Program-made: the position numbers and the translations under genes
Notes under the pieces: model-generated
Seen by the model: the letters and a program-made list of their open reading frames with translations, nothing else
Told to the model about the DNA's origin: nothing
Databases searched by the model: none
Assembly (NCBI GenBank): GCA_902537215.1
Contig: CACBAM010000008.1
Span: 1 to 64,000, forward strand
DNA length: 64,000 nucleotides
From: an uncultured Alphaproteobacteria bacterium
GTDB taxonomy: Bacteria; Pseudomonadota; Alphaproteobacteria; Rhodobacterales; Rhodobacteraceae
Reading direction: 5' to 3'
In this document: positions 1-64,000 of the stretch, in pieces
Layout: each line of letters begins with the position of its first letter
Numbering within the stretch: position 1 is the first letter of the stretch

Positions 1-849
1 TCGGTCTTAGGTGCAAATTTAGAAAATTGCGTAATTCTGTCTGATGAACTAAATCATGCATCAATGATAGAAGGAGTTCGGCATTCGCGAGCCAAGAAAA
101 TTATTTGGAAGCATAATGATGTAAATGATCTAAGAAGTCATCTGAGCAGCCTTGATCCTAATGTTCCAAAAATCATTGCTTTTGAGTCTGTATATTCAAT
201 GGATGGAGATATATCACCTATCTCTGATATATGCGATGTTGCAGATGAATTCGGAGCGCTAACTTATTTGGACGAGGTACATGCTGTGGGTCTTTATGGC
301 AAACGAGGAGGAGGCGTCTCCGAAAGGGATGGAGTTGCTGATCGAATTTCGATAATAGAAGGAACTTTAGGAAAAGCTTTTGGAGTTCTTGGTGGCTACA
401 TAAGTGGCTCAAAAGAGGTTTGTGATTTTGTCAGATCTTTCTCAAGCGGCTTTATATTTACAACTGCACTACCTCCGGCAATTGCAGCTGGTGCACTTGC
501 TTCAATTAGACATTTAAAATCTTCTGAATTTGAGAGAGCAGATCAAAAACGGAAAGTAAAATATCTCAGAGAAAAGCTTGATAAGCATAATATACCTCAC
601 TTAGCTAATCCTAGCCATATAGTGCCCGTTATGATCAAGGATCCCATTAAATGTAAAATGATAAGCGATATTTTAATGGAAAATTATGGAATTTACGTGC
701 AACCTATAAACTATCCAACTGTTCCTAAAGGAACGGAAAGGTTAAGGATAACTCCATCTCCTGTTCACTCTTTTTCCGATATTGACTTTTTAGTTAATGC
801 TATGAACGAGCTTTGGAGCCAGTGCGCACTTTCACGTGTTGTAGCTTGA
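1..849 (+). CDS. hemA: 5-aminolevulinate synthase, 5'-truncated by window edge
   Basis: Condenses glycine with succinyl-CoA to 5-aminolevulinate, the first step of tetrapyrrole synthesis by the C4 (Shemin) route used by alphaproteobacteria. The reading frame is open from base 1; roughly the first 120 residues of a ~400-residue enzyme are missing. Visible marks are [14 protein letters not shown] at the left edge, the PLP-binding [10 protein letters not shown] (nt 271-300), and [14 protein letters not shown], whose lysine (nt 373-375) is the Schiff-base residue. The C-terminal fold-I domain is complete. KBL-type relatives (2-amino-3-ketobutyrate CoA ligase) share the fold, but the [10 protein letters not shown] and FIFTTALPP stretches are typical of ALAS. 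The gene ends convergently with the helicase 31 bp away, with no clear terminator between them. Confidence 0.95.
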
Positions 850-879
850 TTGGGATTTTGCTTTATTTAGAATTCAGGC

Positions 880-3105
880 TTATAGGTCTTTTTCAGAAGT
901 AAGAAATGCTGTTTTTATATTTTTTCTGTCCGCCTTTTCGAAATCAACTTGCGCCTTATCGCTCTCTAGTTCAGCTATAATTCCGTAGCCAAATTTTTCA
1001 TGAAACACCCGATCGCCAATATTGAATACTTTATTTACGTCTGATGCGCTATTAAAAAATGGAGAGGAATTATTAGTAATGTTATTTTGAAGTCTGCTCC
1101 AGCCAGGTGACCTATAGAATGAAGATTCTTGCTCAAGAAAATTTGATTGGCTCTCGGAACTGTAAGATTGGAACCCTGAAGGTGTCAAGTCTTCAACATA
1201 GTTATCGGGTAATTCTTTTATAAATCTACTTTCGAGATTAAAATTAAAATCACCAAATTTATATCTGCTCTCTGCAGAACTTATCGTACATAAAAGTTTT
1301 GCTCGCGTAATTCCTACATAAGCTAGCCTTCTTTCTTCTTCCAAACCGTTTTGACCGTTATCATCCAAAGATTTTTTGTTAGGAAAAGTTTCTTCCTCCC
1401 AGCCTGGAAGGTATACTTGTTTGAACTCAAGTCCCTTAGAGGCATGTAAGGTCATTAGGGATACTTTATCTGGATTTCTGTCAACTTGGTTTTCCATGAC
1501 AAGTGAGACATGATCAAGAAACGCTTGAAGATCAGAGAAATCATTCAAGCTCGATACCAATTCTTTTAGGTTTTCTAACCTGCCCTCTGACTCTGGTGTT
1601 TGTTCATTTTGCAGCATATCTGTATACCCCGATTCGTCCAGAACCTGCTCGACAAGATCAATATGATTTTTCTTATCGGATGAACCCACATCACGCCATA
1701 TATCTAACATATCAATAAACCGCCCAAGGTTCTCTTGTATCTTTTTACCTACTAAGCCAGTCTTGACCGCATGACGTACAGCATCTATCAACCTTAAATT
1801 TTTTTCTCTCGCAATATTATGTAGTTGTTGTAGTGATTTCTCTCCTATCCCTCTTTTGGGTACATTTATTATTCTTTCTAAAGCTAAGCTGTCTGCGTCA
1901 GAATTTATTATCCGAAGATAAGCCACGGCATCCTTAATTTCTTGTCGATCAAAAAAACGAGTGCCGCCTATTATGATATGTGGAATATCTCTTCTTAGTA
2001 GGAGATCTTCAAAATCTCTAAACTGCCATGTTGCTCTGAACAATATCGCAATATCAGAAAATTTTATTTTTTCCGACTTTATTTTATTGTAAATATCATC
2101 ACAAATCCAAGATACTTCATCCTTCCCATCGATATGTTTGATTATTTGGACTTTGTCTCCCACATTCGACTCAGTCCATAGTGTTTTCCCGAGTCTTCCC
2201 TGGTTGCTTTCTATTAGACCACTTGCTGCGCCTAAAATATTTGAAGTTGATCGGTAGTTTTGTTCCAATCGTATAACTGTGGCGCCGGGGAAATCTTTTT
2301 CAAATTTCAGAATGTTTCCTATCTCTGCCCCTCTCCATCCATAAATGGACTGATCATCGTCGCCTACACAACAAATATTTTTGCTTCCTTGTGCTAATAA
2401 TCTTAGCAATAGGTATTGCGCCATGTTCGTGTCCTGATACTCATCAACGAGGATATACTTAAACAAGTTCTGATAATTAAAGAGGAGAGAGGTATCTGTT
2501 TTTAATATTTCTATGACATGAAGAATCAAGTCACCAAAGTCAACAGCATTGAGCGTACGTAAGCGGGATTGATAAATTTCGTAGAGTTTTTTTGCTTTCC
2601 CATCAAATTGAAGGTCGTCTTCTGGAATGTTTTGATATGTTAAAGCTTTATTCTTCCATTGATCGATGATGTAAGCCAGCAATCGAGGGGGCCATTTTTT
2701 CTCATCAATTGACTCAAGCTTTATTACCTGCCTTAATAAACGAATTTGATCATCAGTATTAATAATAGTGAAATTGGAGTTTAAGTTTACTTTTTCAGCA
2801 TGTCTCCGAAGAATCTTTACACATATTGAATGAAAAGTGCCTATCCACTTTAAGCCCTCAGAAAGATGTCCAATATGTTCCTCTATTCTGAATTTCATCT
2901 CATTCGCTGCTTTGTTCGTGAACGTAACGGCTAGAATGTTGTGTGATCTTACATTAAGACTTTTTATCAAATAGGCAACTCGTGCAGTCAAAGCCTTTGT
3001 TTTCCCAGTGCCCGCTCCTGCCAATACTAGAACTGGCCCATCGGTCTGACGCACCGCCTTCTCTTGCTCACTGTTGAGATCGCCTAAATATGAAATGTCT
3101 TTCAT
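880..3105 (-). CDS. uvrD: ATP-dependent DNA helicase UvrD/PcrA
   Basis: SF1A 3'-5' DNA helicase for nucleotide-excision and mismatch repair and for clearing recombinase from replication forks. At 741 aa it has the family's usual length. All helicase motifs can be read: Walker A AGAGTGKT (residues ~29-36), DEYQDTN (motif II, ~220), GDDDQSIYGWRGA (III, ~250), LEQNYRST (IV), LMTLHASKGLEF (V, ~550) and EEERRLAYVGITRAK (VI). The last ~45 residues (FNIGDRVFHEKFGYGII...) match the Tudor-like C-terminal domain of PcrA that contacts RNA polymerase. I use the uvrD symbol; pcrA would be equally defensible. Single-gene unit, convergent with hemA. Confidence 0.95.
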   Translation of the reverse strand: MKDISYLGDLNSEQEKAVRQTDGPVLVLAGAGTGKTKALTARVAYLIKSLNVRSHNILAVTFTNKAANEMKFRIEEHIGHLSEGLKWIGTFHSICVKILRRHAEKVNLNSNFTIINTDDQIRLLRQVIKLESIDEKKWPPRLLAYIIDQWKNKALTYQNIPEDDLQFDGKAKKLYEIYQSRLRTLNAVDFGDLILHVIEILKTDTSLLFNYQNLFKYILVDEYQDTNMAQYLLLRLLAQGSKNICCVGDDDQSIYGWRGAEIGNILKFEKDFPGATVIRLEQNYRSTSNILGAASGLIESNQGRLGKTLWTESNVGDKVQIIKHIDGKDEVSWICDDIYNKIKSEKIKFSDIAILFRATWQFRDFEDLLLRRDIPHIIIGGTRFFDRQEIKDAVAYLRIINSDADSLALERIINVPKRGIGEKSLQQLHNIAREKNLRLIDAVRHAVKTGLVGKKIQENLGRFIDMLDIWRDVGSSDKKNHIDLVEQVLDESGYTDMLQNEQTPESEGRLENLKELVSSLNDFSDLQAFLDHVSLVMENQVDRNPDKVSLMTLHASKGLEFKQVYLPGWEEETFPNKKSLDDNGQNGLEEERRLAYVGITRAKLLCTISSAESRYKFGDFNFNLESRFIKELPDNYVEDLTPSGFQSYSSESQSNFLEQESSFYRSPGWSRLQNNITNNSSPFFNSASDVNKVFNIGDRVFHEKFGYGIIAELESDKAQVDFEKADRKNIKTAFLTSEKDL

Positions 3106-3227
3106 GCTATTGTAATTAACAACCCTAAATTACTTTATCAAATGAAAGTTTAATAATTTAGCTTACTAAAGAATATGCCAATTATTTTATTTGTTTTTCA
3201 CAATTTTCCATGTATAAAAAATTTGTT

Positions 3228-3302
3228 GCGGGCGTAGCTCAGGGGTAGAGCGTTACCTTGCCAAGGTAAATGTCGTGAGTTCGAATCTCATCGCCCGCTC
3301 CA
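3228..3302 (+). tRNA. tRNA-Gly (anticodon GCC)
   Basis: A 75-nt cloverleaf can be drawn by hand. The 7-bp acceptor stem is GCGGGCG (3228-3234) with CGCCCGC (3292-3298). The anticodon stem is TTACC/GGTAA around loop TTGCCAA, with anticodon GCC at 3260-3262. The T-arm carries GTTCGAATC, the discriminator is T, and CCA is encoded at 3300-3302. A T-run at 3321-3326 lies just downstream. The rest of the 3106-3457 gap holds only the candidate pntA promoter. Confidence 0.96.
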
Positions 3303-3365
3303 AAGTGCTTCACAGACAACTTTTTTATTATGAAGGCTAGTTAGATAGATAATGGCTTTTTGCAT

Positions 3366-3393
3366 TTGACTTTCTTATTGTTTTTTGTCTAAA
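3366..3393 (+). promoter_or_regulatory. candidate sigma-70 promoter for pntAB
   Basis: TTGACT (3366-3371) is followed after 16 bp by TCTAAA (3388-3393), which matches 5/6 and 4/6 of the housekeeping consensus. It lies 64 bp upstream of the pntA ATG, in the only sizeable gap before that operon. Eyeball match only. Confidence 0.35.
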
Positions 3394-3457
3394 ACAACCT
3401 ATCTCGGAGGGAACTTCGGGAAAGAATTGATAATAAAAAGAAACTCAAGAGAACAGT

Positions 3458-5020
3458 ATGATTATTGGAGCGTTAAAAGAAAATAAGAAAGACGAGAATA
3501 GAGTAGCACTAACACCAGAAAGCGCTCAACTTTTGTCAAAGTTAGGTCATAAGTGTCTGATCGAAAAAGGTGCTGGTACTAGTGCAGGTTTTGCTGACGC
3601 TGAATATAAAGCAGCTGGGGTAAAAGTTATGGCGTCTTCAAGCGATCTCATTAAAAACAGTGAAGCGCTTATAAAAGTTAATCAACCTACCACTGCTGAA
3701 ATAAAAAGATTTAAAGTCGGACAGATTTTAATTACTTTCATATGGCCAGCTCAAAACCCTCAGCTTGTAAAAGACTTAAATAAGAAAAAGATAACCTCTC
3801 TTTCTATGGATATGATCCCTAGAATAAGTAGAGCTCAGAAGATGGATGCTCTCTCATCGATGGCAAATATTGCCGGCTACAGAGCTGTGATAGAGGCCGC
3901 AAATAATTTCGGTCGATTTTTTACTGGACAAATAACAGCTGCTGGCCGAGTTCCACCTGCTAAGGTCCTTGTAATAGGAGCAGGGGTTGCTGGTCTTGCT
4001 GCAATTGGAGCAGCCCAAGGCCTAGGTGCTGTAGTAAGAGCATTCGACGTGAGGCCTGAAGTTGCTGAACAAATTGAGTCTATGGGAGCCGAATTTTTAT
4101 TTCTTGATTTTGATGAAAGTAGCTCAACCGATGGAGGTTACGCTGCACCTTCGAGTCCCGAATTTAGGAAAAAGCAATTGGAATGTTTCCGAGAGCAAGC
4201 TCCAGATATAGATATATTGATTACAACAGCGCTAATTCCAGGAAGAGATGCACCAAAATTATGGCTGAAAGATATGGTAGCTAAGATGAAGCCAGGCTCA
4301 GTAATTGTTGACCTCGCTGCTGAAAAAGGTGGAAATTGTGATTTAACCAAGGTAGATAAAAAAGTTGTTACAAAAAATGGCGTTACGATTATAGGCTACA
4401 CAGATTTCCCAAGTAGGATGGCAAAACAGTCATCATCTCTCTACGCCAATAATGTAAGACATCTTTTTGATGATCTAACACCTGAAAAGAATGGAAAAGT
4501 AGCTGTAAACCTAGACGATGATATTATCAGGGGGTCGCTTGTAACTCATGGTGGAAAAGTAATGTACCCCCCACCTGCGCCAAAGGTGAAAGCGGTGCCA
4601 ACTACAAAAAATTCAGAAGTGGTAGAAAAAACACCCGAGCAATTGAAAATAGAAGAAGCTGCTGCTACTAGGAAGGCAGGTGCCTTTCAAGTAGGAATGT
4701 TAATTCTGGGAGGTTTGGTCATGGCTCTTTTAGGCCAATATGCTCCTCCAGCATTTATGCAACATTTCATAGTATTTGTTTTGTCTTGCTTCGTCGGCTT
4801 TCAGGTTATTTGGAATGTAAATCATGCATTGCACACACCATTAATGGCGGTGACCAATGCGATATCCGGTATTATCGTCGTAGGCGCACTTTTGCAGGTT
4901 GGGTCGCCTACTTTCGTCGTGGAAATACTTGCTAGTATTTCCGTTTTGATCGCAACAATAAACATCGTGGGAGGATTTCTTGTTACAAAAAGAATGCTCG
5001 CCATGTTTCAGAAAAGTTAA
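3458..5020 (+). CDS. pntA: NAD(P) transhydrogenase, alpha subunit
   Basis: Part of the proton-translocating transhydrogenase that couples the proton gradient to hydride transfer from NADH to NADP+. Residues 1 to ~370 form the cytoplasmic NAD(H)-binding domain I, with the nucleotide-binding loop [21 protein letters not shown] at about residues 169-189. Residues ~410-520 form four hydrophobic segments (domain II). PntAA and PntAB are therefore fused in one 520-aa chain, as in E. coli; several alphaproteobacteria keep them as separate proteins. pntB follows after 11 bp and the two genes clearly form an operon. Confidence 0.95.
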
Positions 5021-5031
5021 GAGGTTCTCTT

Positions 5032-6435
5032 ATGCTAAGTACAGAGTTAGTAACAGCCGCGTATATCGGTTCAAGCGTATTATTTATCCTCTCTCTAGGT
5101 GGTTTGAGCAACCAAGAAAAAGCCAAAAGAGGTGTTTGGTTTGGTATTGTGGGTATGGCTATTGCCATTTTGGCAACTGTATTAGGCCCAGAAATGAGTA
5201 TATCTAAGTATTTAATTCCGAGCCTCATTGTAGGTTCAATAATCGGATTGTTTGTTGCCCAAAGAGTTCAAATGACGGGGATGCCTGAATTGGTAGCAGC
5301 CCTACATTCTTTTGTTGGTTTAGCAGCAGTTTTTATTGGTTTAAATCAGGAAATCAACCCTACCAAAATGTATTTTGGAGCCGATAAAGTGATACATGAT
5401 ACAGAAGTTTTTCTTGGTATTTTTATTGGTGCTATTACTTTCACAGGATCCGTAGTAGCGTATGGGAAGCTTGCTGGGAGTATAACTGGCAAAGCAGTTA
5501 TTTTACCCGGTCGACATCTCTTAAACATATTGATGGTTGTTGTTTGTTTAGTGCTTGGTTGGATGTACCTTAACGACACAGTCTTAGCGACATATCTCAA
5601 CCAAACGGGGATATGGACGCTAGTAGCTATGACTATAATTGCTTTCGTTATCGGTGCGCATTTAGTTTTGGCCATTGGTGGTGCTGATATGCCCGTTGTG
5701 GTATCAATGCTAAATAGTTACTCAGGATGGGCAGCTGCAGCTACAGGTTTTATGTTAGGCAACGACCTGTTAATTGTTACTGGCGCGCTTGTTGGGTCCT
5801 CTGGAGCCATCCTTTCTTATATTATGTGTAAAGCAATGAATAGAAACTTTGTATCAGTTATATTAGGAGGATGGGGAGGCAGTGGAGAACCACTGGCTGA
5901 TATAGAGGGAGAGATGGTTGCAACCGACAACGACTCCGTTGCCAGTATGCTCGAAAACGCAAGGGAGATTATTATTGTCCCAGGTTATGGAATGGCAGTT
6001 GCTCAAGCGCAATCGTCTATTTCTGAGCTGACCAAACGCCTTCGTAATAAAGGCAAAAATGTTAGATTCGCAATCCATCCTGTTGCAGGAAGATTACCTG
6101 GACATATGAATGTATTGCTTGCTGAAGCAAAGGTGCCATATGACATAGTTCTCGAAATGGATGAAATAAATCAAGATTTTCCAGAAACAGATGTAGTGAT
6201 AGTTATTGGTTCGAATGATATTGTTAATCCTGCTGCTCAAGATGATCCGAATAGTCCTATTGCTGGGATGCCAGTACTGGAGGTTTGGAAATCAAGGGAC
6301 GTCATAATCTCGAAACGCGGTAAGGGCACCGGTTATTCGGGTATCGAAAATCCTCTGTTTTATAAAGAAAATAGCAGAATGTTGTATGGAGACGCAAAAA
6401 AGTCGGTTGACGAGTTATTAACAAAGATTAGCTGA
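5032..6435 (+). CDS. pntB: NAD(P) transhydrogenase, beta subunit
   Basis: Partner of PntA that supplies the rest of the membrane domain and the NADP(H)-binding domain III. Residues 1 to ~265 are a run of hydrophobic helices; the soluble C-terminal domain contains the NADP-binding loop [15 protein letters not shown] (from about residue 312) and the downstream [14 protein letters not shown]. At 467 aa it matches the usual length. It ends 3 bp from the convergent MttB-family gene, so no separate terminator is visible. Confidence 0.95.
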
Positions 6436-6438
6436 CGT

Positions 6439-7983
6439 TTAAAAATCAGTCTTGGCTCCACCCTCTTTTTTTCGTCTTTCAACAAATTCAATTAATTCTG
6501 ATGCTATTTTTGAGCTAATCATTGGAGGTTCAAACTCCTCTAGTATCTGCTTCCAAATATTGTTTGCCCTTTTCTCCGTTGATATTTTCCCATCTGCTTC
6601 CCAAGCCTCATAGCTGCGCCAGTCTGATAATATGGGTGCATAAAAAGCATCTTTGTATCTTTCTTGGGTATGCGTAGCGCCGAAAAAGTGCCCGTTATGA
6701 CCCACCTCTTTTATAGCTGAGAAAGCCAACTTTTCCTCACTAGCATTAGTAATTTCAGGATCAAGATATTTTTGAAGTTGCTGAATAATCTCGCAATCAA
6801 TAATAAATTTCTCATAGCTGGCTATTAACCCACCTTCTAACCAACCTGCTGCGTGATAAACCATATTTATTCCTCCAGAAATAGCTGACCACAAACTATT
6901 GGAGCTTTCCCATGTAGCCTGAGCGTCTGGAGCATTTGATGCACACGCATTCGACGCCCGTAAAGGGATTTTGTAAAACCGAGCCATTTGAGCTGTAATC
7001 TGTGTTGCTCTGATATACTCAGGTGTTCCAAAGGCAGGGGCTCCACTTTTCATGTCGACATTTGATGTAAAAGTCCCTAAAACACAAGGGCTTCCAGGGT
7101 TTATATATTGAAGAAGTGCAATTGCTGCTAATGCTTCAGCCAGTGCCTGTGTAACTGATCCGGTGATTGTAACAGGGGACATCGCACCAGCCAGTGTGAA
7201 AGGGGTTACTACTACAGGCTGATTTTTTTTTGCAAATCGCATAGCACCGTCAAGCATCGGCCAATCATGCTTCAGTGGAGAAGTAGAGTTGATGTTTGTA
7301 AAAATTCTTGGTTTTGAAAAGAATTCTTTTTCATCTAAACCAGAAGCGATCTTTGCCATTTCTATCGCGTCTTCCACTCTTTCTGAACCAAGTGAATAAG
7401 CGTGAACCACTTTATCGGTAAGTGTAAGTTGTTCATATAAACAATGTAAGTGTCGGATTGAGGGATGAATATCTACTGGCTCTACTGGGTACCCTCCCGA
7501 GAAATGAATGCAATTGAAAAATTGAGTTAACTTTGTCAAATCTTTAAAGCTATCAAAATCCCCAGGCCTTTTTCCTCTATCCAGGTCTAACACGTTTGGA
7601 GGAGAAGAAACATTTCCAAATACAATATACCGATCTCCGATTTTAATTTTATTTTTGTGATTTCTTGGTGTAATAGAAAAATGTTGTGGAACTGTTTTTA
7701 ACATATCCATAACCCAGCGGCGATCCATTTTTACATTTGAATCACTAAAATCTACTTTACACCCTGCTTTTTGAAGAATCTTGCATGCTTCTGGATTTAA
7801 AAATAGGATGCCAATCTCTTCGAGAATCTTCATTGCTGTATTATGTATCGCGACCACAGCCTCTTCCTTGAGCGGCTCAACAAAATTATCCAAGTTATAT
7901 GGGATCTGCCAATTCTGCTGCTTGAGCGAAAGTCTAGAGGATCTATTTTCTTTGTTAGAGATACGTGAAGATTTTCTTCTCAT
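6439..7983 (-). CDS. MttB-family (trimethylamine/betaine) methyltransferase, non-pyrrolysine
   Basis: Member of the trimethylamine methyltransferase superfamily (COG5598), TIM-barrel enzymes that move a methyl group from a quaternary or tertiary amine to a corrinoid protein. About 514 aa, of family length. No in-frame TAG occurs, so it is not a pyrrolysine-type MttB but belongs with the large non-Pyl group, of which only a few members (for example glycine betaine:corrinoid methyltransferase MtgB) have a known substrate. No corrinoid-protein or methyl-corrinoid:THF methyltransferase gene is adjacent. An in-frame TTG at 7989 is an alternative start; I chose ATG 7983. The substrate is unknown. 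Confidence 0.85.
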   Translation of the reverse strand: MRRKSSRISNKENRSSRLSLKQQNWQIPYNLDNFVEPLKEEAVVAIHNTAMKILEEIGILFLNPEACKILQKAGCKVDFSDSNVKMDRRWVMDMLKTVPQHFSITPRNHKNKIKIGDRYIVFGNVSSPPNVLDLDRGKRPGDFDSFKDLTKLTQFFNCIHFSGGYPVEPVDIHPSIRHLHCLYEQLTLTDKVVHAYSLGSERVEDAIEMAKIASGLDEKEFFSKPRIFTNINSTSPLKHDWPMLDGAMRFAKKNQPVVVTPFTLAGAMSPVTITGSVTQALAEALAAIALLQYINPGSPCVLGTFTSNVDMKSGAPAFGTPEYIRATQITAQMARFYKIPLRASNACASNAPDAQATWESSNSLWSAISGGINMVYHAAGWLEGGLIASYEKFIIDCEIIQQLQKYLDPEITNASEEKLAFSAIKEVGHNGHFFGATHTQERYKDAFYAPILSDWRSYEAWEADGKISTEKRANNIWKQILEEFEPPMISSKIASELIEFVERRKKEGGAKTDF

Positions 7984-8025
7984 TACCAATTCGCACCAAA
8001 TATTTTGAAGCCCATTATAAGATAT

Positions 8026-8730
8026 TTAACTATTTAAGAAAGTCTTTTTGAGCCACGGCTCCAGTTCATCAATACTGTCAATAATAAAGGGGGTATGGGG
8101 ACTTAAATCATTTTTGTTGGCAGTTCCTGACAATACCCCAATACACGGCATACCTATTTTATTCGCTGCGACTAAGTCGTAAGTACTATCACCAATCATT
8201 AGCACCTCTTGGGGCAGTAAATTTGTTTTTCTTAAAAAAGCCTCTAGTTGTCCGGGTTCTGGCTTAGAACCATAACCACTGTCATAGCCTATTATCATAT
8301 CGAAATATTGAGTTAAATTATGCTGCTCAAGATGTTTTATAGCATTGGTTTCACTGTCATTTGTTACTAGACCGAATGCAATTGTCTCTAAGTTAGTAAA
8401 CAATTTATGAAGATTAGTTAATGGTACTTGTTCAGCATCACCAGAATCCTCAAATAGACCTTCATGGATCTTCTTTTTCATTACTTGGGGAAACTCTTGG
8501 AAAATTGAATCTACAACCTCATCCACTGAGCCATGCACAAAAATACTTTCCCTTACGAATTTATCAGAAGCTAAGTCAAAGCTTATTGCTTTAGCCAATT
8601 TCAATTTATTTATATTATGTTGATCGCTGAACTTTGTAATAAAGACTTTAGCCCACTCTGACCATGATCTTTGAATATCAAATAAAGTGCCATCTTTATC
8701 GAAAATAATTCCTTTAATTTTCTTCGTCAT
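8026..8730 (-). CDS. HAD-superfamily hydrolase, phosphoglycolate-phosphatase-like
   Basis: Phosphatase of the HAD-IA type. Motif I is IIFDKDGTLFD near the N-terminus, motif II LVTNDSE (~residue 122), the motif III lysine lies in GSKPEPGQ, and motif IV is MIGDSTYDLVAA (~195). The 234-aa length with an alpha-helical cap after motif I fits the Gph/PGPase-like group, but specificity cannot be read from sequence. Its start overlaps the end of the upstream HAD gene by 17 bp, so the two are probably translated from one mRNA. Confidence 0.85.
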   Translation of the reverse strand: MTKKIKGIIFDKDGTLFDIQRSWSEWAKVFITKFSDQHNINKLKLAKAISFDLASDKFVRESIFVHGSVDEVVDSIFQEFPQVMKKKIHEGLFEDSGDAEQVPLTNLHKLFTNLETIAFGLVTNDSETNAIKHLEQHNLTQYFDMIIGYDSGYGSKPEPGQLEAFLRKTNLLPQEVLMIGDSTYDLVAANKIGMPCIGVLSGTANKNDLSPHTPFIIDSIDELEPWLKKTFLNS

Positions 8731-9376
8731 CTTTTAAACAGCCTATTAATTGGGAAACTAGATCTTCCCATGAAGTTGGCTCTATAGAGGCCCCAACAGC
8801 CTTAGGCATATAAGGCTTAACTAAATCACAAACCGAAAAATGGACACATACAGTTTGTTGATTGTCATTATATACGCTTTCCACTTGATAAGGATTATCA
8901 TCAATGAAAAAAGACTGGGCTTTCTGGTTTTTCAGGATTTCCTTCACAGCTGGCCCCTTCATTCCTTCATTACTTATTAATGGATAATCCATATTTAGGT
9001 CTTTGAGGTTAGCCACCCTATCATTATGAACGGAGTAGGGGACATTGCTTAAAATTATAATCTGGGCATATTCTTTAAGTTTCTTCAGCGCTTGCGGAGC
9101 ACCTTTTGCTGCTGGCTGGATTTTTGTTTCCTCATTTATAAACCCCCAAACTAGATCTTTTGCCGTATCTGGAGCGGCGACCTCATCCGTATTTGCTTTC
9201 CTAATTGCATTATCCAATCTATAGCCAGTTAAGTGTAAGCGGTGGTCGTGTTTTTTTAGATAGATAGCAAAAGGTTCAGCGAAGTGAACAAGTACCTCAT
9301 CAGCATCGAAAATCATTACTGGAATATTAGGATCAAGTTTTATATTTGAGATTTGTTTTTTAGTGTTTGGTGTCAT
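8714..9376 (-). CDS. HAD-superfamily hydrolase, function unknown
   Basis: 220-aa HAD protein, first gene of a two-gene unit with the phosphatase above. Motif I reads VMIFDADEVLVHF, which fits DxDx(T/V), so the nucleophile and acid are both present. Motif II is IILSNVP (~107) and the acidic motif IV is SFFIDDNPYQVESV (~157). The cap segment is short and the protein resembles HAD proteins with no assigned substrate. The start at ATG 9376 lies in a 98-bp divergent intergenic region shared with the Nudix gene. Confidence 0.8.
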   Translation of the reverse strand: MTPNTKKQISNIKLDPNIPVMIFDADEVLVHFAEPFAIYLKKHDHRLHLTGYRLDNAIRKANTDEVAAPDTAKDLVWGFINEETKIQPAAKGAPQALKKLKEYAQIIILSNVPYSVHNDRVANLKDLNMDYPLISNEGMKGPAVKEILKNQKAQSFFIDDNPYQVESVYNDNQQTVCVHFSVCDLVKPYMPKAVGASIEPTSWEDLVSQLIGCLKDDEEN

Positions 9377-9474
9377 TATTTAAAATAAGTTCAGAATTTA
9401 TTCTTTTTTGTAGGCTAGATAAAGAAAAATGCAATACAATACTTTAGTTAATTATTTGTGAAAGATTGTAAAAA

Positions 9475-10152
9475 ATGAATGACAACGAAGAAGTTCCAAT
9501 CCGAGATGCGGCAACTGTTATCCTATTAAGGCAAAAAAAAGATAGTACATACGTTCTTATGGGACAAAGAGGAAACAAGGCAGTTTTTATGCCTAGTAAA
9601 TATGTATTCCCTGGGGGTGCAGTAGATGAAGATGATGGCAAAGTTCAATTATCTAAAGGTATTGATAAAAAATTTATTGATTTACTTCATCAATATTCGG
9701 AAAAGAAAATTGCTAAGGAACTTAGCGTTGCAGCAATAAGAGAGTTATGGGAAGAAGCTGGTTTGCGATTATGCGCAAAAGTAGACAACATTGGAACGAT
9801 AATCCCAGGTTGGGAAGATTTCTGTAATGGTACTTATTTGCCTGACGCCAGCAATCTAGAATATGTTTTTAGAGCTATAACCCCGCCGGGAAGACCTAGG
9901 AGGTTTGATGCCCGTTTTTTTATCTGTAGAGCGGAGAATGTTCATGGAAATCTTGATGATTTTTCGTCCGCATCAACTGAATTAAGTCATTTACACTGGA
10001 TTGATATAAACGAGGTAAAGAGCCTAAACTTACCTTTTATAACGGAGGTTGTTCTTAATGAGGTCAAAGAGATTATAAAAGATGGACCAAACAAAAAAGG
10101 GGTTCCTTTTTTTAAACATGGAGCTTCTTCCGATTTTATTTTTATAAGTTAA
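9475..10152 (+). CDS. NUDIX hydrolase
   Basis: Hydrolase of nucleoside-diphosphate-linked compounds (for example ADP-ribose, CoA or dNTP derivatives; substrate not predictable). The N-terminal part starts the Nudix fold (residues ~8-50, with FPGGAVDEDDGKV). The catalytic Nudix box is completed by AAIRELWEEAGLRL (~89-102), containing the REx2EExG core. An insert of about 40 residues separates the GG loop from the helix, longer than in MutT, as in many CoA-pyrophosphatase-like or 'YfcD/RppH-unlike' alphaproteobacterial members. Monocistronic or upstream of rpmG by 61 bp. Confidence 0.85.
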   Translation: MNDNEEVPIRDAATVILLRQKKDSTYVLMGQRGNKAVFMPSKYVFPGGAVDEDDGKVQLSKGIDKKFIDLLHQYSEKKIAKELSVAAIRELWEEAGLRLCAKVDNIGTIIPGWEDFCNGTYLPDASNLEYVFRAITPPGRPRRFDARFFICRAENVHGNLDDFSSASTELSHLHWIDINEVKSLNLPFITEVVLNEVKEIIKDGPNKKGVPFFKHGASSDFIFIS

Positions 10153-10161
10153 AAATGTTTA

Positions 10162-10190
10162 TTGACTAATTGTATAAGTTTTAATATTTA
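10162..10190 (+). promoter_or_regulatory. candidate promoter for rpmG
   Basis: TTGACT (10162-10167) and, 17 bp further, TATTTA (10185-10190) lie 24 bp before the rpmG ATG. The -35 is a good match and the -10 is weak (3/6). Confidence 0.3.
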
Positions 10191-10213
10191 ACTACGAAAC
10201 AGGGATTTAAGAT

Positions 10214-10381
10214 ATGGCCAAACCTTCTACAATTAAGATCAGACTTAATTCTACAGCAGATACTGGACATTTCTACGTCACTAAAAAAAACTCAAGAACT
10301 ATGACTGACAAGATGGTGGTAAAGAAATACGATCCGGTTGCTAGGAAGCATGTGGAGTATAAAGAAGGAAAGATAAAGTAG
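10214..10381 (+). CDS. rpmG: 50S ribosomal protein L33
   Basis: 55-codon gene easily missed because of its size. The protein begins [20 protein letters not shown] and contains YVTKKNSRT and [15 protein letters not shown], which are signature stretches of bacterial L33. It lacks the two CxxC zinc-ribbon pairs, so it is the zinc-independent (C-) form. ATG 10214 is the only plausible start. A 28-codon-spaced inverted repeat begins at its stop codon. Confidence 0.95.
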
Positions 10382-10414
10382 GGTAGCAACAGTATCTATC
10401 TGATTACTACCCTA
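10379..10414. terminator. inverted repeat between rpmG and the convergent BI-1 gene
   Basis: TAGGGTAG (10379-10386) pairs perfectly with CTACCCTA (10407-10414) around a 20-nt loop, followed on the plus strand by AAATTTT. It sits in the 38-bp gap between two convergent genes, where a shared terminator is expected. The large loop makes it a modest candidate. Confidence 0.4.
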
Positions 10415-10419
10415 AAATT

Positions 10420-11136
10420 TTAATCTCTATTCCCCATAAACTGAAGAAGAAACATGAACATATTCAAAAAGTTTAGGTAAAGAGATAAGGCTCCCATTAT
10501 ACCCATCTTTTCTGCATACTCTTCACCGTAAGAAGTTCTATACTGTAAATACGTATTTTTGATGTTCTGCGTATCGTATGCGGTTAATCCTGCAAATATG
10601 AGAACACCGATTGCAGATATTGCAAGGTGCATAACTGGACTCTGAAAAAACCAGTTTGCAATTGACGCAACTATTATACCGATTAAACCAATAAAAAGAA
10701 AACTACCTAACGCGGACAAATCTCTCTTCGTTGTGTAGCCATAGAGACTTAGTGCTCCAAAGGCCACTGCGGTTGTGAAGAAAGTTTGCGCAATTGAGAT
10801 TGCGGTGTACGCTAAAAATATATACGAGATAGATAGTCCGATTAATGCAGCAAATATCCAGAAAACTAGTTGGGCTGTCTGGGTACGCATGCTGTGGATC
10901 TTAGCGCTAAACATGAAAACTACTCCTAGTGGTGCTAACATAACAACCCACTGTAGCCATGTTCCAAATATTGCCATTACTAATGCTGGTGTGGTTCCTA
11001 CTGCGTAGGCTACAGCACCTGTTATCAACATGGCTAATGCCATTAGCCCATAAACTTTGTTCATATGGGCTTTTAGACCTACGTCTATGGTCTGAGATGA
11101 ATCTACATATGATTTTGCAGTTTGATATTCTGCCAT
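10420..11136 (-). CDS. Bax inhibitor-1 / YccA family membrane protein
   Basis: 238-aa integral membrane protein of the BI-1 (UPF0005, YbhL/YccA) family, with about seven hydrophobic segments and the family's C-terminal YDTQNIKNTYL ... LSLYLNFLNMF pattern. Bacterial members form pH-sensitive calcium-leak channels (shown for BsYetJ) or bind FtsH (YccA); which applies here is unknown. The cytoplasmic N-terminus (MAEYQTAKSYVDSSQTIDVGLKAHMNK) is typical of alphaproteobacterial members. Transcribed alone. Confidence 0.88.
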   Translation of the reverse strand: MAEYQTAKSYVDSSQTIDVGLKAHMNKVYGLMALAMLITGAVAYAVGTTPALVMAIFGTWLQWVVMLAPLGVVFMFSAKIHSMRTQTAQLVFWIFAALIGLSISYIFLAYTAISIAQTFFTTAVAFGALSLYGYTTKRDLSALGSFLFIGLIGIIVASIANWFFQSPVMHLAISAIGVLIFAGLTAYDTQNIKNTYLQYRTSYGEEYAEKMGIMGALSLYLNFLNMFMFLLQFMGNRD

Positions 11137-11410
11137 TTTTATGACCCCTAATTAATTATTTTGTTAATGATCGTCCTAATATCGGATAAATAAGCTATTT
11201 TTTCAAGTATTCAATGAATATTTGATTAAAAAATATCAAATAAAATGTTAGAAAAAATGAAATAAATAGCCGAGTTAAGCTGCGTGGAGTTAAAAAATCT
11301 TTACTGAACAAGAGAAACAAAACCTTTTTGAGAATGCGATAGATATTGTCTATGAGGCTGGGAAAATAACAATTAGATATTTTAAGCAAAATCTGATTAT
11401 CGAGAACAAA

Positions 11411-12097
11411 GTGGAGAACTCCTTTAATCCAGTTACGGTTGCAGATAGATCAGTAGAAAAGAAAATCAGAGAAATGATTGAAAAGCTTTACCCTAATGAC
11501 GCAATAGTAGGTGAAGAATATGGCAAAAAAGAGGGTTCAACTGACTTCACCTGGATTATTGACCCTATTGATGGAACAAAGGCCTTCATTTCAGGTATTC
11601 CAACCTGGGGCATACTATTGTCACTACTTCGGCACAAGGAACCGATTTTAGGCATTATATATCAGCCCTTTACTGGTGAACTTTTTTGGGGAGGTTTCGG
11701 ACAAAGTTATAAGCAAATCAACCCAAAAAGCGATAATCCACAGTCTTTAAGCGTAAGAAAATGTGAAAATATAAGTAATGCAGTTGTGGCCACGTCATCT
11801 CCTAATATACCAAGCCAACTGTTTCAACCTCGTTTGAATGAAATAATGAAACTTTCAAAGCTGGATAGATATGGATTAGATTGTTATGCATATGCGATGT
11901 TAGCTGACGGGTGTATTGATGCAGTGATTGAATTTGGTCTTAAAGAGTATGATGTTAGAGCACCTGAAGCGATAGTCCTATCAGCCGGCGGCATAATAAG
12001 TAATCTTGACGGATCTTATCCGTTGAAAGGAGGCGATGTGATTGCCTCCGGTGATTCCCGTGTTCATGAACAAATAATTAAAATTTTTAATAACTGA
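11411..12097 (+). CDS. hisN: inositol-monophosphatase-family phosphatase, HisN-like histidinol phosphatase; 5' end uncertain
   Basis: Mg-dependent phosphatase of the IMPase fold. It contains the metal ligands in VGEEYG and WIIDPIDGTKAFISG, and the second-domain signature in YDVRAPEAIVLSAGG. The FISGIPTWGILLSLL stretch after the DPIDGT motif is characteristic of the HisN group, which dephosphorylates histidinol phosphate in histidine synthesis; CysQ- or SuhB-like activity is the alternative. The only standard start in frame is GTG 11411, but family-like sequence (FENAIDIVYEAGKITIRYF) is encoded in the same frame upstream, back to a stop at 11291-11293. The N-terminal helix is therefore outside the standard-start ORF. 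See the finding on the A-run at 11292-11297. Confidence 0.8.
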   Translation: MENSFNPVTVADRSVEKKIREMIEKLYPNDAIVGEEYGKKEGSTDFTWIIDPIDGTKAFISGIPTWGILLSLLRHKEPILGIIYQPFTGELFWGGFGQSYKQINPKSDNPQSLSVRKCENISNAVVATSSPNIPSQLFQPRLNEIMKLSKLDRYGLDCYAYAMLADGCIDAVIEFGLKEYDVRAPEAIVLSAGGIISNLDGSYPLKGGDVIASGDSRVHEQIIKIFNN

Positions 12098-12106
12098 AAT
12101 TAATCG

Positions 12107-13048
12107 CTATGATTTAAGAAATTTATGTATCAATGATAATGCTTTTTTTCTAATTTCTTCCGTTTCAATCAAGATTTCATGTTGAGCTTTATTAATAGTT
12201 GCTTTATTTATAAAAGTGTATCTATGAAGTGATTGCATAACCGCTGCGTTATCAGTTATTTGTTCTTCTCCTGCCAGCAAAACCAGTATTTTTCTGTTTG
12301 GTATTTTAGCTAGTTTTAGTGCTTCAATCTCCTTCAATATTGCAATAAAATACCCTAATGTGGGCGTGCCGCTGTGTAACTGACGATTTTCTTTTAATAT
12401 TGTTTGTAAACGATTAAACTGTTTTTTATCGGAAGTAAGTGTATTTGTTTCGAAATCTGTTGTCAGAGAATATGGCTTATATTTTTCTGGATTTTGTTGG
12501 GTAAGCATTATTAATCCCAAAAGCCGCAATGCTTTTTCAAATTTGATAACCAATCTTTGAATTGGCCTAGCAACGTAAGGGAAATTACCCCAGAGTGGAG
12601 ATAGAAAAATATATTTATGAAAAGATTGTGGTTCTGATGTAAGTCTTCTTAACCCTATAAGACAACCTAACGAGTGGGCAACTAAGTACCATGGAGTAGT
12701 TAATTTTCTTTTTTTCGCCAAACCTATGACAGTGTCTAAGTCCAATTGGTACTCCTCGGCACTAGAAATGTGTTGGATTTTGGGTCTGGAAGGAAATGGT
12801 CTATCTGAAAGCCCCCACCCTCTCCAATCGAGTGTGGAAACATTAAATCCTTTTTTTATAAAAAACTCAAATGTGTCTGAGTACTTTTCTATGAATTCAC
12901 GATGACCATTCAGGAAAAAAACTGTCCCAAGAGCTCTTTTTGTTTTGGCTTTCCATATTGCTATTCGTAACTTTCTACCATCTTCAGCTTTTTTGAAGAT
13001 GATTTGCCCATTCTCCAGCATATATTTGCTGAGATTTGTCTTCATCAT
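12107..13048 (-). CDS. alpha/beta hydrolase, lysophospholipase (PldB)-like
   Basis: 313-aa serine hydrolase of the Hydrolase_4 / monoglyceride-lipase type. The oxyanion region is FFLNGHREFIEKY, followed by LDWRGWGLSDRP. The nucleophile elbow is VAHSLG (~residue 124, A-H-S-L-G in place of GxSxG), the probable acid is in LLAGEEQITDN and the catalytic His is in KAQHEIL near the C-terminus. There is no signal peptide, so it acts in the cytoplasm or at the inner membrane face. Four bases separate it from the upstream SCP2 gene, so a two-gene lipid-related operon is likely. Confidence 0.8.
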   Translation of the reverse strand: MMKTNLSKYMLENGQIIFKKAEDGRKLRIAIWKAKTKRALGTVFFLNGHREFIEKYSDTFEFFIKKGFNVSTLDWRGWGLSDRPFPSRPKIQHISSAEEYQLDLDTVIGLAKKRKLTTPWYLVAHSLGCLIGLRRLTSEPQSFHKYIFLSPLWGNFPYVARPIQRLVIKFEKALRLLGLIMLTQQNPEKYKPYSLTTDFETNTLTSDKKQFNRLQTILKENRQLHSGTPTLGYFIAILKEIEALKLAKIPNRKILVLLAGEEQITDNAAVMQSLHRYTFINKATINKAQHEILIETEEIRKKALSLIHKFLKS

Positions 13049-13052
13049 GTCT

Positions 13053-13343
13053 TCAGGCTAAAATGCTACTCAATTCCATTGCCGCACTCATTGAGCCTTC
13101 TACCTTTAATGATCCTGTCATATAGGCCTCCGTTGCATTTATATCACCATCAAGAATTTTTGTAAAAATATCCAGAGAAGCGATCAATGTGCAATCAGTT
13201 TCTTCTTCTGATATTCTCACCCCGTCACTATCGACTACTATTGAACCCTCGTCTTCAATTTTAAACTTAACACTCGAATCAAAAGTTGCCCCAGCCATTT
13301 TATCACTTATAGCTGCTACAGCCTTTTCTAATATTTCACTCAT
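13053..13343 (-). CDS. SCP2 sterol-carrier-domain protein
   Basis: 96-aa single-domain protein of the SCP2 fold, which binds acyl-CoAs, fatty acids or sterols in a hydrophobic tunnel. Typical elements are VKFKIEDEGSIVVDSDGVRISEEETDCTL and the closing ILDGDINATEAYMTGSLKVEGSMSAAMELSSIL, with the family's G-x-L-x-G-D pattern. The ligand is unknown. It is first in a two-gene unit with the lysophospholipase-like hydrolase, which suggests a shared lipid substrate. Confidence 0.85.
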   Translation of the reverse strand: MSEILEKAVAAISDKMAGATFDSSVKFKIEDEGSIVVDSDGVRISEEETDCTLIASLDIFTKILDGDINATEAYMTGSLKVEGSMSAAMELSSILA

Positions 13344-13468
13344 AATATACTTTCTTTTATTAAAATTTTATTTTTTTGCTTACATGTTTCATATATCATC
13401 GGTTCTTACGATTTAATCAATAACCTATGCTTGAAAGCTCTTATCTCTAAACTATAAAATATTTTTAT

Positions 13469-16075
13469 ATGGATTTCAAACTCAGCAGTAACGATTCCTC
13501 TATATGTAGGGCGATCTTAGGTCCAACTAATACTGGAAAGACGTATTATGCATTGGAGAGAATGATTTCATACAAAAGTGGAGTGATAGGAGTTCCTTTA
13601 CGTCTCCTTGCTCGAGAAATATATGATCGACTTGTGTTATTGAAAGGAACGGAAAACGTAGTCCTTAACACAGGTGAAGAGAAAATACGTGGAAAATTTG
13701 AGCGATTCTGGGTCTGTACAACTGAAGCCATGCCTGTTGAAAAGACATTTGAATTTGTAGCAGTAGATGAGATTCAACTTTGTGCTGATGCAGAAAGAGG
13801 ACATATATTCACTGATAGATTATTAAATTCTCGCGGACGATTTGAAACATTGTTTTTAGGATCTATCGTTATTAAGGATTTAATAAAAAAGATAATACCC
13901 GATATTGAAATAATTAGCAGAGATCGACTTTCAAAATTGAGTTTTTCTGGGAAAAAAAATATCTCTAAATTGGGACCTAGATCAGCAGTAGTAGATTTTT
14001 CAGTTGATAGAGTTTACGAATTGGCTGAACATTTAAGGTCATCTAAGGGTGGGGCTGCAGTAGTTTTAGGAGCGCTATCTCCAAAGACTAGAAACGCTCA
14101 GGTAGAGTTGTATCAAAATGGAGATGTGGACCACATAGTGGCTACAGATGCAATAGGTATGGGCCTTAACTTGCCAATAAATAATATTTATTTTGCAGCT
14201 CTACAAAAATTTGATGGACGTCGATTAAGGCCGCTCGATACCTTAGAAATCGCTCAGATTGCTGGTCGGGCAGGACGTTACACCGCTGATGGTTTTTTTG
14301 GTGAAACTGGAAGCTTAATGCGAATGGGAGAAGCGCTGATTCATGATGTTGAGAATAATATTTTCCCAATGCTCAGAAAATTAAAGTGGCGTAATACTGA
14401 GCTTGATTTTAATAACGTTAGCTCACTCATAAAATCCCTCGATTTGATAGCGAGTGAAACCTATCTAGAACGGTCTATAGATGGCCTTGATATTAATACT
14501 TTAAGATTCATAAAGGTAAATAATCCTGAACTTTTAAATGAACTGAAAAGAGATGACGTTAAATTGCTATGGAAGGCATGTCAGATACCAGATTTCAGGA
14601 AAATTTCAAATCAAGATCACGCAGATCTTGTAATAAAAATTTTTGACTTTGTAAGAACCAAAGGAAGTATTCCTTCAGATTGGTTGAAGATGGAGATTGC
14701 TCGTCTAGATAGTGTTCACGGTGATATAGACATCTTATCTAAGAGATTATCGTTTATAAGGACTTGGTCATTTGTCGCTAACATTAACAAATGGCTACTG
14801 GATAACGAATATTTTATCGGAATTACTAGAAATATTGAAGATAAGCTATCAGACGCCTTGCATCTAAAACTTACACAACGATTTGTTGACCTAAGGAGGT
14901 CTGTATTGATAAAAAAGGGAATGACAGAAAAATTTGATGAGAAAGATTTCGAGATAAGAGAGGATGGCTGCGTTTATATCAAGGGCCATCTCTTTGGTAA
15001 AATGGATGGGTTTGTATTTAATCTCTCTGGGGCAGAGTCTGTAGTAGAGAATAAAAAATTGATGCAGGTTGTGAGACCTTTTTTGCGTCAACATCTTACT
15101 GGCTTAGTAACGAGTTTTTATGAGGCACCAGAAAGTGAAATTTTGCTTTGTGTAAATGGGCAAGTGATTTGGCGAGGTAGCAAAGTTGGTCAGCTAGAGA
15201 AAAATCAAAAAATATTGACCCCAAAAGTTAAACTGATCAAGTCAGATGAACTGGATAAAAGCAGCCTGGAAAAAATTCAAAGAAAGCTCGACATTTTTGT
15301 TGAAAATAAGGTTAAGATACTGATGCCTAATCTTTTGACCCTAACCAATAATAATAAATTGAAGGGAGCTGCAGCTGGGTTTGCACATATTTTTGTTAAT
15401 AATTTGGGTGTTCTTATGAAATCTGAGGTTATAGAGCACTTCAATAGTATGGATAACGAGAGCAAAGATAAACTAAGAAATTTTGGCATAAGGTTTGGAT
15501 ATAAGACAATATATGATACAACGCTTCTTAAGCCAGAAGCCTCAAAGTTAAGAATTGCTCTATTTAATGTTTTCTGCTCTATCCCTGAGCCCGCATTATT
15601 TCATCCCCCCGCTGGTCTGGTTACAGTTGAATACGACAAACATATATCCAAGAAACAATATTTGGTGGCAGGCTTTTTTGTAGCTGGCAATAGGGCTATA
15701 AGAATAGACATGCTTGAAAGACTATTTTTTATGATCAAAGAGTATTCCAAAGATGAGTGGATAGTAATTCAACCAGGGATGTTATCGATTACTGGATTAG
15801 GGTTAGAAAAATTTACAGAGCTCATTAGAAGCCTTCGTTTTGACATCAAACATGAAAAAATAGAGAAAGGTAATGAGGTTATAACTTTTGAGAAGGATGA
15901 TGAGCACTATAAGGTTTTGTTTAAAAAACAGTTAATAAACAAAAGGGTAAAACTAATGCCAACTTCTGAAACATTTAAAAAGACGAAGCAAAATAGAAAA
16001 AAGAATAGGGCAAAAAAACAAAAGCCGACAAATGACTCCCCTTTTTCCATGTTAAAGGTTTTAATAAAAAATTGA
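13469..16075 (+). CDS. SUV3-like ATP-dependent RNA helicase
   Basis: 868-aa DExH-box SF2 helicase related to mitochondrial SUV3, the helicase of the RNA degradosome; alphaproteobacterial copies are its bacterial counterparts. Motif I is AILGPTNTGKTYYALERM (residues ~16-33), motif II VAVDEIQLCADAERGH (~104), motif V VATDAIGMGLNLPI (~224) and motif VI QIAGRAGRY (~268). The C-terminal half holds the family's long helical region and a Lys/Arg-rich tail (KKTKQNRKKNRAKKQK) suited to RNA binding. The last 4 bp overlap the TTG start of the S4-domain gene, so the two are translationally coupled. Confidence 0.9.
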   Translation: MDFKLSSNDSSICRAILGPTNTGKTYYALERMISYKSGVIGVPLRLLAREIYDRLVLLKGTENVVLNTGEEKIRGKFERFWVCTTEAMPVEKTFEFVAVDEIQLCADAERGHIFTDRLLNSRGRFETLFLGSIVIKDLIKKIIPDIEIISRDRLSKLSFSGKKNISKLGPRSAVVDFSVDRVYELAEHLRSSKGGAAVVLGALSPKTRNAQVELYQNGDVDHIVATDAIGMGLNLPINNIYFAALQKFDGRRLRPLDTLEIAQIAGRAGRYTADGFFGETGSLMRMGEALIHDVENNIFPMLRKLKWRNTELDFNNVSSLIKSLDLIASETYLERSIDGLDINTLRFIKVNNPELLNELKRDDVKLLWKACQIPDFRKISNQDHADLVIKIFDFVRTKGSIPSDWLKMEIARLDSVHGDIDILSKRLSFIRTWSFVANINKWLLDNEYFIGITRNIEDKLSDALHLKLTQRFVDLRRSVLIKKGMTEKFDEKDFEIREDGCVYIKGHLFGKMDGFVFNLSGAESVVENKKLMQVVRPFLRQHLTGLVTSFYEAPESEILLCVNGQVIWRGSKVGQLEKNQKILTPKVKLIKSDELDKSSLEKIQRKLDIFVENKVKILMPNLLTLTNNNKLKGAAAGFAHIFVNNLGVLMKSEVIEHFNSMDNESKDKLRNFGIRFGYKTIYDTTLLKPEASKLRIALFNVFCSIPEPALFHPPAGLVTVEYDKHISKKQYLVAGFFVAGNRAIRIDMLERLFFMIKEYSKDEWIVIQPGMLSITGLGLEKFTELIRSLRFDIKHEKIEKGNEVITFEKDDEHYKVLFKKQLINKRVKLMPTSETFKKTKQNRKKNRAKKQKPTNDSPFSMLKVLIKN

Positions 16076-16470
16076 GCCTCTCTGAAAAACCACCTTTATC
16101 CCAGTGTCGGTTGGATTTATGGCTGTGGGCGGCAAGGTTCTACAAAACAAGAAATATAGCAGCATTAAATATTAAAAAAGGTCTGGTGCGTCTATCTGGG
16201 AAATCCAAAACAAAGCCAGCCTCGTTAATAAATCTAGATAGTCAACTGGTCATTGAACAAAACTTTGTTAGAAAGACAGTCTTGGTCGAAGAGATAGCTG
16301 TAAAAAGAGTTTCGTCTGCAAAAGCTAAGAGTTTTTACAAAATAATATTCGAAGATAGACAGGAGGTCGCAAAATTTTTTCAAGCCAGAACAAGATATAA
16401 ACCTGATAAAAAGATAAGAAGAAATTTAAAGGCTCTAAAAGAAAAATTACACTTCCTTTCCGATAATTAA
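16072..16470 (+). CDS. hslR: S4-domain RNA-binding protein, Hsp15-like
   Basis: 132-aa protein with one S4 RNA-binding domain ([20 protein letters not shown] through [11 protein letters not shown]), as in Hsp15, which binds stalled 50S subunits carrying a nascent chain. The C-terminus is highly basic. It starts at TTG 16072, inside the stop of the helicase gene (TTGA overlap); no better start exists that keeps the S4 domain. Pairing with a SUV3-type helicase, FdxA and CarD is a recurring alphaproteobacterial order. Confidence 0.85.
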
Positions 16471-16507
16471 ATTCTATTATAATAGTATATCTGTCAGGAG
16501 AAACGAT

Positions 16508-16846
16508 TTGACCTACATAGTCAACGATAAGTGCATCGGGTGTAAGTATACCGACTGTGTTGATGTTTGCCCAGTGGATTGCTTTTATGAAGGTGAAAAT
16601 ATGCTTGTAATTCACCCCGATGAATGTATTGATTGTGGAGTTTGTGAACCTGAGTGTCCAGCAGATGCAATCAAGCCTGATACGGAACCTGACGCTGCTG
16701 AGTGGGTAGAATTCAATAGAAAATATTCAGAGCAGTGGCCAAACATTACAATTAGAAGAGATCCGTTACCAGATGCAGACAAAATGGAAGGTGAGTCAGG
16801 CAAATTTGAAAAATTCTTCTCCAATAAAGCTGGAGAAGGAGATTAA
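16508..16846 (+). CDS. fdxA: 7Fe ferredoxin (3Fe-4S/4Fe-4S)
   Basis: 112-aa FdxA-type ferredoxin. Cysteines 9, 12, 17 and 21 ([14 protein letters not shown]) and 40, 43, 46 and 50 ([12 protein letters not shown]) give the pattern for one 3Fe-4S and one 4Fe-4S cluster, followed by the acidic Azotobacter-type C-terminal extension. The start is TTG 16508, preceded by the clear ribosome site TCAGGAGA (16495-16502 region); starting here gives the invariant MTYIV. A TATAAT box at 16478-16483 lies within a 12-bp palindrome (16474-16485), a possible promoter. Confidence 0.95.
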
Positions 16847-16912
16847 CTTTTAAGTAGCTATTTTTGTTTAACTATGGTACACCGGATTTTTTCAAGTTAA
16901 TGGTGGCTTTTT

Positions 16913-17425
16913 ATGGATAGTAACACGACGGATGTAGATTTTAAAATTAATGATTTTGTGGTTTATCCTTCACATGGGGTTGGGCAGATAGTTGACGAAG
17001 AAGTGCAGAATATTGCTGGCGATGAGCTAAAAATGTATGTAGTTACTTTTGATAAGGATAAGATGACTCTAAAGGTTCCCAAAAATAAAATAGAGTCTAC
17101 AGGCATGCGAAAGTTGTCAAGTCCAAACACCATCGGGAAAGCATTACAGGTAATTAGTGGTAAAGCAAAAGTCAAACGTGCAATGTGGTCTCGACGTGCG
17201 CAAGATTACGAACAGAAAATAAATTCTGGAGAGCTCATTCAAATTGCAGAAGTAGTGAGGGACCTTCATCGAAACGATGAACAAAGAGAGCAATCTTATT
17301 CAGAGAGGCAACTCTACGAAGCCGCTTTAGAACGATTAACGAGGGAGATTGCCGCTGTAGATGGTGTTGAAGAAAAAAAGGCTCAAGAGAAGGTGGACAA
17401 AGTTTTAGATGGTAAAGCAGCGTAG
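16913..17425 (+). CDS. carD: CarD/CdnL-family RNA-polymerase-binding regulator
   Basis: 170-aa transcription factor that binds the RNA polymerase beta subunit through an N-terminal Tudor-like domain (INDFVVYPSHGVGQIVDEE, residues ~10-28) and stabilises open complexes through a C-terminal helical DNA-binding domain (VKRAMWSRRAQDYEQKINSG and following). Length and domain order are those of CdnL. It follows fdxA after 66 bp and ends 5 bp from the convergent AttH-like gene. Confidence 0.92.
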   Translation: MDSNTTDVDFKINDFVVYPSHGVGQIVDEEVQNIAGDELKMYVVTFDKDKMTLKVPKNKIESTGMRKLSSPNTIGKALQVISGKAKVKRAMWSRRAQDYEQKINSGELIQIAEVVRDLHRNDEQREQSYSERQLYEAALERLTREIAAVDGVEEKKAQEKVDKVLDGKAA

Positions 17426-17430
17426 TATCT

Positions 17431-18468
17431 TTAATAACCCGTCATTTCTAAATAACCTACCCCCAATAAATCACCACTAACTGAAATTGGTCCCTCCCAG
17501 TAGGGAAAACTGGTGTCCATCCAAGATTGAACATTCAAAGCCTCGACATTAATGGTTAGGCCATTACTGTCCAGAAAGGAGATTTTCCATTTGGTAGGAA
17601 TTTTTCTTCCCTTAACAGTTGAATAAGCTGTTTCTTCAAGTTCGATATCAGAGGCAGTAAGTGGCTTTTTGGTTCCATCTTGGTTAATCCATGATCCCGA
17701 TAGAAAATCATTTCCAGAAGCACCCCGCACTTTGAAAAGCATTACTTTTCTTCCATTATTGAGATGTAAAGAAAACCAATCCCAGCCGAGTTGGCTCCTG
17801 TCTAGCAGGTTACTTGACCACTCGCGATCTAACCAACCTACTCCTTCTACAGCATGCCGCTCTCCATTTAAAGTAACCCACCCTTCTACATTATAGAAGG
17901 GTTGACTATAATAGTGGGATGCTGCACTTGTTTCAGATTTTTTGCTGTAACCAGCATTACCTTGGAGAACTGGCTTAATTTTAGTCGAAAATTTTAATGA
18001 AAAGGCGAAGTCTACGCCGCTAGTTTCTAACTGTATAGTTTCTAATTGATCGTCTCCTGTAATGCTCCAATTATCTATCCAGGCTTTAAAAGTGTTTAGT
18101 TTTACACCTGCTTGATCACTTTCTTCTCGTGCAAAACGTTCTTCAAAATAGTGCGTTGTGTCTGTAGTTATAGCGCTATGGGCCATCCAAAAGCCATTGA
18201 GGTTTTTTGGTTTTTTGCTCGATATTGGTGTGAGATTACTTCTGAACAAGGTCCATTGTATACCCAAATTTTCTATGGACTCAGACTTTAGATTTGAAGT
18301 CAAATACCACCATTCAATTCGAAAGTTTTTGTGTGGCCCATGATCCTTTGGGAAAGTAATCTGATAGCCCGGATCTGCTAAATTAAATTCATCGTTATGT
18401 TCATCAGCCAATAAATTATAACCAACCAGCCAAAAACAAAAAAGAAATACTAATATCTTGCGACTCAT
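17431..18468 (-). CDS. AttH-like secreted lipocalin-type protein (CrtC/AttH family)
   Basis: 345-aa protein with an N-terminal signal peptide (hydrophobic KILVFLFCFWLVGYNLLA, cleavage likely near residue 21). It carries the AttH/hydroxyneurosporene-synthase signature: FPKDHGPHKNFRIEWWYLTSNL (split here as seen at residues ~38-58), GFWMAHSAITT, GVGWLDREWSSNLL and WDWFSLHLNNGRKVMLF. AttH is the extracytoplasmic component of the AttEFGH ABC system; its biochemical role is not established. It overlaps the permease gene by 4 bp, so the three genes form one operon. A carotenoid hydratase function is unlikely without other carotenoid genes. Confidence 0.82.
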   Translation of the reverse strand: MSRKILVFLFCFWLVGYNLLADEHNDEFNLADPGYQITFPKDHGPHKNFRIEWWYLTSNLKSESIENLGIQWTLFRSNLTPISSKKPKNLNGFWMAHSAITTDTTHYFEERFAREESDQAGVKLNTFKAWIDNWSITGDDQLETIQLETSGVDFAFSLKFSTKIKPVLQGNAGYSKKSETSAASHYYSQPFYNVEGWVTLNGERHAVEGVGWLDREWSSNLLDRSQLGWDWFSLHLNNGRKVMLFKVRGASGNDFLSGSWINQDGTKKPLTASDIELEETAYSTVKGRKIPTKWKISFLDSNGLTINVEALNVQSWMDTSFPYWEGPISVSGDLLGVGYLEMTGY

Positions 18469-20888
18469 ATTGATCTAAGTATTTTTCTATCAAAATTTGC
18501 TGACGTTTTCACATTAGACATTCTAAAAGACAAAATGGTCGCGAAAAATGAAGCAATATTGGCAATAATCCAGATTTGTAGCCAATATTTTGGAAAAACT
18601 TGTATTGGTATCCTCCATCCAAAAAAATTTGGGTTTATAACCTCTGATAATATAAAAGCTATGATCACACCCATCCCAATAGAAAGGAAACAGACCATAT
18701 TAGTCAAAATATAGATCTTCAATAGCTCCAAACGTATAACCTGATTTACTGAAAAGCCAATCAAATAGATTGGTAGGAGATCTTTTTTCCTCAATTTATT
18801 TATACTAATTAGATTAGTGTAAAGAGTGAACGCTGCCACAAATAAAGTTATTAAGGCGAGTTGAAAACTAATCTTGAAAGTATTATCAAAGATCCCAAGA
18901 GAAATTTTTCGCACTTGCTGCGGATTGATAATTGTTTCTGAATTAATCACAACCTTTGATGACAATTCATTGAAAAAATTTAAACGATTGCTTTCGGCAA
19001 GTTTTACCGCAATGGTGCTCGGAATTTGAGATGAAAAAAATGTTTTAAAAAGTTTAAGTTGCATCATTAATTGATTATGCGGGTTGCCATAATCTGCGTA
19101 AATTCCACCAACCTGGATGCGTATCTTTTTGTCATTAATTTCTAATTCCAAAAAATCGTCCAATTTTATTTTTTCGCGGATAGACAACTGTTCGCTCACA
19201 AAAATGGTCTCTCCATTTCTTATCCTATCCCAGGCATTTCTTTTTTTGTCTAATAAAGGCCAATTTTCTTCATAAACTGATGAGGGATTGAACCCATAGA
19301 TCTCGATCGCTTTTTCATTATATCTACCGTTATTTTTTATAATAGGATAAGCCTCCCCATCATATTTTTTAACCACATCTTGTATTTTATTGAGCTGGCG
19401 CTCGTTCGCTATATTTATATAATATTCAGCGAAGATCCTATTCTCCAGCCACTCTACAAAAGTTGATTTGAAGCTTGTTACCATTCCGTGAACTCCAACA
19501 TTTATTGATAGAGCTAAGAAAAAAGCGATATAGCCTGCAAAAAGAAGAGCACCAAATTTTTGAGTATCTCTGAGCAGCCAAAAAGATAGTACAAATCGTT
19601 CTGGTAGTTTTTTGGCGATGAAAAACAAAAACAGTTTTATAAGTAAAGGTAGTAAAGTACAACCAACGACAATTACTGATCCTAAAAATAGGAAGTTGGC
19701 AACTTTTATGTTGGAAGTCATTGATAAATAGTAAAAAGTGAAGGTTAAGGGTAAAAGCATTGCATAAACAATGATAGAAAGACTTTTCCCAAAGTGGAAT
19801 TTTTTATAACTAGTCTGCTCTATTGGCCTTAAATTATCAAGCTTTAACAGGGCCCTGGAGCAAGATAATAAGGTGCCTAGGCCGGCTATCAAGACACTAT
19901 AAAAGTACCAACTAATTGATAAGTCAATTTTTCCATCTATTGGACTATTATAAATATTTGAGATCGTGTTATTTATATCTGGAAGAAGTTCTCGGGCTAG
20001 CAGAAAACCGCCAAATGCTCCGATCGAACCAGAAAATAATGAAATTAAAAGTAACTCTGTCACAAGAGTTAAATTAATCAGTGTTCTCTCAATCCCTATC
20101 GTCTTCAAAATTTTTACGGTGAGTCTTCTCTGGTCATATGCCATACCGACGCTGGTATATACAATAAACATGCCGACAAAAAAGGAGAGAAATCCGAATG
20201 CTCTAATGTTAAATGTAAAGCTTTCAGAGATAAACCTGAATTCTCCAGCACTATTATCGTCAATCAACATTAAATTTTTAAGTGGGAGCTTATCAAGAGT
20301 GTTCAAGCTTTTATTTATATACTCAAAGTATGTAAATTTTCCTTCCATATTTAGTAGACTTTGGACCGAAGCAATATCACCTATTAAAGTATCTTCTGGT
20401 ATATGAGCGAGTTCTATCCTTGTAAAATTAGGAAGTTGATTTGTTATTTTTTCAAAAGTCTTACCAGAGCCAAATAGTAAGGCCTCACCATTAGCGTACA
20501 TTTCTAAAAAATTGCTATCAGCAAGAGTTTTTCCGCTAGGTAGTATTTTTTTTCCATCTGCTAAAAGATCGACGCCCACAATAATAATATTTGTGTTTTT
20601 TAAAGGTGCCCGTATCACGGGGTTTACAAGCCACCCACTGAGGCGCAATCGAACATAATCGTTCTGACTTACATAAGGTAATTCCCTATCAATAACTATA
20701 GGCTTGAAAGCCGTTTGTAAGAGATCGATCGATCGTTTTTGTGCTTTAATGGTTTGGTTGTTCACAATGTCTACGCTCGACCAAAGAGTTGAGGCTATCG
20801 CTATACCTAATATTGTGAAAAAGAGTTGCCCCTTTGCTTTTTTCCAATTCGCGACAATTACTCTAAGTACTAGAAAAAATTGGTTCAT
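18465..20888 (-). CDS. FtsX/MacB-type ABC transporter permease (AttFG-like)
   Basis: 807-aa inner-membrane protein. One membrane segment near residues 17-35 is followed by a ~200-residue extracytoplasmic part, then a cluster of helices (~235-370), further helices (~385-470), a second extracytoplasmic domain (~475-680), and a last set of helices (~690-800). This is the two-FtsX-domain layout of ~800-residue permeases (YbbP-like). By context it corresponds to AttF plus AttG in one chain. It is translationally coupled (4-bp overlaps) to the ATPase upstream and AttH downstream. Such exporters move lipids or lipid-linked molecules; the cargo is unknown. Confidence 0.8.
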   Translation of the reverse strand: MNQFFLVLRVIVANWKKAKGQLFFTILGIAIASTLWSSVDIVNNQTIKAQKRSIDLLQTAFKPIVIDRELPYVSQNDYVRLRLSGWLVNPVIRAPLKNTNIIIVGVDLLADGKKILPSGKTLADSNFLEMYANGEALLFGSGKTFEKITNQLPNFTRIELAHIPEDTLIGDIASVQSLLNMEGKFTYFEYINKSLNTLDKLPLKNLMLIDDNSAGEFRFISESFTFNIRAFGFLSFFVGMFIVYTSVGMAYDQRRLTVKILKTIGIERTLINLTLVTELLLISLFSGSIGAFGGFLLARELLPDINNTISNIYNSPIDGKIDLSISWYFYSVLIAGLGTLLSCSRALLKLDNLRPIEQTSYKKFHFGKSLSIIVYAMLLPLTFTFYYLSMTSNIKVANFLFLGSVIVVGCTLLPLLIKLFLFFIAKKLPERFVLSFWLLRDTQKFGALLFAGYIAFFLALSINVGVHGMVTSFKSTFVEWLENRIFAEYYINIANERQLNKIQDVVKKYDGEAYPIIKNNGRYNEKAIEIYGFNPSSVYEENWPLLDKKRNAWDRIRNGETIFVSEQLSIREKIKLDDFLELEINDKKIRIQVGGIYADYGNPHNQLMMQLKLFKTFFSSQIPSTIAVKLAESNRLNFFNELSSKVVINSETIINPQQVRKISLGIFDNTFKISFQLALITLFVAAFTLYTNLISINKLRKKDLLPIYLIGFSVNQVIRLELLKIYILTNMVCFLSIGMGVIIAFILSEVINPNFFGWRIPIQVFPKYWLQIWIIANIASFFATILSFRMSNVKTSANFDRKILRSI

Positions 20889-21556
20889 TTCTTTGATATT
20901 TTTCTTGATTTAAGCTCTAGGCACACTTCCAATTTGGAGGCGATTGCAAGTGAATGCGTTATTACGACTAGGCTGGTGTTATACTTTCGATTTATGTTTA
21001 AGAGCATGTCTAAAACTATTTTTGAATTCTTTTCATCCAAGCTACCAGTTGGTTCATCCGCAAATAAAATTTTTGGTTGAGCAGCTAATGCTCTTGCTAT
21101 AGCTACCCTTTGCTGTTCTCCTCCAGAAAGATTTTCCGGCCACTCCCCCAGTAATCTGGCAATTTGGAGATCGTCAATGATTGCGTTGATATATTCGTTA
21201 TTATGCTTCTTATTAACCCTAGATTGAAATTCAATATTCTCTTTAACAGAAAGACATGGAATCAAATTATATTGTTGGAATATAATCGCTGTCTCGTTCA
21301 GCCTCAATAAAGCTTGAGCAGATGCTTTAAGATCCCAAAAGTTTTGATTGCCAACAAAAACCTCACCGGTAGACGGTTTCTCGAGCCCCGAAGCGATATG
21401 CAAAAGTGTCGACTTTCCAACGCCGCTCTCACCTATAAGAGCGTAGCTGGTGGAGGCGCAAAAGTTGATATTTACATCGGTAAAAAGCTCAAGGGATCCT
21501 GATTTTGTGAAAAAGATTTTTGAAACATCCTTTATTTCTACAATGTGATCTTTCAT
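20885..21556 (-). CDS. ABC transporter ATP-binding protein (LolD/MacB/AttE type)
   Basis: 223-aa nucleotide-binding subunit. Walker A is ALIGESGVGKSTLLHIASG (~36), the Q-loop is IIFQQYNLIP, the signature LSGGEQQRVAIARAL (~139), and Walker B ILFADEPTGSLDE (~160). The LFADEPTG form and the short length are typical of the LolD/FtsE/MacB class that energises FtsX-type permeases, consistent with the permease directly downstream. The ribosome site AGAGG precedes ATG 21556. First gene of the three-gene exporter operon. Confidence 0.9.
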   Translation of the reverse strand: MKDHIVEIKDVSKIFFTKSGSLELFTDVNINFCASTSYALIGESGVGKSTLLHIASGLEKPSTGEVFVGNQNFWDLKASAQALLRLNETAIIFQQYNLIPCLSVKENIEFQSRVNKKHNNEYINAIIDDLQIARLLGEWPENLSGGEQQRVAIARALAAQPKILFADEPTGSLDEKNSKIVLDMLLNINRKYNTSLVVITHSLAIASKLEVCLELKSRKISKK

Positions 21557-21634
21557 CGCCTCTAACTTCTCCCTGATTTAAGAAATGTATTATTTTGAAT
21601 GAAATAGTAGAGCTTTTAAATCTTTCAATGCTTA

Positions 21635-21647
21635 GACTATCTTAGTC
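21635..21647. promoter_or_regulatory. 13-bp dyad, candidate operator upstream of the exporter operon
   Basis: GACTA-TCT-TAGTC is a perfect inverted repeat in the 163-bp gap between the HxlR gene and the exporter ATPase gene. On the minus strand a promoter-like TTGAAA-16 bp-TATTTC lies between it and the ATPase start. The neighbouring HxlR protein is an obvious candidate ligand. Confidence 0.3.
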
Positions 21648-21719
21648 ATTGATACACTATCTATCGTTGAGCTTGTTAACAGAACGTAATCGTAAAATGT
21701 TGTAGAAATTGAAGCTATG

Positions 21720-22160
21720 CTAATTAGCAAGTACTTTAGACAATTTTATATTCTTGTTCTCTTCTGCTTTATTAAACGGGATAACTTGAAGACCGATCTC
21801 TGTAACCTTTTCATTGATCACTCCCGCCATTTTTGGACGTCTTGTATCAGGAACCCATCGATCTGCCCATAAAGAGAGAGAAAGAAAAACTTTGACTAGA
21901 TCTTTGCATCTTTCTGTGGGAACGTACATAGCCCTCTTTTTATTATCCGGCACATAACGCGTAATCAACCTGTTGCTTACCATAGACTTTAATCGCTCTG
22001 TCAATAGATTTCTTGAGATATTGAGATTATTTTGAATAGATTCGAAGTTTTGATTGCCCATCATGATATCCCTTGCAATCAAAAGAGTCCATTTATCCCC
22101 TAAAATTGATAGGGCTGTTGCGATACTGCATTTATTTTGTTGGCTGCCTCTACTTGACAT
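21720..22160 (-). CDS. HxlR-family winged-helix transcriptional regulator
   Basis: 146-aa regulator with the HxlR pattern: CSIATALSILGDKWTLLIARDIMMG (residues ~11-35) and FESIQNNLNISRNLLTERLKSMVSNRLI with the RYVPDNKKRAMYVPTE wing. The first residue block includes the conserved Cys (C11) often used for redox or aldehyde sensing. It lies upstream of, and on the same strand as, the AttH-type exporter operon and may control it. An extended C-terminus (~40 residues) has no recognised role. Confidence 0.85.
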   Translation of the reverse strand: MSSRGSQQNKCSIATALSILGDKWTLLIARDIMMGNQNFESIQNNLNISRNLLTERLKSMVSNRLITRYVPDNKKRAMYVPTERCKDLVKVFLSLSLWADRWVPDTRRPKMAGVINEKVTEIGLQVIPFNKAEENKNIKLSKVLAN

Positions 22161-22363
22161 GTTAATTTTCCCAGTTTTAGTTTACCTTACGTCATGCTAT
22201 ATTGTATCATAAACGGTGACGAAGAAGTCAACATATTTATTTCATGTGTCTCAAGTACACAAAAAAATATCTTGTGGCAAATAATAAAAAAACTTGAAAT
22301 GGTATACAGATTGCAGAAATTTATATTAATACATAGAATCAAAGGCGGCCAGAGAAAAAAATA

Positions 22364-23035
22364 ATGAACGAATTTGTTTATCAAAAAATGTCAAAAAGCG
22401 ATTTGTTGTTCAATAAGAGCGTTAAACTTGAAAAGGAATTTCTTGAGAAGGGTTCCAAGGATCTCTATGACATAATTAAGTTTTGTTGTGCCGTAAAAGA
22501 AAATCCAACCTCACCAAACCTAAAGGATTGGTCAAGAAAGGAGTATAACTCTAATTTAAGCTCTATGGTTTATAAGAACTCAAACTCAGAAAATTCTGAC
22601 TATGATGAACAGACTAAGAAGGTGCTAAGCTATGCTCAAAGAGCTCAAATTTATGCGATGACAGCAATTACAGCCCTAAACTCTGGAAATGGCGAGAAAG
22701 CAGTCTGGAATGCTGTTAGGTCTCAAAAATATCTATCTAACATCCAAGAAATGATGAAAATATCTTTACAGGGATCAGATGGAAAACGACAAAATAGCGA
22801 GGATGCAAACATAAAAGGGTTAGCAAGAAATGATCTTGAAGCAAATGACTTAATAGACGAGTTTGAAAAACTTATACAGATTCATGATAATTATGGTGCT
22901 TTTAGGAGATTGGCTGCTAAAAAATTAGGTGTTCCAGCTGTGAAAGTCACAATAAAGGAAATCAATGAAATTACAAAACAGGTTCACAGGGCCTACGAAT
23001 TTAGCCCAAAGAGACGAAGAAGTAAACAAATGTAA
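22364..23035 (+). CDS. hypothetical protein, unrecognised
   Basis: 223-aa soluble protein with no motif I recognise. The first ~65 residues are predicted helical (repeated charged and hydrophobic residues), 66-85 is Ser/Asn-rich, and residues ~88-140 (KKVLSYAQRAQIYAMTAITALNSG and following) look like a helical-repeat or TPR-like hairpin. The C-terminus is strongly basic (FSPKRRRSKQM). There is no signal peptide or membrane segment. The start ATG has only a weak AGAGAAA upstream. The bactofilin gene follows 88 bp downstream. Coding density and codon use match neighbours, so I believe it is a real gene. Confidence 0.7.
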   Translation: MNEFVYQKMSKSDLLFNKSVKLEKEFLEKGSKDLYDIIKFCCAVKENPTSPNLKDWSRKEYNSNLSSMVYKNSNSENSDYDEQTKKVLSYAQRAQIYAMTAITALNSGNGEKAVWNAVRSQKYLSNIQEMMKISLQGSDGKRQNSEDANIKGLARNDLEANDLIDEFEKLIQIHDNYGAFRRLAAKKLGVPAVKVTIKEINEITKQVHRAYEFSPKRRRSKQM

Positions 23036-23123
23036 TTGCAACTAGCATTTCTTTCTCTCCTATTAGCCTTGATTAAATATAGTTTTAGTGTATTTTTGCA
23101 TGTGAAACATTAGGTACGAAATT

Positions 23124-23528
23124 ATGAATAATTTTACAAATTCTAGCTCAGTCATCTCTTCAGATACCGTCATAAAAGGAAAAATCGACTTTAAAGGGGA
23201 ACTTTTGATTGAGGGTAAAGCCTCTGGTGACATATTGGGGGATAATTTAACCTTAGGTCCGAGTGCAAAGGTGGACGGTAAAATTATTGTAAAAGCAATT
23301 ACCGTTCAGGGTAATTTTACTGGATTTATTCGATCTGATACTGTTAAGTTAGACGCCGGATCCACTGTAAAAGGGGATATTGAACATAGTGAGATTTCAA
23401 TTGAGACTGGTGCAAACTTTAATGGTAAGGTGATAAGAATGGCAAAGCCACAAAGAAAAGCTGGCGAAAGCGAAAGCGCAGAAGATAATCCAATATATTC
23501 TTTAACTGATAAGGCAGTTGCGAAATAA
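23124..23528 (+). CDS. bactofilin (polymer-forming cytoskeletal protein)
   Basis: 134-aa protein whose central ~90 residues form the bactofilin right-handed beta-helix (SSVISSDTVIKGKIDFKGEL, GDILGDNLTLGPSAKVDGKI, IEHSEISIETGANFNGKV). Short disordered tails flank it. Bactofilins assemble nucleotide-free filaments that place peptidoglycan enzymes and shape stalks or cell curvature. The MepA endopeptidase gene 340 bp away, on the other strand, is a plausible functional neighbour, since bactofilins often sit beside LytM/M23 hydrolases. Confidence 0.88.
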   Translation: MNNFTNSSSVISSDTVIKGKIDFKGELLIEGKASGDILGDNLTLGPSAKVDGKIIVKAITVQGNFTGFIRSDTVKLDAGSTVKGDIEHSEISIETGANFNGKVIRMAKPQRKAGESESAEDNPIYSLTDKAVAK

Positions 23529-23856
23529 ATTACTATTTTTCAAGTTTCTGACCCTAACTTTTTTTTTCTGCTGTGCTGCTGGACCTTATGTTGTTGTGGA
23601 GAATTATGGGAACTGGAAAACACTAAGTGTTTCCTCTAAATCAGCTTACGTCACAGGTTTATGGGATGGTTATTTAGTTTTTTTTGGAAAAGAGCTTGAG
23701 GAGAAATATGGCGCTAAATGTAGTAGCGGGCATCTTTCTAGGGTTTCAGATCTTGTAGAAATGGTTGACAACCTTTACCAAAAAGAAATAAACAGAGGTT
23801 TTTCTCCAGCTACTTTATTAAGAGAAAAGGGTCTACAATACCTTTGTGGTCGCTAA
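23518..23856 (+). CDS. small exported protein, distantly Rap1a/Tai-like
   Basis: 112 aa from TTG 23518, overlapping the bactofilin end by 11 bp. Residues 1-~22 are a signal peptide (LLFFKFLTLTFFFCCAAG), so the product is likely periplasmic; the CC pair lacks a proper lipobox. The mature part has two cysteines, with AYVTGLWDGYLVFF, a central Cys-x-x-Gly, and a terminal LREKGLQYLC. This recalls the Rap1a/Tai fold (exported, disulphide-linked helical proteins), but the match is by eye and weak. The overlap argues for co-expression with the bactofilin. Confidence 0.6.
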   Translation: MRNKLLFFKFLTLTFFFCCAAGPYVVVENYGNWKTLSVSSKSAYVTGLWDGYLVFFGKELEEKYGAKCSSGHLSRVSDLVEMVDNLYQKEINRGFSPATLLREKGLQYLCGR

Positions 23857-23864
23857 ATTTAGTC

Positions 23865-24812
23865 TTAATTTTCGATGTGCATAGTTTTAAGACAAGCTTT
23901 TGGCAGATCTTCAGGCAGGTAACATCTTGCATGAGTACATTTATATTTTTTCTTGATTTTAACAGTCTTTTTTATAACTTTCTTCTTCGGTTTAAGCCTA
24001 TCTGTGACCCACCAAGCCAATTGCTTGTCACAACCATCTACATTTTTATACTTATTCCAAAGTGGTGTGTTGATGCAATCTGGCGATCTCTCCGGACACT
24101 TTAGCCTGACATGAAAATGCTCGCTATGACCTCTCTCAGGCCGTATCTTCATAAGCCAAGACCTATCTGTTGATCCAGCGTTTTTACACATCCAAACTTT
24201 TATTGCTGCGTTAACAAAAATTTTATTCACTCTTTCATCTTGCGCTGCAGCCTTCAGAATATTCATGTGTTCTCGAGACCAATTAGAGTTAACATTTTTT
24301 TGATTTTTTGACACTACATTCAGCTCTTTGAAAGATGGTTTGCCGTACCTGTGGTCATTATGACTGTCTTTTATTGAAAGGTCTAAAGTCGCTGGTTTTC
24401 TAAATTTTATATCTACCTCTAAGCCTACTTGGTGAGCGGCATGGCCATAGGGGGTAGGCCCACCTCTTGGGTTGCCAAGATCACCAATATATAATCCCAT
24501 CCATCCAAAATCCGCAACTTTTTGAGAAAGGTCCTTTGTAAAATTGATTAGACTTGGGTGTCCCCAATTACGGCCCCTTTTTGAGTTTATGTGTTGCCAT
24601 GTTTCTCCCTTAACTGGTAACTCAATGCCTCCATTTAGACATCCTTTATTATACTTTCCGACACTTTCAGACGTTAATTTTGTTGGGCTTGTGAAGTTAC
24701 CAAAAATTTTTTTTGCCAATACTTTATCCGATGCATCATGGGCGAGGGCTGCGCTCATAAGGACCGAAATGCAATATATTTTAAAAAAAAGAAATCCTTT
24801 TAATGTAACCAT
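23865..24812 (-). CDS. mepA: penicillin-insensitive murein endopeptidase (M74)
   Basis: 315-aa exported peptidase that cuts DD- and LD-crosslinks in peptidoglycan. A signal peptide (GFLFFKIYCISVLMSAALA) ends near residue 24. The LAS-type metallopeptidase motifs are present: GHAAHQVGLEVDIKF (first His, Asp), KIFVNAAIKVWMC, and SEHFHVRLKCP (HxH zinc and catalytic pair). Cysteine residues in the C-terminal half match the family disulphides. It ends with a basic ~45-residue tail that includes a second Cys cluster. Convergent with the bactofilin-linked small gene (8 bp gap) and divergent from the aminotransferase. Confidence 0.93.
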   Translation of the reverse strand: MVTLKGFLFFKIYCISVLMSAALAHDASDKVLAKKIFGNFTSPTKLTSESVGKYNKGCLNGGIELPVKGETWQHINSKRGRNWGHPSLINFTKDLSQKVADFGWMGLYIGDLGNPRGGPTPYGHAAHQVGLEVDIKFRKPATLDLSIKDSHNDHRYGKPSFKELNVVSKNQKNVNSNWSREHMNILKAAAQDERVNKIFVNAAIKVWMCKNAGSTDRSWLMKIRPERGHSEHFHVRLKCPERSPDCINTPLWNKYKNVDGCDKQLAWWVTDRLKPKKKVIKKTVKIKKKYKCTHARCYLPEDLPKACLKTMHIEN

Positions 24813-24911
24813 TTATCGTAAGTACTCCTCAAAATTTAAAACTGTAATATAAAATAACACCCAAATAAGCATTAGACTCTAATTTTTGGAAGTTCAATAT
24901 AAAATCTTTAT

Positions 24912-24940
24912 GAACAGAAATGTTCTGTTAAGCTTATAAT
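24912..24940 (+). promoter_or_regulatory. candidate promoter with dyad at -35, upstream of the aminotransferase
   Basis: TATAAT occurs at 24935-24940, 40 bp before ATG 24981. The -35 position is occupied by the inverted repeat AACAGA-AATGT-TCTGTT (24913-24929), which contains an inner GAACA/TGTTC dyad. That is the classical placement for a repressor or activator operator. It lies in the mepA/aminotransferase divergent region. Confidence 0.45.
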
Positions 24941-24980
24941 GAATCTTGCATTTAATTCATCTGTTGCTGAAGGAGATACT

Positions 24981-26351
24981 ATGAACCGAATAGTTAATTC
25001 AATTGAGGCCAAAGATATTGAAAATCATTTCCATCCGTATACTAACCCCCAATTTTTAAAAGAGACTGGTCCTCATGTGATTTGCAGGGGGGAGGGTGTG
25101 TATGTTTACGACAATTCAAATACAAAATTTATCGAGGGCATGAGCGGTTTGTGGTGTGCATCATTAGGGTTTAATAATAAAGACTTAGTTGAAGCTGCAA
25201 CTAAGCAAATGGAAAAGCTCCCCTTTTATCATAGTTTTGGGGGTAAAGTGCCAGAAGTTGCGGCTAACTTGGCTGAAAAACTTGTTGGAATAGCTCCAGA
25301 AGCATTAGATAAAGTTTTCTTCTGTAATTCGGGATCTGAGGCTAATGATACTGCAATAAAAGTTGTCTGGTACTATCAAAATGCGCTAGGCCGACCCGAA
25401 AAGAGAAAAATTATTAGTCGAAAAAGAGGTTATCATGGGGTAACCATGGTTGCAGGAAGTTTGACAGGGCTACCGTATGCTCAAGACGGATTTGGTTTGC
25501 CGCTAGACTTTGTTAGGCACACGTCTTGTCCGCATTATTTTATAGAAAAACTTGAAGGTGAGTCTGAACAAAATTTTGTGGACAGAATGCTAAAAAATCT
25601 AGAGGAACTTATCCTTGAAGAAGGTCCTGATACTATTGGGGCTTTTATCGCGGAGCCTGTTATGGGAGCCGGTGGTGTTATTATTCCTCCGAAAAATTAT
25701 TTTTCTAAAGTACAGGCTTTGTTGAAAAAATATGACGTGCTTTTTATTGCGGATGAAGTGATCTGCGGATTTGGTAGAACAGGAAATATGTGGGGCTCAG
25801 AAACATTTGATTTAAAGCCTGATATATTAACTTGTGCTAAAGCTTTATCAGGTGCTTATGCGCCAATATCAGCTTTACTCATAAATAAAACTATCGTTTC
25901 TGAAATAGAAAATCAGGCAAACGAACTCGGTATTTTTGGGCACGGGTTTACATATTCTGCTCACCCTATGTCAGCTGCAGTGGCTCTTAGAACACTTGAA
26001 ATTTATGAAGAGAAAAAAATTGTGGAACATGTGAGAAATATGGAAAAAATTTTTATTGAAAGAGTGAAAAACTTCAAAAAATATGATTTTGTTGGAGATG
26101 CTAGGGCCATTGGGTTAATTGGTGCAATAGAATTTGTCTCAGAGCCCCGCTCGAATAATAAGCCTGACCCCAGTAGAAAAGTTGCTGCAAAGATACAGCA
26201 AAAAATCCAAGAAGCAGGTGTTATTTTAAGGTCACTTCCGGGCGACAGTTTGGCGTTCTGTCCACCTTTAATTATTGAAGAAAGTCAAATTCATGAAATG
26301 TTCGATAAAATTGATAGTGTTTTAGGAAGAATCGAGTTTCAAACTTTATGA
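24981..26351 (+). CDS. class III aminotransferase (omega-amino acid:pyruvate type)
   Basis: PLP enzyme of the omega-aminotransferase group, 456 aa. Visible marks are the N-terminal HFHPYTN and GMSGLWCASLGF, FFCNSGSEANDTAIK (phosphate site), ADEVICGFGRTGNMWGSE (PLP Asp) and CAKALSGAYAPISALL with the Schiff-base Lys, then GHGFTYSAHPMSAAV. I chose ATG 24981 because AGGAG (24971-24975) sits 5 bp before it; an in-frame ATG 14 codons upstream has no ribosome site. Substrates in this group include beta-alanine, taurine, putrescine and 4-aminobutyrate; sequence alone does not decide. The SDR follows after 82 bp. Confidence 0.88.
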   Translation: MNRIVNSIEAKDIENHFHPYTNPQFLKETGPHVICRGEGVYVYDNSNTKFIEGMSGLWCASLGFNNKDLVEAATKQMEKLPFYHSFGGKVPEVAANLAEKLVGIAPEALDKVFFCNSGSEANDTAIKVVWYYQNALGRPEKRKIISRKRGYHGVTMVAGSLTGLPYAQDGFGLPLDFVRHTSCPHYFIEKLEGESEQNFVDRMLKNLEELILEEGPDTIGAFIAEPVMGAGGVIIPPKNYFSKVQALLKKYDVLFIADEVICGFGRTGNMWGSETFDLKPDILTCAKALSGAYAPISALLINKTIVSEIENQANELGIFGHGFTYSAHPMSAAVALRTLEIYEEKKIVEHVRNMEKIFIERVKNFKKYDFVGDARAIGLIGAIEFVSEPRSNNKPDPSRKVAAKIQQKIQEAGVILRSLPGDSLAFCPPLIIEESQIHEMFDKIDSVLGRIEFQTL

Positions 26352-26433
26352 TGTTCTTGAAACGAGAAACTAAAAATGCTAAAATCTGACTAAATTGATC
26401 GGAATTGACATAATTTTCTGAGGCCGAAAAAGG

Positions 26434-27174
26434 ATGGTTGATGATCTAGAACAAAAAATAATATTGTTGACGGGTGCGAGTAGAGGAATAGGCCATGCCA
26501 CCGTTCGAAAGTTTTCTGAAGAGAAGTGGCGTGTTATTACATGTTCTAGGCAGGCTTTTGACACAAATTGTCCCTGGCCTGGGGGTGAGGCTAACCACGT
26601 TCAAGTCGATCTATCAAATCCAAACAATACGCTCGAGGCTATTAATGAGGTTAAAAAGCGCTTAAATGGTAAATTGCACGCGCTCGTAAACAATGCTGGG
26701 ATATCGCCCAAAGGCGAGAATGGGGAAAGGCTGGACACTCTAGGAACGGACCTAAGTACGTGGGGTAAAGTTTTTCATGTTAACTTTTTTGCCTCGGTAA
26801 TTTTAGCAAGAGGATTAAAGGAAGAATTGTTAAGGGCGCAAGGGGCAATTGTAAATGTGACATCAATTGCGGGGAGTAGGGTTCACCCTTTTGCTGGTGC
26901 TGCCTACGCTACATCAAAAGCAGCTTTAGGAGCTTTAACTAGAGAAATGTCGAAAGATTTTGGTCCCTTAGGTGTTCGAGTAAACGCTATTGCGCCCGGA
27001 GAAGTTAAGACAGCAATTTTGAGTGAAGGTACAGAAAAGATAGTTGCAGATATTCCCATGAAACGTCTTGGCTTACCAGAAGAAGTGGCTGACACGATAT
27101 TCTATCTATGCTCCAAAGAAGCGAGTTATGTATCAGGCGCAGAAATAGAGATTAACGGAGGCCAGCATGTTTAA
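26434..27174 (+). CDS. short-chain dehydrogenase/reductase
   Basis: 246-aa classical SDR. It contains TGASRGIGHA (residues ~12-21, NAD(P) site), NNAGIS (~89), the catalytic Ser in VNVTSIAGS, YATSKAALG (Tyr and Lys) and APGEVKTAI, ending with the usual ISGAEIEINGGQ-type closing strand. Acts on a 3-oxo or hydroxy substrate, not predictable. It lies between an omega-aminotransferase and a glycerate kinase, a context that would suit reduction of a semialdehyde or a hydroxypyruvate-like product. Confidence 0.85.
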   Translation: MVDDLEQKIILLTGASRGIGHATVRKFSEEKWRVITCSRQAFDTNCPWPGGEANHVQVDLSNPNNTLEAINEVKKRLNGKLHALVNNAGISPKGENGERLDTLGTDLSTWGKVFHVNFFASVILARGLKEELLRAQGAIVNVTSIAGSRVHPFAGAAYATSKAALGALTREMSKDFGPLGVRVNAIAPGEVKTAILSEGTEKIVADIPMKRLGLPEEVADTIFYLCSKEASYVSGAEIEINGGQHV

Positions 27175-27208
27175 AAAATCTATCACCAAAATATTTAGAA
27201 AAAAATAA

Positions 27209-28477
27209 TTGGTTCCGGTGGGTGGCGAAAAAAATAATCTTAGTGATAGAGAAATTCTTAAAGATATTTTTTTTAATTCACTCCAACTTGCAGACCCCAT
27301 AACAAAATTAGCACAAATTGAATTTGAAAAACCAAGGGGTAGGGTGTTTTTCGTTGCCGTTGGTAAAGGTGCTGGAAGACACGCAAAAGCATTTTTAGAA
27401 CATTATTCAGGCTCATCTGAGGGATTAGTAATACATCCAGAGAATGAGTGGTGTGAAGATATAGGATTTAAGGTATTCAAAGCTTCTCACCCCGTTCCAT
27501 CAATTTCTGGTTTGGAGGCGTCAAAATATTTATCAAAAGAAGCTAAAAGGCTTGGAAAGGATGACCTGATGATTTTCTGTATTTCTGGTGGGGCCTCGGC
27601 TTTGCTGCCATATCCTCCAGAAGGATTCAACCTCGATGATGAAATATGTCTCAATAAGGTATTATTAACATCGGGACTATCAATCAAGGACATGAATGTT
27701 TACAGAAGCGCTTTTTCTCAAATAAAAGCGGGAAAGCTAGCCCAAATGGCTTACCCATGTCCTATAATCAATCTAGTGGTCTCTGATATTCCAGGAGATG
27801 ATATATCCCTGGTGGGAAGTGGCCCAACCCTTATACCTAGTGCTACATTAATTAAACCGAAAACACCAAAATTTGGTTTCAAAATCGAAAAATATATAAA
27901 CAAAATATTAAATTCGGATACCGATGATAGCATATGTGTTAACATTCATAATTCGTATTGTTTAAGTTCCAGCAAAATACTCTTTGAAGAAGCCGCTAAC
28001 TATATTGAACAAGTACATGGATTCAACACTATTGTGCTTTCTACTGAATTCGAAGGGGATGTGAAGTCATTAACTAAACTTTATAAGAAAGCCATTATGG
28101 ATGTTTCCAATCCTAATAGTTCAATTAAAAGACCTGTAGTTATTCTCTCTGGAGGTGAGGTGGAAATAAAACTTCCAGATTGTTACGGCAAGGGGGGAAG
28201 GAATTCGCAGTTTTCTTTAGCGCTCTCCAAGGAAATCGATGGTATGGAGGGTGTAACAGTTTTGTCAGCTGATACGGATGGGATTGATGGGAATGGAGAG
28301 AATGCAGGTGCGATTATCGATGGCTCAACTTATTGCTCGGCGCGAAAATATTACCCTAATGAAGATCCGGTCAAGCTTTTTGATTCGTATAATATTCACC
28401 AAAAGTTGAACACACTGTTTTGCACGGGACCAACGGGTATAAACCTAAATGACTTTAGGGCAGCAATAGTTCGATGA
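27209..28477 (+). CDS. glycerate 2-kinase (MOFRL/GckA family)
   Basis: 422-aa protein of the glycerate kinase II family (DUF4147 N-terminal domain plus MOFRL C-terminal domain), which makes 2-phosphoglycerate from D-glycerate. Typical stretches are VGKGAGRHAKAF (~50), SHPVPSISGLEAS, FCISGGASALLPYPPEG, LVVSDIPGDDISLVGSGPT, and the MOFRL-like LSADTDGIDGNGENAGAIIDG ending GPTGINLNDFRAAIV. It starts at TTG 27209 or GTG 27218, neither with a strong ribosome site. It would connect to the serine or glyoxylate pathways; the adjacent SDR and aminotransferase fit such a route (inference). Confidence 0.88.
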   Translation: MVPVGGEKNNLSDREILKDIFFNSLQLADPITKLAQIEFEKPRGRVFFVAVGKGAGRHAKAFLEHYSGSSEGLVIHPENEWCEDIGFKVFKASHPVPSISGLEASKYLSKEAKRLGKDDLMIFCISGGASALLPYPPEGFNLDDEICLNKVLLTSGLSIKDMNVYRSAFSQIKAGKLAQMAYPCPIINLVVSDIPGDDISLVGSGPTLIPSATLIKPKTPKFGFKIEKYINKILNSDTDDSICVNIHNSYCLSSSKILFEEAANYIEQVHGFNTIVLSTEFEGDVKSLTKLYKKAIMDVSNPNSSIKRPVVILSGGEVEIKLPDCYGKGGRNSQFSLALSKEIDGMEGVTVLSADTDGIDGNGENAGAIIDGSTYCSARKYYPNEDPVKLFDSYNIHQKLNTLFCTGPTGINLNDFRAAIVR

Positions 28478-28494
28478 AGTTTTTTTGAAGGTTT

Positions 28495-28544
28495 CAACAA
28501 AATTGCGTAGTTTTGTCACAACAAAAAATTACATAGTTGTTTTA
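28495..28544 (+). repeat. two adjacent imperfect direct repeats, candidate operators
   Basis: Copy 1 (28495-28518) and copy 2 (28519-28544) both start CAACAAAA, continue TTGCGTAGTT or TTACATAGTT, and end TGTCA or TTTTA. Each also has internal dyad symmetry (ACAAAA...TTTTGT in copy 1, AACAA...TTGTT in copy 2). They lie 52-101 bp before the acyl-CoA synthetase start, where a regulator of the following transport operon would bind. The spacing between copies is about two helical turns. Confidence 0.45.
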
Positions 28545-28595
28545 TCAAAAAAATTTACCTAAACTTTAACGAAAAAAATAATAATGGGAGGAATC

Positions 28596-30560
28596 ATGCA
28601 ATCTAGTGACGTTGCTCTAGATACTATGCCAAAACTGCTTGCAAGAAATGTGGCGGAATTCGGCGATTCACCAGCGTTTAGAGAGAAAGATTTAGGAATT
28701 TGGCAGACTTGGACTTGGAAAGAAGCAAGTGCAGAGGTAATGAAGTTAGCAAAAGGGCTTATTGAAATAGGAGTTAGTGAAGGGGACCATATCGCCGTCA
28801 TAGGCCGGAATAGGCCACATTTATATTGGTCTCTATTGGCAGCCCAGCATTTGGGTGCTGTTCCAGTACCATTATACCAAGACGCAGTGGCCGATGAGAT
28901 GGAATACATATTGACCCATTGTAATGCCGCGTATGCGATCGTGGGTGATCAAGAACAAGTCGACAAAATCCAAGATTTATCCAGTAAACTAACAAATTTG
29001 AAAGATATTGTGTACGTAGATCCAAAAGGTCTCAGAAAATACGATAAGGCACACCTTCACAGTTATGAAAGCATATTGGAGGCTGGAGACAAAAGTGGAG
29101 ACAAGGTGCAGAAAGAATTACAAACCAGATTAGATAAAGTAAATGGTCAAAGTACGTGCGTACTGATCTATACATCTGGAACTACCGGTAAATCAAAGGG
29201 TGTCGTACAAACTCATGGAGCAATTATTGGAGCTTCTATGAGCGCAAACGAGCATGATGGATGGACTAAGGATGACTATTTGTTAAGCTACCTTCCTATG
29301 GCATGGGTCGGGGATTACATGATCTCTGTCGGACAAGGAATGGCTGCTGGCGCATGTATAAATTGTCCTGAAGGAGCCGATACTTTTCAAGTTGATCTTC
29401 GGGAAGTCGGTCCTACTTTCTTTCTTGGACCGCCGCCTTTATGGGAAAGAATAAAAACATCCGTATACATAAGAATTGAAGACGCCGCTTCTATTAAAAG
29501 GAAAGCATTCAACTATTTCATGAAGCATGCAGATAAGGTAGGTAGAGATATTTTGGAAAGGAAGCCAGTAAGTTTTATTGACCGACTTATTTATTTTGCC
29601 GGCGATATAATTATCTATGGGCCTTTGAAAAACATGTTGGGAATGTCAAAAGTCAGAATAGCATATACTGCTGGCGAGGCAATAAGCTCTGAACTTTTTG
29701 ATTTTTATAGAAGCTTAGGAATAAATCTTAAACAGCTATATGGCCAAACAGAGGCTAGTGTTTTTCTCACGATGCAGAACAACAACGAAGTATATGCAGA
29801 CACGGTGGGAAAGCCAATCAACGGTGTGGAACTTAAAATAGCAGATTCTGGAGAAGTGCTGTATAGGTCTGTAGGCGCGTTCAAAGAATATTACAAAAAC
29901 CCCAAAGCTACAAGGGATACCAAAGATAAAGATGGATGGGTTGCTACAGGTGATGCCGGTTATATTGATGAAGACACTGGACAGCTAAGAATAATTGATA
30001 GGGCTAATAGTGTTGGGAAACTTAACAATGGCTCTTTATTTGCCCCAAAATATGTAGAAAACAAATTAAAATTTTATCCAAATATTTTAGAGGCCGTGCT
30101 GTTTGGAGACGGCAAGGAAAATTGCGTAGCTTTTCTTAATATTGATCTTACTGCGGTGGGCAATTGGGCAGAGAGAAACAACATCTCCTACTCGTCATAT
30201 CAAGAACTTGCAGCAAACGCTGAGGTTGGGAAAATATTGAAAGAACATGTCGAAGCTGTAAACATGGATTTAGCAAAAGATAGCTCAATGTCTGGATGTC
30301 AAATAAAGCGTTTCCTCGTGCTTCACAAGGAACTGGACCCCGATGATGGAGAAATTACGAGGACCAGAAAGGTTAAGCGGTCATTTGTAGCTGAAAAATA
30401 TGCGGATTTAGTATCAGCTCTTTACTCAGATAAAGTCTCTATAGCTACGAAGACAGAAGTTACCTATGAGGACGGTCGTAAGGGATATCTCGAGGCTACA
30501 GTCAGTTGTGTAGATGCCACTTTGTATCAGCTTCAAAAGCAAAACGAAAACGCTGCTTAG
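28596..30560 (+). CDS. AMP-forming acyl-CoA synthetase (long-chain type)
   Basis: ANL-superfamily ligase of about 654 aa that activates a carboxylic acid with ATP and CoA. The AMP-binding motif is LIYTSGTTGKSKGVVQTH (~190), with LKQLYGQTEAS (adenine-binding A5 motif), DGWVATGDAGYIDEDTGQ (A7) and the long-chain FACS-type C-terminus. The start is set at ATG 28596, preceded by GGGAGG (28586-28591); ATG 28584 overlaps that site. It is first in an operon with a Liv-type importer, an arrangement often seen for uptake and activation of aromatic or branched carboxylates; true substrate unknown. Confidence 0.88.
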   Translation: MQSSDVALDTMPKLLARNVAEFGDSPAFREKDLGIWQTWTWKEASAEVMKLAKGLIEIGVSEGDHIAVIGRNRPHLYWSLLAAQHLGAVPVPLYQDAVADEMEYILTHCNAAYAIVGDQEQVDKIQDLSSKLTNLKDIVYVDPKGLRKYDKAHLHSYESILEAGDKSGDKVQKELQTRLDKVNGQSTCVLIYTSGTTGKSKGVVQTHGAIIGASMSANEHDGWTKDDYLLSYLPMAWVGDYMISVGQGMAAGACINCPEGADTFQVDLREVGPTFFLGPPPLWERIKTSVYIRIEDAASIKRKAFNYFMKHADKVGRDILERKPVSFIDRLIYFAGDIIIYGPLKNMLGMSKVRIAYTAGEAISSELFDFYRSLGINLKQLYGQTEASVFLTMQNNNEVYADTVGKPINGVELKIADSGEVLYRSVGAFKEYYKNPKATRDTKDKDGWVATGDAGYIDEDTGQLRIIDRANSVGKLNNGSLFAPKYVENKLKFYPNILEAVLFGDGKENCVAFLNIDLTAVGNWAERNNISYSSYQELAANAEVGKILKEHVEAVNMDLAKDSSMSGCQIKRFLVLHKELDPDDGEITRTRKVKRSFVAEKYADLVSALYSDKVSIATKTEVTYEDGRKGYLEATVSCVDATLYQLQKQNENAA

Positions 30561-30587
30561 TAATAAAATAAAAGGGATTAATAAAGT

Positions 30588-31370
30588 ATGTCTAGTGAAC
30601 AAAAAAAGGTGATGATGGAAGTTAAAAACATCAATCTCAGATTTGGTGGTGTTATAGCTATTCAAGACGTTTCTTTCGATATCCAAGAGGGAGAAATAAG
30701 AGCGATAATCGGTCCGAATGGAGCAGGAAAGTCGTCGATGCTAAATGTTATAAACGGTTTTTATCATCCCCAAGAGGGAGAAATATGGTTTAGAGGAGAA
30801 AAAAGGCCTTCGATGGAACCATATGAAGTTGCAAAAACTGGAATCGCTAGAACCTTCCAAAACATCGCACTTTTTAAGGGAATGACAACCATAGAAAATG
30901 TTATGACCGGTAGACAGCTTCAAATGAATAAGAATTTCTTTTGGCAACTTTTCAGATACGGCCCTGCAATTGAGGAAGAGGTAATGCATAGGAAAAGGTG
31001 TGAAGAAATTATAGATTTTCTAGAGATTAATCATATCAGAAAATCACCAGTTGGGTCACTTCCCTATGGTTTACAAAAGAGGGTTGAGTTAGCAAGAGCA
31101 CTGGCAATGGAGCCTGATCTACTTCTTTTAGATGAGCCAATGGCAGGAATGAATGTTGAAGAAAAGCAAGACATGTCGCGTTTTATTATTGATGTAAACG
31201 AGGAATTTGGAACAACTATAGCTTTGATCGAACACGATATGGCGGTTGTCATGGATCTAGCTGACCGAGTAGTTGTTTTAGACTATGGAAAAATGCTTGC
31301 TGATGGCACACCAAAAGAGGTTCAATCCAACCAAGCTGTTATTGACGCATATTTAGGAGTGGCACACTGA
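30588..31370 (+). CDS. livG: branched-chain-type ABC transporter ATPase (LivG)
   Basis: 260-aa ATPase of the hydrophobic amino acid transporter (HAAT) family. Walker A is GPNGAGKSSMLNVINGF (~44), the LivG-specific TGIARTFQNIALF follows, then the signature LPYGLQKRVELARALAME (~153) and Walker B LLLLDEPMAGMN (~178). The long insertion between Q-loop and signature (RQLQMNKNFFWQLFRYGP...) is typical of LivG. It overlaps the LivH gene by one base. With the ligase upstream the substrate may be a carboxylate rather than an amino acid. Confidence 0.9.
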   Translation: MSSEQKKVMMEVKNINLRFGGVIAIQDVSFDIQEGEIRAIIGPNGAGKSSMLNVINGFYHPQEGEIWFRGEKRPSMEPYEVAKTGIARTFQNIALFKGMTTIENVMTGRQLQMNKNFFWQLFRYGPAIEEEVMHRKRCEEIIDFLEINHIRKSPVGSLPYGLQKRVELARALAMEPDLLLLDEPMAGMNVEEKQDMSRFIIDVNEEFGTTIALIEHDMAVVMDLADRVVVLDYGKMLADGTPKEVQSNQAVIDAYLGVAH

Positions 31371-32326
31371 TGGATCTATTAACTGGAATTTTTATAACTC
31401 CATTCGCCGAAATGATTGGACTACCTGATTTGTTTTTTCAGGCGCTATGGGATGGCTTTGTGAGTGGGACCTTATACGGTTTGATAGCACTCGGATTTGT
31501 TTTGATATTCAAAGCTTCAGGCGTATTTAATTTTGCACAGCCAATATTAGTAGTTTTGGCAGCCCTAGCTTTGATTAGCTTTTACAAAATGGGAGTTCCT
31601 GCTTGGATAAGCGTAGTGCTAGTTTTGATTATGTTTTATGGGCTCGCCTGGTTAATTGAGCGATTAATATTGCGGAAATTGGTCAACACAGATGGAAACA
31701 TTCTTTTTATGTCTACAGTTGCTCTGAGTTTTATCATAATCGGTGCTGCTCAGTGGATTTTTGGTGGACGCCCTAGTTCAATGATACATAAAGAACTGGG
31801 AATACCTACAGGGAGTTTTGAGTGGCCAATGTTTGGCGGAGGAGTATATTTCGACCTATTGGATATTTCAGCAGCTGTGGTTGCTGTTATACTTATCGTT
31901 TGCTTGGGGCTCTTTTTTAGTCGCACAAAGATTGGTAGAGGGTTAAGAGCAGTAGCCGATGATCATCAAGCAGCGCTTTCCGTTGGCATATCCTTGAACC
32001 AAATATGGGTGATAGTGTGGTTTGTCGCCGGTGTCGTGGCTCTGGTGACTGGAATATTTTGGGGTGCTAGGTCCGACGTGTCTTTTGCCCTACAGATAAT
32101 TGGGTTTAAAGCATTACCAGTTCTTATCATTGGGGGATTTACGTCTGTTCCCGGTGCCATTGTCGGTGGGCTAATGATAGGCATAGGCGAGAAGATATTT
32201 GAGATTTACTGGGGGCCTCTGCTTGGCAGTGGTGTAGAAGGTTGGTTCGCGTATTTCATTGCACTTGGATTTCTCTTGTTCAAGCCACAGGGTTTGTTTG
32301 GAGACAAGATTATAGAGAGGGTTTGA
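31370..32326 (+). CDS. livH: branched-chain-type ABC transporter permease (LivH)
   Basis: 318-aa inner-membrane permease with about eight hydrophobic segments. It carries SGTLYGLIALGFVLIFKASGVFNFAQ near the N-terminus (the conserved LivH G-x-x-Y-x-L-x-A-x-G start) and the cytoplasmic coupling region GRGLRAVADDHQAALSVGIS (~198). Three bases separate it from LivM. Pairs with LivM to form the pore. Confidence 0.9.
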   Translation: MDLLTGIFITPFAEMIGLPDLFFQALWDGFVSGTLYGLIALGFVLIFKASGVFNFAQPILVVLAALALISFYKMGVPAWISVVLVLIMFYGLAWLIERLILRKLVNTDGNILFMSTVALSFIIIGAAQWIFGGRPSSMIHKELGIPTGSFEWPMFGGGVYFDLLDISAAVVAVILIVCLGLFFSRTKIGRGLRAVADDHQAALSVGISLNQIWVIVWFVAGVVALVTGIFWGARSDVSFALQIIGFKALPVLIIGGFTSVPGAIVGGLMIGIGEKIFEIYWGPLLGSGVEGWFAYFIALGFLLFKPQGLFGDKIIERV

Positions 32327-32329
32327 TCA

Positions 32330-33418
32330 ATGTATTTTAGAGAAACAGGTCAATTTAAATCAAAATATAAAGAAGAATTAGCGGCATTTCCGATATTTGA
32401 GGATAAAATAGGTATAGCAATTGCGGCACTTTTAGCTTTTGTGCTAATACCAATATTTGGTTTGCCCGGACTTTCTTGGGATTTTACTATGTCCGCGGTG
32501 ATGATACCGGTAGTTATTTTTACCATAACAACTTTGGGTTTGAATATTTTACTAGGCTTTGCTGGGCAAATTTCTTTGGGAACCGCTGCTTTTATGGGGG
32601 TAGGAGCCTATAGTTGTTATAAGATAATGACGATTTTCCCAGACCTCAATGCGTTGATATGTGTAGTTTTGTCTGGGGTCGTGACTGCGTTTGTAGGCAC
32701 GATATTTGGACTTCCTTCTTTGAGGATTAAAGGCTTTTATCTTATGGTGGCAACTCTGGCTGCGCAGTTTTTCTTAGAATGGGCTTTTATAAGAATACCG
32801 TGGTTGTACAACTATAATATCAGCGGTGCAATTGAAGTCCCTTACAAGGAAATGTTCGGGATCGTTCTAACCGGTGCAAAGTCCGAACCATTAACAAGAT
32901 ATTTTGTATGTCTAGGGTTCCTCGTTGTTTTGACCTGGTTAGCATCCAACGTTATCAGAGGAAGAATCGGTCGGTCCTGGATGATGATAAGAGACATGGA
33001 TATTGCAGCCGAGCTAATTGGAGTACGTCCTCTAACGGCGAAATTATCGGCTTTTGCATTTTCGTCCTTCTATATTGGTATTTCTGGTGCGCTGATGGTA
33101 TTCTTTTGGCTCGGTGCAGCTGAAGTTGAGAGCTTCGATATCAACCATAGTTTTACATACTTATTTATGGTCATCATTGGGGGGCTTGGGTCTATAACAG
33201 GTTGCTATTTTGGAGCTATATTAGTTTGGGTTATACCAGTAATTCTAAAGGAATACGGGAAATCTGTATTTGGTATAGATGCATTTGTGATGGAGAATTT
33301 CACTACAATACTCTTAGGTGTAGTGATGGTCGTTATTTTAATAGTGGAACCGCATGGTTTAGCTCGAATTTGGCAAATTGCTAAACAAAAGTTAAGGCTC
33401 TGGCCCTTCCCCTATTAA
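32330..33418 (+). CDS. livM: branched-chain-type ABC transporter permease (LivM)
   Basis: 362-aa permease subunit. It has an N-terminal ~30-residue cytoplasmic lead, GFAGQISLGTAAFMGVGAYS (~76-95, the LivM signature), and the coupling helix RSWMMIRDMDIAAELIGVRP (~217). The remainder is hydrophobic segments with GGLGSITGCYFGA near the C-terminal end. Downstream a 9-bp hairpin precedes the binding-protein gene. Confidence 0.9.
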   Translation: MYFRETGQFKSKYKEELAAFPIFEDKIGIAIAALLAFVLIPIFGLPGLSWDFTMSAVMIPVVIFTITTLGLNILLGFAGQISLGTAAFMGVGAYSCYKIMTIFPDLNALICVVLSGVVTAFVGTIFGLPSLRIKGFYLMVATLAAQFFLEWAFIRIPWLYNYNISGAIEVPYKEMFGIVLTGAKSEPLTRYFVCLGFLVVLTWLASNVIRGRIGRSWMMIRDMDIAAELIGVRPLTAKLSAFAFSSFYIGISGALMVFFWLGAAEVESFDINHSFTYLFMVIIGGLGSITGCYFGAILVWVIPVILKEYGKSVFGIDAFVMENFTTILLGVVMVVILIVEPHGLARIWQIAKQKLRLWPFPY

Positions 33419-33445
33419 AATTTAGAGAAGCATAGATTGGCATTT

Positions 33446-33481
33446 TGGGCCTTGCCTTTCTATGTAAATAAACAAGGCCCA
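33446..33481 (+). promoter_or_regulatory. stem-loop between livM and livK
   Basis: TGGGCCTTG (33446-33454) pairs perfectly with CAAGGCCCA (33473-33481) around an 18-nt loop. No T-run follows. It lies 41 bp before the binding-protein start and could be an mRNA-processing or stability element for livK. Confidence 0.4.
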
Positions 33482-33522
33482 TAAATAAATGTGGCTCGCC
33501 ACGATATTTGGGAGAAAACGTT

Positions 33523-34812
33523 ATGAAAAAAACAATTATAAGTGCTTTCGTCGCTGTAAGTACTTTAATTACAACAGTGGGAATGAGCTTTGGAGATTTG
33601 CTAGTGCCCGTTATGACTTACCGAGTTGGTCCTTTTGCGGCTAACGGTACGCAAAACGCTAACGGTTTTGTAGACTATTTGACAATGCTTAATGAGCGTG
33701 ATGGTGGTATCAATGGGGTAAAGATAAAAGTAGAAGAGTGTGAGACTGGCTACAAAGCTGAAAAAGGTGTTGAGTGCTATGAATCGTACCGAGGAAAAAA
33801 TCCTTTAGTGCATACTCCGAACTCCACAGGGATTACACTTCAAATTTTGGCAAAGGCACCTGAAGACAAAACACCAATCTTGACGATGGGTTATGGTTTG
33901 TCAGCAGCGGCAAAAGGTGAAACTTTCCCTTGGGCTTTCAATTACCCAACATCTTACTTTTCGCAGATGACATCAATTTTAAAGTACATCGATAGTCAGA
34001 CAGGTTTAAAGGATCAGAAAATTGGCTTTATATTCTTAGAAAGTGGATATGGACGTGAGCCTATCCCCGTTCTGGAACAACTAGCGCCAAAATTTGGATT
34101 TGAATACTTTTTGCTACCTGTTGCTGGTAAGGATGCACAAAATCAATCATCACACTGGTTGACAGTTAGAAAAGAGAAGCCTGACTGGATGATCATGTGG
34201 GGTTGGGGTGTTATGAATCCAACTGCTGTTAAAGCCGCGATTAAATCTAGATATCCCTTAGACAGGTTTGTTGGTAACTGGTGGTCAGCAGGAGACGTTG
34301 ACCTTGGACCAATTGGAGAAGCAGGAAAAGGTTACAAAGGTGCAACTTTCAACGCCACTGGAACTGACTTTCCAGCCGTTCAAGATGTTATCAAGTACGT
34401 CGTCAGCAAAGGTATCACAAAGACAGGTTCCGAAGGCCCTGGCACAGTTCTTTACAATAGAGCATTGTGGAACGCTGCTCTAATTGCGGAGGCCATAAAG
34501 ACTGCTCAAGATATCACCGGTAAAAAGGAAATTACCGGTGAGGACATGAGAATTGGTCTTGAAAACTTTGTTCTTGATGAAGCACGACTTAAAGAACTTG
34601 GTTTCGCAGGAATGGTTGCTCCGATTGTGGGATCTTGTAAGGACCACGAAGGAGCTGGCGCAGCATTTATTCAGCAATGGGATGGATCAAAGTGGGTGAA
34701 AATCACTGATGCGATTGATCCGATGAAGGATATTGCTCAAGAAATGTTGACAAAAGCTGCAGCTCAGTACGCGTCAAATAATGCTGGTTGGACTACTCAG
34801 ACCTGTAAATAA
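33523..34812 (+). CDS. livK: Liv-type ABC transporter substrate-binding protein
   Basis: 429-aa periplasmic binding protein (peripla_BP_6 family). The signal peptide MKKTIISAFVAVSTLITTVGMSFG is cleaved near residue 24-25. Mature sequence runs DLLVPVMTYRVGPFAANG through MLNERDGGINGVKIKVEECETGYKAEKGVECYE. ATG 33523 is chosen over an in-frame TTG 15 bp upstream because GGGAG lies 6-7 bp before it and it begins a proper signal peptide. Longer than typical LivK (~370 aa) and of the group found next to acyl-CoA ligases. A strong hairpin follows 15 bp after the stop. Confidence 0.88.
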   Translation: MKKTIISAFVAVSTLITTVGMSFGDLLVPVMTYRVGPFAANGTQNANGFVDYLTMLNERDGGINGVKIKVEECETGYKAEKGVECYESYRGKNPLVHTPNSTGITLQILAKAPEDKTPILTMGYGLSAAAKGETFPWAFNYPTSYFSQMTSILKYIDSQTGLKDQKIGFIFLESGYGREPIPVLEQLAPKFGFEYFLLPVAGKDAQNQSSHWLTVRKEKPDWMIMWGWGVMNPTAVKAAIKSRYPLDRFVGNWWSAGDVDLGPIGEAGKGYKGATFNATGTDFPAVQDVIKYVVSKGITKTGSEGPGTVLYNRALWNAALIAEAIKTAQDITGKKEITGEDMRIGLENFVLDEARLKELGFAGMVAPIVGSCKDHEGAGAAFIQQWDGSKWVKITDAIDPMKDIAQEMLTKAAAQYASNNAGWTTQTCK

Positions 34813-34826
34813 GCATTAGTATCTTG

Positions 34827-34850
34827 GTCCTGGCTCATTTGAGCCAGGAC
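34827..34850 (+). terminator. strong hairpin after the binding-protein gene (attenuator)
   Basis: GTCCTGGCTCA (34827-34837) and TGAGCCAGGAC (34840-34850) form a perfect 10-11 bp stem with a tiny loop, followed by TTTATAAAAA. The T-run is short, so this may act mainly as a partial terminator or a 3' stabiliser that raises livK mRNA over livF. Confidence 0.6.
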
Positions 34851-34870
34851 TTTATAAAAAGGGTTAAGAA

Positions 34871-35689
34871 ATGTTTGATGAAAAAAGCGCCGAAACTGTT
34901 CTAGATGTAAGTAACATAGAGGTAGTCTATAACAACATTATTTTAGTTTTAAGAGGGGTTAGCCTGTCGGTCGAGAAAGGTGGCATTACGGCACTCTTAG
35001 GAGGTAATGGAGCAGGTAAAAGCACAACTTTGAAATCAATATCCAATTTACTAAAGTCTGAACGTGGTGAGGTTACAAAAGGATCAATTAGCTACAATGG
35101 CGAGAATATAAATGAATTTAATCCCGCTGATATGGTAAAAATGGGCGTAATTCAAGTTATGGAAGGGCGTCATTGCTTTGAACATCTTACTGTAGAAGAA
35201 AATCTACTTACTGGGGCATACACTCGTAAAATAAACTCCTCCGAACTAAAGGACAGCCTTGAACTTGTGTATAATTATTTTCCTCGTTTGAGAGAGAGAA
35301 GAAAATCACTGGCGGGATACACCTCGGGTGGTGAGCAGCAAATGTGTGCTATAGGACGGGCACTAATGTCTACTCCAGAAACTATTTTATTAGATGAACC
35401 AAGCATGGGGCTTGCACCTCAGCTGGTTGAAGAAATTTTTGAAATTGTTAAGCAATTGAATGAAAAAGAAAATGTGTCCTTTCTATTGGCAGAACAGAAT
35501 ACAAATGTAGCGCTAAAATATGCGCATAAAGGCTACATTCTAGAAAGCGGAAGGGTTGTCATGGATGGTCCTGCTAAAGAGCTGAGAGAAAACCCCGATG
35601 TTAAGGAATTTTATTTGGGGATGTCTGAAGAAGGTCGTAGCTCATTCAAAGAAACGCGTTCCTATCGTCGTAGAAAGAGGTGGTTATAA
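34871..35689 (+). CDS. livF: branched-chain-type ABC transporter ATPase (LivF)
   Basis: 272-aa second ATPase of the importer. Walker A is LLGGNGAGKSTTLKSISNL (~42), the LivF-specific GVIQVMEGRHCFEHLTVEENL follows, then signature YTSGGEQQMCAIGRALMS (~153) and Walker B ILLDEPSMGLAP (~175). The C-terminal ~25 residues (GRSSFKETRSYRRRKRWL) are basic and longer than usual LivF. The next gene starts 7 bp after its stop. Confidence 0.9.
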   Translation: MFDEKSAETVLDVSNIEVVYNNIILVLRGVSLSVEKGGITALLGGNGAGKSTTLKSISNLLKSERGEVTKGSISYNGENINEFNPADMVKMGVIQVMEGRHCFEHLTVEENLLTGAYTRKINSSELKDSLELVYNYFPRLRERRKSLAGYTSGGEQQMCAIGRALMSTPETILLDEPSMGLAPQLVEEIFEIVKQLNEKENVSFLLAEQNTNVALKYAHKGYILESGRVVMDGPAKELRENPDVKEFYLGMSEEGRSSFKETRSYRRRKRWL

Positions 35690-35696
35690 GGCATTT

Positions 35697-36923
35697 ATGA
35701 CTAAATATTATGATAATTTAGAAACACGATCCCACGACGAGAGGAAAACTGATTTATCCAAGCAACTGCCCTTGCAAGTAAAAAACGCGAAAGAGAACTC
35801 CAAGGCGTTTAGTAAAATATTGCACGATATAGATCACCAAGAAATTACATCAATAGATGATCTAAGAACGTTACCAGTGTTAAGAAAAAGTGAACTTGTA
35901 CGATTACAGGCAGAAGATCCTCCTTTGGGAGGCTTGATTGCTGGAACTGTGCAAGATTTGAATCAGATCTTTCAATCACCTGGACCAATTTATGAACCTG
36001 GCATGGTAAAAAAAGATTGGTGGCGATCCGCCAGAGCGTTGAATGCAGCTGGAATAGGAAAAGGTGACATTGTGCAAAACTGTTTCTCCTATCATTTCAC
36101 GCCAGCAGGCATGTTGAGTGAGCAAGGTATCTTGGCGGTGGGCGCAACAGTGTTTCCTGCAGGAACTGGGCAAACGGAATTACAAGCTCGAGCTGCAAGT
36201 GAGATCGGCGTGACGGCATACATTGGCGTACCTGATTTTTTGCAAATAATTTTAGATAAGGGAGATGAGCTAGGATTAGACCTTTCTAAAATTAAAAAAG
36301 CATTAGTAGGGGGAGGCCCTCTTTTCCCAAAAACGAGGCAAAATTATAAGGATAGGAATATTATATGTCTACAAAACTATGGGACAGCAGATTTAGGCAA
36401 TGTTGCATATGAGACGTTACCAGACGCCCCGATGGTCGTTGATGAAGGTGTAATTGTTGAAATAGTTACACCAGGTACAGGTGATCCTGTTTCAGACGGT
36501 GAGATTGGGGAGGTCCTAGTTACCTCATTGAACTCGGATTATCCATTGATCAGGTTTGCAACAGGGGACTTGTCGGCTGTTGCCCCTGGAAAAAGTGAAT
36601 GTGGTCGTACAAATGTTCGAATAGTTGGTTGGCGCGGAAGAGCAGATCAAACAACAAAAATTAAAGGGATGTTTGTGAGACCCGAACAAGTAGCTGATTT
36701 AGTGGCAAGATCTCCTGAAATAAAAAAGGCTAGGGTCAATGTAAACCGGAGTGATAATAATGACGTTATGTCAGTTCTTTTAGAGATTGAAGGAGAAACA
36801 AATAAGGACTATGATCCTATGATAAAAGAGATACTTAAACTCAAAGGTGAAGTGCAAATTGTGTCGCCAGGCACTCTTCCCAATGATGGAAAGGTAATAG
36901 ACGACCAAAGAACATTTGATTAG
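35697..36923 (+). CDS. phenylacetate-CoA-ligase-like AMP-forming ligase (PaaK family)
   Basis: 408-aa ANL-type ligase of the PaaK group, shorter than typical acyl-CoA synthetases. Recognisable stretches are RTLPVLRKSELVRLQ, GDIVQNCFSYHFTPAG, LVGGGPLFPKTRQNYKDR, CLQNYGTADLGNVAYE, and LIRFATGDLSAV followed by GWRGRADQTTKIKGMFVRPEQ. ATG 35697 is preferred, 7 bp after the LivF stop with AAGG upstream; a longer frame reaching back to 35598 would overlap livF by 92 bp. Second acyl-activating enzyme of the operon, supporting import of an aromatic or other organic acid; substrate not determined. Confidence 0.8.
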   Translation: MTKYYDNLETRSHDERKTDLSKQLPLQVKNAKENSKAFSKILHDIDHQEITSIDDLRTLPVLRKSELVRLQAEDPPLGGLIAGTVQDLNQIFQSPGPIYEPGMVKKDWWRSARALNAAGIGKGDIVQNCFSYHFTPAGMLSEQGILAVGATVFPAGTGQTELQARAASEIGVTAYIGVPDFLQIILDKGDELGLDLSKIKKALVGGGPLFPKTRQNYKDRNIICLQNYGTADLGNVAYETLPDAPMVVDEGVIVEIVTPGTGDPVSDGEIGEVLVTSLNSDYPLIRFATGDLSAVAPGKSECGRTNVRIVGWRGRADQTTKIKGMFVRPEQVADLVARSPEIKKARVNVNRSDNNDVMSVLLEIEGETNKDYDPMIKEILKLKGEVQIVSPGTLPNDGKVIDDQRTFD

Positions 36924-36936
36924 ATAGGGGGATTAC

Positions 36937-38115
36937 ATGAAAAAAGTAGTTATTGTTGGGGCTTCAAGAACACCAATGGGAGGCTTTCACGGAGAAATGA
37001 GCCAAGCAACAGCACCCGAGTTAGGTGGCGCGGCGATAAAAGGCGCAATAGAAAATGCTGGTGTTAAAAATGAAAGTATAGATGAAGTCATCATGGGCAA
37101 TGTTTTGTCTGCTGGTCAAGGGCAAGCTCCAGCTAGACAGGCATCGTTTAAAGCAGGCCTCTCCGAAAACGTTCCTGCTGTTACATTGAATAAAATGTGT
37201 GGATCCGGTTTAAAGTCTATAATATACGCGCATGACCAAATAAAAGCTGGAACCAATGAATTGGTGGCAGCGGGGGGAATGGAGAGCATGACCAATGCTC
37301 CTTATCTTTCGCCAAAAATGAGAGCTGGCGCACGTGTTGGTCATCAACAAATGTATGACCATATGTTCCTAGACGGATTGGAGGATGCTTACGAGCCTGG
37401 AAGATTGATGGGCACGTACGCTGAAGATACAGCTGAGTTATTTCAATTCACTAGAGAGCAGCAAGATGAGTATGCTATTGGCTCGTTAAATAATGCTCTA
37501 AGTGCTCAAAAAGAAAATGCTTTTGATAAAGAAATTTCACCGGTGACGATTAAAACAAGAAAAGGTGATATTACCATTAAAGAAGACGAACAACCTAAGA
37601 ATGCACAACCAGAAAAAATTCCAAACTTAAAACCTGCATTTAAAAAAGATGGAACCGTTACGGCAGCTAACTCTTCTTCAATTTCAGATGGAGCAGCCGC
37701 ATTATTAATTAGCTCGGAAGAAAGAGCTAACGAGCTTTCGCTTCCTGTACGGGCTACTATTTTGGGCCATACTGTCCACGCCCACAAGCCTGGTATGTTT
37801 ACCACAGCACCTATCCCAGCCGCTAAGAAGTTGATGGAAAAAGTAGGATGGTCAACAGATGATGTTGATCTATGGGAGGTTAATGAAGCCTTTGCTGTTG
37901 TGCCCATGGGATTTATGAAGGAGCTTAATATTCCTAGAGAAAAGATAAATGTTAATGGTGGCGCTTGCGCTTTGGGACATCCGATAGGAGCGTCGGGAGC
38001 TAGAATTTTAGTGACTTTACTTAATGCATTAGAAAAAAGAAATCTGAAAAAAGGTGTCGCGGCTATTTGTTTAGGCGGTGGTGAGGGTCTAGCTATGGCT
38101 ATAGAAAGACCATGA
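36937..38115 (+). CDS. acetyl-CoA acetyltransferase (thiolase)
   Basis: 392-aa thiolase II-type enzyme. The nucleophile Cys is in NKMCGSGLKSIIYAHDQI (~88), the His in VNEAFAVVPMGFM (~320) and the second Cys in GGACALGHPIGASGARI (~350). Biosynthetic/degradative acetoacetyl-CoA thiolases share this pattern. In this operon it could cleave acetoacetyl-CoA from the leucine pathway or a beta-ketoacyl-CoA made from the imported acid. It overlaps the following SDR by 4 bp. Confidence 0.92.
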   Translation: MKKVVIVGASRTPMGGFHGEMSQATAPELGGAAIKGAIENAGVKNESIDEVIMGNVLSAGQGQAPARQASFKAGLSENVPAVTLNKMCGSGLKSIIYAHDQIKAGTNELVAAGGMESMTNAPYLSPKMRAGARVGHQQMYDHMFLDGLEDAYEPGRLMGTYAEDTAELFQFTREQQDEYAIGSLNNALSAQKENAFDKEISPVTIKTRKGDITIKEDEQPKNAQPEKIPNLKPAFKKDGTVTAANSSSISDGAAALLISSEERANELSLPVRATILGHTVHAHKPGMFTTAPIPAAKKLMEKVGWSTDDVDLWEVNEAFAVVPMGFMKELNIPREKINVNGGACALGHPIGASGARILVTLLNALEKRNLKKGVAAICLGGGEGLAMAIERP

Positions 38116-38882
38116 AAATTTCGGAAAATACAGCAGTACTAGTTACCGGAGGGGCATCTGGACTTGGCTTAGCTGTCGTCGAAAAATTTGTTTCTTTAGG
38201 AGCAAAAGTTGCAGTCTTCGATATGAATGAAGATGAAGGGTCAAAAGTTGCCAGTCAGCATGGAGTTACTTTTGGGAAAGTAGATGTATCTGACCCTCAA
38301 TCAGTGGCGGACGGCCTTAGTTCAATAAGAGAGAGAATTGGGCAGGAAAGCGTTTGCGTAAATTGCGCAGGTATTGGTTTTTCTCAAAAAACAGTTTCCA
38401 AGGGTCGAAACCATCAATTTGAATTATTTGATAAAACAATACGTATAAATCTAATTGGTACTTTTAACGTTGCGTCTCAATGTGCTTTGGGGATGTCAGA
38501 GCAGAATGCCGTGTTAAGCGGTGATCAAGAAAAAGGCGTTATAATTAATACAGCATCAGTTGCTGCTTTCGATGGTCAAATCGGACAGATTGCTTACTCA
38601 GCCTCTAAGGGTGGTGTGGTTGGAATGACATTACCAATGGCGCGTGATTTAGCCCAGGATGGAATTAGGGTAGTTACAATTGCGCCAGGTCTCTTTAGTA
38701 CGCCTATGTTACGAAGCTTACCAGAGGATGTTCAGGATGCCTTGGGTAAATCGGTACCTTTTCCTCCGAGGCTGGGGTCACCCTCAGAATTTGCTGATTT
38801 AAGTGTCCAGATTGTAGAAAATAGTATGCTCAATGGAGAGACAATTCGGTTGGATGGTGCGATCCGTATGGCACCAAAATAG
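38112..38882 (+). CDS. 3-hydroxyacyl-CoA dehydrogenase, HSD10 type (SDR)
   Basis: 256-aa SDR of the type-2 3-hydroxyacyl-CoA dehydrogenase group. It has [18 protein letters not shown] (~9-26), [17 protein letters not shown] (~88), the catalytic Ser in [15 protein letters not shown] and [19 protein letters not shown] (Tyr, Lys). The GQIGQxAYSASK and [10 protein letters not shown] stretches set this group apart from general SDRs; members oxidise 3-hydroxyacyl-CoAs, including 2-methyl-3-hydroxybutyryl-CoA from isoleucine. Paired with the thiolase it forms the last two steps of a beta-oxidation-like route. Confidence 0.88.
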
Positions 38883-38896
38883 AGGCTCGTGTAAAG

Positions 38897-40066
38897 ATGT
38901 TTAATGCAACAATGGATTTTGGCTTAGGGGAAGATATAGATGCACTAAGAGAAACCGTTAGGAAATTTGCGCTAGAAGTAATTGCTCCAAAGTCCGCAGA
39001 GGTAGATAGGTCCAACGACTTTCCCATGGAGCTTTGGGAGATGATGGGAAATTTGGGCTTGCATGGAATAACAATCTCTGAAGAGTTTGGCGGTGTCGAT
39101 ATGGGGTATCTTGCCCATTGTGTGGCCGTTGAGGAAATCAGTAGAGCCAATGCGGCAATAGGAATGTCATATGGAGCGCACTCGAATTTGTGTATAAACC
39201 AAATTTATAGATGGGGAAACGAGCAACAAAAAAATAAATATTTACCAAAATTAATAAGTGGTGAGCATGTAGGATCACTCGCGATGTCGGAGCCAAGTGC
39301 TGGCTCTGATGTTGTTTCAATGAAGCTTAAAGCAGAAAAGCGAAATGATTATTATTTGCTAAATGGATCAAAAATGTGGATTACCAATGGGCCTGATGCT
39401 GATACCCTTGTTGTGTATGCGAAAACTGATGTATCGGCAGGCCCTAGGGGAATAACTGCTTTTCTCATAGAGAAAGGTATGGAAGGTTTTTCTACGGGAA
39501 AGAAACTAGATAAACTTGGAATGCGTGGATCGAATACGTCAGAGTTAATTTTTGAAAATTGTGAAGTTCCCTATGAAAACGTCCTCGGTGAAGAGGGAAA
39601 GGGTGTAAATGTTCTTATGTCTGGACTTGATTACGAAAGAGTAGTTTTAGCAGCGGGTCCGGTTGGAATAATGGCTGGTGCGATGGATGTGGTAGTGCCT
39701 TATATCCACGAAAGAGAACAATTTGGTAAACCTATCGGTACTTTTCAATTAATGCAGGGAAAGATCGCTGATATGTACACTACCATGAATGCATGCAGAT
39801 CATATGTCTATTCTGTAGCAAGAGCATGCGATGAAGGACAAACTACAAGAAAAGATTCAGCTGGGTGCATACTTTATGCGGCTGAGAAAGCAACCCAAAT
39901 AGCACTAGACGCTATCCAATGTCTTGGTGGCAACGGATATATTAATGATTATCCCACAGGCAGACTTCTACGTGATGCAAAACTCTATGAGATAGGTGCG
40001 GGTACTTCAGAAATTAGACGCATGCTTATTGGAAGAGAGTTATTTGAAGAAACAAAGCTAAGTTAA
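38897..40066 (+). CDS. liuA: isovaleryl-CoA dehydrogenase
   Basis: 389-aa acyl-CoA dehydrogenase that oxidises isovaleryl-CoA to 3-methylcrotonyl-CoA, passing electrons to ETF. FAD and substrate motifs are [13 protein letters not shown] and [11 protein letters not shown]. The catalytic Glu is in [15 protein letters not shown] (~250), the position diagnostic for IVD, while the usual ACAD position near the C-terminus reads [13 protein letters not shown] without a Glu. [22 protein letters not shown] is also typical. The stop overlaps the next start by one base, so it forms an operon with mccB. Confidence 0.93.
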
Positions 40067-41667
40067 TGAAAAACGTCGGGTCTGAAAGACCAACTAACTC
40101 TAAGGAATTCACAGAAAATTATTCTGCAATGGAGAAAGCCATTGAAAAAGTGGATAGCTTGGCAAAAAGGCTGATAGCAGGTGGCTCAGAAAATTCAAAA
40201 GCACGCCATGTTAAAAGAGGTAAAATGCTGCCAAGAGACAGAGTAGCAAATTTACTAGACACTGGATCATTTTTTTTGGAAGTTGGGCTCTTTGCTGCCA
40301 ACGGTGAGTATAAAGATGAGGTGCCTTCCGCTGGTGCGATAGCAGGCGTAGGACTCGTATCCAAGCGACTTTGTATGATTATTTGTAATGATGCAACAGT
40401 GAAGGGTGGAAGTTACTATCCTTTGACAGTAAAAAAACACCTAAGAGCACAGGAAATTGCAGCTGAAAATCATCTCCCATGTATTTATCTTGTAGATAGT
40501 GGTGGCGCAAACTTACCGTCTTGGGATGACGTGTTTCCTGACAAAAATCATTTTGGACGAATATTTTACAACCAGGCGCAAATGAGCGCGAGAGGTATAC
40601 CACAAATCGCGGTTGTTATGGGCTCGTGTACTGCTGGTGGGGCATATCTGCCTGCTATGTCAGATCAAACAATAATTGTGAAGAACCAGGGCACAATATT
40701 TTTAGCTGGCCCACCGCTTCTAAAGCAAGCGACTGGTGAAATTATCGATGCAGAAACGCTAGGTGGTGGAGACACTCATGCTAGATTATCAGGTGTTGCT
40801 GATTATTTGGCAGATAATGATGAGCATGCGATATCTTTAACCAGAATGATTATAAGTGATTTATCGTCAATTCCGGAATATAAACGCTCGAATTACAATC
40901 CACCAATGCTTGATCCGGATGACCTACTTGGGTTTGTGAATTCTGATCCGAAGAAAGGCTTCGATATATTTAATTTGATTGGACGTATTGTTGACGGATC
41001 CAACTTTTCAGAATTTAAAGCGACTTATGGAGAAACACTCGTATGTGGGTTTGCTAAGGTTTGTGGAGTTGAGGTTGGTATTATAGGAAATAATGGAGTT
41101 TTGTTTTCTGAGAGTTCAAAAAAAGGGGCTCACTTTATAGAACTTTGTTGTCAAAGAAAAATACCCTTACTTTTTCTACAAAATATAACAGGATTTATGG
41201 TTGGGAAAAAATATGAGCAAACTGGTATTGCGAGCGATGGTGCCAAACTTGTTCATGCTGTATCTTGTGCAAATGTTCCTAAAATAACCGTTATAGTGGG
41301 AGGCTCATATGGCGCCGGTAACTACGGTATGTGTGGTCGAGCTTTTGGACCTCGATTTGTGTGGACATGGCCTAATGCAAAGGTCGCCGTCATGGGAGGT
41401 GAGCAGGCTGCTGGGGTAATGGCAGAAGTAAATATAGCTGCAGCGAAATCAAAGGGTAAGAAACTTTCAGAGAAAGAAATAATTAACATTAAAAAACCAA
41501 TTTTGGACATGTTTGCGCATAAGTCTGAAGCTACTTTCGCGTCAGCACATTTATGGGACGATGGAATTATCGACCCAAGAAAAACTAGAGAAGTCGTTGC
41601 TTTATCTCTTGAAATTGCAATGAATGCACCTGTTCAAGAGACAAAGTTCGGTGTCTTTAGGATGTAG
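40066..41667 (+). CDS. liuB: methylcrotonoyl-CoA carboxylase, carboxyltransferase (beta) subunit
   Basis: 533-aa carboxyltransferase subunit of MCC, which carboxylates 3-methylcrotonyl-CoA to 3-methylglutaconyl-CoA. Conserved stretches are [78 protein letters not shown] and [15 protein letters not shown]. The GGANLP and [11 protein letters not shown] segments separate MCC beta from propionyl-CoA carboxylase beta. Adjacent to ivd and the biotin subunit. Confidence 0.94.
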
Positions 41668-43616
41668 TGATGTTCAAAAGTATCTTAATAGCCAATCGAG
41701 GAGAAATTGCTCGCCGTCTAATTAAGTCAGCTAGGCGCCTTGGAATAAAAACGTACGCAGTCTATTCAGAAGTAGATAAAAATTCTTTGCATACAAAAGA
41801 GGCGGACGTTGCAGTTTGTATTGGCCAATCGGAGGCAAAAAAAAGTTATTTAAATATAAAAAAGGTCATTGAGGTTGCGGTGGAAAATAAGATCCAAGCA
41901 ATACACCCCGGTTATGGCTTCCTTTCGGAAAACTATCTTTTTGCAAAAAAGGTTGAGGCAAGTGGAATTACATTTATTGGCCCTAGTTGGAAGTCAATAA
42001 AAGCAATGGGTAATAAGAATAATGCAAAAAAGGTTATATCGTCGGCTGATATTCCGTCGTTAAGTGGTTTTTTAGTAAAGAAGGAAAAACCAGTTGAGAA
42101 TAAAAAGAAGGCGAAGGAAATAGGTTTTCCAGTTATTGCCAAAGCCGCGGCCGGTGGTGGAGGTAAAGGAATGAGAGTTGTTTATTGCGAAAGTGATCTC
42201 CAAGACTCTATTGAAGCAGTTACCAGAGAAGCGCGAAGTAGTTTCAAAGACGATGAGGTGATAATTGAAAAATATGTCAAAGGCGGCAAACATATTGAGA
42301 TTCAAATTGCAAGAGATAATCATGGAAATTGCATTCATCTATTGGAACGTGATTGCTCATCACAAAGGAGATACCAGAAAGTTTTAGAAGAGGCTCCATC
42401 TTTATCAATTCCCGAACCAACAAAAATAGAAATGTATAAGGCAGCAATAGATATTGCTAACAAAATAGATTATCGAGGCTTGGGGACCATAGAATTTATA
42501 GTCGATGTTCAATCTCACAAGGAAAAGCTACCTTTTTTCTTTCTTGAAATGAATACGAGACTACAGGTCGAGCATCCTGTCACTGAAGAAATTTTAGGTA
42601 TGGATCTTGTTGAGTTACAGATCAACATTGCCGCAGGAAAAAAACTAGATATGGATAATGATAAAGTTATACCCAGCGGACATGCAATAGAAGCCAGAAT
42701 ATATGCAGAGGATCCTAAAAATGACTTTTTACCCAGCCCTGGGTCAATTAAAGCTTTAAATTTTCCAAAGGAGGGGAGATTTGATTTTGGTGTCAGATCC
42801 GGTGATTACATAAGTACATTTTACGATCCAATGGTGGGAAAAGTCATAGTGCATGCTAATGATAGAGAAGAAGCTAGGACCAAGCTTGTTGGTTGTTTAG
42901 AAGCTTTAAAGATTCAGGGAATTAAAACAAATACAGATTTTCTGAGCTACATTTTGAATAGCGAAATATTTAGGAAGGATATAATCCAAATTACAGACCT
43001 TGATGATCTGGCTCTAAAATTTAAAAAACTTTTACCAAACCCAACTGATATGGTAGCGGCTAGTCTAATTATTTTAAACTCAGAATCACAATTTAAAAAT
43101 AAAATGTGGAGACTATGGGGGACTGCCTCTGCAAATATTTTGGTGAGACATCAAGAAAAAAGCTATTCGATAAAGGTCAATTCAAGCGATGGAAAAAAAT
43201 TCCAAGTAAATTTTGAAGATGGAATTTTTGTGGTAGAAAACGTTTTTTCAAGTAAAAAAAATATTTCATTTGAGGTAAACCAAAGGTTGATTAGTTTTGA
43301 TTTCCAAGTAAAAGACAAAATACTAAATTTATACAGAGAGGGAATAAAATTTGTTTTTGAAAATATCACTAATACATATCAAGGCAATGAAGGCGATGCG
43401 CAAGAGAGAAAAATTATTGCACCTATAACCGGCAGTATTGTAAAAATTTTGGTAAAAAATGGGCAGTTGGTATCCAAAGATGAAGCAGTGGTATTCATAG
43501 AAGCAATGAAAATGGAGTTCAAGTTAGTTGCGCTTAAAAGTGGGAAGGTCATAGGATTAAAAAATAAAAAAGGTGACTTGATTGAAAAAGGTGAGACACT
43601 TTTAGAAATAGAATAA
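41667..43616 (+). CDS. liuD: methylcrotonoyl-CoA carboxylase, biotin (alpha) subunit
   Basis: About 649 aa: biotin carboxylase domain (residues 1 to ~450; SILIANRGEIARRLIKSARR, AAAGGGGKGMRVV ATP-grasp loop, LEMNTRLQVEHPVTEEI), a linker domain, and a C-terminal biotinyl domain with EAMKMEF (biotin Lys at nt 43509-43511). GTG 41667 overlaps the mccB stop; ATG 41670 one codon later is the more likely start. Usual MCC alpha length. hmgL follows after one base. Confidence 0.94.
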   Translation: MMFKSILIANRGEIARRLIKSARRLGIKTYAVYSEVDKNSLHTKEADVAVCIGQSEAKKSYLNIKKVIEVAVENKIQAIHPGYGFLSENYLFAKKVEASGITFIGPSWKSIKAMGNKNNAKKVISSADIPSLSGFLVKKEKPVENKKKAKEIGFPVIAKAAAGGGGKGMRVVYCESDLQDSIEAVTREARSSFKDDEVIIEKYVKGGKHIEIQIARDNHGNCIHLLERDCSSQRRYQKVLEEAPSLSIPEPTKIEMYKAAIDIANKIDYRGLGTIEFIVDVQSHKEKLPFFFLEMNTRLQVEHPVTEEILGMDLVELQINIAAGKKLDMDNDKVIPSGHAIEARIYAEDPKNDFLPSPGSIKALNFPKEGRFDFGVRSGDYISTFYDPMVGKVIVHANDREEARTKLVGCLEALKIQGIKTNTDFLSYILNSEIFRKDIIQITDLDDLALKFKKLLPNPTDMVAASLIILNSESQFKNKMWRLWGTASANILVRHQEKSYSIKVNSSDGKKFQVNFEDGIFVVENVFSSKKNISFEVNQRLISFDFQVKDKILNLYREGIKFVFENITNTYQGNEGDAQERKIIAPITGSIVKILVKNGQLVSKDEAVVFIEAMKMEFKLVALKSGKVIGLKNKKGDLIEKGETLLEIE

Positions 43617-43617
43617 G

Positions 43618-44472
43618 ATGGTTGAGACAATAAGTATTTTTGAGGTAGGGCCCAGAGATGGTCTGCAAAATATCAAAAATGAAATCCCAATAAACAAGAA
43701 AATTGAACTAATTAATATCCTGAGTACTACGGGAATAGGCAAAATAGAATGCGGCAGTTTTGTGAGTGCAAAGTGGGTTCCTCAGATGAGGGGTACCGAT
43801 CAAATTTTTCAAGAAATAGTGAGAAGGAATGGCGTTAAATATACCGCTTTGACACCAAACCTAAAGGGTTTTGAAAATGCATTGCACGCTAAGGTAGATG
43901 AGGTAGCAGTCTTTGCTGCTGCTTCAGAGACTTTTTCTCAAAAAAATGTCAATTGTTCAATAGACGAAAGTTTAGCAAGATTCCGAGATATTTTCGAAAA
44001 GGCTAGGCAAAAAAAGATACCCGTAAGAGGGTATGTGTCATGTGTAGTAGAGTGTCCTTATGAAGGTTATGTTGCTCCAAAACGTGTTTTGGAGGTCACC
44101 TCAAAGCTTCTTGACATGGGATGCTATGAAGTTTCCTTGGGAGACACAATTGGAAAGGGAACTCCAAAAAAAATTGATGAACTACTCAATGTTATATGTG
44201 AAAGTTTAAATCCAGAGCAACTTGCTGGACATTTTCACGATACATCAGATTATGCAATTAAAAATGTTGAAGTCGGTCTCAAATATGGAATAAGAACATT
44301 TGACACCGCGATAGGTGGACTTGGAGGTTGCCCTTATGCCCCTGGTGCAAAGGGGAACTTAAGCACGGTACAGCTGATAAACGCTATTGGAATCGAGAAT
44401 TTTTTGGGTATTCCAGACTTAGAAATGCTGTTATGTGCTGAAAAATATTTGTTTAATTTGCTTAAAAACTGA
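43618..44472 (+). CDS. hmgL: hydroxymethylglutaryl-CoA lyase
   Basis: 284-aa TIM-barrel enzyme that splits HMG-CoA to acetyl-CoA and acetoacetate, the last step of leucine breakdown. It has EVGPRDGLQNIKNEIP at the N-terminus, SLGDTIGKGTP, the metal-binding GHFHDTSDYAIKNV (HxH), and the catalytic Cys loop GGLGGCPYAPGAKGN. The enzyme that makes its substrate, methylglutaconyl-CoA hydratase, is absent from this side of the cluster. The urea transporter leader begins 3' of it. Confidence 0.93.
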   Translation: MVETISIFEVGPRDGLQNIKNEIPINKKIELINILSTTGIGKIECGSFVSAKWVPQMRGTDQIFQEIVRRNGVKYTALTPNLKGFENALHAKVDEVAVFAAASETFSQKNVNCSIDESLARFRDIFEKARQKKIPVRGYVSCVVECPYEGYVAPKRVLEVTSKLLDMGCYEVSLGDTIGKGTPKKIDELLNVICESLNPEQLAGHFHDTSDYAIKNVEVGLKYGIRTFDTAIGGLGGCPYAPGAKGNLSTVQLINAIGIENFLGIPDLEMLLCAEKYLFNLLKN

Positions 44473-44517
44473 TCAATTGATGAATTCTGATTAAAAAATG
44501 TGCATAATAATCGCATC

Positions 44518-44530
44518 TTACGTGACGTAA
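44518..44530. promoter_or_regulatory. 13-bp perfect dyad in the hmgL-urtA gap
   Basis: TTACGT-G-ACGTAA (44518-44530), 215 bp before urtA and just after hmgL. Size and symmetry suit a dimeric transcription-factor site; no family assigned. Confidence 0.35.
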
Positions 44531-44589
44531 TAAAGTCTTGTCGCTTCACTTTTGATGTTCAAGTTATACATTAAAAACGTACAGAAGAA

Positions 44590-44671
44590 TCCGGGGGGGT
44601 GCATGTGCAAAAGATGCGTGCAGCCGACTGCTAGGAAGACCGCACGCAAATGCAACATAGTGCCGGTCTAA
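44590..44671 (+). promoter_or_regulatory. candidate structured leader RNA of the urea transporter operon
   Basis: In an otherwise AT-rich gap this stretch is GC-rich and full of short perfect pairings. GCGTGC (44616-44621) pairs with GCACGC (44642-44647). AGACCG (44637-44642) pairs with CGGTCT (44664-44669). GCAG (44620-44623) pairs with CTGC (44628-44631) around CCGA. The first two stems share base 44642 and cross each other, so they are either alternatives or an H-type pseudoknot. A G-run (44593-44599) precedes. I compared it by eye with the guanidine, glutamine, cobalamin, SAM and glycine riboswitch cores and saw no match. A 22-codon ORF occupies the same bases. Confidence 0.4.
44603..44671 (+). 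CDS. candidate 22-aa leader peptide upstream of urtA
   Basis: ATG 44603 follows a seven-G run (44593-44599) at short distance and opens a 22-codon frame ending at TAA 44669-44671. The peptide starts M-C-K-R-C, contains three Cys, three Lys and three Arg, one Pro in the middle, and ends N-I-V-P-V. The frame covers the competing RNA stems exactly. It has no hydrophobic stretch and no run of a single amino acid. Whether it is translated cannot be decided from one sequence; I do not recognise it. Confidence 0.35.
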   Translation: MCKRCVQPTARKTARKCNIVPV

Positions 44672-44744
44672 GCTAATAGATAAGCAAAAATAAACAAGCT
44701 TTTTATTTACTTCGTGCTGGCGCGCTTATTGGAGTTAAAATATA

Positions 44745-46019
44745 ATGATAAGAAAAAATTTATATGGCTTAGTAACGAGTATAGTTCTTTTAACATCAAC
44801 CGCGCCTTCGTTTTCAGATATTAAAATAGGGATATTACATTCATTATCTGGTACGATGGCTATATCCGAAACAACTCTAAAAGATACAATGCTGATGCTT
44901 ATAGAAAAGCAGAATGCAAAGGGTGGTATAAATGGAGAGAAACTAGTTCCAGTAGTTGTTGACCCAGCTTCTGACTGGCCACTTTTTGCTGAAAAAGCTA
45001 GAGAGTTATTAACCGTTCAAGAAGTGGACGTGATCTTTGGATGCTGGACCTCTGTTTCCCGAAAGTCCGTATTACCTGTCATAGAAGAACTTAATGGGTT
45101 ACTTTTTTATCCTGTCCAGTACGAGGGGGAAGAAAGTTCCAAAAATGTCTTCTACACTGGAGCAGCACCAAACCAGCAGGCCATCCCGGCAACAGATTAC
45201 TATTTGGAAGAACTCGGTGTAGAGAAATTTGCATTGTTGGGTACGGACTATGTTTATCCTAGAACTACCAATAAAATTCTCAATCAGTACCTTATTGATA
45301 AAGGAATACCGGCATCAGATATTTTTGTTAACTATACACCATTTGGTCACTCCGACTGGTCTAAAATTGTTGCTGACGTAGTCGCTTTGGGAGCAGATGG
45401 AAAAAAGGTTGGTGTAATTTCAACAATTAATGGAGATGCTAATATTGGATTTTATAAGGAGTTGGCCGCTGCAGGTATTTCAGCGGATGATATTCCAGTG
45501 GTTGCGTTTTCTGTTGGTGAAGAAGAGCTGTCTGGGCTTGATACAGCAAATTTAGTAGGGCACTTAGCGGCATGGAATTATTTTCAAAGTGCAGAGTCTG
45601 ATTTGAATGATGCCTTTATTAAAGACTGGAAAGCGACCATGGGCGATAATCGCGTTACTAATGATCCAATGGAGGCACATGTAATCGGGTTTGAGATGTA
45701 TGTTAAGGCTGTCGAAAAAGCTGGAACGACTGATGTAGATGCAGTTCGAAAAGCGATGTACGGTTTAAAGGTGCCAAATTTGACTGGTGGAATGGCTGAA
45801 ATGCTTCCAAATCACCATCTTGCGAAGCCTGTATTGATTGGCGAAATACAAGCGGATGGGCAGTTCGATATTATCAGTCAGACCTCTGAGGTACCTGGCG
45901 ATGCGTGGACAGATTACTTGGCAGAGTCCAAGCCTTTGATGTCAGATTGGAAAGATATCGGTTGTGGTATGTATAACACTGAAACTAAGACCTGTGTGCA
46001 GATGAAGTCCAATTATTGA
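44745..46019 (+). CDS. urtA: urea ABC transporter, substrate-binding protein
   Basis: 424-aa periplasmic urea-binding protein of the HAAT family. A signal peptide (MIRKNLYGLVTSIVLLTSTAPS) is followed by IKIGILHSLSGTMAISETTLKD, a hallmark of UrtA and amide-binding FmdD/AmiC relatives. GCWTSVSRKSVLPVIEE, LFYPVQYEGEESSKNVFYTGAAPNQQ, GTDYVYPRTTNK and PMEAHVIGFEMYVKAVEKAG are conserved in UrtA. GGAG lies 10 bp before the ATG. Position ahead of urtBCDE and urease confirms the assignment. A strong terminator hairpin lies just after it. Confidence 0.95.
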   Translation: MIRKNLYGLVTSIVLLTSTAPSFSDIKIGILHSLSGTMAISETTLKDTMLMLIEKQNAKGGINGEKLVPVVVDPASDWPLFAEKARELLTVQEVDVIFGCWTSVSRKSVLPVIEELNGLLFYPVQYEGEESSKNVFYTGAAPNQQAIPATDYYLEELGVEKFALLGTDYVYPRTTNKILNQYLIDKGIPASDIFVNYTPFGHSDWSKIVADVVALGADGKKVGVISTINGDANIGFYKELAAAGISADDIPVVAFSVGEEELSGLDTANLVGHLAAWNYFQSAESDLNDAFIKDWKATMGDNRVTNDPMEAHVIGFEMYVKAVEKAGTTDVDAVRKAMYGLKVPNLTGGMAEMLPNHHLAKPVLIGEIQADGQFDIISQTSEVPGDAWTDYLAESKPLMSDWKDIGCGMYNTETKTCVQMKSNY

Positions 46020-46035
46020 TCATGATTTTGGATTA

Positions 46036-46067
46036 TTGTGGGGATATTTTATCCCCACAACTTTTTT
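46036..46067 (+). terminator. intrinsic terminator / attenuator between urtA and urtB
   Basis: TTGTGGGGATA (46036-46046) pairs with TATCCCCACAA (46050-46060) in an 11-bp perfect stem with a TTT loop, followed by C and six Ts (46062-46067). This is a full rho-independent terminator only 13 bp before the urtB start, expected to give more binding protein than membrane components. Confidence 0.85.
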
Positions 46068-46079
46068 GGAACTAGTTAA

Positions 46080-48083
46080 GTGAAAAGGTTTTTTATTTTT
46101 GTTGGAGTAATGTTGTTTGCCTCTGCGTCAGTTGCATCTGACAAAGATCTAAGAGAGTTTATTTGGACGAATAAAGCTAGTTTCCATAAGAGTTCTTCAA
46201 AGACGATAAGTCCTGTAATTGACAGCCTTTTGAAACTAAATTCTGGCGGTACAGAAAAGTTCTTATTAAGGTGGCTTAATAAAGAACTATGGTTTAGGAA
46301 ATCTGATGGATTAGTCGTAACGGCAAAGAAACTAGAGAAGAAATCTTATAAGATATTTGATGTAATTGACGAACAACTGATTGAAGTTATTGACAAAAAG
46401 AAGATAAAGCAAATTAAGCCAAACAGTGGTGTAAGGGCAATTATTTCTTCGGCCTTAGTACAGTTCCAACTTTTGAATGCAGATCCCTCTATACGATCAA
46501 AGACCTTAGACTCAATCGCAAGAAAACCAGATGAAAGATTTAGGGTGCCATTGAGAAAGGCTATTGAAATAGAAAATAATCTGAAAATAAAAAATAGAAT
46601 GATCAGATTGGAAAAGCTATTAACAGTAAGGTTTGAGAAGAATATTTCACAGAGAGTTGAAGTAATTCGATCTCTAAAAAATGACCTAGGCATCGATGTA
46701 AGAGGAGTTTTAAACCAAATTATAAGGACTGCATTAAAAGCTGAGAAGGTAATCCCAGACAACATTAATATTTCTCAGATATTGGAGCCGGAGAAAGGAG
46801 CGATTGACCAATACGACTTTTTAGAGACAAATCATTCTAGCACGATTGACGGTTCATTTACTGACCTTGATGCATATTTAATGCTAGTTAAAGAAGAAAA
46901 AGCGCCTGAAATTTTAACACAAAAAAAACTGAAAGATATTCTCACTCAACAGGCCGAGATTGGAAATATCAAGAGAGAGGAGGCGCATTCACTTGATAGT
47001 TATTATAAAAGAAATAGCGTGCTTAACCGACTGATAGAAAATGGGAAAGTAGAGCCCGTGGTTTCAAGAGAAGATATGAAGAATATTGTCGCGCAATATG
47101 TGTTTTATGAAGAATACGCAGAAAGTTCGAGAGAGGTAACAAATGCTGCAACAGAGACACTCAATTTAATTAATAATCGGGTATCAGTCTTTAGCTTCGT
47201 AGATTTGATCTTAGAGGGTCTAAGTCTTGCGTCAATTTATTTTTTAGCTGCAATCGGCTTAGCAATAACATTTGGTGTCATGCGAGTAATTAATATGGCA
47301 CATGGTGAATTTATCATGATGGGTGCTTATTCAGGATATGTAGTCCAACTTTTCGTAACAAATTATACTTTATCTATAGTTATTGCTATTCCTGTCGCTT
47401 TTCTCGTTACCTTTTTCGCGGGAATTGTAATGGAAAGATTGGTAATTAAAAAATTGTATAAAAGACCATTAGAAACTTTACTGGCTACGTTCGGAATAAG
47501 CATCGCACTTCAGCAACTAGCAAAAATTGTATTTGGAACCCAGGCTAGACCTTTGACATCACCTGAATGGCTAGACGGAGCGTTGATATTCAATGAGATT
47601 ATTTCAATAAGTTGGATTAGGGTAGCTATTTTTGTTTTAAGCATCGCCTTTACAATTATTTTAATTTACGTTCTAAACAGAACTCGCTTTGGACTGGAGA
47701 CGCGAGCCGTTACCCAAAATCCCTCCATGGCTGCTAGTATGGGAGTTAATCCTGATCAGATAAACATGTTTACTTTTGGCTTAGGTTCTGGGATAGCAGG
47801 CATCGCGGGTGTTGGTATTGGTTTATATGCTAAAGTTACTTCTGAGCTTGGCAATGATTATATTGTACAAAGCTTCATGACAGTAGTGGTTGGAGGTGTG
47901 GGTAGTATATGGGGAACATTGGCTGGAGCTACTTTAATTGGCTTTTTACAAAAACTAATTGAGTGGTTTAATCCTTCAAACACGTTGGCCGCCCAGACAT
48001 ATATGATTATTTTCATAATTATTTTTATACAGTTTAGACCTCGAGGGATCGTAGCTCTACGAGGAAGAGCCGCGGGAGACTAA
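46080..48083 (+). CDS. urtB: urea ABC transporter, permease UrtB with long N-terminal extension
   Basis: 667 aa from GTG 46080. A signal-like segment (FFIFVGVMLFASASVAS) is followed by ~350 mostly polar residues predicted to lie in the periplasm, then the permease domain from ~residue 370 (FVDLILEGLSLASIYFLAAI, GVMRVINMAHGEFIMMGAYS, ETRAVTQNPSMAASMGVNPDQ). Cyanobacterial UrtB lacks such an extension; proteobacterial ones often carry one of 200-300 residues with HEAT-like content. Its role is unknown. Pore subunit together with UrtC, which starts 2 bp later. Confidence 0.93.
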   Translation: MKRFFIFVGVMLFASASVASDKDLREFIWTNKASFHKSSSKTISPVIDSLLKLNSGGTEKFLLRWLNKELWFRKSDGLVVTAKKLEKKSYKIFDVIDEQLIEVIDKKKIKQIKPNSGVRAIISSALVQFQLLNADPSIRSKTLDSIARKPDERFRVPLRKAIEIENNLKIKNRMIRLEKLLTVRFEKNISQRVEVIRSLKNDLGIDVRGVLNQIIRTALKAEKVIPDNINISQILEPEKGAIDQYDFLETNHSSTIDGSFTDLDAYLMLVKEEKAPEILTQKKLKDILTQQAEIGNIKREEAHSLDSYYKRNSVLNRLIENGKVEPVVSREDMKNIVAQYVFYEEYAESSREVTNAATETLNLINNRVSVFSFVDLILEGLSLASIYFLAAIGLAITFGVMRVINMAHGEFIMMGAYSGYVVQLFVTNYTLSIVIAIPVAFLVTFFAGIVMERLVIKKLYKRPLETLLATFGISIALQQLAKIVFGTQARPLTSPEWLDGALIFNEIISISWIRVAIFVLSIAFTIILIYVLNRTRFGLETRAVTQNPSMAASMGVNPDQINMFTFGLGSGIAGIAGVGIGLYAKVTSELGNDYIVQSFMTVVVGGVGSIWGTLAGATLIGFLQKLIEWFNPSNTLAAQTYMIIFIIIFIQFRPRGIVALRGRAAGD

Positions 48084-48085
48084 GT

Positions 48086-49246
48086 ATGAATTTTATAAAA
48101 AGAAATCAAAGTTTAAATTTTGTGATATTTTTTTTTCTATTTTCTCTTGTTGTAACGATAGCGAGCGAACTTGCAATGGGCTTATTTTCTACCAGTTTTG
48201 TAAAAGTGTTAGGAAAAACCATGATGCTGTGTCTGGCTGCGATTGCCTTAGATTTAGTCTGGGGATACTGTGGAATACTTTCACTAGGCCATATGGCGTT
48301 TTTTGCATTAGGCGGTTATCTAATTGGCATGTGGCTAATGTATGAAAGGACAAAAGAAATAGTTATTAGTGCTGCAAGTGAGCAGTTAATCCCGTTAACT
48401 CCAGAAGAGACTAAAGAAGCTATTGGAAATCAGATATTTGGGGTGGTAGGTGGGTCTGATATTCCAATCATTTGGATTTTTGCGGACTCTTTAATAATTC
48501 ATCTTCTACTAATTGTAATAATACCAGGCCTACTGGCATTGGTTTTTGGTTGGCTAGCCTTTCGCTCAAGAGTCACAGGCGTATATTTGTCAATTCTAAC
48601 TCAAGCCATGACTTTAGCATTATCTCTCTACTTATTCCAAAATGATAGCGGATTGAGAGGCAATAATGGGCTTTCCGGACTACAAAATATTCCTGGATAT
48701 GGAAACCTTACACAAGACGTAATTTCAGTCATATTTCTTTGGCTATCGACATTTGCTCTCTGTTGCGGGTTTTACTTAGCGTCTATCATTACCAAATCAA
48801 AGCTTGGTAACTTGCTAGTGGGTATTCGCGATGATGAAGCTAGAGTTCGTTTTCTAGGATATAATGTCGAGCTTTATAAGTTACTTATATTTGTTGTTAC
48901 TGCGATAATGGCGGCAATTGCTGGAAGCCTTTACTATCCCCAAGCAGGAATAGTTAATCCAACTGAACTGGCACCAATAGCGTCAATATATCTAGCTGTT
49001 TGGGTCTCAATTGGAGGGAGAGGAAAGTTAATTGGTGCCGTTTTGGGAGCTGCGTTTGTATCTTTAATATCTAGCTTTTTTACAAGTGGTCAAATACCTA
49101 ATATTGATTTTTGGATTATTAATATCAACTGGGTCGACTGGTGGCTTATTATACTTGGTCTTAGTTTTGTAAGTATCACTCTAACTACTCAAAATGGATT
49201 GTTTGGTTTGATAGAGAAAGTAAAAGAAAGAGTGATAAACAAATGA
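48086..49246 (+). CDS. urtC: urea ABC transporter, permease UrtC
   Basis: 386-aa permease. The LivM-like signature is DLVWGYCGILSLGHMAFFALGGYLIGMWLM (read in two parts, residues ~55-84), with SRVTGVYLSILTQAMTLALSL, NDSGLRGNNGLSGL (a UrtC-typical NNGLT-like stretch) and the coupling region IRDDEARVRFLGYNVELYK. It ends WLIILGLSFVSITL... with a basic cytoplasmic tail. Overlaps urtD by 4 bp. Confidence 0.94.
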   Translation: MNFIKRNQSLNFVIFFFLFSLVVTIASELAMGLFSTSFVKVLGKTMMLCLAAIALDLVWGYCGILSLGHMAFFALGGYLIGMWLMYERTKEIVISAASEQLIPLTPEETKEAIGNQIFGVVGGSDIPIIWIFADSLIIHLLLIVIIPGLLALVFGWLAFRSRVTGVYLSILTQAMTLALSLYLFQNDSGLRGNNGLSGLQNIPGYGNLTQDVISVIFLWLSTFALCCGFYLASIITKSKLGNLLVGIRDDEARVRFLGYNVELYKLLIFVVTAIMAAIAGSLYYPQAGIVNPTELAPIASIYLAVWVSIGGRGKLIGAVLGAAFVSLISSFFTSGQIPNIDFWIININWVDWWLIILGLSFVSITLTTQNGLFGLIEKVKERVINK

Positions 49247-49983
49247 ACGATTTGCTAGAAGTTCGGAACATATCTGTTTCTTTTGACGGGTTCAAAGCAA
49301 TCAACAGTTTAAGCTGGTCGATAGGATACCCTGAGCTAAGAGCAATTATTGGCCCTAATGGTGCTGGGAAAACCACACTTATGGATATAATATCAGGAAA
49401 AACAAAGGCTGATAGCGGTAAGGTACTCTGGGATGAGGTGGCAATACCACTCACCCAGAAGAGTGAATACCAAATTGCTAAATTGGGGATAGGAAGAAAA
49501 TTTCAGCGCCCTACTATATTCGAAGAGCAATCTGTGGAAGAAAATATAATTGTTTCACTAAAAAACAACAGGGGCTTCTTTGCCGCCCTGACCTACAAGT
49601 ATACTGATCAAGAAAAATTTAGAGTTGGCGAAATTGCAAGCACAATAAAATTAACAAGTCTGCTTTCAAAAAAAGCAGGTGAACTTAGTCATGGACAGAA
49701 ACAATGGCTTGAAATAGGGATGTTACTATCTCAAGACCCAAAATTGTTGCTTATTGATGAGCCAGCGGCAGGAATGACCACAAAGGAGCGGAATATGACC
49801 GTTCAATTGCTGCGTGACTTATCAAAAACGAAGTCAATAATTGTTGTCGAACATGATATGGAATTCATAAGAAATTTGGGTTGTAGAGTTACAGTACTGC
49901 ACGAGGGCTCAGTTCTAGCAGAAGGTAGCATTGACCATGTCTCAAAAAATAAAGAAGTTGTAGAGGTTTATCTTGGACGCTAA
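49243..49983 (+). CDS. urtD: urea ABC transporter, ATPase UrtD
   Basis: 246-aa ATPase. It starts LLEVRNISVSFDGFKAINSLSW, Walker A is GPNGAGKTTLMDIISGKT (~38), then GIGRKFQRPTIFEEQSVEEN, the signature LSHGQKQWLEIGMLL (~149; LSHGQ in place of LSGGQ, usual for UrtD) and Walker B LLLIDEPAAGMT. Translationally coupled to urtC and overlapping urtE by 11 bp. Confidence 0.94.
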   Translation: MNDLLEVRNISVSFDGFKAINSLSWSIGYPELRAIIGPNGAGKTTLMDIISGKTKADSGKVLWDEVAIPLTQKSEYQIAKLGIGRKFQRPTIFEEQSVEENIIVSLKNNRGFFAALTYKYTDQEKFRVGEIASTIKLTSLLSKKAGELSHGQKQWLEIGMLLSQDPKLLLIDEPAAGMTTKERNMTVQLLRDLSKTKSIIVVEHDMEFIRNLGCRVTVLHEGSVLAEGSIDHVSKNKEVVEVYLGR

Positions 49984-50680
49984 GCATTTCATTCTAGAGA
50001 ATATCGATATGCACTATTCTGGTTCACAGATTTTATTTGATATTAATTTTAAAGCCGAAATTGGAAAGATAACAAGTGTGATTGGGCCAAACGGAGTTGG
50101 GAAAACGGCGCTACTCAAAGTAATGTCAGGCTCGCATCCAATTTCAAAAGGAACTTACTACGCATTAGATAGTAATGTGAACAACTTAAATCAGTATAAT
50201 TTGGCAAGAAATGGCATTGCTTATGTTCCTCAGGGAAGAGAAATTTTTCCTTTATTATCCGTTAAAGAAAATTTAGAGATAGGTTTTTCTTGCCTTGAAA
50301 AAGAAAAAAGATTTATACCAAGACAGATATTTGAAATGTTCCCAGTCCTTTCCGATATGCTGAATAGAAGAGGGGGGGATTTATCTGGTGGTCAGCAACA
50401 GCAATTGGCAATTGCAAGAGCTTTAGTTACTAGACCAAGACTACTGCTACTTGATGAACCAACAGAGGGTATTCAGCCAAATATTATCATGCAGATTGGA
50501 AAAGTTATCGGTTCTCTAAGAGAGGAAGGTTCAATAGCTATCGTTCTGGTAGAGCAGTATTTTGATTTTGCTTATGAATTGTCTGATTATACTTATGTGA
50601 TGAAGCGAGGAAGATTTGTTCTTGAGGGAAAAACAAATAAATTAGAAAAAAAACAATTATTGGAAGCTGTTAGTTTATAG
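49973..50680 (+). CDS. urtE: urea ABC transporter, ATPase UrtE
   Basis: 235-aa second ATPase. Walker A is IGPNGVGKTALLKVMSG (~38), then GIAYVPQGREIFPLLSVKENL (LivF/UrtE type), signature LSGGQQQQLAIARAL (~135), Walker B LLLLDEPTEGIQPNI. TTG 49973 overlaps the urtD end by 11 bp and is the best start because the next Met (residue 13, HYSGSQ) would cut the first strand. It ends 21 bp before ureD. Confidence 0.93.
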   Translation: MDAKHFILENIDMHYSGSQILFDINFKAEIGKITSVIGPNGVGKTALLKVMSGSHPISKGTYYALDSNVNNLNQYNLARNGIAYVPQGREIFPLLSVKENLEIGFSCLEKEKRFIPRQIFEMFPVLSDMLNRRGGDLSGGQQQQLAIARALVTRPRLLLLDEPTEGIQPNIIMQIGKVIGSLREEGSIAIVLVEQYFDFAYELSDYTYVMKRGRFVLEGKTNKLEKKQLLEAVSL

Positions 50681-50701
50681 TATTCTACTAAAGATATTTT
50701 T

Positions 50702-51511
50702 TTGAAGAGATATATGTATCAGCCACTTGAAAGAGCCACAGGCACACTAAGAGCTACAATAAGAGGTAGTAAGAATAGAATTGGCGAACTATATCAGGAA
50801 GGATCGTCAAGGCTCTTTTTTCCTAAAAACTTTTCCAAAATGAAGGAGTGTGTTGTTATTAATACTGCCGGCGGTATTACAGGAGGTGATAAGTTTGAGT
50901 GTTCGATAGAAGCTGCTGAAGAAAGTTCGATTGTCGTAACGACACAGGCGTCGGAGAAAGTTTATAAAGCGAGCAATGGATCAGCAGAGGTCGAAGCAAC
51001 TTTTTTCGTACGTAAAAACAGTAAATTACTTTGGCTGCCACAAGATACTATTCTTTTTTCAAAAAGTGATCTCTCAAGAAAGATTACGATACATATCGAA
51101 GATAATTCAGAATTTCTTGCCTTTGATCAGATAGTTCTTGGTCGGTCTGCGATGGGAGAAAATATTAAAAAATCCAATTTTTATGATAACTGGAAAATTT
51201 TTAAGGGAGATAAACTGATATATTTTGACCAGTCAGGTTGGAAAGAAAGTGTCCCACTACATTGCGCCGGTTTAAAGGGTATAAAGTCTTACGCGTCATT
51301 TTATTATGTAGGGGCTAAAGCATTGGCTTATGAACAAAAATTAAAAAATATGAAAAAAGATAATGAAAATGTATATTTTGGAAGCAGTCTAAGAAATGAT
51401 TGCTTGCTAGTGCGAATGTTTGGATCAGATGCAAAAGCAATTAAAGATAGAGCTATACATCTACTATTGGAGATTTGGCAAGTAGATACACCTAACGTGT
51501 GGAAGGTATAA
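50702..51511 (+). CDS. ureD: urease accessory protein UreD
   Basis: 269-aa scaffold of the urease activation complex (UreD-UreF-UreG). It carries GSSRLFFPKNF, CVVINTAGGITGGDKFECSIEA (the UreD signature) and TTQASEKVYKA, LLWLPQDTILF, DNSEFLAFDQIVLGRSAMGE. TTG 50702 or ATG 50714 are possible starts; both keep the domain. First gene of the urease part and close to urtE, so probably one transcript with the transporter. Confidence 0.93.
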   Translation: MKRYMYQPLERATGTLRATIRGSKNRIGELYQEGSSRLFFPKNFSKMKECVVINTAGGITGGDKFECSIEAAEESSIVVTTQASEKVYKASNGSAEVEATFFVRKNSKLLWLPQDTILFSKSDLSRKITIHIEDNSEFLAFDQIVLGRSAMGENIKKSNFYDNWKIFKGDKLIYFDQSGWKESVPLHCAGLKGIKSYASFYYVGAKALAYEQKLKNMKKDNENVYFGSSLRNDCLLVRMFGSDAKAIKDRAIHLLLEIWQVDTPNVWKV

Positions 51512-51526
51512 ATAAGGGAGATATAA

Positions 51527-51829
51527 ATGAATCTGTCACCTCGTGAAAAAGACAAACTAATGATAGCAGTGGCAGCTATGGTTGCAACTGACCGTAAAAA
51601 TAGGGGAGTGAAACTAAACCATCCGGAGGCTATAGCTCTTATAACAAATTTTGTAATGGAGGGAGCAAGAGACGGTCGGTCCGTAGCGGATCTCATGTCA
51701 GCTGGAGGAACCATAATTTCCAAAGAGGATTGTATGGAGGGGGTAGCTGAAATGATACATGAGGTTCAAGTTGAAGCAACGTTCCCAGATGGGACTAAAT
51801 TAGTGACAGTGCATCACCCAATCAGATAG
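51527..51829 (+). CDS. ureA: urease gamma subunit
   Basis: 100-aa structural subunit, of usual length. It has [55 protein letters not shown] and the C-terminal [17 protein letters not shown]. The GGGAG site lies before ATG 51527. Part of the (alpha-beta-gamma)3 urease with UreB and UreC. Confidence 0.97.
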
Positions 51830-51837
51830 AGGAAAAA

Positions 51838-52143
51838 ATGATACCAGGAGAAATAATTATATCAGACGAAGAGTTAGAGATTAATTCAGGCTCAGAAGCT
51901 ATAGAAGTGGAGGTGTCCAACACAGGAGACCGCCCTATTCAAGTAGGGAGTCATTATCACTTTTTTGAGACTAATGAAGCATTAAAATTTTCCAGAGAGA
52001 AATCAAGAGGTATGAGGCTTGATATTATCTCTGGAACGGCGATACGATTTGAACCGGGCCAAACTAAAACTGTAAATCTAATTTCTTTTCATGGGGATAG
52101 AAAAGTATACGGATTTAATAAAAAAATAATGGGTGATTTATAA
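51838..52143 (+). CDS. ureB: urease beta subunit
   Basis: 101-aa structural subunit: [17 protein letters not shown] at the N-terminus and [58 protein letters not shown]. Separate from UreA, as in most bacteria. Its stop overlaps the ureC ATG by one base. Confidence 0.97.
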
Positions 52144-53852
52144 TGGCGCAGAAAGTTTCTAGAGAAAAGTATGCAAGCATTTTTGGGCCAACAACTGGAG
52201 ACAGAGTAAGATTGGCTGACACTGAACTATTTGCAGAGGTTGAACACGACTACACTATATATGGTGAGGAGGTGAAGTTCGGTGGTGGCAAAGTCATAAG
52301 AGATGGAATGGGACAGAGCCAAGTGACAAGAGCAGATGGAGCAGTTGATTTAGTTGTAACTAATGCATTAGTAATCGATTATTTAGGAATATACAAAGCA
52401 GATATCGGCGTAAAAAATGGAATAATCCACTCTATAGGAAAAGCTGGAAATCCAGACATTCAAAGTGGCGTGAATATAATAGTTGGTCCAGCAACAGAGG
52501 TCATCGCTGGGGAAGGAAAAATTTTGACGGCCGGTGGCATGGATGCTCATATTCATTTTATTTGCCCCCAACAAATTGAAGACGCACTTCATTCGGGCCT
52601 CACTACAATGTTAGGAGGGGGAACTGGTCCTGCGCATGGAACGCTTGCAACCACATGCACGCCGGGTCCTTGGAACATTGGAAAAATGTTGCAATCAGCT
52701 GATGCCTTTCCAATGAATTTATCTTTCGCAGGGAAAGGGAACGCAAGTCTACCTGAGGCGCTAAGGGAACAAGTAAGGGCTGGCGCTTCTTCTCTAAAGC
52801 TCCACGAAGACTGGGGCACGACGCCAGGAGCTATCGATTGCTGTTTAAATGTAGCTGACGAATTGGATGTGCAAGTAATGATTCATACCGATACACTCAA
52901 TGAGAGTGGATTTGTGGAAAATACTATTAAAGCAATTGGTGGACGAACGATACATGCGTTCCATACTGAGGGAGCTGGAGGTGGACACGCGCCGGATATT
53001 ATAAAGCTTGCTGGAGAAGAAAATGTTATTCCCTCCTCGACTAATCCGACAAGACCGTACACTATTAATACTATTGAAGAGCATTTGGATATGTTAATGG
53101 TATGTCATCACCTTGATAAATCTATACCTGAAGATGTTGCTTTTGCAGAAAGCAGGATTAGAAAAGAAACAATAGCAGCAGAAGATATACTTCATGATGT
53201 TGGTGCTATGTCTATTATTGCTTCCGATAGCCAAGCAATGGGCCGCGTGGGAGAAGTTATTATCCGAACATGGCAAACAGCTGACAAAATGAAAAAGCAG
53301 CGAGGAAGATTACCGGAGGAGAAGGGTGAGAATGATAATTTACGAATAAAAAGATATATAGCGAAATATACAATTAATCCAGCGATAGCACATGGTATGT
53401 CAAATCATATAGGCAGTATAGAAATTGGAAAAAGAGCTGACTTTGTTTTATGGAATACAGCTTTTTTTGGTGTAAAGCCTGAAATGGTACTGATAGGGGG
53501 TGTTATTACCTGTGCTCAAATGGGAGATCCCAACGCGTCTATCCCAACTCCTCAACCAGTATATAGCAGACCGATGTTTGGTGCGTATGGAAGGTCAATG
53601 GAGACAAACTCAATCATATTTGTTTCTCAATCGGCAAGTGAAAATAAAGTCCTAGATGAGCTTACCTTAAGGAAAAAAATTGTTCCTATAGAGAATACAA
53701 GAAGCATATCTAAAAAAAGTATGAAGCTAAACGATCTATGTCCAGAGATTGAGGTGGATCCTGAAACTTATGAGGTACGGCTAAATGGAGAATTAATTAC
53801 TTGTGAGCCTGCTAAAGAATTACCTATGGCACAGAGATATTTTTTATATTGA
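52143..53852 (+). CDS. ureC: urease alpha (catalytic) subunit
   Basis: 569-aa nickel amidohydrolase that splits urea to ammonia and carbamate. Nickel ligands and active-site residues are present: GGMDAHIHF (HxH), the carbamylated Lys in [34 protein letters not shown] (flap His region; the usual Cys-His-His is intact) and the Asp in [11 protein letters not shown]. Length and C-terminal [11 protein letters not shown](F)-type end are standard. No disruption, so the enzyme should be active if nickel is supplied; no nickel importer gene is in view. Confidence 0.97.
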
Positions 53853-53853
53853 T

Positions 53854-54300
53854 ATGGATATAGTAGAAGAAGTTACAGATCAAAGTTTGGGGTTTGATGA
53901 TACTATTTCTTTAGATTTTGATGCACGATTTAAACGAAAAATAAAGCTTGTTTCGGACAGTGGGTATGAGTTCTTTTTATCATTAGATAAAGCGACTGAA
54001 TTACCAGTTAATGGTACATTAATTTTAAAAAGTAAAAAAAAGATAAAAGTATTAGCTGCTAAAGAGGCACTTATGCGTATAGAAACTGAAAACACGATCG
54101 ATCTAATGAAAGCTATATGGCACATTGGCAATCGGCATTTAAATTGTGCTATCAGTAAGGAAGCTGTGATATTAAGAGAAGATAAGGTAATTGCAGATAT
54201 GCTTGAAAAACTAAACTGTAAAGTTTCATATTTTCAGGATTGCTTCACCCCTCTCTCAGGCGCTTATGGGGTAGGCCGAACTTTTACCCATACCCACTAA
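53854..54300 (+). CDS. ureE: urease accessory nickel chaperone UreE
   Basis: 148-aa metallochaperone with the UreE N-terminal (DIVEEVTDQSLGFDDTISLDF ...) and C-terminal (AIWHIGNRHLNCAI, the conserved nickel-binding His, and CFTPLSGAYG) domains. I start it at ATG 53854, 1 bp after the ureC stop; an upstream in-frame ATG at 53803 would overlap ureC by 50 bp. The tail is short (TFTHTH) rather than a long His-rich sink. Confidence 0.9.
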   Translation: MDIVEEVTDQSLGFDDTISLDFDARFKRKIKLVSDSGYEFFLSLDKATELPVNGTLILKSKKKIKVLAAKEALMRIETENTIDLMKAIWHIGNRHLNCAISKEAVILREDKVIADMLEKLNCKVSYFQDCFTPLSGAYGVGRTFTHTH

Positions 54301-54314
54301 TTATTTGAAGTATC

Positions 54315-54941
54315 ATGTATAGTAAAAACCAATTAATGTTTCAATGGCTCTCACCAAGCTTTCCTACTGGGAGCTTTAATTTCTCGCAGGGGCTTGAGTA
54401 TGCTGTTAGTCAATCGATGGTTAAAAATGAAGCCGATTTAGTTGTGTGGATTGAAAATAATTTAGAAAATGGTTTTTTAAGAAATGACGCAATATTCTTA
54501 AAGCTGGCTTATCAAATCTCGACAGATAAAGATTTAGATGATTTAACGGAATTATGTTTGGCTTTTTCTTGTTCTGCCGCAAAACTTAATGAGCAAGTTA
54601 TGACCGGAGATAATTTCGCCAAAGCTAGCGAAACACCCTTGGGTCTTCCCTATCCTATTGCCCTTGGCACCGCAGCGAAAAAACATAAATTAAAACTAGA
54701 GGAATTAGTGCCTTTATTCTTGCAATCGAATATAAGTAATTTGATTGCGGCTGCTCAGCGCCTTCTGCCTTTAGGCCATAAAAGATCAACAAACATTTTG
54801 AAAAATCTTTTCGAAAAAATTAATGAGATATCACGAAAAGTGCTTATATCGGGGGATAAGGATTTATTTTCCTCTTGTTATTTGACCGATACGTGCACAC
54901 TATTGCATGAGGAATTTCAAGGAAAAGTATTTAAGTCATAG
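54315..54941 (+). CDS. ureF: urease accessory protein UreF
   Basis: 208-aa helical accessory protein that couples UreG to UreD. It shows LMFQWLSPSFPTGSFNFSQGLEYAV at the N-terminus (the UreF motif L-x-D/S-x-x-x-P-x-G-x-F/Y-x-x-S-x-G) and PYPIALGTAAKKHKL, AAAQRLLPLGH in the middle and end. Usual ~210-230 aa. Gaps to neighbours are 14 and 12 bp. Confidence 0.92.
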   Translation: MYSKNQLMFQWLSPSFPTGSFNFSQGLEYAVSQSMVKNEADLVVWIENNLENGFLRNDAIFLKLAYQISTDKDLDDLTELCLAFSCSAAKLNEQVMTGDNFAKASETPLGLPYPIALGTAAKKHKLKLEELVPLFLQSNISNLIAAAQRLLPLGHKRSTNILKNLFEKINEISRKVLISGDKDLFSSCYLTDTCTLLHEEFQGKVFKS

Positions 54942-54953
54942 GGGAGTTTTGAG

Positions 54954-55562
54954 ATGGGAGATGCCTTTAGAGTTGGTCTCGGTGGACCGGTTGGGGCTGG
55001 TAAAACTAGCCTTACAGCTAGTTTATGTAAGGTCTTTTCAGACTCCCTATCAATGGCTGTCATTACAAATGACATATACACTAAAGAGGATGCTGAAATA
55101 TTAATGAAAAAACAAGTGATCAACTCGGAAAGGATTTTAGCAGTAGAAACGGGTGGATGTCCCCATACAGCAATTAGAGAGGACGCGTCTATTAACCTGC
55201 AAGCAGTAGATAAGCTGTCTGAAAAATTTCCTGATCTGGATCTTATCTTATTGGAAAGTGGAGGAGATAACCTTTCGGCCACCTTCAGTCCAGAACTGGT
55301 AGATTATACGATCTTTATGATAGATGTCTGTATGGGAGAAGAAATACCACGAAAGGGGGGGCCTGCAATAATGAGATCCGACCTTTTAATAATTAATAAA
55401 ATTGATTTGGCGGAATATGTGGATGTTTCAGTAGACCAAATGCTTCAAGATGCTATTGCTAAAAGAAATGGTAAACCTGTCTTGCTCACAAATTTGAAGC
55501 AGGAAAAAGGTGTGGACGCTGTAAAAGGTGAGATTATGAAAATGGGAAATCTTAAAGCGTGA
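54954..55562 (+). CDS. ureG: urease accessory GTPase UreG
   Basis: 202-aa SIMIBI GTPase that carries nickel to apo-urease. P-loop [18 protein letters not shown] (~9), [33 protein letters not shown] (the Cys-Pro-His nickel-binding site), [20 protein letters not shown] and [10 protein letters not shown] (guanine specificity NKxD). Its TGA overlaps the GTG of the following hydratase by 4 bp, which couples urease assembly genes to a leucine-catabolism gene. Confidence 0.96.
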
Positions 55563-56374
55563 AAAATAAATTTAAAGAAATTGAAGTAAATATCAATACT
55601 CAAGGCGTGTGTGAGATTACTTTGAATAGACCCGATAAGCATAACGCTATGAATAGAAAAATGATTGATGAGTTGGAAGAAGTTGGGCAGTATTTAAAAT
55701 CGCAGGACAGTGTTCGAGTAGTTTTTCTTCAAGCAAATGGGAAAACATTTTGTGCTGGAGGAGATTTAAATTGGATGAAAGAGCAAGAAAAAAAATCCAA
55801 AGAAGGAAAATTGGTTGAGGCTAGAGCGCTAGCAAAAATGTTGGCAACAATGAATAGTTTACCAATGCCATTGATTTCCATCGTCTATGGAAGTGCATTT
55901 GGTGGAGGCCTAGGACTAATCTCCGTATCTGACACAGTAATTGTTTCGCAAGCTTCAAAGTTTGGCCTTACAGAAACAAGGCTAGGGTTGATCCCCGCGA
56001 CAATTGGACCATTCGTAATTAAGAAATTAGGAGAAAGTTACGGTCGTAACGTATTTTTCAGTGGTAAGATTTTTGATTCTGAATTGGCCTATAAGATGGG
56101 TCTTATTCATTATGTTTGTAATGATAAAAAAGAAATTCAGTCATTAAAATTGCAGGAAATCGATAACATATTAAAATGTTCACCGGACGCAATTAAAAAA
56201 TCAAAAGAGCTATTGAAGAGTCTTACAGGGGAGAAAGCAGAAGATTTTTTTGAGATAACAACAAATATTCTTGCGAGCAGTTGGGAGTCGGAGGAGGGTA
56301 AACAGGGTATTAAGGCTTTTTTTGAAAAGAAACCTGCGCCTTGGGTAAAAAAAGGAGAGAGTTATGGACAATAG
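55559..56374 (+). CDS. liuC: methylglutaconyl-CoA hydratase (enoyl-CoA hydratase family)
   Basis: 271-aa crotonase-family protein from GTG 55559. It has [20 protein letters not shown], the oxyanion loop [16 protein letters not shown] and [15 protein letters not shown]. The LNWM stretch after AGGD and the [18 protein letters not shown] stretch are typical of 3-methylglutaconyl-CoA hydratase (AUH/LiuC), which hydrates methylglutaconyl-CoA to HMG-CoA. That activity is exactly the step missing between MccAB and HMG-CoA lyase upstream. It overlaps ureG by 4 bp and the next gene by 11 bp. A general enoyl-CoA hydratase remains possible. Confidence 0.85.
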
Positions 56375-56933
56375 ACCTATTAGCAGATCGTCGATACCAA
56401 ATTTGGAGGATTTACCAGAGGACGTGAAAACGAAGATTCAGTCAGTGCAAGAAAAGACAGGCTTTGTACCAAATGTCTTTATGATAATGGCGAGAAAACC
56501 TGATGAGTTTAGAGGTTTTTGTACCTACTACGATGCTATTATGGAGACAGAATGTAATATAACTAAAGCCGAATTGGAGATGATCGTTGTGGCTACCTCC
56601 GCACAAAATGATTGTCTTTATTGTGTAGTTTCCCATGGAGCGGTTTTGAGAATAAGATCCAAAGATAAAAATATTTCAGACCAAATAGCTATAAACTATA
56701 AAAAGAGTAAAATAACTGAGAGACAACGTGCTATGCTTGATTTTGCCGTGAAAGTAGCAAAGGAGTCGCAGAGCATAAATGACTCTGATTTTAAAATTTT
56801 AGAAAGTTTTGGTTTTGATATTGAAGACGCGTGGCGAATAGCCTCAGTTGCGTCTTTCTTCGCTATGAGTAATCGACTAGCTAACACATTTTCAATGTTA
56901 CCTAATGAGGAATTCTATGCTATGGGCCGATAA
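56364..56933 (+). CDS. AhpD-like peroxidase-related protein
   Basis: 189-aa protein of the carboxymuconolactone decarboxylase/AhpD superfamily ('uncharacterised peroxidase-related'). The redox motif CLYCVVSHGAV (C-x2-C-x3-H) is at ~88-98, inside the AELEMIVVATSAQNDCLYC helix pair, and the C-terminal half has the repeated four-helix layout with ITERQRAMLDFAVKVA. Starts inside the hydratase gene (11-bp overlap) and closes the leucine/urea operon. Substrate unknown. Confidence 0.82.
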   Translation: MDNRPISRSSIPNLEDLPEDVKTKIQSVQEKTGFVPNVFMIMARKPDEFRGFCTYYDAIMETECNITKAELEMIVVATSAQNDCLYCVVSHGAVLRIRSKDKNISDQIAINYKKSKITERQRAMLDFAVKVAKESQSINDSDFKILESFGFDIEDAWRIASVASFFAMSNRLANTFSMLPNEEFYAMGR

Positions 56934-56961
56934 AAACTTTGGTAACTATTTTGTAAAAGTA

Positions 56962-58428
56962 CTAAACAATTATTTTCGGCTCTGATGGAACACTTGTTTC
57001 TTGATGTTGATTTTGAAGTTCTATCAATTTGTCGATAAGAGGTTTACTTGCTGGACAAGTTTTTCTAGTTTTTAAAGAAACGTGTAGAAGAAGATGTTCA
57101 CCGGTAGCAAAAAGTTCTCCTTCTTTATTTCTCAACATATGAAAAACATGCAGTTTTTTCTCAGTTCCTTTTATAACTTTAGTTTCTATATATATTTCTT
57201 GCCCTACTTTAAGCTCGTTTAGGTGCCTAATATTTGTCTCAACTGTAAAGTAGGAATTGCCAGCTTCGATATAGGCTTTATCACAGCCTATATGGAGCAT
57301 CACAGCATCTGATGCATCACCAAAACAGTTTAGATAGCGATATTCTGTCATATGACCATTATAATCTGCCCATTCAGGAGGTATCGTTTTTGTATAGGTA
57401 ATTAGCAGGTCACTACTTATTTTTCCACTAGCTTTTTCTGCCTCTTTTGATTGTTCATCGAAAAGATCTTTTTCATAGCTCGCTAATGTTCGTCCAGATC
57501 CCCAACGGTTGTTGCGAAGAGCTTTCTGTAATTCAACCAAGTTTTTGTCCCTAATATCTTCTAACTCGGAGATGCTATACATATCTGATTGAGCATCTGA
57601 TTGAGAACAAATTTTATCTATTAAATCAGAATTAAACTCTGGTACATCTGTCAATCTGGACCAAGGCCATTTTAGCGCAGGACCAAATTGATCAAGGAAA
57701 TGACGCATGCCTTGATCTCCTCCAGCAATACGGTAACTTTCAAATATTCCCATTTGCGCAAATCGTATTCCAAAGCTAGACGTGATAATATTGTCTAGCT
57801 CTTTAGTCGTGCAAATATCATCTTTTATAAGCCACAATGCTTCGCGCCACATCGCCTCTAACATCCTGTCAGCGACAAAAGCATCTATTTCTTTTTTGAT
57901 TATTATAGGTACCATTCCTATGTATTCCAATAAATGATGCACATCATCAACGATATTCTGATCTCTTTCTTGACCTGGAACTACCTCGACCAAAGGCATC
58001 AGATACACCGGGTTGAAAGGGTGTGTAACAAGCAAATTCTGAGGATTTTTCATATGCTTTTGAAGGTCAGTGGGCTTGAAACCTGAAGTAGACGACAAAA
58101 TAATTGAATTATTTGAAATCTGCTCAATTTCTTTGTAAAGGCTATGCTTCAATTGTAAATTTTCCGGAACACTTTCAATTATATAAGTGGACGTTTTTAG
58201 AGCACCTTCCAAAGATTTTTCAAAAGTAAGACTGCCCATTTCTCTTAAAGGGGCCTTTGTTAATTGAGAGAAATATTTTTTAGCCCTTTCAACGGACAGT
58301 CGTGTCCTATTGTAGCTTTCTGGGCGCTTATCAAAAACGTTTACATTTATTCCATTAACTAATAAGCGGGCAGCCCAACCAGACCCTATTACGCCAGCTC
58401 CTATGCATGTCACACTTAAATTTTTCAT
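56962..58428 (-). CDS. cdhA: L-carnitine dehydrogenase fused to betainyl-CoA thioesterase
   Basis: 488-aa two-domain enzyme. Residues 1 to ~325 are an NAD-dependent 3-hydroxyacyl-dehydrogenase fold (VTCIGAGVIGSGWAARLLVNG, VTHPFNPVYLMPLVEVVPG, FVADRMLEAMWREAL), oxidising carnitine to 3-dehydrocarnitine. Residues ~345-470 are a hot-dog thioesterase (PPEWADYNGHMTEYRYLNCF ... ATGEHLLLHVSL), which would release glycine betaine from betainyl-CoA. This fusion is known from carnitine degraders such as Rhizobiales. The BKACE that works between the two half-reactions is 2 bp upstream. Last gene of the minus-strand operon. Confidence 0.88.
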   Translation of the reverse strand: MKNLSVTCIGAGVIGSGWAARLLVNGINVNVFDKRPESYNRTRLSVERAKKYFSQLTKAPLREMGSLTFEKSLEGALKTSTYIIESVPENLQLKHSLYKEIEQISNNSIILSSTSGFKPTDLQKHMKNPQNLLVTHPFNPVYLMPLVEVVPGQERDQNIVDDVHHLLEYIGMVPIIIKKEIDAFVADRMLEAMWREALWLIKDDICTTKELDNIITSSFGIRFAQMGIFESYRIAGGDQGMRHFLDQFGPALKWPWSRLTDVPEFNSDLIDKICSQSDAQSDMYSISELEDIRDKNLVELQKALRNNRWGSGRTLASYEKDLFDEQSKEAEKASGKISSDLLITYTKTIPPEWADYNGHMTEYRYLNCFGDASDAVMLHIGCDKAYIEAGNSYFTVETNIRHLNELKVGQEIYIETKVIKGTEKKLHVFHMLRNKEGELFATGEHLLLHVSLKTRKTCPASKPLIDKLIELQNQHQETSVPSEPKIIV

Positions 58429-58430
58429 AA

Positions 58431-59336
58431 TTATTGTTTTTTCAAACGAAGCTTGTCACGAACTTCTTTTGCTGACATGACCTTACTGCCGGAGTTTTCG
58501 ATAACATTTACGGCTTTTTCAACCAACTGGTAATTCTTTGCTAACCGTCCTTTTTCCAACCAAATATTATCTTCCAACCCCACTCTGACATTTCCTCCTG
58601 CCAGGGTGGCCATTGCAACATAAGGGATCTGAAATTGCCCTATGGAAAATGCAGACCAACTCCAGTCCTTTGGAATATTATTCACTAAAGACATAAACGT
58701 ATTTATATCATTTGGTGCGCCCCAGGGTATACCCATACAAAGCTGTAAAAGAACGGGATCTTTTATCAGACCTTCGTTCACAAGTTTTTTTGCCAGCCAC
58801 AGATGTCCTGTATCAAAAACTTCAATCTCAGGAAGAATACCTAAATTGGTGATCTTTGAAGCCATCGCCATTAGCATTCCCGGCGTGTTGGTCATTACAT
58901 AGTTATCCTCAGCAAAATTCATTGTGCCACAATCTAAAGTGCAGATTTCTGGCTTACATGTAACAAGATGCTTTATTCTTTCCGATGCCCCTATCATATC
59001 TGTTTCTGGTTCTTTAAGTGGCAGTGGGTTTTCAGCATCGAGACCAAGGTAAATATCGCCTCCCATTCCGGTAGTTAAGTTCAAAACGACGTCCGTTTTG
59101 GAGTCTCTAATCCTTTTTGTTACTTCTTCATAGAGATCAACCCGACGACTTGGTATACCGGTATCGGGATCTCTTACATGACAATGTACAATAGCCGCTC
59201 CAGCTTTAGCGGCTTCAATGGCACTATCTGCAATTTCTTTTGGCGACCTTGGTACTTCTCGACTTTTATCTTGTGAACTACCAGAACCAGTCACAGCACA
59301 GGTAATAAAGACATTTTTATTAATAGACAGAGCCAT
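58431..59336 (-). CDS. cdhC: 3-dehydrocarnitine:acetyl-CoA cleavage enzyme (BKACE, DUF849)
   Basis: 301-aa zinc-dependent beta-keto acid cleavage enzyme. The metal site HCHVRDPDTG (~48-57) and the GLEDN-type end (GGNVRVGLEDNIWLEKGRL) are visible, with LNLTTGMGGD, EICTLDCGTMNFAEDN, EVFDTGHLWLAKKL and LCMGIPWGAPNDINTFMSL between. These stretches closely recall characterised CdhC proteins that turn dehydrocarnitine plus acetyl-CoA into betainyl-CoA plus acetoacetate. The neighbouring carnitine dehydrogenase-thioesterase fusion supports that activity over other BKACE substrates. Confidence 0.88.
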   Translation of the reverse strand: MALSINKNVFITCAVTGSGSSQDKSREVPRSPKEIADSAIEAAKAGAAIVHCHVRDPDTGIPSRRVDLYEEVTKRIRDSKTDVVLNLTTGMGGDIYLGLDAENPLPLKEPETDMIGASERIKHLVTCKPEICTLDCGTMNFAEDNYVMTNTPGMLMAMASKITNLGILPEIEVFDTGHLWLAKKLVNEGLIKDPVLLQLCMGIPWGAPNDINTFMSLVNNIPKDWSWSAFSIGQFQIPYVAMATLAGGNVRVGLEDNIWLEKGRLAKNYQLVEKAVNVIENSGSKVMSAKEVRDKLRLKKQ

Positions 59337-59343
59337 TCTTACC

Positions 59344-60471
59344 TCATTGAATTAAAGGAAGGTCTTTGATTAATCCTTCTCTAAACTCATGATCAGCAAT
59401 ATTAACTAATATTTTTTTGTTATTATCCCAGTATCCATATTTGATCATACCAACCCCAATATTTTTCTTAAAATGTGGTGAGAATGCTCCTGAAGTTAAG
59501 CTTCCGACTATAGTTCTTTTATTTATATCAAAAACTTGTAAAGGTCTTGATATTGTTGGAAGTTTAGGCCCATTATAAATAACACCTCTTATACGTCTTT
59601 TAATGCCATATCTGGTCTGCCGCTGGAGAACTTTTTTCCCAATATAATCTGCTTTTTTATTTATATCCAAGAACTTATCCATGTTACATTCCAGAGGTGT
59701 GTTCTCCACGGTCATTTCATTACCAAAGGATAATAATCCTGCTTCAACTCTATCTATTATGTTTGGAGATCCTGGCCTTATGTTTTCTGATCTACCAGCT
59801 CCTAAAATTGTTTCCCATAGAGATGAACCGAGTTCTGGTCGAGACAGATATATTTCATAACCACCAATTCTAGAGTAACCGGTTCTGGCTATTAGTTGGG
59901 AAGAGCCATCAAGTGAAAAATAGTCGAAATTGAATTTTTTAATTGAATATATTCGTTCACCAAAAACTTTGGCCAAAACATCGGCAGCTTTTGGCCCTTG
60001 TACTGCCAAAGGCCACACGTCAGGTTCTCTTATTCTTACTTTTAAGCCAAAACCAATAGCTAACCCTCTAGCCCACAATAACACATCTGAGTCTGCAACG
60101 GAAAGATAGAAATGATCGGCACTTATTTTGATAAGAATAGGATCATTGATTATACCACCATTTTCGTCGGTCAAGGGAATGTAAAGACATTTTCCTGGTT
60201 GAAGTTCTGAGATTGATCTAGGCGTCATTAACTCAATAAGTTTGAGCGCGTCTTTACCTTTAATTTCAACTTGCCTTTGACAACCAACGTCCCAAATTTG
60301 AGCATGTTTTTGTAGGTGCAAATAATCATCTTCAATTGAGTTTTTAAATGACTTAGGAAGTAGTGTATGGTTCACAACGGAAAATCCCGTTACTCCATGC
60401 TTTTCGACAGAGGTAGTAAAAGGCGTTCTTCTGATCCTTCTAGAGAAATTCAGCTTATTTTGAATATTCAT
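59344..60471 (-). CDS. DmdA/GcvT-like aminomethyltransferase-fold protein
   Basis: 375-aa THF-binding fold related to glycine-cleavage T-protein and closest, by eye, to DMSP demethylase DmdA: SRRIRRTPFTTSVEKHGVTG, QIWDVGCQRQVEIKGKDALK, LMTPRSISELQPGKCLYIPL, SVADSDVLLWARGLAIGF, DVWPLAVQGPKAADVL, IDRVEAGLLSFGNEMT. Where DmdA as I recall has GWSKQGGYE, this protein has GYSRIGGYE, so the Trp I associate with DMSP binding is replaced by Tyr. ATG 60471 has GGGAG 7 bp upstream and avoids the 19-bp overlap of an alternative start at 60492. In a carnitine-to-betaine operon, glycine betaine or another methylated substrate is as likely as DMSP. Confidence 0.78.
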   Translation of the reverse strand: MNIQNKLNFSRRIRRTPFTTSVEKHGVTGFSVVNHTLLPKSFKNSIEDDYLHLQKHAQIWDVGCQRQVEIKGKDALKLIELMTPRSISELQPGKCLYIPLTDENGGIINDPILIKISADHFYLSVADSDVLLWARGLAIGFGLKVRIREPDVWPLAVQGPKAADVLAKVFGERIYSIKKFNFDYFSLDGSSQLIARTGYSRIGGYEIYLSRPELGSSLWETILGAGRSENIRPGSPNIIDRVEAGLLSFGNEMTVENTPLECNMDKFLDINKKADYIGKKVLQRQTRYGIKRRIRGVIYNGPKLPTISRPLQVFDINKRTIVGSLTSGAFSPHFKKNIGVGMIKYGYWDNNKKILVNIADHEFREGLIKDLPLIQ

Positions 60472-60473
60472 TT

Positions 60474-60815
60474 TTATTCTCCCGACCACCAAGTAGAGGC
60501 GCCGTTTTGAGATACGATGATAGGAATATGGAATTTTTCATTTTCTGAACTGAAAGATACCCTGAAAATTATATCTCTACAGTATATACCTTTTTTCTTC
60601 ATATGAATATCTGATAGTTTAAATTCAATCTCAAAAATTTCATTGCTTTTAAGGGGAAAGTCAAAGCTCTCTGAAATGCGTCCCACCGCATCAGTTTTAT
60701 TAGAAAATATATTCTTTTTTGCTCCATCAGGCTCAATTTGTGTAAGGGTAACTGTTAGACCGGCGACATGAGTACCGTTTTCGGAATTTAATACATGTGT
60801 ACTTATTAAGGGCAT
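60474..60815 (-). CDS. transthyretin/5-hydroxyisourate-hydrolase-like protein with altered C-terminus
   Basis: 113-aa protein with the HIUase fold: LISTHVLNSENGTHVAGLTVTL (first catalytic His), DAVGRISESFDF (Arg), and KFHIPIIVSQNGAST (second His). In true HIUases the chain ends with a Tyr-Arg-Gly-Ser tetrapeptide that shapes the active site; here the corresponding end reads WWSGE. No other urate-degradation gene is present. The gene lies 2 bp after the ThDP enzyme and just ahead of the DmdA-like gene, so it works with them. A hydrolase for another cyclic or lactone-like intermediate is one possibility (inference). Confidence 0.75.
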   Translation of the reverse strand: MPLISTHVLNSENGTHVAGLTVTLTQIEPDGAKKNIFSNKTDAVGRISESFDFPLKSNEIFEIEFKLSDIHMKKKGIYCRDIIFRVSFSSENEKFHIPIIVSQNGASTWWSGE

Positions 60816-60817
60816 TA

Positions 60818-62563
60818 TTATTCTATAGAAGCCTTATCTCTTTTATCGCTTGTAGCCGCAACAATTGGGCTGATAACGCCTTTTGTTTTTACGTTAACAC
60901 AAGCAGGTTTCCCGCTGTCTATTGCTCGCCTTACAGCTCCTTGAATCTCATCTTTTTGAGTTACCAGCTCTCCATAACCGCCCATTCCCTCAAACATTCC
61001 ATGAAATGGTATATCTCTGAAATCTGTCGCAAAATGAGAACCATCTTTGAACAATCTTTCCTGTTGTTGCGATATACAATCTAAACCACCATTGTTATCG
61101 ATAATTATAACAATCGGCAGGTTTTCTTGAAAGGCTGTCTCAATGGATAAACCCCCACTGAGGAAGGCACCATCTCCAGAAATCAATACAATCGTCTTTT
61201 CTTTATTGAGACGCTTTGCAGACAGTGCAAATGATACCCCAACGCCTAGCATTGAATAGGAACCAGGGTGCAATATTTGAGAAAGAGCTAATCCATTGGA
61301 GGCCATTATATTAACAGCAATTTCTGACCAAAAGTGTGTATTACCCCCATCAAAAACTAAGATATCTTCGTCTGTCATACACTTTTGTACCGAAAGAGAA
61401 AGCTCTAAAGGGTGAATTTTCCCGCCACTCCATGCTGGAGAATTCGTTGTTTCAACAAGATTGTTTAGCGACGCAGTCACCCATTTTTTTCTTTCCTCAA
61501 TATTTTTAGCTAGCCAATCTTTTTCTAAAGAGAATTTAACTCCGTTGTTTGACTCTAGTAGACATTCAAAAAAAGCTCCAGGATCACTCAAAAGCAAATG
61601 GTCAGCCGCTCTATTAAATTCTATTTCTTCATGCGATCCGTTGACACATATTAACCTCGAACTCGCTGGAAATAATGGTGGATTACCGAAATTCATTTGA
61701 TTATCCAAGCGACCTCCAACCATTATAATGCAGTCAGACTCATTAAACGCAAACTTTGAAGGATGGTACTGATGCACATCGGCAAGCCCTAGAAAGGCCT
61801 TGCAATTTTCATTTAATAATTTTTGGTGATATGGCACATTAAAAATTGGTATTCTGATTTCATCACCCACTTGCTTTAACAGATCTTCATTTTTTGACCA
61901 CCATATCCCGTGTCCACCGATAATTATGGGTTTTTTTGAAGACTTTATAATACCTATTATCTCATTTAGTGCTGAGGGCTCAGGCCATGCTTTATAGGTC
62001 TTTGGTTCTTTTCTAGTAAATGGACGCTCCATATCTGAGGCGCTTTCATTATAGGACGAAAACATTATGTCTACAGGCATACTTAGATGGACCGGGCCTG
62101 GATAACCACTTGTCGCTATTCTCCAAGCTCTATCCACGAACTCAGGAATTCTATTTCCATCTGTTATTGATGCACTGTATTTTGTAAGCGGTCTTGCGAT
62201 AGAAACGTCATCTATTTCCTTAAATCCTCCAGCACCTTGCTTTTTAAGAGTGGATGAGCCTGTAACAAAAATCACAGGAGATCTTTCCCCCCACGCCTCC
62301 ATCATGGCAGGTATAGCATTCGCAAACCCCTCCGGACCAACCAAACAAACAGAGGGTTTTCTCGAAAGTCTCGTATGGCCGTCTGCCAAATGACCTGCAA
62401 TTTGTTCATGTGGGCAATTTATCACAGGTATTTGATAATTCATGAAACCCTCAAGTGCAGGGTTGCAAAACCCACCTGCAAGTGTAAATACATGGTTTAT
62501 TCCTTTCTCTTTGAAAGATTTAGCTAAAAGCTGTCCTCCTCGAAGCATATTATTATCTTTCAT
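60818..62563 (-). CDS. thiamine-diphosphate-dependent enzyme, acetolactate-synthase-like
   Basis: 581-aa three-domain ThDP enzyme. The catalytic Glu is in PHEQIAGHLADGHTRLS (~residue 53), the central Rossmann-like domain is ~195-340 (KPIIIGGHGIWWSKN), and the ThDP/Mg motif is SGDGAFLSGGLSIETAFQEN ... DNNGG (GDG-x-NN, ~462-490). A small subunit gene, needed by true biosynthetic acetolactate synthase, is absent. Relatives include oxalyl-CoA decarboxylase, sulfoacetaldehyde acetyltransferase and benzaldehyde lyase-like enzymes. Substrate unknown; it overlaps the Udh-like gene by 11 bp. Confidence 0.85.
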   Translation of the reverse strand: MKDNNMLRGGQLLAKSFKEKGINHVFTLAGGFCNPALEGFMNYQIPVINCPHEQIAGHLADGHTRLSRKPSVCLVGPEGFANAIPAMMEAWGERSPVIFVTGSSTLKKQGAGGFKEIDDVSIARPLTKYSASITDGNRIPEFVDRAWRIATSGYPGPVHLSMPVDIMFSSYNESASDMERPFTRKEPKTYKAWPEPSALNEIIGIIKSSKKPIIIGGHGIWWSKNEDLLKQVGDEIRIPIFNVPYHQKLLNENCKAFLGLADVHQYHPSKFAFNESDCIIMVGGRLDNQMNFGNPPLFPASSRLICVNGSHEEIEFNRAADHLLLSDPGAFFECLLESNNGVKFSLEKDWLAKNIEERKKWVTASLNNLVETTNSPAWSGGKIHPLELSLSVQKCMTDEDILVFDGGNTHFWSEIAVNIMASNGLALSQILHPGSYSMLGVGVSFALSAKRLNKEKTIVLISGDGAFLSGGLSIETAFQENLPIVIIIDNNGGLDCISQQQERLFKDGSHFATDFRDIPFHGMFEGMGGYGELVTQKDEIQGAVRRAIDSGKPACVNVKTKGVISPIVAATSDKRDKASIE

Positions 62564-63410
62564 CTGGTAAATCCCCCTTGTGCGAATAAACTATTCTCAT
62601 TTTATCCATTGCGCTAACTCCTAGATCAGTGGATGCAAAAGGACCACCATGCAATTTGTTCCCTTGGTCTGCCAATTCTTCCGTTAAGTCATCGGCGAAG
62701 ATTTTATTTGCGTAAATCTCAGCATTATCTTTGGGTTTGAAACCAATGTGCCCTGCGTCTATGTTGCTCAAATTCGAACGATCATTGTCTGACACTCCAT
62801 AAATAACTGAATAACCAGTGTGTGAAGTATCAATTGCTCTAATAACCAATTGAACCAAGTCATCATAGGAGAGCCAACTCGTTAAGCTTCTTTGCGTTGT
62901 TGCTGGTGAACATGTAGCAATTCGCAAGCATACCGCTTCAATACCGCATTTATCGTAATACATACGGGCCAAATTTTCAGTAAAACACTTTGATAGCCCA
63001 TAAAAACCATCAGCGCGATGTGCAGTCTTTGGCTTTAATGTCTTAGTTCTTTTATACATGCCGACTGCATGCACAGAGCTTGCGTAAACTACCCTTCTAC
63101 ACTTATTTTGACGAGCTGCTTCCCAAATGTTATGGGAGCCAATGAAATTAGCACCAAGCATATCGTTAAATGGCACTTCGTCTACCAAAGCTCCAAAATG
63201 GCAGATAAGTGAAACGTCTTTTGTTAGGGCACATATTTGATCAAAATTTGATAAATCAGCTGAGACATATTTTTCATTTTCATTGAGTTTTCCAATATTT
63301 TCTTTTATGTCAGTCGAAATAAGAGTACTGCAAATGTTTGAAATTGGCTCTCTAAGATAAGAACCCAATCTACCTCCTGCGCCTGTAAGCAAAATCTTTT
63401 TTTTCATCAA
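62553..63410 (-). CDS. NAD-dependent epimerase/dehydratase, uronate-dehydrogenase-like
   Basis: 285-aa extended SDR. ILLTGAGGRLGSYLREPI (NAD site, ~6-23), HFGALVDEVPFNDMLGANFIGSHNIWEAARQ, YASSVHAVGMYKR, YGLSKCFTENLARMYYDKCGIEAVCLRIATC with catalytic Tyr/Lys, and TSWLSYDDLVQLVIRAI. These match the uronate dehydrogenase (Udh) pattern, which oxidises hexuronates to aldarolactones. No other uronate gene is nearby, so another sugar-acid-like or polyol substrate is possible. AGAGG lies 7 bp before the ATG; first gene of the six-gene unit. Confidence 0.82.
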   Translation of the reverse strand: MMKKKILLTGAGGRLGSYLREPISNICSTLISTDIKENIGKLNENEKYVSADLSNFDQICALTKDVSLICHFGALVDEVPFNDMLGANFIGSHNIWEAARQNKCRRVVYASSVHAVGMYKRTKTLKPKTAHRADGFYGLSKCFTENLARMYYDKCGIEAVCLRIATCSPATTQRSLTSWLSYDDLVQLVIRAIDTSHTGYSVIYGVSDNDRSNLSNIDAGHIGFKPKDNAEIYANKIFADDLTEELADQGNKLHGGPFASTDLGVSAMDKMRIVYSHKGDLPDER

Positions 63411-63449
63411 AACCTCTACAACAAATAATTATAAAGGAAACTTTTTTTT

Positions 63450-63704
63450 TTAGGACTCATTTATCTCAATTTCTCGTTTGATTGCCAAAACTGATGAAAT
63501 AGTAGAGACACAGTACGGCACGCAGAAAGTTAAAAGAATTTTAAACCAATCGACTGATTTCATATCCTGAAAAATTATTCTGTCGCCATGGTTTATTAGG
63601 GCAAGGATACAACCAACGATTAGAGCAATCCGTAAAGCTCTTCTTATTACACTTTTTCGAAGGGCAAGCTTTAAAAAGCTATCGTGTGTTTTTATGTTTT
63701 TCAA
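63450..63704 (-). CDS. nrtS: NrtS-like nitrate/nitrite transporter
   Basis: 84-aa membrane protein with two hydrophobic segments (ALRIALIVGCILALINHGD and KILLTFCVPYCVSTISSVLAI). The INHGD motif after the first segment and the VPYCVST motif in the second match the small NrtS nitrate/nitrite transporters described from cyanobacteria and later seen in proteobacteria. It sits between folD (77 bp) and the Udh-like gene (39 bp). No nitrate reductase is in the window. Confidence 0.7.
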   Translation of the reverse strand: MKNIKTHDSFLKLALRKSVIRRALRIALIVGCILALINHGDRIIFQDMKSVDWFKILLTFCVPYCVSTISSVLAIKREIEINES

Positions 63705-63781
63705 AAGTTGAGCTCATACGAATAATCAAAAAATATTTTCCCGAAAGTAATTATCAACAAAAAAACTCCAAAAAATAATCG

Positions 63782-64000
63782 TCAAGTAAACTCTGGGTCA
63801 GGTAGGTCTTGTGATCTATAACATGAAGTAACGGTATTTGCTAAAAGACAGGCTATAGTCATTGGTCCTACTCCACCTGGCACAGGAGTGACCCCAGCCG
63901 CTAAACCAGCCATATCAGTAAAACAAACGTCACCCACCAAAGTCGTTTTTTCGCGTCCATCAATATTTTTTGTTACTCGGTTTATTCCAACATCTATCAC
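63782..64000 (-). CDS. folD: methylene-THF dehydrogenase/cyclohydrolase, 5'-truncated by window edge
   Basis: C-terminal ~72 residues of FolD, which interconverts 5,10-methylene- and 10-formyl-THF. The frame is open at base 64000 (VIDVGINRV is the expected continuation) and holds LVGDVCF and the diagnostic [20 protein letters not shown]. The gene is first on this strand in view and lies upstream of nrtS and of the DmdA-like operon, whose product would feed THF-bound one-carbon units. The N-terminal two thirds lie outside the window. Confidence 0.93.

Follow-up and report, generated by a model that had tools for sequence, protein, structure and literature searches.

A putative cis-regulatory leader RNA with overlapping helices upstream of the urea transporter gene urtA in Rhodobacteraceae

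For marine bacteria urea is an important source of nitrogen, and the question raised by the locus described here is what controls a urea transporter operon in an uncultured member of the Rhodobacteraceae (contig CACBAM010000008.1, of which positions 1 to 64,000 form the window, i.e. the whole stretch of DNA analysed). A gap of 272 bp separates the end of hmgL (44472) from the ATG of urtA (44745), which is according to ORF order the first gene of a urtABCDE-urease block; the names of urtA and its neighbours were assigned by recognition of the proteins. The gap contains a 22-codon ORF (ATG at 44603, stop codon at 44669-44671) for the peptide MCKRCVQPTARKTARKCNIVPV with three Cys, three Lys and three Arg residues, and two perfect 6-bp matches, stem 1 (44616-44621/44642-44647, GCGTGC/GCACGC) and stem 2 (44637-44642/44664-44669, AGACCG/CGGTCT), which have base 44642 in common. 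The ORF, its residue counts, the preceding G-run and the two crossing stems were all confirmed as originally predicted, and the claim that this is the only GC-rich stretch of the gap was not, a second one at 44714-44725 containing the 3′ partner of helix P3. The features of the region are as follows.

44518..44530, no strand assigned: palindrome TTACGTnACGTAA, possibly the operator of a transcription factor
44593-44599, + strand: G-run, 6-7 G in five genomes of the genus, not constant across the bacterial family
44603..44671, + strand: 22-codon ORF, apparently coincidental and not a conserved gene
44612..44672, + strand: putative core of the urtA leader RNA (P1, P2 and P3 5′ strand), top-scoring site of R3 in the window
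44616..44647, + strand: hairpin P1, GCGTGC/GCACGC, placed by R3
44652..44663, + strand: hairpin P2, GCA/TGC plus C44656-G44660, loop AUA, placed by R3
44660..44666, + strand: P3 5′ strand, GUGCCGG
44694..44698, + strand: ACAAG, candidate counterpart of the unpaired CAA of the RNA family, assigned by eye
44717..44723, + strand: P3 3′ strand, CUGGCGC, 7 nt ahead of the Shine-Dalgarno site
44731..44734, + strand: GGAG, Shine-Dalgarno site of urtA as judged from the sequence
44745..46019, + strand: urtA, urea ABC transporter binding protein, from ORFs and gene order

In our view this segment is likely to act on urtA in cis as a structured leader RNA, one of an RNA family spread over many genera, in which a P2 and a P3 fold would toggle. 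The original prediction offered two readings for the control of urtA, attenuation through a leader peptide or an RNA that binds a ligand. When upstream regions of relatives were aligned, the peptide did not hold, its frame being broken in two of four relatives within the genus; of the second reading the structured RNA was supported, by covariation of the pairings across the bacterial family and by association with urtA.

Energy-based folding of the window alone decides neither for nor against the leader RNA fold. The predicted structure of 44570-44744 was no more stable than expected (z -0.29; 77 of 200 shuffles equally or more stable). The lowest-energy fold of the gap contains P1 and P3, and in fragment 44603-44780 both reached a probability of about 0.99 with the short P2 at 0.0. 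Over four choices of fragment ends, P1 varied as 0.99, 0.98, 0.45 and 0.12 and P3 as 0.99, 0.98, 0.45 and 0.39, eight extra bases on the G-run side lowering P1 to 0.12 and P3 to 0.39. Probabilities of P1 and P3 in the relatives spanned 0.00-0.99; genome G009 mostly preferred another fold, and P3 was weak in G014 and G009. Stem 2 was rejected as an alternative fold, as it was absent from the lowest-energy gap fold and had probability 0.0 in fragment 44603-44780. Mutually exclusive stems had thus been foreseen correctly in kind but not as to the pair: stem 1 is P1, conserved across the RNA family, and the conserved competing pair is P2/P3 instead of stem 1/stem 2. Since single-sequence stability is uninformative, the evidence must be comparative.

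The best 80 urtA loci of the scan served as the starting set, and upstream of many of them a common pattern was seen by eye: a GTGTG..CACAC hairpin, GCAAC..GTTGC, and a G-rich strand whose C-rich counterpart lies ahead of the Shine-Dalgarno site. The first alignment and model (A1 and R1; 20 sequences, L059 left out of the seed as a false anchor) recovered members outside the training set, e.g. L087, L045 and L060, and did not match the window element. Alignment A2 comprised P1, P2 and P3 of 41 sequences (class C loci and L104 excluded), and core alignment A3 comprised P1 and P2 of 58 sequences (L104 excluded). In A2, 85.2% of the cells were paired and double changes occurred in 13 of 20 pairs; covariation was 0.280 against 0.130 in shuffled alignments (reached in 0/500), 92 cells were changed on both sides against 35.6, and with slid partners pairing was at most 50.4% and covariation at most 0.109. 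For the number of additional pair types A2 gave a less clear result (49/500 shuffles). A3 behaved alike, with 85.5% of the cells paired, double changes in 12 of 16 pairs and covariation of 0.280 against 0.133 (0/500), slid partners being far worse; its further pair types were not above shuffles (300/500).

The P3 columns were out of register in classes B and D, and P3 was instead examined by an alignment-free permutation, in which the segment at the P2 end was paired with the pre-Shine-Dalgarno segment of its own locus or of others. For 46 sequences, own pairings summed to -594.9 kcal/mol versus -447.6 (sd 15.3) for permuted ones (0/10000). The result held within class A (0/10000), and was not significant within class B (630/10000) or class D (1092/10000). 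An unpaired CAA is nearly invariant (38, 37 and 38 of 41 sequences per column), as is the 5′ strand GCAA of P2, and P2 had 91.3% of its cells paired across the family. Comparison of the loci shows that what is preserved of P1, P2 and P3 is the base pairing and neither the sequence nor a peptide.

Model R2 (E≤0.01) matched 106 of 295 sampled genomes of the Rhodobacteraceae, about a third, which is a count and not a blind test since the sample may overlap the R2 training loci; urtA (E≤1e-150) was found in 190 of the 295. All of the 30 best matches had urtA directly downstream, and at least 82 of 110 were followed after 1-110 bp by a listed urtA in the same orientation. Inspection of 19 of the other 28 revealed urtA or its fragments in 14 and none in five, which were one strong match (G179) and weak second matches in G206, G211, G248 and G317. 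When only the 93 strongest matches (E≤6.7e-8) are considered, 91 precede urtA or its fragments, 79 of them with a listed urtA at this distance and a further 12 upon inspection, and the remaining two are the orphan in G179 (E=1.2e-12) and an uninspected match in G200. The same arrangement was recognised by eye in leaders scored poorly or missed by R2 (L257, L263, L265, L268, L269, L271 and L272), so that the true number is probably higher. Among 289 genomes of the class, four gave weak matches outside the family, none with urtA in the fetched stretch, and direct DNA similarity searches in 394 genomes of the family returned short matches in ten others, which were not treated as relatives. In L234 (G179) the leader RNA occurs with no urtA found nearby, and in L232 (G306) and L233 (G202) it lies beside a urtA matched in pieces only; we propose that these are decayed urea operons or assembly errors.

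How such an RNA could act is suggested by the position of its helices. The 3′ strand of P2 overlaps the 5′ strand of P3, and therefore the two folds are at least partly incompatible; the overlap is 4 nt in the window (44660-44663), and the first tested nucleotide, which is part of the 3′ strand of P2, belongs to the best P3 duplex in 44 of 46 sequences. The 3′ strand of P3 ends 0-15 nt upstream of the nearest Shine-Dalgarno-like tetramer in 46/46 sequences, a distance within the reach of an initiating ribosome, and no terminator-like site was found at 44400-44800. Therefore, a translational P2/P3 exchange would be the simplest reading, and the leader RNA, as modelled, probably controls translation. 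Transcription attenuation by an intrinsic terminator was rejected, as 44400-44800 is devoid of a terminator-like site. An anti-Shine-Dalgarno sequence in the P1 loop was likewise dismissed by eye, CCUC being limited to part of class A.

According to the proposed mechanism, the RNA would be transcribed together with urtA, and a trigger may shift it between the P2 and P3 folds, be it a protein, an sRNA or a metabolite, e.g. urea or a signal of nitrogen status; this would alter ribosome access to urtA and thereby expression of the urea transporter, possibly also of urease. The unpaired CAA and the apical loop of P1 are candidate contact sites for the trigger. It is possible, at somewhat below even chance, that the leader RNA is real and is recognised by a protein that binds RNA, or by an sRNA, instead of a small molecule, with the P1 apical loop as docking site. 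The loop retains letters, with G in 30/41 and A in 32/41 sequences at neighbouring columns (e.g. UUGGAC, GUGGAA, CUGGCA, CUAGGA), but the motif is not universal, differing in L071, L079, L080 and L100. That the RNA represents a new riboswitch class, which would sense urea or a nitrogen-status metabolite and set transporter synthesis by P2/P3 exchange at the urtA ribosome-binding site, we hold to be rather unlikely; features of the riboswitch type, i.e. a conserved fold whose overlapping helices compete close to an expression signal, are present at the level of the bacterial family.

Whether the window element itself belongs to this RNA family was addressed with model R3, which covers P1 and P2 only and was built without sequences of the window's genus. 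In the 64 kb window, searched on both strands with no filters, the best match was 44612-44672 (18.5 bits, E=0.041; next best 9.8 bits), a score that would not stand out at whole-genome scale; in 1501 bases the E-value was 0.00096. As the place was fixed beforehand, chance is lower than the E-value states. The R3 alignment agreed with the manual placement of P1, of UGCAACA and of the first part of P3. R3 matched five of five genus loci (E 0.037-0.094 in 63 kb), and none of 11 urtA loci with another promoter type, chosen as having no R2 match. Full-length R2 misplaced the 3′ part in the window and gave 7.5 bits there (E=0.0096 in 1501 bases), and no match in a search of the window's genome. The P1 stem is continued by the inner pairs A44622.C44641, G44623-C44640, C44624.A44639 and C44625-G44638, with CUAGGAA within the loop. 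P3 complementarity is present in the window directly upstream of urtA, its own partner ranking 4/46. C44721 is replaced by T in G006 with retention of a G.U pair, C44717 by A in G014 with disruption of the innermost P3 pair, and the five genus sequences hold zero compensatory changes.

We find it improbable that the window element lacks homology to the family RNA and is a hairpin formed by chance in a leader that changes slowly, as could be argued from the low R2 score, from the unstable fold prediction of the window and from urtA, which also changes slowly (54 of 1275 columns variable among five genus genomes). The best R3 site in 64 kb falls, however, exactly before urtA. Descriptors of the element gave p-values that are optimistic, since they were written after seeing the window: the strict forms occurred in 2/4000 and 5/4000 gap shuffles and the loose form in 38/4000, which favours chance, but the loose form was in 0/32 urtA loci without the RNA. 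Recovery of family members was 16/41 and 18/41 with the strict forms and 36/41 with the loose form; G014 fails the versions demanding five P3 pairs. There is modest support, drawn from sequence comparison, for the window element being a divergent member of the urtA leader RNA family.

The gap carries in addition the palindrome TTACGTnACGTAA, which is present in all five urtA-containing genomes of the genus, with a changing centre base. Six genomes of the genus without urtABCDE have a ureD-like frame 125-127 bp after hmgL, and before ureD in the six readable urt-less genomes the palindrome was found exactly in one, with one mismatch in four and with two mismatches in one; row L167, taken from a wrong position, is left out. 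The promoter side therefore seems to be shared, and the RNA accompanies the urt genes. Two exact sites exist in the genome of the window, the other one being located between genes which we take by recognition to be otsB-like and FG-GAP-like, a place also seen in G002. The urt-urease block (38897-56374 region) has hmgL on one side and, on the other, an enoyl-CoA hydratase gene of an apparent leucine-degradation operon. At L041-L044, L203-L206, L208 and L210, a GTTGCA-like palindrome, noted by eye near a likely divergent regulator gene, replaces the leader RNA; palindrome with regulator and leader RNA are apparently two alternative control systems for urtA.

These palindromes, before other urtA genes and at 44518 in the window gap, speak for a DNA-level operator, in which a transcription factor would bind to the inverted repeats and RNA folding would play no part. 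We regard this as very improbable for the leader segment, because P3 links segments tens of bases apart with co-varying sequences, which an operator would not need, and the sequence of P1 varies with its pairs kept.

Conservation of the ORF was followed in 22 genomes of the genus, of which five had urtA (E≤1e-60). With the gap as query (E≤10) some match was obtained in all 22, full-length only in the five with urtA, and the next-best match scored 36.5 bits. In the five aligned genomes, 44603-44671 had four variable columns and one gapped column out of 70, compared with 20/130 variable at 44473-44602 and 5/73 at 44672-44744. The ATG is present in all five and the ORF intact in G000, G006 and G014, but G005 has TAA at codon 3 and G009 a +1 insertion. 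Across 58 sequences of the bacterial family, the P1-P2 distance modulo 3 was distributed as 20/19/19, i.e. no frame is preserved; some ATG-started ORF spans P1-P2 in 24 of the 58, with dissimilar peptides, and beyond the genus no match to the 22-codon peptide was better than E 0.049. Leader-peptide attenuation, in which ribosomes translating the Cys/Lys/Arg-rich peptide would decide which stem forms, is hardly credible and was rejected, because the frame is broken in two of four relatives and none is kept in the 58 sequences, and a terminator-like site is missing. The peptide resembles a by-product, and the ORF is apparently coincidental.

The leader RNA precedes urea-uptake genes in about a third of the sampled Rhodobacteraceae genomes, as counted by R2 matches. 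As a structured RNA it is well supported; it has no Rfam entry, is linked to one gene, and offers a short core that can be probed and a clear two-state hypothesis. With it, culturable family members can be used to test directly how these bacteria time urea uptake. It was apparently undescribed before: the Rfam 15 scan proposed in the original prediction gave, at the gathering cut-off, no family match for the element in the window or in 20 of the 80 urtA loci, nor for two members up to E=2, the weak hits for the window being far under gathering scores. No urtA leader RNA was found in a literature search of titles and abstracts, made largely without subscription papers. To our knowledge, no urea riboswitch has been described, and a literature search on the subject found no paper.

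RF02514 (5_ureB_sRNA) is urease-related and has a match in the window (52295-52584, - strand, 84.1 bits), but this lies far from the leader, within the frame of ureC and antisense to it. It scores also in 4/20 related loci and is possibly an echo of coding conservation. Guanidine riboswitches (ykkC, mini-ykkC) sense a nitrogen compound and are in some cases placed before transport or urea-related genes, but the urtA leader has no Rfam match to them. ANTAR-target RNAs precede nitrogen genes and, like the urtA leader, comprise two successive hairpins. Their hexaloops have A at position 1 and G at position 4, whereas the P2 loop of the urtA leader is variable in the family and 3 nt long in the window, and the urtA leader is without a terminator-like site. 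The SAM/SAH riboswitch (RF01727) is described as a lineage-restricted leader RNA of the Rhodobacterales consistently found before metK (PMC2864571). The associated gene is metK and not urtA, and the urtA leader has no Rfam match, but both are lineage-restricted leaders tied to one gene.
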